A program made the position numbers and the translations under genes. Below are positions 1 through 47,405 of a stretch of 47,405 nucleotides of DNA, one piece after another; the first letter of the stretch is position 1, and each line of letters begins with the position of its first letter. A model generated the notes under the pieces. That model was not told where the DNA came from. It did no database searches and saw only the letters and a list, made by a program, of their open reading frames with translations. Source of the stretch: Campylobacterota bacterium (GTDB taxonomy: Bacteria > Campylobacterota > Campylobacteria > Campylobacterales > Sulfurimonadaceae); contig JBFMGG010000001.1 in NCBI GenBank assembly GCA_040752835.1, forward strand, positions 1-47,405. The letters are read 5' to 3'.

Positions 1-72
1 CTGCGCGATCTGGTCGGGGAAAACGATGCCCGTACGATACAAAATCATTACGCCCAAACCGCGTCTAAGTAA
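1..72 (+). CDS. 3' end of an unidentified protein
   Basis: An open frame enters from the left edge and ends at TAA 70-72, giving 23 residues that finish in NHYAQTASK. It is on the same strand as the signalling operon and lies 71 bases before the PAS gene, so it could be the previous gene of the same transcript. The fragment is too short to assign a family. That it is coding is inferred only from the open frame and the position. Confidence 0.4.
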   Translation: MRDLVGENDARTIQNHYAQTASK

Positions 73-143
73 TCTTTTATGGAGTTTATGCCATATTCCA
101 CAGATTATGTTTTCAGCAGTTTTTTTGTAACGGGGGTTAAACG

Positions 144-557
144 ATGGAAAAACCTGTTCCCATCGACGAAGAATATGTTTTCGAAGGGCGTGCGATCGTC
201 AGCGAAACCGATCTCAAGGGGATCATCACCTACGCAAACCGCAAGTTCTGCGAAATTTCGGGATACAGCGTCGACGAACTCGTCGGTGAGCCGCACAACA
301 TCATCCGGCATCCCGATATGCCCAAAGCGGCGTTCGCCCAGATGTGGAAAACAATCCAGTCGGGGACGATGTGGCACGGCCTGGTCAAAAATCTCCGTAA
401 AGACGGACGCTATTACTGGGTCGATACCGAAGTGACCCCCACCTACGACGATAACGGAAAAGTAAAAGGATACATGGCCGCACGCAAACCCGCTTCACGC
501 CAGAACATCGAAGAAACGGCCGCTCTGTACGAAAAAATGCTGGAACAAGAGCGATAA
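144..557 (+). CDS. Stand-alone Aer-type PAS domain protein (probable FAD redox sensor)
   Basis: A 137-residue protein that is almost entirely one PAS domain (about residues 10-115), followed by a short helix. The block PHNIIRHPDMPKAAFAQMW and the later W-x-G-x-VKN-x-RK-x-G-x-x-YWV pattern match the PAS domain of the aerotaxis receptor Aer, where these residues surround a non-covalent FAD. In that family the domain reads electron-transport or redox state. Unlike Aer, there is no HAMP or methyl-accepting domain and no membrane segment, so it must signal by protein contact, as CetB/CetC-type proteins do in Campylobacter. GGGGG lies 7-11 bases before the ATG. It is followed after 9 bases by the HPt protein and then by a hybrid kinase and a response regulator, so its partner is likely in this operon. 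FAD binding is inferred from family similarity. Confidence 0.85.
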   Translation: MEKPVPIDEEYVFEGRAIVSETDLKGIITYANRKFCEISGYSVDELVGEPHNIIRHPDMPKAAFAQMWKTIQSGTMWHGLVKNLRKDGRYYWVDTEVTPTYDDNGKVKGYMAARKPASRQNIEETAALYEKMLEQER

Positions 558-566
558 GGGGACCCT

Positions 567-2393
567 GTGTTATTTTACAACCATAAACAAGAATTCATCG
601 GGCTGGACGAAGACGCCCTGAAACTGCTTAACTACACCTCGCTCGAAGAACTTCTGACGGTGTGTTCGGATGTCGCGGACCTTTTCGCCAAAGAACCCGG
701 ATACATCCACAACTTCAAAAATTTCGGCTGGATCGATTTTCTTCTGCATGCCGATTCCGAATCCAATTCGGCGATCGTCCACGCCAACGGCCGAACCTTT
801 TCATGCACCCTCCATGTCCACAAACTCTATTTGTGCGAAGCTCCTTCGGAAACGGGCTACATGGTCGAAATGCTTCACGTCCAGTCGATGAGTGCGGAGG
901 AGTTCAAGCCCCATACGCTCTCCCCGCGTCCCATTATTGTCTCCAAACCCATTGCGGCCGAAAGCACCCCGGAGCCGTTCGTCGAAACCCCGGCCGTTTC
1001 GGAAGAACAAGCGTTCCGCAGCGAACCTGCCCCGTCGATCCTTCCCGATTACGGGCACATTACCCCTACGCCGCTGAGCGAACCCGGAGTCCTTGACGTC
1101 CCCTCCTATGAAGAGAGCGAATACGAACCTTTCGGCGAGTCCTACAGCGATGCGTACGACAAAATCACCCTTCCCGAATTCGAAAGCTACGCCGCCGAAA
1201 CGGCTGTCGAACCGGCCGAACCCGCCAGCCCGCAACCTGCGCCGCATCCTGCCGCCGAAGGACGTTTCACGGCAACGGAACAAAAATACATCGATGCCCT
1301 CAAAGTGGACCGTTCCTACCGCTTCGACCCCAACGTCGCCGCAAGCGAGCTGGGACTCCCGGTCGATCTGATCCAGGAATTCATCGGCGATTTCATCCAG
1401 CAGTCCCATGATTTCAAAAACGACCTGTTCGATGCCGCGCTGCGCGCCGACATGAACAATCTCAAAATCCTTTCTCACAAACTCAAAGGGGTGGCGGCGA
1501 ATCTGCGGATCGAAGACGCTTTCGAATGCCTCAGCGTGATCAATACCTCCGACGATATTGCCGAAATCGAAGCGAACCTCAAATATTTCTATGCGATCAT
1601 CGACAAACTCGAAGGAAAATCCTCTTCCCAAAACGGCGACGGAGCCGCTTTTCAAACCGCCCCCGAGCCCGAGACGGCATCGTATTCCGAAACGCCCTAC
1701 GACTACGGTATCGACGCGTCATCGTATCCGGACGATTTCGATACCTCTTACGCCGACGAGAGCGCCGACGTCCCAAGCGTTTACGCCGATGAGCGAACCG
1801 ATACCGAAAATGGCTATCCCCATGATTTCTCCGAACCCGTCGAGTCGTTTGCGGACGAAGAGGACATCTACGCTTTCGACATCAAAGAGAGCGTGCTCGA
1901 TGAGCCTTCGGTTCCGTCCAAAACAACAGCGATACCCGAGTACGGCTTCGGGCTCAAACACGATGAAGATTCGCCGCTCATTATCCAGGAAGAAGAGCTC
2001 TTCGAAACGGAACCCTTCTCCGACATCCCCGACGAAGAGCCTTTCACCGAATCGGCCGAGCCTATTCAGCCGGTCGACGCCGCACCGATACGGTCGCTGC
2101 ACTACGATAAATCGGCCGTCGCCGGACAGCTGGGGATCGAACGCGCCTTCCTGGACGAACTGATCGACGATTACAAACGCGACGCCCTTGTCTCCGGCGA
2201 GCGGATCGCCGCGGCGATCGCCGCTTTCGACACCCACCTTTGGCAGAGTGCAGCAAGGGAACTCAAAGGGATCAGCGACAACCTAAGACTCGCCGAAATT
2301 TCCGAAGAACTGGCCGTACTGTCGGTAACCAACGATGCCCAGGAAGCCAACAAAGCTTCCAAACGTCTGAACGGTTATCTCGAACAACTATAA
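567..2393 (+). CDS. PAS-like and double HPt phosphotransfer protein, second HPt degenerate
   Basis: 608 residues with a GTG start preceded by AAGGGGAC. Residues 1-110 look like a divergent PAS fold. Residues 110-235 and 350-505 are acidic, Pro/Ser/Glu-rich and probably disordered linkers. Two four-helix HPt-like modules follow. The first (about 255-345) has the phospho-accepting signature LSHKLKG with His304 (codon 1476-1478). The second (about 520-608) aligns as AARELKG, with Arg564 (codon 2256-2258) where His should be, so it cannot accept phosphate on that residue. HPt domains carry phosphate between the receiver of a hybrid kinase and a final response regulator; the next two genes supply exactly those partners. 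The broken second copy may be a binding or inhibitory module. No membrane segment is seen. Confidence 0.75.
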   Translation: MLFYNHKQEFIGLDEDALKLLNYTSLEELLTVCSDVADLFAKEPGYIHNFKNFGWIDFLLHADSESNSAIVHANGRTFSCTLHVHKLYLCEAPSETGYMVEMLHVQSMSAEEFKPHTLSPRPIIVSKPIAAESTPEPFVETPAVSEEQAFRSEPAPSILPDYGHITPTPLSEPGVLDVPSYEESEYEPFGESYSDAYDKITLPEFESYAAETAVEPAEPASPQPAPHPAAEGRFTATEQKYIDALKVDRSYRFDPNVAASELGLPVDLIQEFIGDFIQQSHDFKNDLFDAALRADMNNLKILSHKLKGVAANLRIEDAFECLSVINTSDDIAEIEANLKYFYAIIDKLEGKSSSQNGDGAAFQTAPEPETASYSETPYDYGIDASSYPDDFDTSYADESADVPSVYADERTDTENGYPHDFSEPVESFADEEDIYAFDIKESVLDEPSVPSKTTAIPEYGFGLKHDEDSPLIIQEEELFETEPFSDIPDEEPFTESAEPIQPVDAAPIRSLHYDKSAVAGQLGIERAFLDELIDDYKRDALVSGERIAAAIAAFDTHLWQSAARELKGISDNLRLAEISEELAVLSVTNDAQEANKASKRLNGYLEQL

Positions 2394-2421
2394 ATTTGAT
2401 CAACGAATACAGAGGAATTCC

Positions 2422-5400
2422 ATGCAAATAGGACTTAGAAACCGACTCCGTCTCATCAGTCTCCTCCCGATTCTGATTCTTTTCGCCCTGGCAAGCTACT
2501 ATGTCGGAAACGCTTATATAAGCTATCAATCGGCCCAACAGCTACAGGTGCGGTTGGAAGGAAACAAACAGCTCACCGATTTGATCAACAACCTCTCCCG
2601 CGAGCGGGGGATGACGGTGATGTACATGGGGAACCATTCTCCCACCACCCTCAAATCGCTCCATGCCCAGCGCACGATCGTTGATCACAAAATCGCCGAC
2701 TATCAAAAATACCTCTCGACCGTCATGCTCAACAATGCCGCCGAGCAGGAAAAAGCGTCCCAGCTGGATGCGCTGGTCACGAAACTCCACGCCCAGATCA
2801 AACAGTCCCGGCCGCTCGTCGATGTCGGCAACGCCAGTTTCGAGCGTATTTTTTCCGAGGTATACGGCAAATCGCAGGAGAGCCTGATCAACGAGCTCAC
2901 GGAGCTCGCCGGGCTTCATTTCGACGATGAGATCAACGCCCTCTCCTCGACGTACCTCTCGCTCGTCCGCGCCAACGAATACAGCAGCATCGAACGCGAC
3001 TACATCACCTACCTCCTCTCACGCGCCACACCGCTGAGCGAAGAGGAACTCGACCGATGGATCACGCTGCTCAGCAAAGCCGATTCCCTCACCGTCGAGG
3101 GGATGAAGGACAAAACGATCCAGGTGCAGCTGCAGGCCACCTTGTTCAGCGAAGACAACACCGAGCTGTTCCAGGACATCACGACGGAACGCTCAGCCAT
3201 CCTCCAGGCAAGTGCAACGGGGACGTTCGACACCCAGTCGGGGATCTGGTTTGCAATGATTTCCGAAAAAATCAGTGCCATCGACGACGCCCAGAAAGTG
3301 TTGATCGACGCGATGGACAAACGCTCCGGCACCGTTCAGAACCAGGCGGTGCAGCTCCTTGTCGTCGCCGTCGGGGTATGGCTGCTGGCCGTCTTGGTCG
3401 GAGTGCTTGGGGTCCTCCTCTCGAGCGAAATCACCAAAAACATCAAAAACCTCGAATCGGTACTCAAACGGGTCGCCGCAGACACCAACGACACCGAAGC
3501 CGAAACCCTCAGCCAGTCGATCAACCTCGACACCGCCGCAGGGACGGCGCAGGCATATGCCCTGCTCGAACGGATCATCGAGCAGACGCTTCACGACAAA
3601 CAGTACGCACTCGAAGCGTCCGAAGCCAAATCGATGTTCCTGGCCAACATGTCGCACGAAATCCGGACGCCGCTCAACGGCATCGTCGGATTCACCGAAC
3701 TGCTCAAGGATACGGAGCTTCACGACGAACAGCGCGAATTCATCGACATCATCGAAAAAAGTTCAGAAAATCTCCTCGAGATCATCAACAACATCCTCGA
3801 CCTCTCGAAAATCGAGAGCAACAAACTCGAGATCGAAGAGATCGTCTTTAACCCGATTGACGAATTCGAAAGCGCCGTGGAGGTCTACGCCGTCCGCGCC
3901 TCCGAAAAACACATCGACCTCGCCTGCTACGTCGATCCGAGTCTCGAACGCCCGCTCAAAGGGGATCCGACCAAGATCAAAGAGGTCATCATCAACCTCC
4001 TCTCCAATGCGGTCAAATTTACCAACAGCGGCGGCGCCATCAGCGTCGACATCCGCCGCGTCGAGTGCGACGCTCTGAACCGTGCGCGCGTCCGCTTCCA
4101 GGTCAAAGACAACGGGATCGGCGTGACGAGCGAACAAAAATCGCGTATTTTCGAAGCGTTCTCGCAAGCCGACACTTCGATTACCCGCAAATACGGGGGT
4201 ACGGGTCTTGGGCTGACGATTTCCAGCCGCTTCGTCGAATTGATGGGTTCCCGACTTGAACTCGAAAGCGAACCGGGCAACGGAACTTCGTTCTTCTTTA
4301 CCCTCGAATTCGAGGAGATCGAAACCCTCAACGAACCGCTCAAAGGGGCTTTCTCAAGCATCAATGCGGTGATTCTCGAAAGCACCTCGAAGAAAAAACT
4401 CCAAAATACCTATCTCAAAGAGTACCTCGACTACTTTGGGGTAAGCTACACCACGTTCCATGAAGTGGACGAGCTCAAAATGCTCGAACGGCAGGTCAAT
4501 TACGACCTGCTCATCGTCGACAACGATTACGTGAACGAAGAGGATCTGATCACCTATTCTTCGTCACAGGAACAACTTGTCCTGGTGACCAAATCGTATT
4601 ACATGAAAAAAATCGATTCGATGGGGATTGATATTTTCAAAGTGCTTTACGAACCGCTCAACAGTACCAAGATCCGTGCAACCCTCGAGTCGTATGACAT
4701 TGAAGCGTTCAGCAGCCGGAAGCAAAAAGCGACCCGCCGTAAAAAATTTGACGAAAAAAGCTCCCGTTTCGCCGCAACGGCGCTGGTTGCGGAGGACAAC
4801 GTCATCAACCAAAAACTGATCCGCCGTACCCTCGAAGACCTGGGGTTGGAGATCACCATCGCAAACAACGGGCTCGAAGCGTTCGAAAAACGGAAAAACG
4901 GCGATTTCGACGTCATCTTTATGGATATCCAGATGCCGGTTCTCGACGGTATCGAAGCGACGCAGGAGATTCTCGACTTCGAAGAAGACTACGGCCAGCA
5001 CCACATACCGATCATCGCCCTCACCGCCAACGCCCTCAAAGGGGACCGCGAGCGTTTCCTGGCAGCGGGAATGGACGAATACACGACCAAACCGCTGGTT
5101 CGGAGCGAAATTATCTCCTTGCTCAACAACTTTCTCTCGCACAAAATCGTCGACATCAAATCGGTTCCGAAATCGGCCACCGAAGTCGCTACGATCCCCC
5201 AGGAAGAAGCGTTTTCTCCCCAAGAAGAGGATGAGATCGCCGACGTCGCAATGATGGCTGCGTCTTCCGAGGCAGTCGCAGAAGAATCGGCTTCCTCCGG
5301 TGCAATCGAAGAGTCTATGGCTTCGGAAGCCCAGACGGTTGACGTGGAAATACCCGTTGGGACCGAACCCGACCTCGCCGAGCCCAGACGTTCGGCCTAC

Positions 5401-5748
5401 GATGCCGATATCGTCATTGCCAAGCAAAACGCTCTGGAAATGAAACTCTTCACCCGTATTCTCGACGATCTGGGCTACACCTACAAAACGGTCGGGAGCA
5501 TCGACGAGCTTAAAGCCGAGATCGCCAACCGCCGTTACAAACTCGCACTGTTTGATAAAACGCTTTCGGGACTCGACCTCAAGGATCTGTATGATATAAT
5601 CCGTTCCGGCGACAGTGACATATCGCTTGTGATGTTGATCGATCCGAATGCATCGGAAGAAGCGGACGACGCCATGTACGTCCACGAGATCATCCGCAAC
5701 ATCATCAACAAAGACCTGCTGCGTCTGGTGTTTGAAAAATTTATTTAA
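2422..5748 (+). CDS. Hybrid sensor histidine kinase with NIT-like periplasmic domain and three receiver-like domains
   Basis: 1108 residues. TM1 is about residues 10-30. A helical periplasmic domain (about 35-305) containing LSRERGMTVMYMG resembles the NIT nitrate/nitrite-sensing family. TM2 is about 310-335. The HisKA motif NMSHEIRTPLNG places the phospho-His at 412, and an HATPase domain with DNGIGV and GGTGLGL follows. A first receiver-like domain (about 650-755) keeps Asp700 but has lost the acidic pair. A full receiver (about 790-910) has EDN, Asp835 in MDIQMP and the KP lysine. A third receiver-like domain (about 995-1108) keeps Asp1045 but again lacks the acidic pair. It sits between an HPt protein and a CheY-like regulator, which makes a His-Asp-His-Asp relay likely. 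The ligand is unknown; nitrate is only the family precedent. Confidence 0.88.
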   Translation: MQIGLRNRLRLISLLPILILFALASYYVGNAYISYQSAQQLQVRLEGNKQLTDLINNLSRERGMTVMYMGNHSPTTLKSLHAQRTIVDHKIADYQKYLSTVMLNNAAEQEKASQLDALVTKLHAQIKQSRPLVDVGNASFERIFSEVYGKSQESLINELTELAGLHFDDEINALSSTYLSLVRANEYSSIERDYITYLLSRATPLSEEELDRWITLLSKADSLTVEGMKDKTIQVQLQATLFSEDNTELFQDITTERSAILQASATGTFDTQSGIWFAMISEKISAIDDAQKVLIDAMDKRSGTVQNQAVQLLVVAVGVWLLAVLVGVLGVLLSSEITKNIKNLESVLKRVAADTNDTEAETLSQSINLDTAAGTAQAYALLERIIEQTLHDKQYALEASEAKSMFLANMSHEIRTPLNGIVGFTELLKDTELHDEQREFIDIIEKSSENLLEIINNILDLSKIESNKLEIEEIVFNPIDEFESAVEVYAVRASEKHIDLACYVDPSLERPLKGDPTKIKEVIINLLSNAVKFTNSGGAISVDIRRVECDALNRARVRFQVKDNGIGVTSEQKSRIFEAFSQADTSITRKYGGTGLGLTISSRFVELMGSRLELESEPGNGTSFFFTLEFEEIETLNEPLKGAFSSINAVILESTSKKKLQNTYLKEYLDYFGVSYTTFHEVDELKMLERQVNYDLLIVDNDYVNEEDLITYSSSQEQLVLVTKSYYMKKIDSMGIDIFKVLYEPLNSTKIRATLESYDIEAFSSRKQKATRRKKFDEKSSRFAATALVAEDNVINQKLIRRTLEDLGLEITIANNGLEAFEKRKNGDFDVIFMDIQMPVLDGIEATQEILDFEEDYGQHHIPIIALTANALKGDRERFLAAGMDEYTTKPLVRSEIISLLNNFLSHKIVDIKSVPKSATEVATIPQEEAFSPQEEDEIADVAMMAASSEAVAEESASSGAIEESMASEAQTVDVEIPVGTEPDLAEPRRSAYDADIVIAKQNALEMKLFTRILDDLGYTYKTVGSIDELKAEIANRRYKLALFDKTLSGLDLKDLYDIIRSGDSDISLVMLIDPNASEEADDAMYVHEIIRNIINKDLLRLVFEKFI

Positions 5749-5766
5749 CAAACGGGGAAATTCGAA

Positions 5767-6144
5767 ATGGGTGATAAAAAACTGAAAGTGCTTGCGGTTG
5801 ACGACGACATGATCAACCTCAAGCTGCTCAAAACCATGCTGCTCAAAACCCCGAACGTTTCGCAGGTCGTCGAAGCCAAAAACGGTGCGGATGCCATCGG
5901 TATCCTCAAATCGCAGTTCGACATCGACATTATCCTTCTTGACATCATCATGCCCGTCATGGGGGGCATCGAAATGCTTAAAGTGATCCGTGCCGACGAG
6001 TCGCTCCGTCAGCTTCCCGTCATCGTCCTCACGACCGACGAAACCAAAAAGGGGGAAGCCCTCGAATGCGGTGCGAACGGTTTTCTGATGAAACCGGTAC
6101 GGGAAAAAGACGTCGTCGCCAAAATCTCCCAGCTCGCCCTCTAA
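5767..6144 (+). CDS. Single-domain CheY-like response regulator
   Basis: 125 residues forming only a receiver domain. The acidic cluster VDDD is at residues 12-15, the phospho-Asp lies in LLDIIMP, the switch Thr is in LTTDE, and the conserved lysine is in MKPV. There is no output domain, so it acts by binding a partner such as a motor switch, an enzyme or another kinase. It starts 18 bases after the hybrid kinase gene and is the natural end point of the phosphorelay encoded upstream. GGGGAAATTCGAA precedes the ATG. The motor, the pilus or gene regulation through another protein could each be the target; the sequence does not say which. Confidence 0.9.
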   Translation: MGDKKLKVLAVDDDMINLKLLKTMLLKTPNVSQVVEAKNGADAIGILKSQFDIDIILLDIIMPVMGGIEMLKVIRADESLRQLPVIVLTTDETKKGEALECGANGFLMKPVREKDVVAKISQLAL

Positions 6145-6185
6145 GCGTCAAAGGGCTCTTTTCCCTTTCCCCGAATACCTTCTTT

Positions 6186-6629
6186 CTAGAGTTTTTGCCA
6201 GGAGCGTTTGTGAACGCGGACATCTTCCGAGGACAAATTCCGGTCATCCACCCGCACGTCGATCAGCACCATGGTCTCTTTGCCCGTATTTCGCGCTAAC
6301 GTGTCGCAGGCGGCCGGAGCAGCCCCTCGGAAAGAATACGCCAGCGAGGCGGTAACGTCAAACATCGGATTGCCTGCGGCATTATTGACGATAATGTTCA
6401 GGCGGTTCAGGCAGGTTCCGCCCGCCGTGTCGACCCCCTGCGCGCGCATCAGGGCGTATTCGGTAGCGCTTTGCGCCAGCAGTTCGGCCTGGGTGTGAAG
6501 ATAGGCGTTCGATACGGTCTTGCTCCCCAGCGATGCATTCTGCATCATCAATGCTCCGCCCGCGGCTATGATGACGACGATGAATATCGCCATGATCATC
6601 GCGAATCCTTTGCGTTTAGTAACGTACAT
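6186..6629 (-). CDS. Prepilin-like minor pilin, MshP/PilX/GspK type (no Glu5)
   Basis: 147 residues from the ATG at 6629, preceded by AAAGGA; a longer open frame upstream lacks a comparable site. The N-terminus KRKG-FAMIMAIFIVVII is a class III prepilin signal: basic residues, Gly at -1, Phe at +1, then a hydrophobic helix. Position +5, normally Glu, is Met, as in the GspK/PilX subgroup that sits at the pilus tip. Two Cys in the C-terminal half may form a disulfide. The start overlaps the end of the preceding prepilin gene by 14 bases. By order it corresponds to MshP of the MSHA pilus. The function is inferred from the signal and the context; the globular part has no recognised family. Confidence 0.7.
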   Translation of the reverse strand: MYVTKRKGFAMIMAIFIVVIIAAGGALMMQNASLGSKTVSNAYLHTQAELLAQSATEYALMRAQGVDTAGGTCLNRLNIIVNNAAGNPMFDVTASLAYSFRGAAPAACDTLARNTGKETMVLIDVRVDDRNLSSEDVRVHKRSWQKL

Positions 6630-7554
6630 GCACCATCCTTTCGCGGCAAATCTGATCCTGCGGCAACGTCGAATCGTTGAGATTGGCATCGATCCCGTTC
6701 ATGCAGATTTTGAGAGTATACACATTCCCGACGCTGGAATTGACCGTCGTATTGCTCGCATCGTACATAATCGTGAAATGGGCGACGTTATCTCCCAGTA
6801 TCCGCGGGGTAGCGGCGACGCTGTATACTTCTCCGTTCCAGGGCTGGAACCCCGTATACATGCTAAAGACCCCGTTTCTGGCACGGAACGCGTAGGCCGT
6901 GCGTAGCACGTAGGCTCGACTCGACTGCCCGCTGATGCTCAACACCTCATCGAGGGTCAGGTCGGTCGGGCCCACAACGGCCGTAACCGTCCGGTACGCC
7001 TGATTTGTCCCCGCCCCGGTAATCCAGCCGAAGCGGCCGCAATCGCTCCCCTCGGCCAAACCGTCGCTGCGGAAAATGGCCGTGGGGTTGGCGGGGTCTA
7101 ACAAGGAATCGCTGTTGTGCATCGCCGTATAATTCGAATCGGGTCCCGAGAGGTTCGTCCCCACATTGATCACCTCGCTGCTCCATCCGGGACGGAAACG
7201 CGTTCCGTCCCAGTATCCGCGCAACCCTTCATCGTCCACCCCGACAAACGCGATCGTGTAATCGTTCCCGTCGTCGCCGGAAATCGGTACACCGTTGCAC
7301 ACGCTTCCCAGTGCCGCATCGTTCTGGTCGAGACGAACGATCGATCCGGAGATGCCGTTTTCGAAATAACGGGCCACCTGTTCGAGGATCTGGTCGGCTT
7401 GTGCGGAGCGCTTCGTATACTCTCCGGTCCGGTAGATACCGTCGTAATACTGTCGCAGCGCTTCAAGCGCCAGCGTTCCGACAATTCCGAGGATGACAAT
7501 GACGAACAGCAGCTCGATCATCGTAAAGGCTCTGCGTTGGACTAACGATTTCAT
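6616..7554 (-). CDS. Prepilin-like minor pilin, MshO/PilW type
   Basis: 312 residues. The N-terminus MKSLVQRRA-FTMIELLFVIVILGIVG is a prepilin signal with Glu at +5 of the mature protein. The residue before the cleavage point is Ala rather than the usual Gly, a variant shared with the next gene upstream. The long C-terminal domain with several Cys fits the large minor pilins (GspJ/PilW/MshO). It overlaps both neighbours (4 bases with the MshD-like gene), so the three are translationally coupled. It probably helps prime pilus or pseudopilus assembly in the inner membrane after processing by a prepilin peptidase, which is not encoded in this window. Confidence 0.75.
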   Translation of the reverse strand: MKSLVQRRAFTMIELLFVIVILGIVGTLALEALRQYYDGIYRTGEYTKRSAQADQILEQVARYFENGISGSIVRLDQNDAALGSVCNGVPISGDDGNDYTIAFVGVDDEGLRGYWDGTRFRPGWSSEVINVGTNLSGPDSNYTAMHNSDSLLDPANPTAIFRSDGLAEGSDCGRFGWITGAGTNQAYRTVTAVVGPTDLTLDEVLSISGQSSRAYVLRTAYAFRARNGVFSMYTGFQPWNGEVYSVAATPRILGDNVAHFTIMYDASNTTVNSSVGNVYTLKICMNGIDANLNDSTLPQDQICRERMVHVRY

Positions 7555-8222
7555 TCGGCAAATTTACCTACGTTGGATTTGAAAAACGTCAGGGTCATGT
7601 CGACGTCAGGGTTGGCGGCATTCTGAACCCGGGCGACCACCCGTTTAAGGTGGGTCTGCGTTCCCGAGGCCGCAGGGCTCATCGAGGTCGACGAGCCGAG
7701 CCGCCAAGTCGCCGTCGCGGCCCCTGCGGCATCGATCGCCGACATCGTCGCATCGACGTAGCTGACCGCATAAGCGACCGGAACGGTATACACTGCCGCT
7801 CCCCCCGTTTGCTGGATCTGCAGGTTGTACGCCCTGGCGTGCAACTGCTCGATCCCCTGGCTCAGGTTCAGATTCCCCGCTGCGGGATTGGCCGCCATCG
7901 CCGCTCCCCCCGTCGCGCACGCCATGCTCGAATCGGGATTGGCGCGGAAAACGGCACTGCCGCCGAATGGATCGGGACGATTGCACGGCAGATCGCCCCC
8001 GACCTGCAACGGCCGGAAATCGGGAGGAAGGGAATTTTGATCCCAGCGGGCTTGGGAGACTTTGACGATCTCGCCGCTTAAACGTTTGAGAATATCCTCA
8101 TCGACCATCAATCCCATCGACGCATTATTCGCCACCGCCATCATGGAAGGGATGGAGAGGACACTGATGGCGATTACGACGATCGCGAAGATGAGTTCGA
8201 TCATGGCTACCGCGCGACGCAT
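7551..8222 (-). CDS. Prepilin-like minor pilin, MshD/PilV type
   Basis: 223 residues. The leader is very short (MRRA), followed by VAMIELIFAIVVIAISVLS, a mature prepilin helix with Glu at +5 and Ala at -1. The remainder is a small Ala-rich globular domain with two Cys. It starts 12 bases after the stop of the giant MshQ-like gene and overlaps the following prepilin gene by four bases. By position and size it matches MshD or PilV in the MSHA order mshD-mshO-mshP. The Ala at -1 is unusual; if processing fails the protein would stay as a membrane-anchored form. Confidence 0.72.
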   Translation of the reverse strand: MRRAVAMIELIFAIVVIAISVLSIPSMMAVANNASMGLMVDEDILKRLSGEIVKVSQARWDQNSLPPDFRPLQVGGDLPCNRPDPFGGSAVFRANPDSSMACATGGAAMAANPAAGNLNLSQGIEQLHARAYNLQIQQTGGAAVYTVPVAYAVSYVDATMSAIDAAGAATATWRLGSSTSMSPAASGTQTHLKRVVARVQNAANPDVDMTLTFFKSNVGKFAE

Positions 8223-8234
8223 GGAACTCCTTTG

Positions 8235-11200
8235 TCAGCGGGTGGAAGGGGTGTAGTCGTACGTTACCCCTCCCCCCGTCGTCTGTTTGTTGGTTTTATC
8301 TCCCCGCAACGCCGCATCGGATGCGCTTCCCGATCGGCCGACCGCGGGAACGACGTTGATGTTGAAACACGGGTGGGTCGCGCAATCGAGATTGGTCGCC
8401 GATGGATCGGCATAATCGAGCGCATTCACCCCGTACCACAGCCACGGTGCCGTATCGATATGGGCCTTGCGGCTGTAGGGGATATTGGCCGCACCGACGG
8501 CGGGGAAAGCGTAGGTTTCGATCCCGTTGACCGCCGCCTGGCCGATATTCGATCCCGACGAACCCGCGGCACTCTGCAAACGGGTAATGTTACCGTCGCC
8601 GTAGTTGGTGTCGGCATGCAGAAGGTTGACGTACCAAAGGGGAGTGTTCCGGCTTGCGGCCAGAGGCGTCCCCGCCAAAATCGGTGCATTATACACTTCG
8701 TACCATGCGGAGGCGCTGAAGGCCACATCCCCGAAAACCCTCACGTCTCGCGGGATCAGGCGCCCGTAGGCATGGGTGACGTTGAAATCCATCGATCGCG
8801 CACCGTCCGCTTCGTGCATGGGGCTCAGGTCGGCCTGCATCAAACACTCCGCCACACTCGAGCACCGGATGTTCAACGCGGTGAAATCGGCTACTTTCGG
8901 ATCGGTGGGCCGCGTGACGTTGCGTTCGTAATTGAGACGGGTAATCGTCGAGAGCGAGCCGCGGGTGTCTTTCGTAAAGTTACCGTCATCGATCCTCAAC
9001 AACCGCATGTCCAGCGCCGCGGTATTGACATCGGTCGCATTCGAATCGTAGATCAGCGCCCCCGTAGCGTTGAAATCCTGGAAACGGACCTGGTAAGCGT
9101 TCCCCGCAACCGTCAGGTTGTTGTTGGACCGCAGGGAGAGGTTCAGATCGTTTGCGTAACACCCCGTGACGAAGTTCGTATTGACAACGTTGTTGTACCC
9201 CATCGCCTTGATTTTTCCGGTTGCCCGGACTGACATGTCCATCGAATCGGACCGGCTCATATCGGCAGTGTAAATGAAATTGTTCGCGGCAACGTTGTTC
9301 GGACGGGTCCCGATCCCGAACGAAACGTTCAGATCGAACTTGTACGGCAGGAACGTCAGCTGGTAATCACGGTATTTCAGCCCGTTTTCGACATTGTCGT
9401 GGGTGCTGTTGATCTGACAGCCGACAAGGTTGTTCAGCGTCCCGCCGCTGAGGCTCACCGTAGTCGCCTGGGCCGGTACGTAAGTAGTGTCCGGCGCGCA
9501 TTCGACGGCGCTCAGGAAATGGGGACCCGTCTGGTGGGTCTGCTTCTCGCTGTCCCAGTCGACCGCCGTCCAGGTCTTGTCGATGATATTGAGGCGGTAC
9601 TCCCCGATCTGGGAGAGGTTCCCCTCGGCCGAAACGGTCCCGTCAAGGAGATTAAAACTCTGGGGTTTGTGCGCCGTATCGTTGCACCCGACTTTGGGGG
9701 TGGCGGGATCCCATACAAGGGTGATGTTGTAATCGCTTCCCCCGGTTCCGAAATAGCGGGTATACCCGGGCGAGGCGGCATTATCCAGATGGTTGGTGGC
9801 ATTGATATCGTAGCGGTAGTCGTATCCGCTCGCCACCTTGATCCGTCCGGTGAGCGGAGTTGTCATACCGGTGTATCCGGGCGCGAAGAGCTGCGTCACC
9901 GCACGGTTGGTCTGGTTCATGTCTTTGAGCGCCACCGTGTAGCTTTCGGGGCGGATCGCGAAATTGTCCCGCGAACAGAGCACTTCCGTCCGTGCCCCAT
10001 AGAGGCACTCCATACAGATCGCAACGTCCTTGTAGGTGCTGCTGTTCCCGTTATTAAAGCAGGCGACCGAGGTTTGATCGGTCATCTGGTCATTGGGCAT
10101 TTTGACGAACTGGCGGCAGTGAGGATAGATTTTGTGGATATCCGAAAAGTTGTCGATCCGTATCCCGTTGTTCGTCGGAACGATCGTGATGAGCGAACCG
10201 TCGGCGTCGTTGAGAGTATTGTAGGTGACCCGAAACGCCGCATTCGGCGTCGCTTTTTTGTAAAACTCCTCCGCCTGCGTAATGGGGGAAGGTTCCCCGG
10301 TAATGGTATCGGAGACCATCCCTTTTGCGATCGCCGCCTGGATCGTTCCGGCATTGAAATTGATCTGCGAGACGTTGTTTTCAAACGCCACCCAAACGCG
10401 GGGGCTGATAGAGCTGGAGGGTTCGCGGCATGCCGCGTCGACGTCGTGAAACTGGCTGGCGTCGATCAGCTCGACCGCCACGATGGTGCTGACCGGCTGC
10501 GGCGTGTCGAGGGCTTCGGGGTTGAACGACGCTACCCGCAGGTTGCCCGGACGTTTCGTCACCTGGGTGGTAAGATCGTAATAGCGGGTGGCGGTGGAAG
10601 AATCGTACAACCCCGCATCTACGACACTGAAAATCCCCCATTCGGGAGTGTAGCTGAAATTGTCCGCGGTACACATCGGGAGACGTTCCCCCCCGATGGT
10701 CGAGGAGTACGGAAGACTGAGCGTCGTACCATCCGGCAGCGGAATCGCCAGGTCGTAAGTAAACGTCCCGACGATCGGTATCCGTATGTCGCCGATATTT
10801 TTGGGGGTCAGCAGGTAATAGGCGTACGCGTGCTGCTCTCCCCCCATGTTCCCCAGCGGGATGTTTTTGATGTAGGTATCGCTGACACTCAGCGGCCATG
10901 CCCCGTCGTTTTTGTAGGTGGGCGAATATTCACCCGGATAGGTCACCGCTACGGAATTGCGCTTGTAGATCGCCTGCGTATCGTCGATCTCGGTAATGCT
11001 CAGCTGCACGTTGTTGGCCATCACGTCGGAGGCTTCCTGGTTACGAATGTAGAGACTGACGTTGATGTCTTCGGTATTGGGGAGATAGCCGCTCACGTAA
11101 GGCATCGCCGTCCCGTTGTTCTCTTCGGTGAACGGAAGGCCGTTTTGCTCATACCCGTAGTCGTAACAAAACTGCGGAACGTACAGCTCAGTCGCAAACG

Positions 11201-12908
11201 CAATCATCGACGGCCAGTATTTGTCCTGAGTCGAGGTAAACGTAAAGCGCATGGTCGCCTGTTTGGGTTTGAGATAATTGCCGATGTCAAACGTCTGGAT
11301 ATCGATACCGTTGTTGTTGACCAGTTCGGGAACCCGGTCGTCCCCGCCGGTAATACTGGAGTTAAACGTATTATTGGCCGTCGTTGCGAGGGTAACCGTT
11401 CCCCCCGTATTGTAATCGGTTGTCCGCAGTACGTCGCCGCTGATGTGTTTGTCCCCTTCGGCGGCGAAGACCGAAACCTCGGCGGTGATATCGTTTTTGT
11501 CCGGGGTGTAGAAACCGGTTACGTCGATATTGACGTTCGGCACGTCCTGGCTGACCACCTTCCACCCGTCGAAGATGCTGAAACTCCGGAATTTCTCGTT
11601 TTGGTCCGCCAGATTCGAATAAACCACCACCAGCGTCCATGCCCCGTACGATCCGAGCGAATCGATTTTTCCCTCATATACCGGGATATTGGCGACGGTA
11701 TAGTTCCCCTCGTTCCATTTTCCCGCACCGAAATGTTCGGTCACGTCCGCAAAAGCCGAATAGCTGGTAAACCCGCCGTACCCTTCATTCACCCCGTAAT
11801 CCAGACGGTCGGGTGTGATGTCGACGTAAGTGTTGGCCCCCTCTTCCTGCCGGAGCTTGATCGTCATGTTGGTACTGAACGCGGCATTGGCGACGATCGC
11901 CTGCCAGTACAACCCGGCCCAGATTACTTCGGCGCCTGCGGGAAGTTTGAGTTCGGATGTGGTCGAATTGCTCAATCCGCCCGTTGTCGTATCGGCATGA
12001 TACCCGCACAGGTAATAGTAATTGTTCGCATCGGTCGCATCGGTGATGTACGAGCCGTTGGTATAGGTCGAGCAGATCGAGGAGTTCTGCGTCGTGGGGG
12101 GAACGAGGACCGTGTTCCCGATGGTTTTCATGTCCCCTTTCGTATAGAGCTGTTTGCGCAGCGTAAAATCGCGGTATCCGGCGGTGATGACATCGGTGAC
12201 CGTCACCGTCACGGTCGCCGTATCCTCATATCCGTTGGTATCGCGGATGGTATAGGTAAACGTATCGCTCCCCATGTATTCGGCCGTTGGGGTATAGGTG
12301 AAGCTGCCGTTCGAGGCAACCGTCACGCTTCCGTGAGCCGGAGAGGTATTGGAAATGACACTGAGCGAAGGGCCCACGTCGTTGGAGAGGAGATTACCGC
12401 TGTGGGTGGTATTTTTGACCATCGTGAACGTATCGTTTGCGGCATCGGCAGTGATAAAGGTGATGACGATATTGTCGATCCAGGCGTCTTCGCTGCTGTA
12501 GCTCGAATCGGTATGGATCCGGAGGTTCAGATCGCCCCCCGTATCGAGCACCGCGTTGACGGTATAGTGGTAGACGCCGTCGGTTTGGGTAAACGTCGTC
12601 GTCGCGCCGTTGGCGATCACCCGCAACGCGTCGGTGGTCTCCCAGCCGTTCGCGATCGATACGTCGAAGCTGATGATGACGTTTTTGAGGGCGTAGTCGT
12701 TTCCGTTGAAATTGTACAGCTTGGAGGCGGAAGTACCGTTTTCGATCTTGTACATATTACTCGTACGGGTTCCGCCGGCCCATCCCTCGACGTTGTTGTT
12801 GAAATTGTCGCTTTCCAATACGATCGCGGCCTGAAGCACCGTCCATCCGCCCATCAACATTAGCACAACCAATCGGATCATCGAACGGATCGTGTCGTTT
12901 ACTTTCAT
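8235..12908 (-). CDS. Giant secreted MshQ-like multidomain surface protein
   Basis: 1557 residues from the ATG at 12908, which starts a signal peptide (MKVNDTIRSMIRLVVLM, cleavage near LQA-AIV); an open extension upstream is not needed. After it come a jelly-roll-like domain (about 30-150), a cadherin/VCBS-like repeat (about 155-240, with GSFTYTPTAEYMGSDTFTYTI), a large beta domain (about 245-640, with AGAEVIWAGLYWQ), and a C-terminal half rich in Asn, Thr and Cys pairs with CSRDNFAIRPESY, reminiscent of MshQ/DUF6701 proteins of MSHA loci. It is the first gene of a run whose next three genes are prepilin-like, so it probably acts as a pilus tip or surface adhesin, or as a partner in pilus export. 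Its GC and codon use resemble its neighbours. The MshQ assignment rests on context plus this motif. Confidence 0.7.
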   Translation of the reverse strand: MKVNDTIRSMIRLVVLMLMGGWTVLQAAIVLESDNFNNNVEGWAGGTRTSNMYKIENGTSASKLYNFNGNDYALKNVIISFDVSIANGWETTDALRVIANGATTTFTQTDGVYHYTVNAVLDTGGDLNLRIHTDSSYSSEDAWIDNIVITFITADAANDTFTMVKNTTHSGNLLSNDVGPSLSVISNTSPAHGSVTVASNGSFTYTPTAEYMGSDTFTYTIRDTNGYEDTATVTVTVTDVITAGYRDFTLRKQLYTKGDMKTIGNTVLVPPTTQNSSICSTYTNGSYITDATDANNYYYLCGYHADTTTGGLSNSTTSELKLPAGAEVIWAGLYWQAIVANAAFSTNMTIKLRQEEGANTYVDITPDRLDYGVNEGYGGFTSYSAFADVTEHFGAGKWNEGNYTVANIPVYEGKIDSLGSYGAWTLVVVYSNLADQNEKFRSFSIFDGWKVVSQDVPNVNIDVTGFYTPDKNDITAEVSVFAAEGDKHISGDVLRTTDYNTGGTVTLATTANNTFNSSITGGDDRVPELVNNNGIDIQTFDIGNYLKPKQATMRFTFTSTQDKYWPSMIAFATELYVPQFCYDYGYEQNGLPFTEENNGTAMPYVSGYLPNTEDINVSLYIRNQEASDVMANNVQLSITEIDDTQAIYKRNSVAVTYPGEYSPTYKNDGAWPLSVSDTYIKNIPLGNMGGEQHAYAYYLLTPKNIGDIRIPIVGTFTYDLAIPLPDGTTLSLPYSSTIGGERLPMCTADNFSYTPEWGIFSVVDAGLYDSSTATRYYDLTTQVTKRPGNLRVASFNPEALDTPQPVSTIVAVELIDASQFHDVDAACREPSSSISPRVWVAFENNVSQINFNAGTIQAAIAKGMVSDTITGEPSPITQAEEFYKKATPNAAFRVTYNTLNDADGSLITIVPTNNGIRIDNFSDIHKIYPHCRQFVKMPNDQMTDQTSVACFNNGNSSTYKDVAICMECLYGARTEVLCSRDNFAIRPESYTVALKDMNQTNRAVTQLFAPGYTGMTTPLTGRIKVASGYDYRYDINATNHLDNAASPGYTRYFGTGGSDYNITLVWDPATPKVGCNDTAHKPQSFNLLDGTVSAEGNLSQIGEYRLNIIDKTWTAVDWDSEKQTHQTGPHFLSAVECAPDTTYVPAQATTVSLSGGTLNNLVGCQINSTHDNVENGLKYRDYQLTFLPYKFDLNVSFGIGTRPNNVAANNFIYTADMSRSDSMDMSVRATGKIKAMGYNNVVNTNFVTGCYANDLNLSLRSNNNLTVAGNAYQVRFQDFNATGALIYDSNATDVNTAALDMRLLRIDDGNFTKDTRGSLSTITRLNYERNVTRPTDPKVADFTALNIRCSSVAECLMQADLSPMHEADGARSMDFNVTHAYGRLIPRDVRVFGDVAFSASAWYEVYNAPILAGTPLAASRNTPLWYVNLLHADTNYGDGNITRLQSAAGSSGSNIGQAAVNGIETYAFPAVGAANIPYSRKAHIDTAPWLWYGVNALDYADPSATNLDCATHPCFNINVVPAVGRSGSASDAALRGDKTNKQTTGGGVTYDYTPSTR

Positions 12909-13104
12909 CGTCTTGTTCCCAGCTCTTTTTCTGCAATCCGGTATTATCGGTCTATTTCCGTTCTCTCTAAAGGGAGAAAACACGCTATTTTCGATTCTAG
13001 TCACTACTAGATTAAATATCGATTAATATCTGTTAATATTTATTTGCTTTATGTTACCGAATCGGTTGATCGGGTTTTTATTTGTAGCGATTACTTTTTA
13101 GTGT

Positions 13105-13110
13105 TATAAT
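13105..13110 (+). promoter_or_regulatory. -10 box (TATAAT) of hpf
   Basis: A perfect TATAAT stands 31 bases before the hpf ATG, downstream of a T/A-rich tract (13010-13100) typical of sigma-70 promoters in this phylum, where the -35 element is weak. The 233-base gap 12909-13141 holds this promoter and presumably that of the divergent MshQ-like gene; nothing else is seen in it. Confidence 0.6.
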
Positions 13111-13141
13111 CAAATTTCAACCCATATACAAGGTGGACATC

Positions 13142-13678
13142 ATGAACATTTCACTCGTCGGACGCCATATCGACCTCAGCGACTCCATCAAAGAGCACCT
13201 TATGCACTCGATTGATACCCTCGGCAAGTACCATCTCGATCTCATCAGCGTCAACGCCGTCGCCAGCATGAACGAACGGAAAAAAGGGGTGATGATCGAA
13301 TTTACGATCAACGTCGCCGGCAAAAACACCATCGTCATTACCCAACGCGACAACGATCTCTACGCTGCCATCGACATCGCGATCGACCGTGCCCAAAAAG
13401 CGCTGCGCCGCCTCCACGACCGTCTGAGCGACCACCGTAACGAAGGGATGAACGAAGCCAAGAACGCCGCGTCGGGCAACGTCGACCTCCACGCGCTGGG
13501 CGAAGCGATGGAAGATGAAATCGTTCCGATGGAACTTGAACTCTACAAACCGCAGGAAGTAGGCGAAGTATTGGAAAAACTCAAAGAGAGCGGCAAACAG
13601 TTCGAAGTCTTTTACGACAACGAAGGGAAAATGCGGGTCCTCTTCAAACGCAACGACGGGCGCTACGGCCTGTATTGA
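13142..13678 (+). CDS. hpf: Long-form ribosome hibernation promoting factor
   Basis: 178 residues. The N-terminal domain (about 1-100, MNISLVGRHIDLSDSIKEHL) binds the 30S decoding region. The C-terminal domain (about 120-178, with FEVFYDNEGKMRVLFKRNDG) is the dimerisation module of long HPF, which joins two ribosomes into an inactive 100S particle in slow growth. The ATG at 13142 is chosen because AAGGTGG sits 5-11 bases before it; the in-frame GTG at 13133 overlaps that site. The gene stands alone between a -10 TATAAT and a strong terminator, so it is probably monocistronic. Confidence 0.93.
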   Translation: MNISLVGRHIDLSDSIKEHLMHSIDTLGKYHLDLISVNAVASMNERKKGVMIEFTINVAGKNTIVITQRDNDLYAAIDIAIDRAQKALRRLHDRLSDHRNEGMNEAKNAASGNVDLHALGEAMEDEIVPMELELYKPQEVGEVLEKLKESGKQFEVFYDNEGKMRVLFKRNDGRYGLY

Positions 13679-13689
13679 TACCTATCCCC

Positions 13690-13721
13690 GTTCGCACGCC
13701 TTTGCCGTGCGAACCGTTTTT
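13690..13721 (+). terminator. Rho-independent terminator after hpf
   Basis: A nine-base-pair perfect stem, GTTCGCACG at 13690-13698 paired with CGTGCGAAC at 13706-13714, with a seven-base loop, is followed by CGTTTTT. It closes hpf and touches the stop codon of the convergent recG, so it may also slow transcription from the other side. Confidence 0.85.
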
Positions 13722-15514
13722 CAATCCTTGTGTTTCAGATATGCCACGACTTCTTTAACGATCTCCTCATCGCTTCCCATATCGACCCATTTGAACGCCC
13801 TGCCGCTTTGAACGTTCCCGTCAAGTAAATCGCCGCTTTGGCGGTACCTCAAATCGAGCGCGGCGATCTCGAACCCGCTCAGGCACCCCGAAAACGCTTC
13901 GAGCCGTTCGTTTTTCCCCGAAGTGTTGGTGTAGAGATAGCAATACCCCGCCAATCCCGTCCGGCTGACACGCCCCCGGAGCTGGTGCAGCGTCGAAAGT
14001 CCCAACCTCTCCGCCCCCACGATGACAACCGTAGAGAGGCGGGGAAGCGAAATGCCCACTTCGACCACGGTCGTCGCAAGGAGAATCGATCCTTTTTCCC
14101 GAAATTCGAGCAGTACCGCCTCTTTTTCTTTATCCCGGCCGTGGGTCACGTAAACGTTTTCGAAATTTTTCTCCCAATACCCCCGTGCTTCCTCGATGCT
14201 CTGGTAATTGATCGCCTCGCTTTGTTCCACCAGCGGATAAATAATCAATACCTGACGTTCCTGCGCGATCTCGGATCGGATATGCTCCAGCAATGCCGTA
14301 AATCCGCTTTTCCCGATGACACGCGTTGCGATATTTTTGGTAAACGGAGTCTGGCGGATGAGGCTCACGTCGATGTGGGCCGACTCGATCATGGCCTGTG
14401 TCCTCGGGATCGGCGTAGCCGAAAACTGCAGATAATGGGGGGGCGCATCGTTGTCACTCAAGCGGGAGAGGGCGTGACGCTGCGCGGTACCGAAACGGTG
14501 TTGCTCGTCCACCATCACAAGCCCCGCTTCGGGGAGCTCCCGGTACAGCAGTGCGTGCGTTCCGATGATGAAATCATACCCCTCCAGCGACATTTTCCCG
14601 GTTTTATTGGTCACCAGCGCAATCTTAAGATCGGGTAGAAATTTGCACGCCTCTTCGTAAAGCTGTGCGGCAAGGATCGTCGTAGGAGCCATCAGAATGG
14701 AGCGATAAGGACGCATCAGAACCGCCGAGGCGAGGATCACCATCGTTTTCCCCGATCCGACGTCGCCGACAACCATCCGCCGCGCCGCATTTTCTCCTTT
14801 CAGATCGCGGCGAATCGCCTCGATCGCCCCTTTCTGATCGTCGGTCAGTTCAAACGGAAGGGTCTTCATCCACCCGGCCGCGTCACCCTCCCCGCGATAA
14901 CGGGTCGGATGGTAACGCCGCTTTTTGCGCAGCCGCCGCAGGTAATTATAGAGTTCCGCAAACTTCAGCGCCTGTAGTTCTTTTTCCGAAAGCGGAAGGG
15001 GTACGTCGGGGAAATGGAGCCGATAAAGGGTTTCGGCAACGTCTCTGGGAAGGCCGTCGTCGAGCAGGTTTTCGACACTGAGATAACGTGCCGCGAGGCG
15101 GCGCATCACGTCCGCACGCAGCGGTGTTTTGTACACCGGGACGATGGCTCCCGTCTGGGAGAGCTTGAGGGGGTGGATGAGTTCCCATTTTCCCTTCTCC
15201 CACGATGCCTTTCCGCCGTAAAATCCACGGTTTCCCTGTACGAAGGCGTGGATCATGTACGGTTTGGGATGAAAAACGACCCCCTCGATCACTTCATCCA
15301 GATTATGGGCGAAAAAAACGATGCGGAGGGTCTTGGGGGTCCGGATAACGCGCTCGACGGTCGCATCGATCACGCAGGGGGCATTGTGGAGGAGTTCGGA
15401 ACTGATTCGCCGGTCTTCGAACGACGAGGGGATGAGCAATGCCAGCTCGGTGATGTTGCCGACACCGAGCCGACGGAATTTATCGGCGTCCTCGCTATTG
15501 GGTGACAATGGCAT
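13721..15514 (-). CDS. recG: ATP-dependent DNA helicase RecG
   Basis: 597 residues, shorter than the approximately 690 of Escherichia coli RecG but usual for Campylobacterota; the N-terminal wedge part is reduced. Walker A GDVGSGKT is near residue 250 and the motif II variant DEQH follows in MVDEQHRFG. Motif III (SATPIPRT) and motif VI (QLRGRVSRTG) are present. RecG reverses stalled forks and processes Holliday junctions and R-loops. It is the last gene of the kdsA-recG run and overlaps the M16 gene by 20 bases. The start was taken where MPLSPNSEDADKFRRLGVG begins the helix-rich N-terminus; no strong ribosome site is visible, which fits translational coupling. Confidence 0.95.
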   Translation of the reverse strand: MPLSPNSEDADKFRRLGVGNITELALLIPSSFEDRRISSELLHNAPCVIDATVERVIRTPKTLRIVFFAHNLDEVIEGVVFHPKPYMIHAFVQGNRGFYGGKASWEKGKWELIHPLKLSQTGAIVPVYKTPLRADVMRRLAARYLSVENLLDDGLPRDVAETLYRLHFPDVPLPLSEKELQALKFAELYNYLRRLRKKRRYHPTRYRGEGDAAGWMKTLPFELTDDQKGAIEAIRRDLKGENAARRMVVGDVGSGKTMVILASAVLMRPYRSILMAPTTILAAQLYEEACKFLPDLKIALVTNKTGKMSLEGYDFIIGTHALLYRELPEAGLVMVDEQHRFGTAQRHALSRLSDNDAPPHYLQFSATPIPRTQAMIESAHIDVSLIRQTPFTKNIATRVIGKSGFTALLEHIRSEIAQERQVLIIYPLVEQSEAINYQSIEEARGYWEKNFENVYVTHGRDKEKEAVLLEFREKGSILLATTVVEVGISLPRLSTVVIVGAERLGLSTLHQLRGRVSRTGLAGYCYLYTNTSGKNERLEAFSGCLSGFEIAALDLRYRQSGDLLDGNVQSGRAFKWVDMGSDEEIVKEVVAYLKHKD

Positions 15515-16781
15515 AACTTAGATGCTTGATCTCGCTATGGCGTTTGATGAAATCATTGAGGTCTTCGAGACTCAGTGAGCGGATCCGCTCAAGTTCCTCA
15601 ACGCTTGACCCGAGGGGTTTTCCCGCATAGTATTCGCTGAACGTACGTCCCAGTCGCTGCGAAAGGGTCTCGACCCGAAGCGGTTCGGAACCCAGAAGAA
15701 ATTTCCGTGCCTGATCGAGTTCGTTTTGGGTTACCCCTTCGCGCACGAATGTATCAATAAGGGTTTCAACCGTCTGGATCGCTTCGGACTGCGATTCGAT
15801 CTTCGTCTGAAGATAACCGCTGAAATAAGTGTGGGTTTTGGCCACCGAGAGGCGTGAATACGCCGAATACGCCAACCCCCGCTTCACCCGTACCTCTTCC
15901 ATCAGCCGGCTTCCGAATCCGCTGCTCCCCAGGATAAACATCGCGACGCGGGCTTTGTAAAATTCCTCGTCTCCTTCGCGCATCGCGAAAGGGGAACCGA
16001 AATAGACGTAGGCCTGTTCGGTCTGGGGGCGTTTGAGGATCGATTCTTTGGGTTCGTTTCGGGGGGGATAATAGCGTACTTTCCCCCCTTTCCCTTTTTC
16101 GAGTCCACCCAGCAGCTTGACCACTTTGGCTTTGGCGTCGTCCATTCCGACATCCCCTCCAAAAACGATCAGAGCGTTGGAGAGGACAAGATGATCTGCA
16201 ACGAATCCCTTGACGTCTTCGAGGGTGACCGCGTCGATACTCTCTTTGGTACCGATGTTGGGAAGCGCCATCGGGGTCCCTTCAAACAGCACCGCTTTGA
16301 GTTCGTTCGAAGCGACGTTGTCGAAATCGGCCTCTTTTCGGGCAATCTCGCTCAGGGTCATCGTCTTGACTTTCTCGAGCGCTTTGGGGGTAAAGTTGGG
16401 TTCGGCAAGCTGTTCGGCCAGTAATGAGAGCCCCGTATCAAGCTCTTCTTTCAGGCTCCCAAGCTCGATCACGAACGTTTCGTTGCCTGCCGTCGCACTC
16501 AGTCCGATGGCACGGGCATCCAGTGCGTCCGCAAATCCGACCGAACCGCGTTTGAGGCTCCCCTCGTTGAGCATCTTGGCGCTGAGGCGGGCCAGCCCGG
16601 CTTTTTTCCCTTCGTCGACGCTCCCGCTGTGAGTGAACACCAGTTGCATCGATACGATCGGCAGACGTTTGTCCTCTTCGTAGATGAACGGGATTTTTGT
16701 CCCCTTAACCTCTATAAAATCCAGTGTGCTTGCCATCAGTATCTGTCCAAAAAATAAAATCGCGACGCAAAATCTGTTCAT
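15495..16781 (-). CDS. M16-family peptidase homologue lacking the zinc site
   Basis: 428 residues with a cleavable N-terminal signal (MNRFCVAILFFGQILMA) and two M16 domains. In the first, the place of the inverted zinc motif HxxEH is occupied by RLSAKML, so the metal ligands are gone. The second keeps the R/Y-type region VKRGLAYSAYSRL that in M16B pairs completes the active site of a partner. It is therefore expected to be the non-catalytic half of a heterodimeric periplasmic protease, or a chaperone-like remnant; the catalytic partner is not in this window. It overlaps mqnC by four bases (ATGA) and recG by 20. Confidence 0.85.
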   Translation of the reverse strand: MNRFCVAILFFGQILMASTLDFIEVKGTKIPFIYEEDKRLPIVSMQLVFTHSGSVDEGKKAGLARLSAKMLNEGSLKRGSVGFADALDARAIGLSATAGNETFVIELGSLKEELDTGLSLLAEQLAEPNFTPKALEKVKTMTLSEIARKEADFDNVASNELKAVLFEGTPMALPNIGTKESIDAVTLEDVKGFVADHLVLSNALIVFGGDVGMDDAKAKVVKLLGGLEKGKGGKVRYYPPRNEPKESILKRPQTEQAYVYFGSPFAMREGDEEFYKARVAMFILGSSGFGSRLMEEVRVKRGLAYSAYSRLSVAKTHTYFSGYLQTKIESQSEAIQTVETLIDTFVREGVTQNELDQARKFLLGSEPLRVETLSQRLGRTFSEYYAGKPLGSSVEELERIRSLSLEDLNDFIKRHSEIKHLSYAIVTQ

Positions 16782-17824
16782 TCGAATGTTTCAAGTATTT
16801 CGTACGCCGTATTGCGGATCGCCGGGGTTTCTCCGACATCGCGGATCAGGCGGACCATTTCATCCTTGGCCATCCGGAACCCCGCACCCGCGCTGCGGAC
16901 GACGTTTTCTTCCATCATCGTCGATCCCAGGTCGTTGGCGCCGAACAACAGCGCCATCTGCCCGATGTAAGGCCCCTGCGTCACCCAAGAGCTTTGAATG
17001 TTCGGAAAATTGTCCAGAAACAGCCGCGACACTGCCAAAAGGCGCAGGTAGCGGTTGGAGGATTGTTTTTCGATTTCGGGGTGTTCTTCCATGAGCTGGG
17101 TGTTTTGCCCCTGGAACGACCACATGATAAAGGCGCGGAAACCGCCCGTTTCATCCTGCAACCGGCGGATCATATCCCAATGTTCGATGATCTCTTCGTC
17201 CGTCTCTACCGTACCGTACATCATCGTCGCGGTTGACTTGATCCCGAGTTTGTGCGCTTCGCGGTGAACGCCGAGCCACACCTCGCTGTCGATTTTTTTC
17301 GGGGCGATTATGTCGCGAACCCTGTCGCTCAGGATCTCCGCCCCCGCGCCGGGAATCGACGCGAGCCCTTTGGCTTTGAGACGGGAGAGACATTCCTGAA
17401 TCGAGATATGCGATACCTTAGCGATGAAATCGAGCTCGATCGCCGAAAAACCGTGAATCGTGATCTGCGGATATTTGGTATGGATGTGTTCGACCAGCTC
17501 TTCGTACCACTCGATTTTCAGCTTCGGATGGACCCCGCCTTGAAACAGAATCTGCGTCCCGCCGATTTCGAGTAGTTCCTCGATCTTTTGGTCAATCTCC
17601 TCGAAACTGAGGACGTAGGCGTCTTCGTCTTTGCCGTGGCGGTAAAACGCGCAGAACTTGCAGTCGACCCAGCAAACGTTGGTGTAGTTGATATTACGAT
17701 CGACGACAAACGTCGTGATACCGTCCGGATGAAGCTCACGTTTGCGTGCCGTCGCCATTTTCCCGAGCTCTTTGAGATCGCCGTGGCGAATCAGTTCGAG
17801 GGCCTGTTCTTTGGAAAGACGCAT
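16778..17824 (-). CDS. mqnC: Cyclic dehypoxanthinyl futalosine synthase
   Basis: 348 residues, a radical-SAM enzyme with the cluster motif CWVDCKFC near residues 50-57. MqnC cyclises dehypoxanthine futalosine in the futalosine route to menaquinone, the only quinone route in Campylobacterota. The sequence carries family blocks such as FQGGVHP, SIPGAGAEIL and TATMMYGTVET. Other radical-SAM members (MqnE, CofH) are related, but the size and the ILFQGG/IPGAGAE pattern favour MqnC. It starts 5 bases after nusB and overlaps the following M16 gene. The window also has an MqnP-like prenyltransferase at 44505-45365 for a later step. Confidence 0.94.
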   Translation of the reverse strand: MRLSKEQALELIRHGDLKELGKMATARKRELHPDGITTFVVDRNINYTNVCWVDCKFCAFYRHGKDEDAYVLSFEEIDQKIEELLEIGGTQILFQGGVHPKLKIEWYEELVEHIHTKYPQITIHGFSAIELDFIAKVSHISIQECLSRLKAKGLASIPGAGAEILSDRVRDIIAPKKIDSEVWLGVHREAHKLGIKSTATMMYGTVETDEEIIEHWDMIRRLQDETGGFRAFIMWSFQGQNTQLMEEHPEIEKQSSNRYLRLLAVSRLFLDNFPNIQSSWVTQGPYIGQMALLFGANDLGSTMMEENVVRSAGAGFRMAKDEMVRLIRDVGETPAIRNTAYEILETFE

Positions 17825-17829
17825 CGGGA

Positions 17830-18231
17830 TTACTTGTCTTTGGCGATCGCGTCGAGGACGCCGTTGATGAATTTGGGGGACTGTTCGGTGCCGAACGCTT
17901 TGGTGATCTCGATCGCTTCGTTGATAACGACGGCCGAATCGAGTTCTCCGAACATGATCTCATAGGCGCCCAACCGAAGCGTCGCCCGCTCGATGGAACC
18001 CAGACGTTCAAAATCCCAGTCTTTGGTCAGATGCTTGACGATTGCTTCGTCCACTTCGCCCAGATGCTCAGTGACCCCTTTGAACAGGTCGAGCGCAAAA
18101 TCGCGCTGTTTGTTCCGGATTTTTTTCTCTTCGAGAATCTCGTCACTGAAATCGGCAATGCTCTGGTTCCCCAGATCGTAGGCGTAAAGCAGGCTGACTA
18201 CCGCCATGCGGGCTTGATGTCGCGTCGCCAT
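17830..18231 (-). CDS. nusB: Transcription antitermination factor NusB
   Basis: 133 residues, all-helical, with the family start [21 protein letters not shown] and the C-terminal ELDSAVVINEAIEITKAFG block that contacts RNA and S10. NusB with NusE promotes antitermination on rRNA operons. The start codon shares one base with the ribH stop (TAATG), and mqnC follows after 5 bases. The ribH-nusB pairing is widespread in bacteria. Confidence 0.96.
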   Translation of the reverse strand: MATRHQARMAVVSLLYAYDLGNQSIADFSDEILEEKKIRNKQRDFALDLFKGVTEHLGEVDEAIVKHLTKDWDFERLGSIERATLRLGAYEIMFGELDSAVVINEAIEITKAFGTEQSPKFINGVLDAIAKDK

Positions 18232-18701
18232 TATTCGCCGATCGCTTTGTAAAGATCCAGCATTTCGATAACGACGGTCATCGCTTCGAAGCCTTTGTTA
18301 CCGGCTTTGGTACCGGCGCGTTCGATCGCCTGTTCGATGGTATCGGTCGTGAGCAAACCGAAAGAGACCGGTTTTTTGTGTTTGAGGCTAACGGTCGCAA
18401 TCCCTTTGGTCGATTCGGCCGAAACGTAGTCGAAATGGGGAGTCGATCCACGGATCACCGCGCCGAGCGCGCACACGGCATCGTATTTTCCGCTGGAGAG
18501 CAGCTGTTCGATGACCATCGGCAATTCGAACGCTCCGGGAGCGAGGACATGGGTCAGATCCTCGTCGTTTCCGCCGTGACGTGCAAACGCATCTTTGGCT
18601 CCTTCGACCAGACGGTCAACGACAAAATGGTTCCAGCGGGTGCTGACGATCGCGATTTTTTTGCCGGGAATAACTCTCAATTTGCCTTCAATCAAATTCA
18701 T
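18231..18701 (-). CDS. ribH: 6,7-dimethyl-8-ribityllumazine synthase
   Basis: 156 residues. RibH joins 5-amino-6-ribitylaminouracil and dihydroxybutanone phosphate in the penultimate step of riboflavin synthesis and forms icosahedral shells. Recognisable blocks are [40 protein letters not shown] and [23 protein letters not shown] precedes the ATG. It starts 2 bases after kdsA and shares a base with nusB. No FMN riboswitch is seen upstream. Confidence 0.97.
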
Positions 18702-18703
18702 TT

Positions 18704-19504
18704 TTACTGTCCTTTTACTGCATCAAGTTTTAAAAGCGTCTCGGTAAGCGCTTCAAGCTGTTCTAATTTTAGCATATTCGGGCCGTCACTCAAAGCACAG
18801 ACGGGGTCGAAGTGGGTCTCGAAAAAGAATCCGTCGACGCCGACGGCGGCTGCGGCACGCGCAAGATGGGGAACCATCGAGCTGTCTCCGCCCGTTTTAC
18901 CGGTACCCGTCCCGGGCATCTGGACCGAATGGGTGGCGTCGAAAACGACGGGGGCGAACTGACGCATAATGACCAGTGAGCGCATATCGACGACGAGATT
19001 GCCGTATCCGAACGATGAACCCCTTTCGCACAGCAAAACGCCGTGTTTTCGGGCGGCTTCATAGCTCACTTCGTCGCACCCGCGCGTTTTGAGCACTTTT
19101 TTGACCGAAAACTGCATGTCGCCGGGGGTCATGAACTGCCCTTTTTTGATGTTGACGATCTTGTCGGTTTTTCCCGCAGCCACCAGAAGGTCGGTCTGCC
19201 GGCACAAAAAAGCGGGAATCTGGATCATATCGACCACTTCGGCACATACGGGTACCTGGTAGCTCTCGTGCACGTCGGTAACGATTTTGTACCCGAAATC
19301 GTCCTTGACCTTCTGGAGAATCCGAAGCCCCTCTTCGAGGCCCGGTCCGCGGTAGCTCTCCAAAGAGGTGCGGTTGGCTTTGTCGAAACTCGATTTGAAA
19401 TAAAAATCGAAACGGTCGTCGTTATGGTAGCGTTCGAGCGATCGGGCGATTTTAAAAATCGACTCCTCGCTCTCGATGACGCAGGGTCCGGCTAGCAGTA
19501 TCAC
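18704..19504 (-). CDS. kdsA: 3-deoxy-8-phosphooctulonate synthase
   Basis: 266 residues. KdsA condenses phosphoenolpyruvate with arabinose 5-phosphate to make KDO 8-phosphate for lipopolysaccharide. It carries [30 protein letters not shown] and [11 protein letters not shown] choose the GTG at 19504 because AAAGGA lies nine bases before it; the in-frame TTG at 19513 sits directly against that site and cannot be served by it. It leads the kdsA-ribH-nusB order known in Campylobacter. Confidence 0.95.
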
Positions 19505-19534
19505 GGTATCCAATCCTTTGCTCAGAATAGTCTG

Positions 19535-20707
19535 CTATTGTACCGACTTTGGTTTAAATCCCATTGAGCCGATCGCCTTAGCCGCGACGACGGCGCTGCT
19601 GAACGCCCATTGGAAATTGTACCCCCCAAGCTCTCCGGTCACGTCGACCGTTTCGCCGATGAAATAGAGCCCTTTGACCTTATGGCTCTCCATCGTTTTT
19701 GGGTTCAGCTCGCTGCATGCCACACCGCCTCGGCACGCTTCGGCTTTCGACAGCCCGAATGTCCCCGATGGGGCCATCGCATACGACCGGATGCGCAACA
19801 GTTTGTCCCATTCGTCGGGTCGAAGAGCGTTGCAGGGCCTGTCTTCGAGGCCCACCGCGCCCAGAAAACTTTTCATGAACCGTTTCGGAAGCGGCAGGGC
19901 CGTGCTGAGGAGCTTTTTCTCCTTCCGAACCCGCTCAAGGTCGAAATCGGGGAGAAAATCGATCTCGATATCGCCGCGATGCCAGTAAAGCGAAGCGGAG
20001 AGGACGACCGGACCGCTGATCCCTTTGTGCGCGAAAAGAAGGTCTTCGTCAAGCGTTTTGCCCGCAACCCGTATCCGGGCCGGGAAACTGATCCCGCTGA
20101 GTTCCTTCATCCAGAACTCTTTGGGCTGCAGCGTCAGCCCCACCAAAGCCGGAGCGAATCCTACCGTTTCCAGACCGTAGCTCCGGGCGATTTTGAGGCC
20201 GATGTCGCTGGCGCCGATCTCTTTGTAGCTCGCCCCTCCGGTTGAGACCACCACTACCGTGCCGCTCAGTTTTCCTTTGTCGGTCACAACGCAAAAAGGC
20301 CCCTCTCCGGTCACTTCGAGAATCTTGCGGGAGGTGAGCAGATCGGATCCGCGTCCTCTTCCCAAGAGGATCGAGATCACTTCATCGGAACTCTTCGGAC
20401 AAAAATAATACCGCTCTTTTCGAATCACGGGACGGAGCCCCCCGCTGCGGAAATACTCCAGAAGCGCTGTTTGGGGGAAGGCTTCGAGGACATGACGCAC
20501 CAACTCCTCCTCCCCCAGATAATGGGTTTCGTCGACATCGACGTTGGTGAGATTGCACTTGCCGCCGCCGCTGGCTTTGAGCTTGAGTGCCGGACGGCCG
20601 TTTCCCTCGACGACCGCCACCGAAAGAGCGGTATGCTCGCGCAACCATGCCGCGCACATCAGCCCCCCCGCTCCGGCGCCGAGAACAATGACGTCGTAAT
20701 GCCGCAT
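19535..20707 (-). CDS. HI0933/YhiN-family FAD-dependent oxidoreductase
   Basis: 390 residues. The N-terminal dinucleotide fold VIVLGAGAGGLMCAAWL binds FAD, followed by the family motif GRPALKLKASGGGKCNLTN split around residue 45. The C-terminal YFIGETVDVTGELGGYNFQWA is the HI0933 signature. Members are soluble flavoproteins whose substrate is mostly unknown; some act in tRNA or aromatic compound chemistry. The ATG overlaps the stop of the upstream membrane protein gene (TGATG), and kdsA follows after 30 bases. A redox link with the haem-binding-like membrane protein upstream is possible but not shown. Confidence 0.88.
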   Translation of the reverse strand: MRHYDVIVLGAGAGGLMCAAWLREHTALSVAVVEGNGRPALKLKASGGGKCNLTNVDVDETHYLGEEELVRHVLEAFPQTALLEYFRSGGLRPVIRKERYYFCPKSSDEVISILLGRGRGSDLLTSRKILEVTGEGPFCVVTDKGKLSGTVVVVSTGGASYKEIGASDIGLKIARSYGLETVGFAPALVGLTLQPKEFWMKELSGISFPARIRVAGKTLDEDLLFAHKGISGPVVLSASLYWHRGDIEIDFLPDFDLERVRKEKKLLSTALPLPKRFMKSFLGAVGLEDRPCNALRPDEWDKLLRIRSYAMAPSGTFGLSKAEACRGGVACSELNPKTMESHKVKGLYFIGETVDVTGELGGYNFQWAFSSAVVAAKAIGSMGFKPKSVQ

Positions 20708-21276
20708 CAGCGCTTGATCAGCCGAAGCGCCAGTCCCAGACTGAGCAGTGTTACGGCCGCGATATGGGGCGTCGTCAATTCACGCTCTACCAGCAGCAGA
20801 TGAACGATCACCAGTACGACGCCGATGTAAAGCAGTTTGTACCATGCCCGCACATGGGGAACCACCGCGATCACGAGCAACGCGGCCAACCCCGCACTCA
20901 GCGCCATCTGCGTTCCGAACAGCCCGGCAATCCGCCCTGCCGCAAAATCGTACGCGGCGAGAAACAGCGCAAAGTGCAACAAGGCGTACCCGATCGCCGA
21001 TGCCCCGAGGAGTTTTTTAAACTCGACCAGGTCAAACCGCACGTAAGTACGGAGCGGATTGACCCAGAACGCCGCGATCAGAATCCACAGCGCACTCGCA
21101 CCGGCCATCCCGGAGAGGTAATACAGCCGGTTCTGCGGGGAAGGAAAAACGATCCCGAACGTCGCTTCGATCCCGCTGCGGATAGGCTTGAACCACTCCG
21201 TACCCATCCCGTCGACCAATACGGCCCCCATCGCCAGCAGGGGAATCAACGCTAAAATAATCATAACTATACGCAT
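20707..21276 (-). CDS. Ferric reductase-like/MsrQ-like multi-spanning membrane protein
   Basis: 189 residues from the ATG at 21276; an in-frame ATG at 21324 would add 16 residues but runs into the rimO promoter. About six hydrophobic segments are seen. The pattern WVNPLRTYVRFDLVEFKKLLG followed by YALLHFALF matches MsrQ and ferric-reductase-like membrane domains, where the His binds haem. A second conserved position may be the His in VIVHLLLVE; the family W-x-x-LH motif reads WYKLLY here, so one usual haem ligand seems lost. No MsrP partner is adjacent. Translation is coupled to the flavoprotein gene. Confidence 0.68.
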   Translation of the reverse strand: MRIVMIILALIPLLAMGAVLVDGMGTEWFKPIRSGIEATFGIVFPSPQNRLYYLSGMAGASALWILIAAFWVNPLRTYVRFDLVEFKKLLGASAIGYALLHFALFLAAYDFAAGRIAGLFGTQMALSAGLAALLVIAVVPHVRAWYKLLYIGVVLVIVHLLLVERELTTPHIAAVTLLSLGLALRLIKR

Positions 21277-21306
21277 TCTGAAAGTGTATCCAAATCTGCG
21301 CTTGGA

Positions 21307-21312
21307 TATAAT
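21307..21312 (+). promoter_or_regulatory. -10 box (TATAAT) of rimO-tilS
   Basis: TATAAT lies 29 bases before the rimO ATG in a divergent intergenic region of only 65 bases. AAAGG at 21330-21334 is the ribosome site. The -35 region is not clear, as usual in this phylum. Confidence 0.55.
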
Positions 21313-21341
21313 AAGACATTTCATTATTGCAAAGGTCCTTT

Positions 21342-22658
21342 ATGTCCAAAAAACTTCACATCGTCTCTCTGGGCTGCACCAAAAACCTCGTCGACACCGA
21401 AGTGATGCTGGGGCGTTTGAAGGATTTTGAAATGACCGACGAGAGCGGTGAAGCCGACGTCATCATCGTCAATACCTGCGGATTCATCGACGCCGCCAAA
21501 CAAGAATCGCTCAATACGATCTTCAACCTCGACGCGGGGCGGAAGAAAGACTCCCTTCTCGTCATGGCGGGGTGTTTGAGCGAGCGCTACAAAGAGGAGC
21601 TTTCCAAAGAACTCAGCGAAGTGGACATCTTTACCGGCGTCGGGGACTACGACAAAATTGACGAGCTCCTTGCCGCGAAGCAAAGCCGCTTCACCCCCGA
21701 AGTCTATCTGATCGACGGAGCCGAGCGGGTGGTCACCGGATCGACCTACCATGCCTACGTGAAACTCAGCGAGGGGTGCAACCAGCAATGCAGCTTCTGC
21801 GCCATCCCCTCCTTCAAAGGGAAACTCCATTCCCGCGACCTGGAGAGCATCGCCAAAGAGGTGGAAAACCTCGTGGCGAAGGGATACTACGATTTCAGCT
21901 TCGTATCGCAGGATTCGAGTTCCTACCTCCGCGACCAGAACATCAGCGACGGGCTGATCCACCTGATCAAACGGATCGAGCTCATCGAGGGCGTCAAAAG
22001 TGCGCGGATTCTGTATCTTTACCCTTCCACGACGACGCTGAAGCTCATCAAAACCATCGGCGATTCCAAGGTATTTCACAACTATTTCGATATGCCGATC
22101 CAGCACATCAACGATGAGATGCTGCGCATCATGAAACGCGGCTTCGGCAAAGAAAAAACCCTCGAACTGCTCAAGGCGATGAAAGCGCTCCCGGGTTCCT
22201 TCGTCCGTACCAGCTTCATCGTCGGCCACCCCGGCGAGTCCGAAGCGATGTTCGAGGAGATGGCGAAATTTGCGCAGACCTTCGGATTTGACCGGATCAA
22301 CGTTTTCAGCTACTCGGACGAAGAAGGGACGGGCGCGTACGCGATGAGCGAAAAAATTCCTTCCAAAACGATCAACGCCCGGGCCAAAAAACTGGGGGCG
22401 GTTGCTTCCGCAGTCGAAGAAGCCAGTCTTGCAAAACTCGCAGGAGAGGAAATCCTCCTCGTCATCGACGGGGAGAGTGACGAACACGAATACCTTCTCA
22501 GCGCCCGCGCATTGATCTGGGCACCGGACGTCGACGGCGAAATTTACGTGAACGACCGCGAAATCGACGGGGAACTCGCTTTTGGCGTCATCTACCGTGC
22601 ACGCATCACGGAGATCGCGGGGCGCAACCCGCTCGCGACCGTGACGGGTCATGCGTGA
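21342..22658 (+). CDS. rimO: Ribosomal protein S12 methylthiotransferase
   Basis: 438 residues. RimO adds a methylthio group to an Asp of ribosomal protein S12. The N-terminal UPF0004 domain carries cluster Cys in SLGCTKN, NTCGF and MAGCLSERY. The radical-SAM motif is CNQQCSFCAIP. A C-terminal TRAM domain follows. The SLGCTKNLVD start and the PSFKGKLHSR block separate it from MiaB, which is present at 31646-32947. ATG 21342 is preceded by AAAGG; the in-frame start 15 bases upstream is not supported. Its end overlaps tilS by 8 bases. Confidence 0.95.
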   Translation: MSKKLHIVSLGCTKNLVDTEVMLGRLKDFEMTDESGEADVIIVNTCGFIDAAKQESLNTIFNLDAGRKKDSLLVMAGCLSERYKEELSKELSEVDIFTGVGDYDKIDELLAAKQSRFTPEVYLIDGAERVVTGSTYHAYVKLSEGCNQQCSFCAIPSFKGKLHSRDLESIAKEVENLVAKGYYDFSFVSQDSSSYLRDQNISDGLIHLIKRIELIEGVKSARILYLYPSTTTLKLIKTIGDSKVFHNYFDMPIQHINDEMLRIMKRGFGKEKTLELLKAMKALPGSFVRTSFIVGHPGESEAMFEEMAKFAQTFGFDRINVFSYSDEEGTGAYAMSEKIPSKTINARAKKLGAVASAVEEASLAKLAGEEILLVIDGESDEHEYLLSARALIWAPDVDGEIYVNDREIDGELAFGVIYRARITEIAGRNPLATVTGHA

Positions 22659-23667
22659 TCTGCTCCACCTCGACCTCCTCAAAGAGGGGAAATCCCTCCT
22701 TGCCTTTAGCGGCGGCGTCGATTCAACCGCCCTGTTTCACCTGCTGATCGACTCGGGAATCGATTTCGATATCGCCCACGTCAACTACCATACCCGTCCC
22801 GCCAGCGATGCCGAAGAGCAAAATGCCATCGCTCTGGCCAAACGCCATAACAAACACTGTTATACTCTCTCCTGCCCTTTGGAAGGGACCAATTTCGAAC
22901 ACCGAGCGCGCGAAGAACGTTACCGTTTTTTTACCCATCTGGCGGACAAACACGGTTATCGGTATCTCCTCACCGCCCATCAGCTCAACGACCGTCTGGA
23001 ATGGCTTATGATGCAGCTGTGCCGGGGAGCTGGGCTGCCCGAACTCCTGGGCATCCGTTCCCGCGAACGGCGTGGAGAGCTTCAGTTCATCCGCCCCCTG
23101 CTTGAATGGGACCGGGCAAGCATCGAGTCTTATCTGCAAGAGCGCAACATCCCCCATTGCCTTGATGAGAGCAACGCCGATGAGCGCTATACCCGAAACG
23201 TTTTCCGCCACCGCTTCAGCGCTCCGCTCATGCGCGAATACCGCGATGCAATCCGCCGTAGTTTCCGCTACCTCGAAGAGGACACGAACGATCTGATCGA
23301 ACCGATGACGTTCGAGAGGAGCGGACTCCTTTTGTACGCTTCAACCCCGCTGCACACCCGTTCTTTGGTATCGGGGATCGATGCATGCCTCAAATCGCTC
23401 GGATACGTCATGAAAACCGGGGAAAAAGAGAATCTGAAAAAACGGAGAGTCAACGTGATCGGAAGGCGTTACGTCGTATGTACGGACGATTCATACACCT
23501 TTATCGCACCCTACTGTCGGGGGGTAGTCCTGGACAAAGGATTCAAAGAGGAATGCCGCTCACTTGGGATCGAGCCGAAACTTCGCGGCTACCTGTACGG
23601 CGAAACCGCCGCGTGGGAGACTATGCGTCGGTTAAAAGGCGCTCCAGCACCTCTTCAATCCGACTGA
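22651..23667 (+). CDS. tilS: tRNA(Ile)-lysidine synthase
   Basis: 338 residues. TilS places lysidine on C34 of the CAU-anticodon tRNA-Ile so that it reads AUA. The PP-loop ATP site SGGVDST is at residues 20-26, and NRLEW-like and RRSF blocks follow in the N-terminal domain. The C-terminal domain is short, as in other Campylobacterota. It overlaps rimO at its start. Its last 47 bases overlap the 3' end of lon on the other strand, so both genes share coding DNA there. Confidence 0.93.
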   Translation: MRDLLHLDLLKEGKSLLAFSGGVDSTALFHLLIDSGIDFDIAHVNYHTRPASDAEEQNAIALAKRHNKHCYTLSCPLEGTNFEHRAREERYRFFTHLADKHGYRYLLTAHQLNDRLEWLMMQLCRGAGLPELLGIRSRERRGELQFIRPLLEWDRASIESYLQERNIPHCLDESNADERYTRNVFRHRFSAPLMREYRDAIRRSFRYLEEDTNDLIEPMTFERSGLLLYASTPLHTRSLVSGIDACLKSLGYVMKTGEKENLKKRRVNVIGRRYVVCTDDSYTFIAPYCRGVVLDKGFKEECRSLGIEPKLRGYLYGETAAWETMRRLKGAPAPLQSD

Positions 23668-26044
23668 CGCCGACGATCTCGAGCGACGCTTTCACTTCGT
23701 CGGGAATGTCGCTCATGTCGCGATCGTAGTTTTTCTGCGGGATCAGGGCGAGCTTCATCCCCGCGCGATGCGCCGCGATGAGTTTTTCTTTCAAGCCGCC
23801 GATCGGCAATACGTTCCCCGTCAGCGACACCTCTCCGGTCATCGCGATATCGGCCCGTACTTTTTTGTTCGTCAGAATCGACGCGATGACGGTGCTCATG
23901 GCAATCCCCGCACTCGGTCCGTCTTTGGGAGTTGCCCCGTCGGGAACGTGGATATGGAGATCAAGACGTTTATAGACTTCGCTCGCATCGGGCACCGTAT
24001 CGCTTTCGCGTTCGGCAGAGGTCAGCGGAATGATCGAGTGATCGACCCCGATTTTTCCGTCGTCAATGAGCGTCTTCACAACCGAAAGGGCGATTCGCGC
24101 CGATTCTTTCATCACATCCCCCAAACTTCCGGTAAGCTGAAGGTTCCCTTTGCCGTTGATCCGGATGGCCTCGATTTTGAGGACGTCTCCGCCGACCGCG
24201 GTCCAGGCCAGACCGTTGACGACGCCGATGCGGTCGACGTGGTCGGTACGGTCGATCTCAAACACCGTTTTGTCCAAAAACTCCTTGATGTTTTTGAGGC
24301 TGACGTTCACCTTTTGCGTGGAGGGCTCTTCCAGGATCTTTTTGGCCGCTTTGCGTACGATGTCGGCCACGCGGCGGCGAAGGTTCCGCACTCCCGCTTC
24401 CCGGGTGTATTTTTCGATCACCTCTTGCAGCGCCGTTTTCGAAATCGACAGTTCCGCCGGTTTGAGACCGTGTTTTTTCAGTTCCTGCGGAATCAGATAC
24501 TGTTTGGCGATCTGGAACTTCTCCTGCGGCGTATACGAACTGACCGAAATAAACTCCATCCGGTCCCGCAGCGGCCCCGGAATCTGACCGACGTCATTGG
24601 CGGTCGCGATGAAAATCGCTTTGGAGAGGTCGAGATTGAAATTGAGGTAATAATCCCGAAAATGGGTATTTTGCTCGGGGTCGAGAATCTCCAACAGCAC
24701 CGCCGTCGGGTCTCCGCGATGGGACTTGGCCACTTTGTCGATCTCATCGAGGACGATGACGGGATTCATCTTTTTGGCTTCGATCACCCCCTGTACGATC
24801 CGTCCCGGCATCGCACCGATGTAGGTTCGGCGGTGTCCGCGCAGTTCATTGACGTCTTCGAGCCCTCCGAGGGCAATCCGCACGAGCGGACGCTTCAGTG
24901 CCTCGGCGATTGAATTGGCCAGCGATGTTTTCCCCACTCCCGGAGGACCGGCAAAACACAAAATCGCGCCGCGCCCCTCTTTCTCCCCCTGCCCGCGGAG
25001 CTCAAGAAGCTCTTTAACCGAAAAATACTCCAGGATACGCTCTTTGGGTTTTTTGAGCGAAAAATGGTCTTTGTTGAGCTGGTTTTCAACGTCACGGATG
25101 TTCAGCGCTTTTTTCGCCTGCTCGCCGAAGGGGATTTCAAGAACCCATTCGAGGTACGTCTGGATCACCCCTGCGTCGGCGCTATCCGGATGCATACGGG
25201 CAAAACGTTCCAGCTGCTTGTTGATCTCTTTGTACGCGTCCGCGTGCATTTTATCTTTTTTGACTTCGAGCTTTTTGCGAAATTCTTCGATCTCTTCGTC
25301 CCGATGGGTATCGGTTCCGAGCTCTTTTTGGATCTGTTTGAGCTGCTCTTTGAGAAAATACTCTTTGTTCACTTTCTCGATACGCGTGTGAACTTTCGAA
25401 CGGATCTCTTTTTGAAGTTTGTTGGCTTCGGTCTCTTCGATCAGTTCGTCGATCAGCATCAAAAACCGCTTTTCGGGATCGCGTTCGATAAACAGCTTAT
25501 AGGCGTTCTCTTTTTTGATTTTGATCGAGCTGCAGATCAGATCGACGATCCGGTTGTACTCGTGGTTCTCCTCGATCGTGCGGAGCAAATCGGGCGGGAA
25601 ATAGTTGCTCACCTGCGAAAGGGCACGCACCTTTTCGCGGAGCACTTCGAGAATCGCGTCCATTTTCAGTTCGTTCACGCTCGTCGACTGGATCAGATCG
25701 ACATGGGCCCGCAGATGGTCTCCGGGGATCAGGTCCATCACATGACCGCGTGCCAGTCCCTGGAACAGGACCTTGATCCGTCCGTCGGGAAGAACGACTT
25801 TACGCATGATCGATCCGATGACGCCCGCGTCGTAAATCGAGTCGCTTTCGCGTTCCCCTTCGTGTTCGGGTTTGACGGGGCAGACGATGACGAGCGAATT
25901 GCTCTCGATCGCTTCGGCCGCGGCGGCGATGTTTTTTTCATCGCTCAAGAAAAGCGGGGAGATCATAAAAGGGTATAAAAAAAGTTCATCCTCCGCGATG
26001 ACGGGAAGGACGGTCGGAAAAGAGCTGTAATTGCTGAGTTGCAT
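23621..26044 (-). CDS. lon: ATP-dependent protease Lon
   Basis: 807 residues. The N-terminal LON substrate-binding domain is about residues 1-205, a coiled region precedes the AAA+ module, and Walker A GPPGVGKT is near residue 370. Walker B is VIVLDEIDK, and the serine-lysine protease domain has PKDGPSAGIAM with its catalytic Ser and GGLKEKLIAAHRAG with the Lys. Lon degrades misfolded and regulatory proteins in the cytoplasm. It follows bamD by 23 bases. Its 3' end overlaps tilS tail to tail. Confidence 0.97.
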   Translation of the reverse strand: MQLSNYSSFPTVLPVIAEDELFLYPFMISPLFLSDEKNIAAAAEAIESNSLVIVCPVKPEHEGERESDSIYDAGVIGSIMRKVVLPDGRIKVLFQGLARGHVMDLIPGDHLRAHVDLIQSTSVNELKMDAILEVLREKVRALSQVSNYFPPDLLRTIEENHEYNRIVDLICSSIKIKKENAYKLFIERDPEKRFLMLIDELIEETEANKLQKEIRSKVHTRIEKVNKEYFLKEQLKQIQKELGTDTHRDEEIEEFRKKLEVKKDKMHADAYKEINKQLERFARMHPDSADAGVIQTYLEWVLEIPFGEQAKKALNIRDVENQLNKDHFSLKKPKERILEYFSVKELLELRGQGEKEGRGAILCFAGPPGVGKTSLANSIAEALKRPLVRIALGGLEDVNELRGHRRTYIGAMPGRIVQGVIEAKKMNPVIVLDEIDKVAKSHRGDPTAVLLEILDPEQNTHFRDYYLNFNLDLSKAIFIATANDVGQIPGPLRDRMEFISVSSYTPQEKFQIAKQYLIPQELKKHGLKPAELSISKTALQEVIEKYTREAGVRNLRRRVADIVRKAAKKILEEPSTQKVNVSLKNIKEFLDKTVFEIDRTDHVDRIGVVNGLAWTAVGGDVLKIEAIRINGKGNLQLTGSLGDVMKESARIALSVVKTLIDDGKIGVDHSIIPLTSAERESDTVPDASEVYKRLDLHIHVPDGATPKDGPSAGIAMSTVIASILTNKKVRADIAMTGEVSLTGNVLPIGGLKEKLIAAHRAGMKLALIPQKNYDRDMSDIPDEVKASLEIVGVSRIEEVLERLLTDA

Positions 26045-26067
26045 CGGAAAACTGTCCTTAAACGTAC

Positions 26068-26784
26068 TTATTTACTCTCGTTGATGTCCATCGATACGAC
26101 GCTGCGCGTTTGCGGTATGAGAAAGTCGTACCAGCTGCTGCTGCCGTCGCCTTCGAACATTTCACGGTACCAGGGGATGTCGGCATGGACGATCTCCTCG
26201 GATTTTACCCACGTCACGGGAGCGATCGCGCGGTAAAACTCCGCCCCTTTGGGTTTGCCCAGGCGGTCGTAAAGCTGGGCGATCTTTTCGTTCAGATCGC
26301 CCCGGGCAAGCTGGAGCTGGGTTTCCATGGTATTGACCAGCGGAAGATAAGCCGAAGAAGGGTAAGACGTTTTGAACGTTTCCACCCCTTTGAGCGTTTC
26401 GTCGATCAGCCCCTGATCGCGGCCGGGGTTGGGAAGGGCCAGGAATTTTGCCTTGATTTTCAAAAATTCGGCGTATTCGCGCCCTTCGGGAGTTGCGTAA
26501 CGGCGAATGTACTCGTTCAGGAAATGTTCCGCCAACAGGTATTCTTCCTGCGCCATGTGCGCCTGGGCCATGATCATCGTCGCCTCGGAAAGAAACGGCG
26601 AGCTGATGTGCTCGCTTTGAAGCGAACTGAAATAGCTGTCCGCCTTTTCAAGGTTCGCGTCACCGACGGCATTAACCATTTTTTCGTACCAGTATTCGGC
26701 CGGCTTATTGTACTCTTCGATATCTTTGCCGCACCCGGTCAACAAAACCAGCAGTGCTACTGCCATCAGCGAACTTCTCAGCAT
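26068..26784 (-). CDS. bamD: Outer-membrane assembly lipoprotein BamD
   Basis: 238 residues from the ATG at 26784, preceded by ACAGG; an in-frame TTG at 26811 is less likely. The signal peptide MLRSSLMAVALLVLLTGC ends in a lipobox with the lipidated Cys. The mature part is a TPR array (YWYEKMVNAVGDANLEKA, AEHFLNEYIRRY, LARGDLNEKIAQLYDRLGKPKGAEFY) typical of BamD, which supports BamA in inserting beta-barrel proteins. The bamD-lon order facing fliW-proC is one I recall from Campylobacter jejuni. Confidence 0.9.
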   Translation of the reverse strand: MLRSSLMAVALLVLLTGCGKDIEEYNKPAEYWYEKMVNAVGDANLEKADSYFSSLQSEHISSPFLSEATMIMAQAHMAQEEYLLAEHFLNEYIRRYATPEGREYAEFLKIKAKFLALPNPGRDQGLIDETLKGVETFKTSYPSSAYLPLVNTMETQLQLARGDLNEKIAQLYDRLGKPKGAEFYRAIAPVTWVKSEEIVHADIPWYREMFEGDGSSSWYDFLIPQTRSVVSMDINESK

Positions 26785-26909
26785 TTTAAACCTGTCTATT
26801 TCAATTTTCAAACCATTTTACCAAAAAGAGATTAAACGGTCCCGCAATCTGTCGAAACTTTTTAGCTTGATATGTTAGAATCGGTCTATTCTGTTCAAAA
26901 GAGGTATTC

Positions 26910-27299
26910 ATGCAGTTTGCGTTAAAACTCCCGCTACTCGGGTTCGAATCGGTCAAGCAAATGGAGCTGAAAAAAATCGACGATATTTTCATGCGCCTTG
27001 AAAGCGTGGGTGAAGGCCCGTCGTTTACGCTCGTGAACCCCTTCGTTTTACGCGAATACTCCTTTGACATCCCCTCGTCTTTGCAGGCACTGATGGAGAT
27101 CAATCCCGAAAGCAACCTGCTGATCTACAATATCATGATCATCCAGTCCCCGATCGAAAATTCGACCGTCAATTTCGTCGCCCCGATTATTTTCAATACC
27201 GACAATCAGACCATGGCGCAAATCATCATCGACAACCGCAACGACTTCAGTATTGCCGAACCGATCAAAACCTACCTCAAAGGTTCCGAAAATGGTTAA
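26910..27299 (+). CDS. fliW: Flagellar assembly factor FliW
   Basis: 129 residues. FliW binds CsrA and flagellin, releasing CsrA repression of flagellin mRNA when flagellin is exported. Family blocks are LPLLGFESVKQMEL, LVNPFVLREYSFDIP and NFVAPIIFN. AAGAGG lies eight bases before the ATG, and TAGAAT at 26876-26881 is a candidate -10. Its stop is inside the start of proC (8-base overlap). It implies that this organism is flagellated, although no other flagellar gene is in the window. Confidence 0.93.
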   Translation: MQFALKLPLLGFESVKQMELKKIDDIFMRLESVGEGPSFTLVNPFVLREYSFDIPSSLQALMEINPESNLLIYNIMIIQSPIENSTVNFVAPIIFNTDNQTMAQIIIDNRNDFSIAEPIKTYLKGSENG

Positions 27300-28053
27300 A
27301 TCGCTTACCCTCGTCGGCAACGGGAAAATGGCCCTTGCCCTCGCCAAAGGGCTGTGCGGCATCTATGCCCTTGAAGTGGTCGGACGAAGTTCGGACGCGC
27401 TGGAGCAGTTCGAAAAAGCGCTTGGCCGTCCCGTACAAAAAACGCTTTACGCCGATGCCCTCATTGAGGAAAAAACCGTTATTCTGTGCGTCAAACCGGC
27501 CAATCTCGCCGAAATCGCCCCGTATCTCAAGGGGACGGCACGAACCGTCTATTCGGTCCTTGCCGGCACCCCCCTAGCCGCTCTTAGCGCGATCTGCGCA
27601 CGGAACTATTGCCGCGCCATGCCCAATCTTGCCGCCGAAGTCGCCCTCTCGATGACATCGCTGGTCGGAGACCCCGAAACCCGGGACGAGGCACTGGCCC
27701 TTTTCGGTACCATCGGTTCCGCGCTGTGGCTCTCAAGCGAAAAAGAGCTGGACATTGCAACGGCACTGGCGGGAAGCGGTCCCGCCTATCTGGCCCTCAT
27801 CGCCGAAGCGCTTGCGGACGGAGCGGTACGCGAAGGGCTCAGACGCGATGACGCGGCAACCCTGGTCAAAGGTTTGTTCAGCGGGTTTGCCGGACTGTTG
27901 CAGACAACCCATCCCGCGATTCTCAAAGACGGCGTGATGAGCCCCGGCGGCACCACGGCAGCCGGTTACGGCGCCCTTGAATCAGGCGGGGTGCGCAACG
28001 GCTGCATGGAGGCCGTCCGCGCCGCGCACGAAAAAGCCAAAGCGCTCAAATAA
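27292..28053 (+). CDS. proC: Pyrroline-5-carboxylate reductase
   Basis: 253 residues from the ATG at 27292. ProC makes proline from pyrroline-5-carboxylate with NAD(P)H. The Rossmann start SLTLVGNGKMALALAKGL and the C-terminal signature SPGGTTAAGYGALESGG are present. Longer in-frame starts upstream would run deeper into fliW and have no ribosome site. The fliW-proC pairing is conserved in Campylobacterota. Confidence 0.95.
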   Translation: MVKSLTLVGNGKMALALAKGLCGIYALEVVGRSSDALEQFEKALGRPVQKTLYADALIEEKTVILCVKPANLAEIAPYLKGTARTVYSVLAGTPLAALSAICARNYCRAMPNLAAEVALSMTSLVGDPETRDEALALFGTIGSALWLSSEKELDIATALAGSGPAYLALIAEALADGAVREGLRRDDAATLVKGLFSGFAGLLQTTHPAILKDGVMSPGGTTAAGYGALESGGVRNGCMEAVRAAHEKAKALK

Positions 28054-28062
28054 GCGCCTTAC

Positions 28063-28086
28063 ACCTCTTCTTAATGAAGAGGTTTT
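28063..28086 (+). terminator. Terminator between proC and the convergent pilO-like gene
   Basis: ACCTCTTC at 28063-28070 pairs perfectly with GAAGAGGT at 28076-28083 around a five-base loop, followed by TTT. It lies 10 bases after proC and includes the last codons and stop of the convergent pilO-like gene. Confidence 0.7.
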
Positions 28087-28625
28087 CCTTCTTTCTCACC
28101 CTCTTTCTCTTTTTGCTTCGATTCGTTGTTGTAAACGCGCATCGTGAACGATGAACGGATTTTGTCGCCGTCACGTTCGAAATGAATCGGGAAATTGACC
28201 TTGATGATCCATTCGCTTTTGTTGACGTTTTCAAGAAAATGGTAAAAGCTCTGCGGCGACGTGATTTTGGAAGTCGCGTTGACTTCGTAGGTCCGGAACG
28301 TGCCGTTGCTTTCAAACGACGTTACCTCGGTCAGATACAGATCGCTGAACTCCTTGCCGTACTGTTTTTCAAACCGCATCGGATCAAACGGGGTATTAAA
28401 CGCCTTGATCATCCGGGCGTTTTGGGTCTCCAGCTCTTTCAGCCTGCTTTCGATCTGGTCGTGGCGCTGTTGCGCAAAATCGAGCTCCTGAAACTCTTTT
28501 TTGCTTTCCAGGCGCAGCGTGCGGTACTCTTTTCCTTTGGGGATAAGCAGCGCGAACGAAAATCCGACGACGCCGACCATTAATACGAGGGATAGCACCA
28601 AAAGGGTAACGGTCTGCCGGTTCAT
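28071..28625 (-). CDS. PilO/GspM-like pilus assembly protein
   Basis: 184 residues: a short cytoplasmic tail, one membrane helix (about residues 8-28, TLLVLSLVLMVGVVGFSFALL), a coiled coil (about 35-70), then a ferredoxin-like periplasmic domain ending in a Lys/Glu-rich tail. This layout is that of PilO in the type IV pilus alignment complex, or GspM in type II secretion. It is the last gene of the run, overlapping the pilN-like gene by 4 bases. Sequence identity to known PilO is low, so the call depends on architecture and gene order. Confidence 0.65.
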   Translation of the reverse strand: MNRQTVTLLVLSLVLMVGVVGFSFALLIPKGKEYRTLRLESKKEFQELDFAQQRHDQIESRLKELETQNARMIKAFNTPFDPMRFEKQYGKEFSDLYLTEVTSFESNGTFRTYEVNATSKITSPQSFYHFLENVNKSEWIIKVNFPIHFERDGDKIRSSFTMRVYNNESKQKEKEGEKEGKPLH

Positions 28626-29146
28626 TGCAGCTCCTCGCTTTGTTCATCGTCTAGATGGTTGGTCGATACGAAACGGTACCATCCGTTTTCAATCGGGTAA
28701 AAACTCGTGTAGGTACGGTGAAAAATCGAGCGCAAAGGGGCTTCGAGCATGTACTGGTAGGTCTCTTTGTTCGGCGTTGTCCCGTACAGGATCAGCGATC
28801 TGGCTTCCAGATCGGCCCGGGAGAGGGTAATGCCATCCGGAACCAAATCGAAAAGATTGCGGATACTCTCTTTCATCACGGTGTTGTCGGTTGTAATCTG
28901 TTCGGCCATTTTGACTTCCGCTTCGATCAGCCGGATCCGCTCGTCCATCCGCGCAATGGAACGTTCCAGCGCTTTCTCTTTGACCGCGACCTCTTTGTGT
29001 TCGCGGACGAAATCGTACGTTTTGTATCCCAGGAAAGAGTAGGTGCCCGAGAGCATTGCAATGGTGATCGCGAAGAAAAACAAGACGAGCTTCAACTCGG
29101 TGCTGACGATCTTTTTGGGACGGGGCGCGATAAAACTGTGTTTCAC
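28622..29146 (-). CDS. PilN-like pilus assembly protein
   Basis: 174 residues with a cytoplasmic N-terminus containing a basic stretch (RPKKIVSTELK), one membrane helix (about 20-40, LVLFFFAITIAMLSGTYSFL), a coiled coil (about 45-85) and a small periplasmic domain with LSRADLEARSLILYGTTPN, a pattern common in PilN-like proteins. In type IV pili PilN binds PilM through its N-terminus and PilO through its periplasmic part. The neighbouring genes fit both roles. It overlaps both by four bases. Confidence 0.68.
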   Translation of the reverse strand: MKHSFIAPRPKKIVSTELKLVLFFFAITIAMLSGTYSFLGYKTYDFVREHKEVAVKEKALERSIARMDERIRLIEAEVKMAEQITTDNTVMKESIRNLFDLVPDGITLSRADLEARSLILYGTTPNKETYQYMLEAPLRSIFHRTYTSFYPIENGWYRFVSTNHLDDEQSEELQ

Positions 29147-30180
29147 TGCGATACCTCTTCCAGCGAGAGTGAAAGCACCTCTTCGCCGAGGTCGATTTTA
29201 CGGACCATGACGTTTAAAAACAGCTCCTCCTCAAGGTAACGCTTGAGCTCGTTCCCGTTTCCGTATCCGTCGGCTATCCAGACCGTTTCGACAAAGCGGT
29301 TTCGGCAGTGTTCCCCGGCGTAGAAACGCGCCAGAGTCTTTTCGATCAGTTCAAAACGGTAGAAGTCGTCGCTGAAACGTTCGCCCTCTTCTTTGACATC
29401 GCCGCTTGGCGTCAGCGAAGGAAGTTTTTCCTCGAACACCGGTTCCTCTTCGCTGAATTCGGCAATCTCTTCCAGCGTGTCGAGGTCCTCGATGTCGCTC
29501 AGGTCATCGAGCTCGTCAATGATTTCCAGGTCGTCGAGGGATTCGATCTGATCGAGATTGATCCCGCGGCTGGGCTCTTCTTCTTCGACCCCGACCGAAA
29601 AACCGATCCCAATGCCGCTCCCTTCGTCGATTCCGATCGAGCCTTCTTCCGCATGCAGCGGATAGTGGTGAGCATATTCGAGCTTCCCGTCTTCGAAAAA
29701 AGCGATGCTCATCGACTCTTTTTGAGCCAGTACGAAAAGTCCGAGCTTTCCGCCTGTTTTATCGGCGAAAAAACGCTCGATGACCGAAAAAGGGGAAAAA
29801 ACGAAATCCAGCCCGATCGCCGCATACTTCTTTTTCAGTAGTTCCAGTTCCCGGGCCGAAGCGTAGAGCATCCATTTTTGATTACGGCAGATGGTCTTTG
29901 TTCCGCTCATCTCTTCGCTGTCGTTGATCTCGTGGATCGTGCACCCTTCCAACGCCCCCTGATTCGGGTCGGGATTGAGAAGCGCGACGTAATGCAGCGG
30001 CGATTCTTCGACAATCCTGCGGATGTAGCGGGCCATTTCCTCGATGGCCAAAACCCCTTCGTAGCGTCTGGTCTCGCGCGAAAGGCGTTTTTTCTTTTTG
30101 TAAAAAGCGACGCCGACTTCGTATTTTTCGCCGTAGGGGATGATGGTGATGAAAATTTTTTGGTAAAGCCAGCCGATCAC
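29143..30180 (-). CDS. PilM/GspL-like cytoplasmic protein with an acidic insert
   Basis: 345 residues, no signal or membrane helix. It has a divergent actin-like organisation as in PilM or the cytoplasmic part of GspL, but no clear ATP motif. Residues about 205-265 form an unusual acidic Asp/Glu/Leu/Ile-rich stretch (LDDLEIIDELDDLSDIEDLD) that looks like an insertion or flexible linker. The gene is followed by PilN- and PilO-like genes with 4-base overlaps, the same order as pilMNO. The start overlaps the end of the recombinase gene by 4 bases. The role at the inner-membrane base of a pilus or DNA-uptake machine is inferred. Confidence 0.6.
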   Translation of the reverse strand: MIGWLYQKIFITIIPYGEKYEVGVAFYKKKKRLSRETRRYEGVLAIEEMARYIRRIVEESPLHYVALLNPDPNQGALEGCTIHEINDSEEMSGTKTICRNQKWMLYASARELELLKKKYAAIGLDFVFSPFSVIERFFADKTGGKLGLFVLAQKESMSIAFFEDGKLEYAHHYPLHAEEGSIGIDEGSGIGIGFSVGVEEEEPSRGINLDQIESLDDLEIIDELDDLSDIEDLDTLEEIAEFSEEEPVFEEKLPSLTPSGDVKEEGERFSDDFYRFELIEKTLARFYAGEHCRNRFVETVWIADGYGNGNELKRYLEEELFLNVMVRKIDLGEEVLSLSLEEVSQ

Positions 30181-31019
30181 TCGCTGTCCTCACGGTGCTG
30201 GCATAACGGGTGCGATTTGAGGTAGTGATCCATTTTCAAAGCATTCCCCAGTTTAGTGTATATCTGCGTCGTCGCCATACTCGCGTGGCCTAATAGTTCG
30301 CTAACATCGGCAATCCGCGCGCCGTTGTTTAGCAGTTCCGTGGCATAAGCATGACGGAGTTGATGAGGAGTCACCTTAATTCCTATCTCGGCAAATCGCT
30401 TGGTAATCATATATCTTAGACTATTTTCGCTTAATTTTCTACCCTCGGCCTCAAAAACATACTCTTTGGGCGCAAAGGAGACACGGTAACGCTCCAGGGC
30501 TTCCCATGCCGCTGCGGGAACCGGAATGTCGCGCTCTTTCGCGCCTTTACCCCGGACCCTGCACCACTGCGGCGTTACATCGCCGATTTTCAGCCCGCAG
30601 AGTTCGGATATTCGCAGTCCCATCGAATAGAGCAGTAAAATAGCCAGCCCTGCGGCCGGTTCGGCATCTTCGATCGCGCTGTGGATATGTTCGTGCGCTA
30701 CGGGCTTCGGAAGCGTTTTGGGAACCCGCACGCTTTCATCTCCGCTCATTTCGACGCTAAATCCCCGGCTCCGGAGGTATTTGACGAAACTGCGCACCGC
30801 ACTGAGCTTCGCGGAAATGGTTTTGGGCTTTAAAGGCGCGATCCTGACACGCAAGGGCATCAGGTTGATCGTCAGAGAATCGGATCCGAAACCGATCTCG
30901 GCGTATTCGAGCATCTCGTCGAGGGCATCGTCGTAGCTGCGTATCGTCAATGCCGAGTACCCGCGCATCGCATCCAGGTATTGCAAAAACTCTTCTTTGG
31001 AACGATAGAGTCTTTCCAT
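30177..31019 (-). CDS. XerC/XerD-like tyrosine recombinase
   Basis: 280 residues. The N-terminal SAM-like core-binding domain is about 1-95 and the catalytic domain follows. The residues of the active site are visible: Arg in GLRISELCGL, Lys in GKGAKERDIPV, His and Arg in HQLRHAYATELL, His in LLGHASMATTQIY and the nucleophile Tyr there. Size and motifs match Xer recombinases that resolve chromosome dimers at dif, not phage integrases. Campylobacterota often carry a larger XerH; whether this is the only Xer of the genome cannot be told. It is embedded in a housekeeping/pilus operon, overlapping the pilM-like gene by four bases and starting 10 bases after the acyltransferase. Confidence 0.85.
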   Translation of the reverse strand: MERLYRSKEEFLQYLDAMRGYSALTIRSYDDALDEMLEYAEIGFGSDSLTINLMPLRVRIAPLKPKTISAKLSAVRSFVKYLRSRGFSVEMSGDESVRVPKTLPKPVAHEHIHSAIEDAEPAAGLAILLLYSMGLRISELCGLKIGDVTPQWCRVRGKGAKERDIPVPAAAWEALERYRVSFAPKEYVFEAEGRKLSENSLRYMITKRFAEIGIKVTPHQLRHAYATELLNNGARIADVSELLGHASMATTQIYTKLGNALKMDHYLKSHPLCQHREDSE

Positions 31020-31029
31020 AAAGACAAAC

Positions 31030-31653
31030 CTAAAAAGCGCGTTCCATCAGTTTTTCCCGGACCAGCGCTTTGGCCGCTTCGAACTCCATTCCCGCCAGAT
31101 CGATCGGCTCGGAAGCATAAAAATCGAGCGTCCCGAACGGTTTGGGAATCGTAAAACGGTCCCAGCTTCCCAGCTGCCAGTACGAGGAGGGAACGCACTG
31201 GAAAACGATGACTTTGGCGTTACGCTTCTGGGCCATGACGACTGCGCCGTCGCTCATTTCATGGCGGGGGCCCTTGGGTCCGTCGGGGGTAATGCCGATG
31301 TCGTACCCTTCGGAGAGCGATTTCATCCCCTGAATCAGCACTTTCGCACCGCCGCGTGTCGTCGAACCGTGGATCGTCCCCAGACGGAAATAACGCATGA
31401 TCCGCGCGATAATCTGCCCGTCGAAATGGTCCGAAATCAGAACGTTGGCTTTGGGGACTTTGCGGAAACGGTAATAGAGATAGGGCTGAAGCAGCAAATC
31501 GCCGTGCCAGAACGCGAAAATGACAGGCTCGGAAGGGACGAGCGATGGGAGATGAAACCGTTTTTTGCTCGTCGCATAAATCAAACGTATCAGCAACGCC
31601 CCGATGGGTGGGATCAGCCACAACGCGAGCGTGCGTACGATTTTTTTACGCAA
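31030..31653 (-). CDS. DUF374-type lysophospholipid acyltransferase-like protein
   Basis: 207 residues from a TTG at 31653, chosen because GGAGAG lies four bases before it and it overlaps the miaB stop by 8 bases; a longer frame would run 200 bases into miaB and translate as low-complexity Ser/Arg. A membrane-associated N-terminal helix is followed by [33 protein letters not shown] and [12 protein letters not shown], the pattern of DUF374 members of the LPLAT superfamily. Relatives act in lipid A or phospholipid assembly at the inner membrane; the acyl acceptor is unknown. Confidence 0.82.
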
Positions 31654-32947
31654 CGATCTCTCCGTATTGGACGAGACGGGAAACCTCCGTAATTCTGACG
31701 CGGGCGATCCTGCCCAGCCACTCCTCGGAGCCTTTGACCTTGACAACGATATTGTTGTCCGTCCGCCCGGCGACGTAGCCCTCACTCCGGAGCTCTTCGA
31801 AATAGACGTCGAACTCTTTTCCGAGATAACCGGCGGTAATCTCATCAAGAATCGTGTCCTGATACGCCTGCAGACGGCTGAGGCGTTCCGAACCGGTTTC
31901 GGGATCGACGGTATTGGTCATTCCCTCCGCTTCCGTAAGGGGGCGCGGAGAGTATTTGAAGCTGAAAATCTGCTCGAAACGGACCTGCCGCATGACGTCG
32001 AGCGTCTCGTCGAAATCCGCATCGCTCTCGCCGGGAAACGCGACGATGATATCGGTGCTGATGCTGACGTCGGGAACCATGGCCCGGAGTTTGGCGGCGC
32101 GGTTCAAGAACCATTCTTTGCCGTACCCGCGCTTCATCGCTTTGAGGACCTCGGTCGAACCGCTCTGAAGCGGCATGTGCATCGATTTGCAGATCTTCGG
32201 ATTGCGGGCGAACTCCTCGATAAACTCATCGTCCATGTGAAGCGGATGGGGCGACGTGAAGCGGATTCTCTCGATCCCTTCGACCGCGCTGACGCGGCGG
32301 AGCAGCTCGGTGAAATTGATCTTCTCGTGTTCTCCCGAAAAGCGTCTGCCGTAATTGTTGACGTTCTGCCCGAGCAAAAAAACTTCTTTTGCTCCCGATT
32401 CCGCGGCCTTGCGCGCTTCGGCAACGATCAGGTCGGACGGTATGGAAATCTCGTCTCCGCGCGTTTTGGGAACGATGCAAAACGTACACTGCTTGTCGCA
32501 GCCGATCGAAATGTTGATGTAGGCTTTGTAAGGGCTTGAGCGGAAATCCTTGAACGCGAACTGCGATTCGTCGAAATCGATGTCGATCTCGACTGCCTTC
32601 TCGCGGTGGATCACCTCGCCGATTTTGGAGACGTTGCGCGCGCCGAGGACAAAATTGACGTAAGGGGCTTTTTTAATGATCTCTTTGCCCAAGTGGGACG
32701 CGGTGCAGCCGCATACGCCGATTTTGGCCCCTTCTTTTTTGATCTTGTTGAATCCGCCCAGTTCGGAAAAAAGCTTGTGCACGGGCTTTTCGCGAACGGA
32801 GCAGGTGTTGATGAGGATCAGATCGGCGTCCCGCGCGTTGTCGGTGAGTTCATACCCTTCGCGTGCATTGAGTTCGGCGATCATATGCTCCGAATCGCGT
32901 ACGTTCATCGCGCATCCGAGCGTCTCGATAAAGAGTTTTTTAGACAT
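31646..32947 (-). CDS. miaB: tRNA-2-methylthio-N6-dimethylallyladenosine synthase
   Basis: 433 residues. MiaB adds the 2-methylthio group to isopentenyl-A37 of tRNAs. Auxiliary-cluster Cys occur in [22 protein letters not shown] and GVCGCTASH. The radical-SAM motif is [11 protein letters not shown], and a TRAM domain ends the protein. The ETLGCAMN start distinguishes it from RimO. MiaA, which makes its substrate, is at 45465-46361. The start shares a base with the stop of the HP0268-like gene (TAATG). Confidence 0.96.
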
Positions 32948-33189
32948 TAGAGGATGTGGACCTCGTACATGTATTCGTTTGTCGAAAGACCGTAACGCAC
33001 CTCGCGCATGTAAAAACTTTTCCCTTCGCCTTCGAAATGGTCTTGAAGCGACAAAAGGTCTTTGTGCGAGTTCTCACGGTCGAAATAAAGGATAACCGAA
33101 TTGCTTTTTTCCACCATCTCGGTGATTTTTTTGAGGTCGATTTTTTTGGGTTTTGCGTCGTGTTCGCTGCGGGCAATTTTAAGTTCCAT
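32947..33189 (-). CDS. HP0268-family small nuclease-like protein
   Basis: 80 residues, the same length as Helicobacter pylori HP0268, with [17 protein letters not shown] and [21 protein letters not shown] as the recognisable parts. HP0268 has been described as a small nuclease with DNA-nicking and purine-preferring RNase activity; that function is carried over by similarity only. The miaB neighbour is conserved in Helicobacter and Campylobacter. AAGGG precedes the ATG by nine bases. It is the first gene of the seven-gene operon, so it sets the promoter for miaB through the pilO-like gene. Confidence 0.82.
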
Positions 33190-33232
33190 GCGGTGATTCC
33201 CTTCTTTGGATAGAGTTCTTGATATTATCGGG

Positions 33233-33238
33233 ATTATA
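33233..33238 (-). promoter_or_regulatory. -10 box of the HP0268-miaB-pilMNO-like operon
   Basis: TATAAT on the minus strand, about 43 bases upstream of the HP0268-like ATG. It is back to back with the nusA promoter in a 172-base divergent region rich in ATCG/CGAT repeats. Confidence 0.5.
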
Positions 33239-33277
33239 TCGGTGTTTCGATAAATATCGTATTAAGAGAAAATTATG

Positions 33278-33283
33278 TATAAT
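33278..33283 (+). promoter_or_regulatory. -10 box (TATAAT) of nusA
   Basis: TATAAT in GTATAATACT, 78 bases before the nusA ATG. The leader of about 70 bases contains no obvious riboswitch; AAAGGA at 33349-33354 is the ribosome site. Confidence 0.6.
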
Positions 33284-33361
33284 ACTTTTCCTTCATAAAA
33301 AAGCTTTCCCAAACCAAACCGATTTTTTTATGAGTTTCGACTACCGAAAAAGGATATTTCT

Positions 33362-34492
33362 ATGGAAAATATTTTAGACATTATCGATTCGATCGCCAAC
33401 GAAAAAGGGCTCAGCCGCGAAAACGTCAAAGAGGCGATCAAAACTTCGTTCATCCAAACGGCCAAACGGATCATCAACCCGACGTTTGCATTCGAAGCCG
33501 ACATTGATGAACGGACCAAGCAGGTCAAACTCCGCCAGATCATTACCGTCGTCCCGGACGATGCCCCGGAACTTGAGGGGGAGGAAGCGGGGGCGTACAT
33601 GAGCCTTTCGAACGCCCTCGAAATCGACGAAGATGCCGAAATCGGCGATCAGCTTCAGATGGAGCATGACATCGAAAGCTACGGACGCAGCGCGTTCGCG
33701 ACACTGCACCGCGAAATCGAGTTCCACATCCAGCGCCTCGTCGAAAACGAGTTGTACGACAAATACAAAAGCAAAATCAACCAGATCGTCTCCGGGCGCG
33801 TTACCCGCGTCGACGAACAGCAGAACACGACGATCGAAATCGACGAGATCCGCGCCGTTCTCCCGATGAAAAACCGGATCAAAGGTGAAAAATTCAAGGT
33901 AGGCGATATGGTCAGCGCGATCGTGCGTCGGGTCCATGTCGACAAAATCAACGGAATCTCGATGGAACTCTCGCGCACTTCGCCGAAATTCCTCGAAGAG
34001 CTTCTCGCCCTCGAAGTCCCCGAGATCAAAGACGGCATCGTCGTGATCGAAAAATGTGCCCGTATCCCCGGTGAACGGGCCAAAATCGCCCTTTACACCA
34101 ACCGCCCTCAAATCGATCCGATCGGGGCGACCGTCGGCGTACGGGGTGTACGGATCAATGCGGTGAGCGAAGAACTTTGCGGTGAAAACATCGACTGCGT
34201 CGAGTACACTCCCCAGCCCGAGCTGTTCATCTCCCGCGCCATGAGCCCGGCGATTATCTCGGCAGTCGCCATCGAAGAGACCGAAGAGGGGGAGAAAAAG
34301 GCCATCGTCACCCTCCCCAGCGACCAAAAATCCAAAGCGATCGGAAAAAGCGGGATCAACATCCGCCTCGCATCGATGCTGACGGGATACACGATCGAAC
34401 TGAACGAACAGGGCGGAACAGCCGCAGGCGAAAAAGCGGCCGAAGAGAAAAAAGAGGGGATCAGCTCTCTCGAAGCGCTGTTCGGCAATTAA
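33362..34492 (+). CDS. nusA: Transcription elongation/termination factor NusA
   Basis: 376 residues. The N-terminal RNA polymerase-binding domain is about 1-125, the S1 domain (SGRVTRVDEQQNTTIEID, about 135-205), then KH1 and KH2 (PGERAKIALYTN, GATVGVRGVRINAV, IGKSGINIRLASMLTG). The C-terminal acidic repeats of the E. coli protein are absent, as usual outside gamma-proteobacteria. It is transcribed alone and ends 36 bases before a convergent ABC permease, with a shared terminator. NusB is at 17830-18231. Confidence 0.97.
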   Translation: MENILDIIDSIANEKGLSRENVKEAIKTSFIQTAKRIINPTFAFEADIDERTKQVKLRQIITVVPDDAPELEGEEAGAYMSLSNALEIDEDAEIGDQLQMEHDIESYGRSAFATLHREIEFHIQRLVENELYDKYKSKINQIVSGRVTRVDEQQNTTIEIDEIRAVLPMKNRIKGEKFKVGDMVSAIVRRVHVDKINGISMELSRTSPKFLEELLALEVPEIKDGIVVIEKCARIPGERAKIALYTNRPQIDPIGATVGVRGVRINAVSEELCGENIDCVEYTPQPELFISRAMSPAIISAVAIEETEEGEKKAIVTLPSDQKSKAIGKSGINIRLASMLTGYTIELNEQGGTAAGEKAAEEKKEGISSLEALFGN

Positions 34493-34502
34493 AAATTTCT
34501 TC

Positions 34503-34528
34503 CGCTTTTCTCACGAAAAAGAAAAGCG
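34503..34528. terminator. Bidirectional terminator between nusA and the ABC permease
   Basis: CGCTTTTC at 34503-34510 pairs perfectly with GAAAAGCG at 34521-34528 (8 base pairs, 10-base loop). T-rich tracts lie on both sides: TCCTCTTTT after it on the plus strand and an A-rich stretch before it. It ends one base before the stop of the permease. Confidence 0.6.
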
Positions 34529-35485
34529 TCATCCTCTTTTCACAAACGGATTTAATTTGAGCAAGATCGCATCGGCGATCTGGTTCCCTATCAGCGTCAA
34601 AAACGCGCTCATCATCAAAATCCCCATAATCACCGGATAATCCCGGCTCATTGCCGAGAGATAAAAAAGCTGTCCCATCCCCTCGATCCCGAAAATCGAC
34701 TCCAGTATGACCGATCCGCCGATAAGCCCGGGGACGGAAAGCCCCAGCATCGTCACGATCGGCGGTAGGAGATTGGGAAGAATGTAGTAGCGGACGATCC
34801 TTCTTTCGTCGATTCCGCGCGCTCGGGCAAAATAGATATAATCGCTTTTGAGAATTTCGACGACGAGCGAGCGGACATAGAGCGTCAGGCTGCCCACCCC
34901 GACAAAGACCATGACCGAAACCGGAAGCGTCAGGTGCCATGCCATATCGAGGTAGTATCCGATCCCCTCGGGCGGTTCGAGGGAATGAAGCCCGCTCAGC
35001 GGAAACCATTCCAGTGTAAATCCCAAGACCAGCATCAAAACCAGTGCCAGATAATACGAGGGCATCGCGAAGCTGACGAGAGAGAATTGAATCAGTGCGG
35101 TGTCTTTCGCATTGCCGTAATTCATTGCCGCTTTGATCCCCAGCCACAATGAAACGATAAAAGTCAGTGCCATTGCGGCGAGATTTATCCACAGCGTCAC
35201 AGGCAGCCTTTGCGCTACGACTTCGCTCACCTCTTCCCCGCTTACGAACGAAACGCCGAAATTGAGCCTTGAAAGGTTGTAAACCCAATCGGCATACTGC
35301 TTCCACAGCGGTTTGTCCAACCCGTACACCGCTTTAAGCTGGGCAATCGTCTCCTGGGTCATGTTGGGATTGAGTTCCCCTCCCACAAAACTGTTCGGCG
35401 CCATATGGATCGCTCCGAACGAGATAAGTGAAATCAGCAGCAGCATCAGTACGGTATAGGCAAGAGAACGGAAAAGATATTTCAT
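34529..35485 (-). CDS. Isolated DppB/OppB-type ABC transporter permease
   Basis: 318 residues from the ATG at 35485. Six membrane segments are seen, starting with SLAYTVLMLLLISLISFGAI. The family region LNPNMTQETIAQLKAVYGLDKPLWKQY follows the first segment, and the EAA-like loop YIYFARARGIDERRIVRYYILPN that contacts the ATPase is intact. These proteins import peptides or nickel with a second permease, two ATPases and a binding protein. None of these is adjacent: the gene stands alone between a porin and the convergent nusA. TATAAT ends six bases before the ATG and there is no ribosome site, suggesting a leaderless mRNA. A GTG 48 bases further up is within the terminator of the porin. Confidence 0.88.
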   Translation of the reverse strand: MKYLFRSLAYTVLMLLLISLISFGAIHMAPNSFVGGELNPNMTQETIAQLKAVYGLDKPLWKQYADWVYNLSRLNFGVSFVSGEEVSEVVAQRLPVTLWINLAAMALTFIVSLWLGIKAAMNYGNAKDTALIQFSLVSFAMPSYYLALVLMLVLGFTLEWFPLSGLHSLEPPEGIGYYLDMAWHLTLPVSVMVFVGVGSLTLYVRSLVVEILKSDYIYFARARGIDERRIVRYYILPNLLPPIVTMLGLSVPGLIGGSVILESIFGIEGMGQLFYLSAMSRDYPVIMGILMMSAFLTLIGNQIADAILLKLNPFVKRG

Positions 35486-35491
35486 GCAATG

Positions 35492-35497
35492 ATTATA
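35492..35497 (-). promoter_or_regulatory. -10 box (TATAAT) directly upstream of the ABC permease
   Basis: TATAAT on the minus strand with exactly six bases between it and the ATG at 35485. With the usual 6-8 base distance from -10 box to start of transcription, the transcript would begin at or near the A of the start codon. Confidence 0.5.
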
Positions 35498-35511
35498 GCG
35501 GAAGAAAGAAG

Positions 35512-35547
35512 AAAAAAAGGGAGAGAATCTCACCCCCGAGGGGGTGA
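35512..35547 (-). terminator. Probable terminator after the porin gene
   Basis: A seven-base-pair GC-rich stem with a CGAG loop (35530-35547), followed on the minus strand by a run of seven T (35512-35518) after eleven bases. The T-run is further away than normal, so efficiency is uncertain. It lies between the porin stop and the ABC permease promoter. Confidence 0.45.
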
Positions 35548-35562
35548 AGCGTCGAATGGCGC

Positions 35563-36822
35563 TTAGAATTTGAGTGTCAGGTAAGCCTGTACGGTATCGT
35601 ATTGTTTCCCGCTGTTGGCATCATCGGCATTTGTTGAAATGTACGCCAATGTTGTATCCAGAGCACCGAAAGATTTTGTAGCGGTAACGGCTACTTCATC
35701 CATTTCGTGCGTGCTGGCCGCGATATCGTTGCTGACGGTTGTGTAGTAAACACCGAATTTTGCGATGTCTTTCATATCGTACTCAGCCGTCAGGTTAAGA
35801 GCTTCCGCATCTTTTGAACCTACGTAACCGTAGTTCCACCATGCTTCCGTATAGAGTTTTGACTGTCCTGAATTTGCAGAAGTTGACGCATCTCTACCAG
35901 TTGCAACGTTTTGAATCTGGATTGCACCTTTTTCATCCGCTTTAGAATAAGCTGCCGAAACGTTCAACCCTTCGATCCCTTGATATGCAAGTTTGAATGC
36001 ATACGCTGATGAAGTTTCAGCGCCACTTCCCAACACACCGTTTTCTTTGGGATCGATGTTCGCATACTGAGCACCGATTTTAACCCCTTTAACCAACTGG
36101 CAGTCGATATCGGCTTGTAGCCAGTACGCATCCGCTACCATACCGATGTCATAGTACCATGCCTGTGCAACAAGCGGTTTGAATGAGTTGTTCACAAAAC
36201 CAGCTGCATATGCGCCCTGCTTCATGAATGTTGTAAATTTTCCTGCGTTAACAAGCAGACCATCTCTGTCTGCATCGGCATTACCTGTATGCAATGCATC
36301 GGCACCATTACTTTTGCCAACCCACGCACCGACCAGTGTCGTATCGGGGATATCCTGATTGATCACGACCGCCGCATCGAACGTATTGGGAACGATCGAC
36401 CATTTTTCAGAGAAAGCCATCGGAGTGTCGAGTTCCATGCGACCGACTTTGAGGGTTGTTTTCCCCATTGTTCCGGCCAGCCAGAGTTCGCCCATCCATG
36501 AGTTGTCCTCAACAGATGCATCGTGTCCACCCGTCCAAGTGTTTGCAACGAGGTTGTTTTCAAGCCCCAGCGTGCTGATGGCATACGCCGTCGCACCCAT
36601 AGAGACGTTTTTCGTCAGATCCGCCGTTACGCTCAAACGAAGCGCGGTATCCGCATAGCTGTTGGCCTGATCGAACAGATCATCACTGACACCTGCGGCT
36701 TGAGTCTTATTATCCGTTCCGTAGAAAAGTTTCGCGTCACCGCTCACCTTTACGTTATCGATAGCGAACGCGCTTGCACCCAGCATTACTGCCGCGGCAA
36801 GAGACATTTTAACTAACTTCAT
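35563..36822 (-). CDS. Major outer-membrane porin (Campylobacterota type)
   Basis: 419 residues with a signal peptide MKLVKMSLAAAVMLGASAFA, then an OprD-like/Campylobacterota porin barrel: alternating amphipathic strands, KVSGDAKLFYGTD at the start, KVGRMELDTP in the middle and a final strand ending in aromatic Phe (YLTLKF), the BAM recognition end. It should form a general diffusion channel. AAGGAG lies 6 bases before the ATG. The coding sequence is lower in G+C than most neighbours, with more AAT/GCA codons, consistent with a highly expressed gene using a biased codon set. It is monocistronic, between its own AT-rich promoter region and a terminator. Confidence 0.9.
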   Translation of the reverse strand: MKLVKMSLAAAVMLGASAFAIDNVKVSGDAKLFYGTDNKTQAAGVSDDLFDQANSYADTALRLSVTADLTKNVSMGATAYAISTLGLENNLVANTWTGGHDASVEDNSWMGELWLAGTMGKTTLKVGRMELDTPMAFSEKWSIVPNTFDAAVVINQDIPDTTLVGAWVGKSNGADALHTGNADADRDGLLVNAGKFTTFMKQGAYAAGFVNNSFKPLVAQAWYYDIGMVADAYWLQADIDCQLVKGVKIGAQYANIDPKENGVLGSGAETSSAYAFKLAYQGIEGLNVSAAYSKADEKGAIQIQNVATGRDASTSANSGQSKLYTEAWWNYGYVGSKDAEALNLTAEYDMKDIAKFGVYYTTVSNDIAASTHEMDEVAVTATKSFGALDTTLAYISTNADDANSGKQYDTVQAYLTLKF

Positions 36823-37074
36823 TGATTCTCCTTAAGTTAAGTTTGACCTTATGTTTTTGTTTCGTCGGGATTAATTGTAACTCTGCCAATCTTAAACATA
36901 GCTGTGAAAAAAAAATTTCATTTACTTTTTGTTTACCGCCTATAAATCCCTATTTTAGGGAATGTGACAAAAATGTCACAATAATTTTTTTCATCGTCGA
37001 AGCGTTTATCGGAGGGTTTATGGTATAGTATGTATTTAGTATCAAATTATCAAATAATTCAAAGGAAAACGAAA
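36823..37074. promoter_or_regulatory. AT-rich divergent control region of porin and lipoprotein
   Basis: 252 bases without a convincing gene. On the right, GTATAGTATG (about 37023-37031) contains a TATAGT -10 candidate for the lipoprotein gene. The centre holds A- and T-tracts (37 % or less G+C by eye) and TGTGACAAAAATGTCACA at 36964-36981, a near-perfect inverted repeat of TGTGAC/GTCACA that may bind a dimeric regulator of CRP/FNR shape. Its distance from the porin start (about 145 bases) makes it a better operator for the lipoprotein side. An in-frame ATG run in the region has no coding character. Confidence 0.5.
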
Positions 37075-37563
37075 ATGAAAGCATCTTTCGTCATCACCGC
37101 CGCGGCATGCGCCCTCACCCTTGTCGGTTGTGCCAATCGCGAAGGAGTTTCCCCTTCCAAAAATCCCACCCTTCAAGCCGTCTCTCCAAGTTCCACGGCG
37201 GCAGCCGAACCGGGCGTCATGCAGCGTTCGCTGGACGCATGGCTGAAAGAAGAGTGGACTCCGATGACGCAGTCTGCGCCCGTCACCACCACTTCCACGG
37301 CATCGGACGGGACGGTCAAGACGGTCACCAAGGATTCCAAACAGGTCGTAACGACGACCAAAACGCCGGACGGTCAGGTCACCACGACCACCGCTCCCGC
37401 CGAACCCGAACCCGAACCGGAGGATACTACTCCGTTTACGCTCCAAAAATATGCGGACAAGTGGAAAGTCTACCACGACAACAAAGCGAAGATGAACGAG
37501 GGGAAACCCAAAGAGCCTTCTCATACGGAAATGGTGAATACTCTTCCGGTTGTAGGAAAGTAA
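37075..37563 (+). CDS. Small Thr/Pro-rich lipoprotein of unknown function
   Basis: 162 residues from the ATG at 37075, preceded by AAAGGAAAAC. The signal MKASFVITAAACALTLVGC carries a lipobox ending at Cys19, so it should be anchored in a membrane. After it comes a disordered Ser/Pro region, then a helix-forming segment (LDAWLKEEWTPM), a Thr-rich part with two similar units (TASDGTVKTVTKDSKQVVTTT and TPDGQVTTTT read as a repeat), an EPEPEPED hinge, and a Lys-rich tail (YADKWKVYHDNKAKMNEGKP). I recognise no family. It stands alone with a possible TGTGAC-type operator upstream. Confidence 0.8.
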   Translation: MKASFVITAAACALTLVGCANREGVSPSKNPTLQAVSPSSTAAAEPGVMQRSLDAWLKEEWTPMTQSAPVTTTSTASDGTVKTVTKDSKQVVTTTKTPDGQVTTTTAPAEPEPEPEDTTPFTLQKYADKWKVYHDNKAKMNEGKPKEPSHTEMVNTLPVVGK

Positions 37564-37577
37564 CGTTTCGTAACAAT

Positions 37578-37615
37578 TAGCCGCTTTTTCTTATCCGTAA
37601 GATAAACTGCGGCTA
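37578..37615 (+). terminator. Hairpin after the lipoprotein gene
   Basis: TAGCCGC at 37578-37584 pairs with GCGGCTA at 37609-37615, enclosing an inner CTTA-TCCG-TAAG stem. It lies 15 bases after the lipoprotein stop. There is no T-run on the plus side, so it may stop transcription weakly, protect the 3' end, or be a structured small element. The rest of the 108-base gap to fabI shows a second imperfect repeat (GATCC...GGATC, 37626-37659). Confidence 0.4.
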
Positions 37616-37671
37616 TACGATTTTGGATCCGGACGGGCAAAATCCCCGGCCGAAGGATCAAATAAATCCGA

Positions 37672-39250
<1,579 letters not shown>

Positions 39251-39320
39251 TTTCTTTTCCTCGCTTCCTTCGGAATACTCACACAGGACAAAACCCGCGC
39301 ACCTTTCTGCACCTGAGGTC

Positions 39321-40511
39321 TTATTTCATCAGCGGTTTGACACCGGGAAGGATTTTACCTTCCAACAATTCCAGCGAAGCCCCGCCGCCCGTAGAAATAA
39401 ACGTGATCTCCTCGTCCAAACCCACGCGCTGGACCAAATCGGCGGTATCACCGCCGCCTACAACCGTTGTCGCGTACGAATCCGCGACGAAATGGGCGAT
39501 TTTGTTCGATCCGCGCGCAAAACGATCCATCTCGTATACGCCCATCGGCCCGTTCCACAGGATGGTTTGGACGTCGGCTAGGACCTGGCGGTACAGCCGT
39601 ACCGTCGCCGGCCCGATGTCCAGTCCCATCCATCCCGATGGAATCTCCTGGATGCTCACCAGGCGGCTCATCGCGTCGGGTGCGAATTTTTCGGCCGCCA
39701 CCACGTCGACGGGGAGATAGAATTTAACGCCGAGCTTTTTCGCTTCTTCCATGATTTTCAGTGCTTCGGGGATCAGATCGTCTTCGACCAGCGAATTTCC
39801 GACGTCGTGCCCGAGCGCTTTGAGAAACGTAAACGCCATCCCGCCGCCGATCAGCATTTTGTCGACTTTGGGCAGCAGGTTGATCAGCGCCTCGAGCTTA
39901 CCGGAGACTTTACTGCCGCCGACGATCGCGGCGAACGGACGTACCGGACGGTCGAGCAGCGTGCCGAAAAACTGGATCTCTTTTTGCAGCAGGAAACCGG
40001 CGGCTTTGTGCTGGGCATCGAAATACTGCGTGATCCCTTCAACGGAAGCGTGTGCACGGTGGCTCACCCCGAACGCGTCATTGATGTACACTTCCGCCAT
40101 CGAGGCCATCGCGCGGCTGAGTTCGGGATCGTTCTTCGTCTCCCCTTTTTCGAAACGGAGGTTTTCCAGCAACAACACTTCGCCGTTTTGAAGTTCGGAG
40201 GCAAGTTTCATCGCACTCTCCCCGACCACGTCGGCCGCCATTTTGATGTCGATTTTAAGAAGTTGATGCAAACGTCTGGCGATCGGGGCCAGAGAATATT
40301 TTTCGTCAGGTTCCCCTTTCGGGCGGCCGAAGTGGGAACCGAGGATGATCGCACACCCCTGATCCAGGCAGTAGTTCACGGTTGCAAGCGCCGAGCGGAT
40401 ACGACGATCGTCCGTGATGTTGCCGTAATCGTCCATCGGAACGTTGAAATCACACCGGATAAATACTTTTTTGCCTTTGATGTCACACTCTTTGATGCTG
40501 AGCAGCTGCAT
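39321..40511 (-). CDS. pgk: Phosphoglycerate kinase
   Basis: 396 residues from the ATG at 40511, preceded by AAGGAAATGT; a longer open frame into gap is not supported. Pgk transfers phosphate between 1,3-bisphosphoglycerate and ADP. The N-terminal [16 protein letters not shown] and [12 protein letters not shown] blocks and the C-terminal GGGDTADLV hinge/nucleotide region are present. It follows gap after 31 bases. Confidence 0.97.
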
Positions 40512-40542
40512 ACATTTCCTTCTTACTGTAAGATTGATGAAT

Positions 40543-41547
40543 TTAGTTTTTACTGATAAACAACGCCATCTCGACAAGGCGGTTGGAATATCCCCATTCG
40601 TTATCGTACCATGCCATGATTTTGACCAGATTTCCGTCGATGACCTGAATCAGGTCCTCCGCCACTGTGGCACTGAACGAAGACCCCACAAAATCCTGGG
40701 AGACGCGATAGCGTTCGTCGACTTCCAAAATCCCTTTGAGCTGATTAAGAGCATACGATTTGAACAGGGCTCCGAGCTCTTCTTTCGTCGTTTGGCCTTG
40801 GACCAAAACGTTCAAGTCGACCATCGAAACGTCCGGAGTCGGAACCCGGACGCTTTGACCGTGGAGCTTCCCTTCAAGGCTCGGGAGTACGAGGCTGATG
40901 GCTTTGGCCGCACCCGTCGTGGTCGGAACCATGTTCACCCCCGCCGCACGCGAACGGCGCATGTCGGTTCCGTGCGCGCTGTCGATGATCGCCTGCCCGT
41001 TGGTGTAGGCATGGATCGTCGTCATCAACCCTTTTTCGATCCCGAACGTCTCTTCGAGGATTTTGGCGATCGGCCCCAGACAATTCGTCGTACACGACGC
41101 GTTCGAAATGATCGCCTCTCCCCGGTAGAGATGCTCGTTCACCCCCAGCACGTAGGTGGGAATCGCATCGTCTTGCGTCGGGGCCGAAAGGATCACCTTC
41201 TTCACCCCTTTGCCCAGATGATGGCGCGTCGATGCCCCCGTCAGGAACAATCCGCTGCATTCGAGTACGACCTCTGCCCCCAGTGCGGCGAAATCAAGTT
41301 GTTCGGGATCTTTTTCCCCGAAAATCCTGACCCGCTTGCCGCCGACGAGCAGATGATCCGCGTCGGCGATGGCCGCGTCGGCGTGAAACGGTCCGTGTAC
41401 CGAATCGTTTTGCAGCAGGTACAGCATCATTTCGATCGACGCCATATCGTTGATGGCGACAAGTTCAACATCCTCGCGCCCGGCGATGACGCGGGTGACC
41501 GATCGGCCGATCCGGCCGAAGCCGTTAATAGCAATCTTCAGTGCCAT
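40543..41547 (-). CDS. gap: Glyceraldehyde-3-phosphate dehydrogenase
   Basis: 334 residues from the ATG at 41547 (a GTG stands one codon earlier). NAD-binding [11 protein letters not shown], catalytic Cys in [12 protein letters not shown] and His in [10 protein letters not shown]. Residues at the cofactor site (AINDMAS) keep the Asp typical of NAD preference. It heads the gap-pgk-tpiA-fabI cluster, transcribed away from nadD with 77 bases between the two start codons. In organisms of this phylum it serves gluconeogenesis as well as glycolysis. Confidence 0.97.
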
Positions 41548-41595
41548 CACCTTATCCTAAGCTCTTAATAGGGGGTGATTTTACCAAAATTCGGT

Positions 41596-41601
41596 TATAA
41601 T
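41596..41601 (+). promoter_or_regulatory. -10 box (TATAAT) of nadD-rsfS-ydcF
   Basis: TATAAT 23 bases before the nadD ATG. The 77-base divergent region to gap leaves little space for other control sites. Confidence 0.55.
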
Positions 41602-41624
41602 TTGGATTAAAAAAGACGGGGTTC

Positions 41625-42170
41625 ATGAAGCTTGCACTTTACGGCGGAAGTTTCGATCCGCCGCACGCCGGTCATGTGGGTGTCGTCACCGAAGCGCTTA
41701 AAACCCTTCCGGTGGACAAACTTATCATCGTTCCGGCCGAACGTAATCCCTTTAAGCCCTCCGTACGTGCCGATGGCGAAAGACGGCTGCGTTGGCTGCG
41801 CGAGATTTTCGGGGGTTGTTCCAAAGTCGAAATCAGCGATTTCGAGATTGCCCAGAAACGGAGCGTTTACACGATCGAAACGGTCCGTCATTTCGCCCCG
41901 TCGTGCGATGAGCTCTACCTTATCATCGGCGCGGACAATCTTGAATCGCTGCGCCAATGGCACTGTTTCGAAGAACTCGACGCTTCGGTACGATGGGTCG
42001 TCGCTTCACGGGGGGGTATACCCGTCCCCGAAAACATGATCGAGCTACGCGTCGACGTACCGGTCAGCTCAACCGATTTTCGGACCCGTTTCGCCCCGCT
42101 GGGCCTTTCACCCGATATCGAAAATGAAATTATCACCTACTACAAGGAACGCAATGAACGCAAGAATTGA
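41625..42170 (+). CDS. nadD: Nicotinate-nucleotide adenylyltransferase
   Basis: 181 residues. NadD adenylylates nicotinate mononucleotide in NAD synthesis. The nucleotidyltransferase start LYGGSFDPPHAGH (HxGH) and the C-terminal VSSTDFRTR (SSTxxR) motif are intact. The ribosome site is weak (ACGGGG). Its 3' end overlaps rsfS by 17 bases, and the nadD-rsfS pair is widely conserved. Confidence 0.95.
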   Translation: MKLALYGGSFDPPHAGHVGVVTEALKTLPVDKLIIVPAERNPFKPSVRADGERRLRWLREIFGGCSKVEISDFEIAQKRSVYTIETVRHFAPSCDELYLIIGADNLESLRQWHCFEELDASVRWVVASRGGIPVPENMIELRVDVPVSSTDFRTRFAPLGLSPDIENEIITYYKERNERKN

Positions 42171-42483
42171 AAAAATCAGCCAGATTCTGGACCAAAACAA
42201 AGCCGAGGCGATCGAAGTCTTCGATCTGCGGGGAGGCGATTATTTCGCCGATTACGTCGTGATCGCATCGTCTCTGAATGAGCGCCATACCTTCGCGCTG
42301 CTTGACTACCTCAAAAAAGGGCTCAAACCCGACGAACAGTTTCTCGGAGTCGATGAGAGCGGCGACTGGATCGCGGTCGATCTGGGGGACATCCTGATCC
42401 ATATCCTTACCCCCCAGTACCGCAGCAAATACGATCTGGAAACTTTTTTGAGCGAGATTGCGGCGCGCAAAGCCAAAGCCTAA
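42154..42483 (+). CDS. rsfS: Ribosome silencing factor RsfS
   Basis: 109 residues from the ATG at 42154, chosen because AAGGAA lies right before it. RsfS binds L14 and blocks joining of the subunits under starvation. The block AEAIEVFDLRGGDYFADYVVIASSLNERH and the downstream DWIAVDLGDILIHILTP are family-typical. With long HPF at 13142 the window encodes two separate ribosome-idling factors. Confidence 0.94.
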   Translation: MNARIEKISQILDQNKAEAIEVFDLRGGDYFADYVVIASSLNERHTFALLDYLKKGLKPDEQFLGVDESGDWIAVDLGDILIHILTPQYRSKYDLETFLSEIAARKAKA

Positions 42484-43233
42484 ATGTTTTTTCTGAAAAA
42501 AGCCCTCGGCTCGCTGCTGATGCCCTTTCCCCTCTTTTTGGTCCTGTTCGGGATCGGGCTTTTCCTGTGGCATCGCGGATACCTCAAGTGGTCCAAGAGG
42601 GTCATCCTTGCCTCCCTCGTCTGGATAACCCTCCTCTCCTACGCCCCCTTTTCGTCCCTGTTGATTGCCCCTCTTGAAGAGCGTCACCCCCGGCTGAACC
42701 CCACGGCGCTTGAAGGCGTGCGTTATATTCATGTGCTCGGAAGCGGTCACGTGAGCAACCCGGACATTCCCCTCTCCTCGCAACTGGGTACCGCATCGCT
42801 GGTCCGCATCAACGAAGGGGTGGCCCTCTACAAAAGCCGGCCGGGAATGAAACTGATCTTCAGCGGATTCGGCTATACCGATGCCGTCTCCAACGCCCGG
42901 AAAAACGCCGAAATGGCAATGGTTCTGGGGGTGCCTTCCAGCGACATCGTTCTTCTCGAAACGCCCAAAGATACTGCCGAAGAGGCTATGGCGGCGAAAT
43001 CGATCGTGGGCGGCCAACCGCTGGTTCTGGTCACCTCCGCATCGCATATGCCAAGAGCCGTGGCCCTTTTTAGCAAAGCGGGGGTCAACGTGCTCCCCGC
43101 TCCGACCGATTTCCAGGTCAAAAAGCGCAATGACGTATGGGAATTCCCTTCAGCCGAAGGGCTCCAGCGTTCCGAGTCGGCATTTCACGAGTATCTTGGC
43201 CTCGCATGGGGGAAACTGCGCGGACTGATTTAA
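42484..43233 (+). CDS. YdcF/ElyC-type DUF218 membrane protein
   Basis: 249 residues, the ATG directly following the rsfS stop (TAAATG). Two membrane helices (about 8-30 and 38-58) precede a DUF218 domain with VLGSGH, RINEGVALYKSRPGMKLIFSG, AEEAMAAKSIVGGQPLVLVTSASHMPRAVALF. Relatives such as ElyC (YcbC) affect envelope integrity and undecaprenyl-phosphate carrier use. The exact reaction is unknown. Co-transcription with rsfS and nadD is likely from spacing. Confidence 0.85.
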   Translation: MFFLKKALGSLLMPFPLFLVLFGIGLFLWHRGYLKWSKRVILASLVWITLLSYAPFSSLLIAPLEERHPRLNPTALEGVRYIHVLGSGHVSNPDIPLSSQLGTASLVRINEGVALYKSRPGMKLIFSGFGYTDAVSNARKNAEMAMVLGVPSSDIVLLETPKDTAEEAMAAKSIVGGQPLVLVTSASHMPRAVALFSKAGVNVLPAPTDFQVKKRNDVWEFPSAEGLQRSESAFHEYLGLAWGKLRGLI

Positions 43234-43357
43234 ACCGCTTGATGCAGTATTCTTGGCTAAAATTGCGCCAGGGCCGATGACTCGAAACCATGCTAAAAAA
43301 TAATCGGACTGATTGTTAAACGGAGAAGTGTTTTGATTGTATTACGGTGTTTGTAAG

Positions 43358-43434
43358 TGGTGCGCCCGAAGGAATTCGAATCCCTGACCGCCGGTACCGC
43401 AAACCGGTGCTCTATCCAGCTGAGCTACGGACGC
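43358..43434 (-). tRNA. tRNA-Arg (anticodon GCG)
   Basis: A full cloverleaf read from 43434 down: acceptor GCGTCCG with CGGGCGC (one T-G pair), D-arm GCTC/GAGC, anticodon stem CCGGT/ACCGG with loop TTGCGGT, so anticodon GCG (positions 34-36) for CGC/CGU codons, with G37. The variable loop is five bases and the T-arm AGGGA/TCCTT holds the loop TTCGAAT. The CCA end is encoded. Most bacteria read CGN with an ACG anticodon edited to ICG; a GCG version is less common. No integrase or repeat is next to it, so it shows no sign of being an attachment site. Confidence 0.95.
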
Positions 43435-43474
43435 ATTTAAAAGAGACCGAAATTATAGCTGACAAACCTTATAA

Positions 43475-43990
43475 CTATCTGAGTTGGTTGATTTTCAGCA
43501 CAAATTCGACTTCGGCTTTCGACAATCGCAACTCTTTGGCGATCGCATCGACTTCCATCCCTTCATTGTAGCGGCTGATTACTTTCTCGTCATCCAGGCC
43601 GCTGATGGAGGTGGGAAGCGACAGGTTCCGGATCCGCTCTTCGAGATAACGCAGGCGGGTTTCGGTCTTTTCTTTGTATGCGGAAAGGGTCCCCTCGATC
43701 GCGCCCAGCGATTCCATGATCGGTACGGATATTTCATTCACTTCACGCCCTACTTCGGCATGCAGCGAATCCTGCGACCGCGGAACGCTCTCTTGCAACG
43801 ATGCGATGATCTCAAGCTCCTGCTTGAGACGTTTGTCTATCATAAAAAGTTCGCGGTGCAACTCCTCGACCGCTTTGGCGACGGCACGAATCTGTGACGC
43901 CGTTTCCCCCTCTTTGGTCACGACGTAATAGATCAGCCCTACGACCATGACGGCAAGGGCAATCAGCGCGATCTCGATCCCGTAACTCAT
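43475..43990 (-). CDS. Membrane-anchored coiled-coil protein, DUF6115-like
   Basis: 171 residues from the ATG at 43990, whose ATGA overlaps the stop of the PilZ-like gene. One N-terminal membrane helix (MSYGIEIALIALAVMVVGLIYYVV), a long coiled coil (about 30-130), then a helix-turn-helix-like C-terminus (DEKVISRYNEGMEVDAIAKELRLSKAEVEFVLKI) that resembles the DNA-binding end of DUF6115 proteins in Campylobacterota. The combination of a membrane anchor and a HTH-like end is curious; it could organise DNA or simply use the fold for protein contact. The function is unknown. Confidence 0.75.
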   Translation of the reverse strand: MSYGIEIALIALAVMVVGLIYYVVTKEGETASQIRAVAKAVEELHRELFMIDKRLKQELEIIASLQESVPRSQDSLHAEVGREVNEISVPIMESLGAIEGTLSAYKEKTETRLRYLEERIRNLSLPTSISGLDDEKVISRYNEGMEVDAIAKELRLSKAEVEFVLKINQLR

Positions 43991-44508
43991 TCGTGCCCTT
44001 TCAGGTGGCGGATCATCGCCCGTTCGCGTGCCATCATGTATGCTCCCCATTCACTCTCGTCTCTGGGATGGATCCGGCTGATCCGTGCCAGAGAAGGGGT
44101 CAGCGCTTCGAAATAAAGAGCGGTCTCCCTTTTGGGATGGACCGGAAGTTCCAGCCGACCGTAGTAGATTTCACCCGGCTCAAGCAGGGGTTCGAGCAGT
44201 TCGAAATGCTCGAACCCGATTTGGGAAATCGCCGCGTTGACCGAGAGCGCTAGGCGTTGCGGCACGTTGTTCAGGATCAGGTGTTCGAGCCGGTCCATTT
44301 TGCGGTACAGCTCGACCAGCAGGTGAATAACGACCGGATCGCTCTCGCTTGTCTCTCCTTTGGCTTTTGCGGTTCGGAGCCATTGACCGATGGCATCGTC
44401 GTCGGTCTCGCTCAGACGCGCGTATTCCCTTTCGAATTCACCTTCATTGGCCGAAACTTTGTCAAAAACAATCTCCAGCGGAGCTTCTATCAAACGTACG
44501 TCGTTCAT
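43987..44508 (-). CDS. Uncharacterised protein with degenerate PilZ-like domain
   Basis: 173 residues. The first half is helical and acidic. The second half has NAAISQIGFEHFELLEP and GRLELPVHPK, the strand pattern of a PilZ domain (xISxxGxxF...GxxxxLxLxL...P). The upstream RxxxR motif and the D/N of D/NxSxxG required for c-di-GMP are missing or changed, so it may bind no nucleotide. The domain call is tentative. It overlaps both neighbours by four bases (mqnP upstream, the coiled-coil protein downstream), so the three are translated together. Confidence 0.55.
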   Translation of the reverse strand: MNDVRLIEAPLEIVFDKVSANEGEFEREYARLSETDDDAIGQWLRTAKAKGETSESDPVVIHLLVELYRKMDRLEHLILNNVPQRLALSVNAAISQIGFEHFELLEPLLEPGEIYYGRLELPVHPKRETALYFEALTPSLARISRIHPRDESEWGAYMMARERAMIRHLKGHE

Positions 44509-45365
44509 GCTGCAACCTTATCCAAGATGATCAGTCCGATAAATACGAACCCCAAATACCCGTTGACCGTAAAAAACGCGCGGTCGATCTGGGTAAAATC
44601 ACGCCGCACGAGGTAGTGTTCGTAGCCCAGCATTGCGGCCGAAAACAGGACCGCCGCGATCGCAAAATACCCCAGCGCCGCTTCCTGGACGAAAAACGCC
44701 CAGAACACGACGGCGAGAATGTGAAACAGGGCCGAAATTTTGAGCGTGGCGGCACTGCCGAATTTCGAGGGGATGGAGTGCAGTCCCCGTTCGCGGTCGA
44801 ATTCCATATCCTGCAGCGAGTAGAGCAGATCGAATCCCGCAACCCAGAAAACGACCCCGACGCTCAGCCATACCGACCATACCGGAACACTCCCCAGCAC
44901 CGCGACCGCCCCCGCAATGGGAGCCAGTCCGAGCGATATCCCCAAAACGATATGGGCCAGCGCGCTGAAGCGTTTGAAATACGAATAACTCAGCAGTACC
45001 AGAAGGATCGGACCGCTCAGCGCGAATGCCAGGTCGTTGATAAAATAGGCAACCGCCATAAAGGCAACCGCATTCACCGCCGTAAAGATTGCGATGGAAG
45101 CGGGTTTGAGCCGGCCGTCGACACTCGGACGCCCGGCCGTACGAGGATTGTGTGCGTCGTAAACACGGTCGACGTAACGGTTGAACCCCATCGCCGCGTT
45201 GCGCGCACTGATCGCGGCCAACGCGCCGAGGAGGAGCAGTGAGGATCCGAACCACCCCTCCGCCGCAACGATCATCGCGATAAAGATGAACGGAAGCGAA
45301 AAAACGGTGTGCTGAAACATCACCAGTTCGTTGAAATCCTGCAGTTTTTTCGCCAGTCGCTTCAC
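44505..45365 (-). CDS. mqnP: UbiA-family prenyltransferase, probable menaquinone MqnP
   Basis: 286 residues, about eight membrane helices, from a GTG start preceded by AAAAGG. The two metal-diphosphate motifs are intact: NRYVDRVYD (NxxxDxxxD) and DLLYSLQDMEFD (DxxYxxxDxxxD). In organisms that make menaquinone by the futalosine route, this UbiA homologue attaches the polyprenyl chain to the naphthoate intermediate. MqnC at 16778 shows that the route is present. A 4-hydroxybenzoate transferase role is less likely since no ubiquinone genes are seen. Confidence 0.85.
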   Translation of the reverse strand: MKRLAKKLQDFNELVMFQHTVFSLPFIFIAMIVAAEGWFGSSLLLLGALAAISARNAAMGFNRYVDRVYDAHNPRTAGRPSVDGRLKPASIAIFTAVNAVAFMAVAYFINDLAFALSGPILLVLLSYSYFKRFSALAHIVLGISLGLAPIAGAVAVLGSVPVWSVWLSVGVVFWVAGFDLLYSLQDMEFDRERGLHSIPSKFGSAATLKISALFHILAVVFWAFFVQEAALGYFAIAAVLFSAAMLGYEHYLVRRDFTQIDRAFFTVNGYLGFVFIGLIILDKVAA

Positions 45366-45452
45366 GTATTGCCTTTTCTTCGGTAACTATGGGATTTATT
45401 TTATCGTAAATTCTCTTTGAGAGGAGGCGATCTCTTCTTCTGCGCCATCGGG

Positions 45453-45458
45453 TATAAT
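45453..45458 (+). promoter_or_regulatory. -10 box (TATAAT) directly upstream of miaA
   Basis: TATAAT followed by exactly six bases and then the miaA ATG at 45465. No ribosome site lies between them; the GAGGAGG at 45421-45427 is upstream of the promoter and serves no in-frame start. A leaderless transcript is the simplest reading. Confidence 0.55.
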
Positions 45459-45464
45459 TTCGTC

Positions 45465-46361
45465 ATGAAACAACTCGCAATCATCGGTTCTACCGCATCC
45501 GGCAAAAGTGACCTCGCACTTTCCCTCGCGGAAGAATACAATGCCATCATCCTCTCCATCGATTCGTTAAGCATCTACCGCGAAATCGACATCGCTTCGG
45601 CCAAGCCTTCCCCATCCGAGCTCTCTCGCGTTCCCCATTTCGGAATAGACCGCCTTGCACCGGATCATAACGCGAACGTTATAACCTTTATCGACGAATA
45701 CGCCCGTGCACGCGAGTATGCTCAGCGCGAGGAAAAACACCTTGTTATCGTCGGCGGCAGCAGCTTTTATCTTAAAAGTATGATTGAGGGACTCTCCGAG
45801 CTTCCCTCTTTTACCCCCGAAACGCTGAACAGGGCAAAAGAACTCCTAAGTGACCAGGAGGGAGCGTACGCCATGATGCAGCGTATCGATCCCGATTCGA
45901 TGGCAAAAATCGCCCCCGCCGATGCGTATCGGACCGAAAAGATGGTGTTGATTCACCTCCAAACCGGCCTTCCCCCTTCGGAGTGGTTCGCCCTGCACCC
46001 GCCGCGTCCGGTTCTCACCGGGTGCCCGGTATTTGAGCTGCGAATCGATCGAAACGTCTTACGGGAGAGAATTGCGCTTCGGACAGAGAAGATGATCCGG
46101 GCCGGTCTCGTCGACGAGGTGGCCGAGCTTGAACGCCTCTACGGCAGAAGCCCCAACAGTATGAAAGCGATCGGTATCATCGAAGTGCTCGAATACCTCG
46201 ACGGCGAGTCCGATTTAAACGAACTGCGCGAACGGATAACAACCCATACGGCCCAGCTGGCCAAGCGGCAGCAGACCTTCAACGCCCACCAGTTCACGCT
46301 CCATGCCAGCGGAAGCGCGGAAACGCTTTACGGTGCCGCACAAGCATTTTTGAAAGGCTGA
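45465..46361 (+). CDS. miaA: tRNA dimethylallyltransferase
   Basis: 298 residues from the ATG at 45465. MiaA puts an isopentenyl group on A37 of tRNAs reading UNN codons, the substrate of MiaB. P-loop GSTASGKS at residues 7-14, SIDSLSIYREIDIASAKP and HFGIDRLAP for tRNA and substrate binding are present; the family usually has D-S-x-Q/M-x-Y-R. No Shine-Dalgarno is seen, with the -10 box six bases upstream. It ends 32 bases before the convergent TPR gene. Confidence 0.95.
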   Translation: MKQLAIIGSTASGKSDLALSLAEEYNAIILSIDSLSIYREIDIASAKPSPSELSRVPHFGIDRLAPDHNANVITFIDEYARAREYAQREEKHLVIVGGSSFYLKSMIEGLSELPSFTPETLNRAKELLSDQEGAYAMMQRIDPDSMAKIAPADAYRTEKMVLIHLQTGLPPSEWFALHPPRPVLTGCPVFELRIDRNVLRERIALRTEKMIRAGLVDEVAELERLYGRSPNSMKAIGIIEVLEYLDGESDLNELRERITTHTAQLAKRQQTFNAHQFTLHASGSAETLYGAAQAFLKG

Positions 46362-46393
46362 AGCCTCTGTCCGAACTTCTTCCCGCGGGTATT

Positions 46394-47290
46394 TTATAAC
46401 AGGGCCAGCGCGTCTTTGGCCAGTTTTCCCCATGCCGAATTTTTATCGGCTTTGATGCTCGCATTGAACGCCGCGCGCGCTTCGGCTCCGCGACCGAGTT
46501 TCTGGGCGATCGCCCCGATGAGATATTGCTGGCGCGAACGCTTCTCGGCATTCAGTTTTCGGGCGTTCAACGTCTTGAGCACCTGCAGCGCTTCGGCATC
46601 TTTCTCGACGTTTTGGAGCGACTGTGCCAGCGTAAACTCGATGTAGGGGGTTTGGGTGTACGTTTTGGTCCGGTTTTGGAGCGCCATCACCTTGCGCGCA
46701 TACGTCTGGAGCAGCGCTTCGTTCTTTTGTTTGAGCCCCAGGCTCACCATCTGCGTGTAACGCTCGATGTCCTTGAAATCGTTGGGAAACGCCGTTTCGA
46801 CCGCTTTGATATGACGGATCATCCCCTCGGCATTCCCGAGCCGCTGCGAAGCGTCGTAGAGTATCCGATAGACCTCGTTCAGTGCCGGATTCGGCTCGGC
46901 TTCGAGGAGCTTGACGAGTTCGCTTCCGGCCTTGAGCGCCTGCTTGTATTCCCCGAGGCCAAACTGGGTCTTGGCCATGCGTAAAAGCCAGGTTTGGCGT
47001 TCGGCGAGCGATTTGCTTTTGAGGTGCGGCTCGGCGATTTTTTTGGCGACGGCATACTGGGTCGTTTTGACGGCGCAGTCGAACAAAAGACCGTCCCATT
47101 GCGGTTGCAGTTTCGTTTTGTACATTTTCTGGATCGCCATCGCCTCGGAACATTTCCCCTCTTTAAGATACTGCTGTTCCAGGCCGATCGCGCTTTGGGT
47201 AATCAGCGCGTTCGTTTTGGGAAACTCTTCGGAGTCAAGGCGGTGAAGTTCATTTTCGAGTTCAAGTACCTCTTTGTATTTTTGGGTCTC
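46394..47290 (-). pseudogene. TPR protein gene missing its 5' part
   Basis: From the first ATG at 47140 the frame gives 248 residues of helical TPR-like repeats (LAERQTWLLRMAKTQFGLGEY, AYARKVMAL-type, IGAIAQKLGRGAEARAAFNAS). The same frame stays open for another 50 codons upstream to 47290 with clear coding character (KYKEVLELENELHRLDS, GLEQQYLKEGKCSEAMAI), but contains no ATG, GTG or TTG and is closed by TAG at 47291-47293. So the start, probably with a signal peptide and more repeats, is missing. Beyond lies AT-rich DNA of different character. Large periplasmic TPR proteins are common in Campylobacterota. An alternative is a functional short protein from ATG 47140. Confidence 0.65.
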
Positions 47291-47345
47291 CTAAATAAGT
47301 GGTAGATATTGATTAAGTTTAATATGCACTATCTTTATTATATGG

Positions 47346-47374
47346 TTGATATTTTTATATAAAAAGAGTATAAT
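47346..47374 (+). promoter_or_regulatory. Strong sigma-70 type promoter at the right edge
   Basis: TTGATA at 47346-47351 and TATAAT at 47369-47374 with a 17-base spacer, the best two-box promoter in the window. It reads to the right, toward the start codon at 47401. The surrounding 47291-47405 is about four-fifths A+T. Confidence 0.65.
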
Positions 47375-47400
47375 TTAATAATTCACAATAAGGACATAAC

Positions 47401-47405
47401 ATGAG
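47401..47405 (+). CDS. First bases of a gene running off the right edge
   Basis: ATGAG at the end of the window, preceded by AAGGAC seven bases upstream and by the promoter above at a fitting distance. Nothing can be said of the product. Confidence 0.4.

Follow-up and report, generated by a model that had tools for sequence, protein, structure and literature searches.

Detached PAS proteins of the Aer type are already known from the energy taxis system of Campylobacter jejuni, where CetB and CetC are the precedents and where, as is proposed for the cassette described here, a separate small PAS protein feeds a membrane partner within the CetA/CetB(/CetC) system (PMC2628428, PMC3558505). Unlike in CetA/CetB, the proposed partner of the cassette PAS is a hybrid kinase/HPt relay and not a chemoreceptor, and the cassette has no MCP gene. 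The flavin-contact residues of the cassette PAS are shared with the PAS domains of E. coli Aer and of MmoS, a FAD-PAS sensor kinase that belongs to a two-component system (PMC9668731), however, in both of these proteins the PAS is fused to the output and not detached. Caulobacter MopJ is likewise a single-domain PAS protein, and it acts on a His-Asp phosphorelay via its kinase, although it is described as a member of the PAS_5 family that is involved in cell-cycle control (PMC4432633).

The other parts of the cassette also have described counterparts. The NIT domain shares the conserved ERG and ER pocket residues with NasR and other NIT sensors (PMC7496416), but NasR is a soluble antiterminator, whereas in the cassette the NIT domain forms the periplasmic portion of a hybrid kinase. 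Relays of the BarA, TorS and RcsC type with a separate HPt (RcsD, ChpT, Ypd1) follow the same His-Asp-His-Asp order, while in the cassette the HPt sits on a PAS-HPt-pseudoHPt adaptor. Pseudo-HPts that keep the fold and lack the histidine are known from plants (the AHP6 class; PMC7402358, PMC5975490). In contrast to the AHP6 class, the cassette pseudo-HPt shares a chain with a functional HPt; one bacterial clade has it as the sole HPt domain left.

In the Sulfuricurvum window (the whole stretch of 47,405 nucleotides that was analysed), a four-gene cassette encoding the PAS protein, the HPt protein, the kinase and a lone receiver (REC) is found immediately downstream of uvrC (Table 1). The open reading frames and their coordinates agree with the original prediction of four genes on one strand, separated by 9, 28 and 18 bases.

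Table 1. Features of the cassette and its upstream neighbour, with window coordinates.
Feature	Position	Strand	Basis or key residues
uvrC 3' end (excinuclease subunit C)	1..72	+	gene cut by contig edge
Stand-alone Aer-type PAS protein, 137 aa; accessory input, probable FAD redox sensor	144..557	+	ORF; Pfam PAS_3 2.5e-19
HPt protein, 608 aa	567..2393	+	ORF
N-terminal PAS-fold domain of HPt protein, aa 1-108	567..890	+	AlphaFold model pLDDT 90
HPt1, aa 235-349, predicted catalytic	1269..1613	+	phospho-acceptor H304 in SHKLKGVAANL
HPt2, aa 515-607, pseudo-HPt	2109..2387	+	R564 replaces His; LKGISDNL motif kept
Hybrid kinase, 1108 aa: TM, periplasmic NIT (aa 53-298), TM, HisKA (H412), HATPase, weak REC-like (~aa 650-770), REC2 (D835), degenerate REC3 (~aa 995-1108)	2422..5748	+	ORF; Pfam
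Stand-alone receiver, 125 aa; proposed relay output	5767..6144	+	ORF; Pfam Response_reg 1.2e-23; D12, D13, D59, T89, K109

A search for the same gene order in Campylobacterota found uvrC–PAS–HPt–kinase–REC again across Sulfurimonadaceae, and HPt–kinase–REC, mostly with uvrC, is present in eight other families of the phylum, which are all those where the cassette was found. Within the genus and the family the gene set, its order and its spacing are conserved to an extent that chance would not produce. The co-occurrence of the PAS gene with the other three, by which the original prediction could be judged, was observed in 76 of 80 named loci. The locus PAS proteins cluster together, and each is its genome's best match to the query PAS. 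The protein cluster of uvrC recurs upstream of the cassette in the relatives and is its neighbour in all families but one; in that family, f16, uvrC was not in the fetched neighbourhood and the genes are still together in the order PAS-HPt-sel1-kinase-REC. No description of the locus came up in a literature search that covered NIT kinases, the HPt and uvrC, each in Campylobacterota or Sulfurimonas. The cassette is apparently both old in the phylum and undescribed, whereas its detached Aer-type PAS by itself has precedents in CetB and CetC.

The stand-alone PAS protein has its best PDB matches in MmoS (3ewk, 2.7e-37) and Aer (8dik, 1.1e-35), and Pfam assigns it a PAS, which bears out the view that it is an Aer-type PAS without an output domain. 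The window PAS has all seven flavin-contact residues of Aer (H53, R57, H58, D60, W70, N85 and R115), as do 85 of 116 relatives; some Sulfurimonas PAS proteins lack H53, R57 and/or R115. The conservation of these residues is in line with the proposed FAD redox input, and the protein probably binds FAD and senses the redox state.

The HPt protein differs from what was expected. Pfam gives a single weak Hpt match (aa 271-318), and the protein had been taken for a double HPt. The model of HPt1 is a helical bundle (pLDDT >95) that aligns to the BarA HPt (3iqt, Z 11.5), and H304 is present in 115 of 119 relatives. HPt2 keeps the HPt fold as well (HptB 7c1i, Z 13.4 over 97 residues), but it carries R564, and the histidine is restricted to the first domain in 112/119 relatives and occurs in both in 3/119. 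This alignment rules out the double HPt reading. Furthermore, the protein seems to begin with a previously unannotated PAS-fold domain, a moderately supported assignment that comes from the predicted structure: all 50 of the 50 VIA-align matches listed are of the PAS class, and the moderate strength of the match follows from its best Z of 8.5 (PpsR PAS1, 4l9g). The domain has no Pfam match, its profile gave no meaningful match in a PDB sequence search, and Foldseek with the domain model alone returned nothing at E <= 0.001 and only weak PAS matches.

The kinase agrees with the claimed NIT-type hybrid kinase, since Pfam recognizes NIT, HisKA, HATPase and Response_reg domains; its two TM segments were assigned by inspection of the sequence. 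The core is closest to BarA models, and H412 and D835 are each kept in 138 of 138 relatives. The NIT domain (PF08376) scores 93.3 bits against a cut-off of 24.9. A PDB search with the window NIT sequence alone gave no match, and a 12-member NIT profile matches NasR 4akk (2.8e-7). The ERG motif and the helix-5 E-R pair (NasR E175/R176) are invariant in 12 relatives and align with NasR 4akk; for the ERG arginine we assumed the NasR numbering. The retention of these pocket residues supports a putative external NIT-like sensor, as originally suggested. The kinase C-terminus carries what is, judged by profile comparison with REC2 (hhalign probability 98.3%), a degenerate third receiver that was missed previously; the weak REC-like region (REC1) reaches an hhalign probability of only 73% as a receiver. 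Pfam gives Response_reg alone for the last gene product, a lone CheY-like receiver as had been claimed, and its D59 is kept in 127 of 128 relatives.

H412, D835, H304 and D59 together provide the His-Asp-His-Asp series in the window. Because the kinase, the inter-receiver, one HPt and the output receiver keep their phospho-acceptors, the four-step relay is predicted to be intact there, which supports the phosphorelay claim for the window. The claim does not extend to every form of the cassette: in one clade (f20 14/14, f11 8/8, f7 and f22) the HPt protein has no histidine, with H412 and D835 of the kinase and D59 of the receiver all conserved, so the cassette does not everywhere depend on the relay step. 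Two f18 loci (L070, L251) that were considered as His-less have the HTLKGV motif in another HPt. An association between the presence of the PAS and the HPt histidine (both present 37, both absent 24, histidine only 12, PAS only never) was rejected, since the histidine was lost a single time on the tree and an independent-pairs test gave p = 1, so that the pattern is no independent evidence.

The PAS gene is missing in several lineages that retain HPt-kinase-REC, and it was gained or lost about eight times on the tree while these three stay, which argues that the PAS modulates the relay rather than forms its core. The proposal that it substitutes for a fused sensor is thereby weakened, given that it is optional and that a PAS-fold domain is already part of the HPt protein. 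The cassette PAS was not observed as a fusion with the cassette kinase or with the HPt protein. Aer-type PAS-HisKA-REC-HPt fusions are found in the same order (L074, L076).

On balance, these data probably describe an ancestral Campylobacterota phosphorelay that runs from a NIT kinase through an adaptor HPt to a lone receiver and is tuned by an optional PAS. Gene order, residues, folds, co-occurrence and co-divergence are direct observations, and we infer the ligands, flavin binding, phosphotransfer direction, PAS partner and output. The membrane hybrid kinase would use its NIT domain to detect an anion in the periplasm, probably nitrate or nitrite. It would autophosphorylate on H412 and transfer the phosphoryl group to D835 in its own receiver. 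From there it would move to H304, the single active HPt of the soluble PAS-HPt-pseudoHPt adaptor, and then to D59 of the lone receiver, which may act on its target by protein-protein contact. The pseudo-HPt, and likewise the degenerate receiver at the kinase C-terminus, would provide surfaces for docking or gating and would not be catalytic. The free-standing PAS would be an optional redox module that binds a relay member, with the kinase or the adaptor (via PAS-PAS contact) as the likeliest partner, and tunes the relay as CetB does the chemoreceptor CetA. A convergence of the two inputs, redox and external, on one relay is plausible.

The PAS is unlikely to pair instead, like CetB, with a chemoreceptor whose gene lies elsewhere, which would leave it in the operon for shared expression only and the relay with a single external input. 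Stand-alone Aer-type PAS proteins do work with MCPs in Campylobacter (PMC2628428, PMC3558505), six of the seven other such genes in this genome adjoin an MCP gene, and the closest paralogue (55% identical) is, like the cassette PAS, not beside one; the neighbours of the cassette PAS are uvrC and the HPt gene. Against this, linkage of the PAS to HPt-kinase-REC is kept over five families, also where uvrC is not adjacent, and PAS distances corrected for uvrC divergence correlate with those of REC (0.80), the kinase core (0.73) and HPt1 (0.72) but not with nadB (-0.07). This co-divergence, which a few fast-evolving lineages may drive, makes a functional link of the PAS to HPt–kinase–REC likely.

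Direct signalling from the kinase to the lone receiver, with the PAS-HPt protein as a receiver-binding scaffold or phosphatase-like modulator and not an obligatory relay step, would fit the His-less clade and the retention of the pseudo-HPt in most groups; it appears improbable given that the family of the window keeps H304 and the entire motif nearly invariant, as expected of a catalytic residue. A rather doubtful alternative is that the lone receiver serves as a phosphate sink or for feedback, the output then lying elsewhere (e.g., in a DNA-binding regulator or in the flagellar motor). A role as phosphate sinks has been suggested for lone receivers of Campylobacterota clusters (PMC9239204), and outside the genus neither an effector domain nor a conserved output gene follows REC, but REC is the last cassette gene and among its best-conserved proteins (86-99% within the genus).

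More tentatively, the detached flavin PAS and the periplasmic NIT could jointly gate one phylum-old relay via the PAS-HPt-pseudoHPt adaptor, and one clade could have swapped the histidine relay for a histidine-free adaptor with the kinase and the receivers retained, so that a phosphorelay would have been converted in nature into a scaffolded two-component system. The natural series of PAS plus His-HPt, His-HPt only and pseudo-HPt only makes it testable how a phosphorelay loses a relay step while its proteins remain linked. If the preferred relay works as proposed, electron-acceptor sensing by NIT and redox state by FAD-PAS would be joined in one relay, in a cassette that is syntenic across much of Campylobacterota, including nitrate-respiring, sulfur-oxidising vent and groundwater bacteria.

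A promoter scan of the + strand of the 71-base uvrC-PAS gap found no promoter-like site, and terminator-like sites were below chance in a terminator scan. The presence of uvrC immediately upstream had gone unnoticed in the original prediction. The translation of window bases 1-72, which we take to be UvrC from recognition of its sequence, ends in ...ENDARTIQNHYAQTASK*, and an identical ending is found in a 602-aa ORF of a related locus (L046:12425-14233).

The four genes that follow uvrC (see table) are classed here as a variant of the phosphorelay kind, built of known parts, of which CetB, MopJ, MmoS, NasR and the plant pseudo-HPts are each a precedent for one; no description of the locus was found among the open papers searched. 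All four ORFs lie on the + strand where originally predicted, with gaps of 9, 28 and 18 bases, and their Pfam matches are a PAS domain, a weak Hpt, a NIT-HisKA-HATPase-receiver protein and a lone receiver. The upstream gene is cut, because the window begins at the start of its genome's contig C1.

Features of the window and of comparison loci
Feature	Location	Strand	Remark
uvrC 3' end	1-72	+	coding end of protein read as UvrC in relatives
PAS protein	144-557	+	Aer-type
HPt protein	567-2393	+	PAS-fold start, HPt1, HPt2
Kinase	2422-5748	+	NIT-HisKA-HATPase-REC2-REC3
Lone receiver	5767-6144	+	active site complete
Set 3' of receiver	6186-8222	-	convergent with receiver
Set 3' of receiver	8235-13004	-	convergent with receiver
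DciA-like gene	L066:5509-6003		precedes uvrC
Single-chain hybrid	L074:7041-10361		Aer-type PAS, HisKA, HATPase, REC, HPt
Single-chain hybrid	L076:8810-11314		Aer-type PAS, HisKA, HATPase, REC, HPt
Closest PAS paralogue	L078:9242-9658		own genome, C7; orphan, 55% identical

Named relatives of the locus belong to Sulfuricurvum and Sulfurimonas, and 20 sampled congeners share the order nadB (reverse strand), uvrC, PAS, HPt, kinase, REC. Across 92 complete loci the median gaps are 69 bases from uvrC to PAS, then 10, 11 and 14 down to REC; the REC of L046 and the PAS of L048 are masked by reverse-strand ORFs, yet present, and the L064 stretch stops at a contig edge before REC. In eight other Campylobacterota families (f4, f6, f7, f11, f16, f18, f20, f22), uvrC is followed by HPt, kinase and in most cases REC, often with a Sel1-like gene before the kinase. 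In f16, PAS-HPt-sel1-kinase-REC are still linked, and uvrC was not found in the fetched stretch around the cassette. Most families and Sulfurimonas have, ahead of uvrC, a small gene with a DciA-like match (E 0.005, below the cut-off) or an orthologue of it, and none was found there in Sulfuricurvum. Two MAG records titled Arcobacter (L175, L202) have loci resembling those of Sulfurimonadaceae, among which L202 falls in the tree; the record names look wrong.

The kinase residues H412 and D835 (REC2) are invariant in 138 sequences. REC3 is a degenerate receiver (98.3% against REC2 in hhalign) that retains D1045 in 130/138 and holds Lys in the acidic pocket in 129/138. The NIT domain shows homology to NasR (2.8e-7), whose ERG and ER residues it retains; the ER pair is E175/R176 in NasR (PMC7496416). 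The HPt protein was originally read as a double HPt, which proved wrong: HPt1 retains H304 in 115 of 119 relatives, while HPt2 carries R564 in the window and A, I, L, S, T and others in relatives; the His lies in HPt1 only in 112, in HPt2 only in four and in both in three. HPt2 still has the HPt fold, since HPt entries lead its structure matches (HptB, Z 13.4 over 97 residues, a value near 13 not being decisive alone for a helical bundle) and the sequence motif agrees, with LKG and DN kept. Residues 1-108 of the HPt protein form a domain of PAS fold that matches no Pfam family; the original prediction of a detached PAS replacing a fused sensor understated the presence of this domain.

HPt proteins of f20 (14/14), f7, f22 and f11 (8/8 loci that possess an HPt ORF) retain the PAS-like start and lack the conserved His; their HPt domain, where recognisable, is degenerate. 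In some f11 loci a separate HPt ORF is missing altogether. In aligned members the kinase and receiver acceptors remain, and the loss is one event on the tree. PAS together with a His-free HPt was never seen, in a comparison where the independent-pairs test has no power. In part of f11 (L120, L121, L122, L245) a NIT kinase of 1380-1517 aa directly follows uvrC, and no separate HPt ORF was found between them.

Whether the PAS gene belongs to the cassette has evidence on both sides. It is present in 76/80 named loci, the other four (L152, L185, L186, L200) keeping the HPt protein, and its linkage spans several families (f4, f16, parts of f18 and f6), which argues for membership, as do proteins elsewhere in the order that join an Aer-type PAS to HisKA-REC-HPt in one chain (two hybrids are tabulated). 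Also in favour, the PAS proteins of the locus group together in the tree (2 changes vs 17.2 shuffled, a single clade not being proven), and PAS distances corrected for uvrC show correlations of 0.80 with REC, 0.73 with the kinase core, 0.72 with HPt1 and 0.62 with NIT, but -0.07 with nadB. Of the genome's seven further stand-alone PAS genes, six adjoin an MCP gene, whereas the locus PAS does not. Against membership, PAS is absent from many loci and the kinase tree requires 8 changes of its presence; the detached PAS is therefore an optional module. It matches MmoS (3ewk, 2.7e-37) and Aer (8dik, 1.1e-35), and the window's protein has every one of the seven residues through which Aer contacts flavin (PMC9668731, PMC2628428), as do 85/116 relatives. 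Several are lost in one Sulfurimonas group (L162, L170, L172, L173, L195, L198 and others), where H53, R57 and/or R115 are replaced; judged by these residues, its PAS is possibly flavin-free.

The cassette has the residues and gene order of a relay. On the favoured reading, phosphate would pass from H412 of the NIT kinase to D835, then H304, then D59, and the detached flavin PAS would provide a second, optional input via protein contact. The originally proposed convergence of two inputs is therefore plausible, with ligands, phosphotransfer, PAS partner and output inferred.

The closest PAS paralogue adjoins a MutS-domain gene, just as the locus PAS adjoins uvrC; both neighbours are of DNA-repair type, which may be chance. 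The set 3' of the receiver is conserved within the genus only. It comprises three small ORFs, of which one carries a prepilin N-methylation motif, together with a protein of 1589 aa in which bacterial Ig/cadherin-like domains occur.
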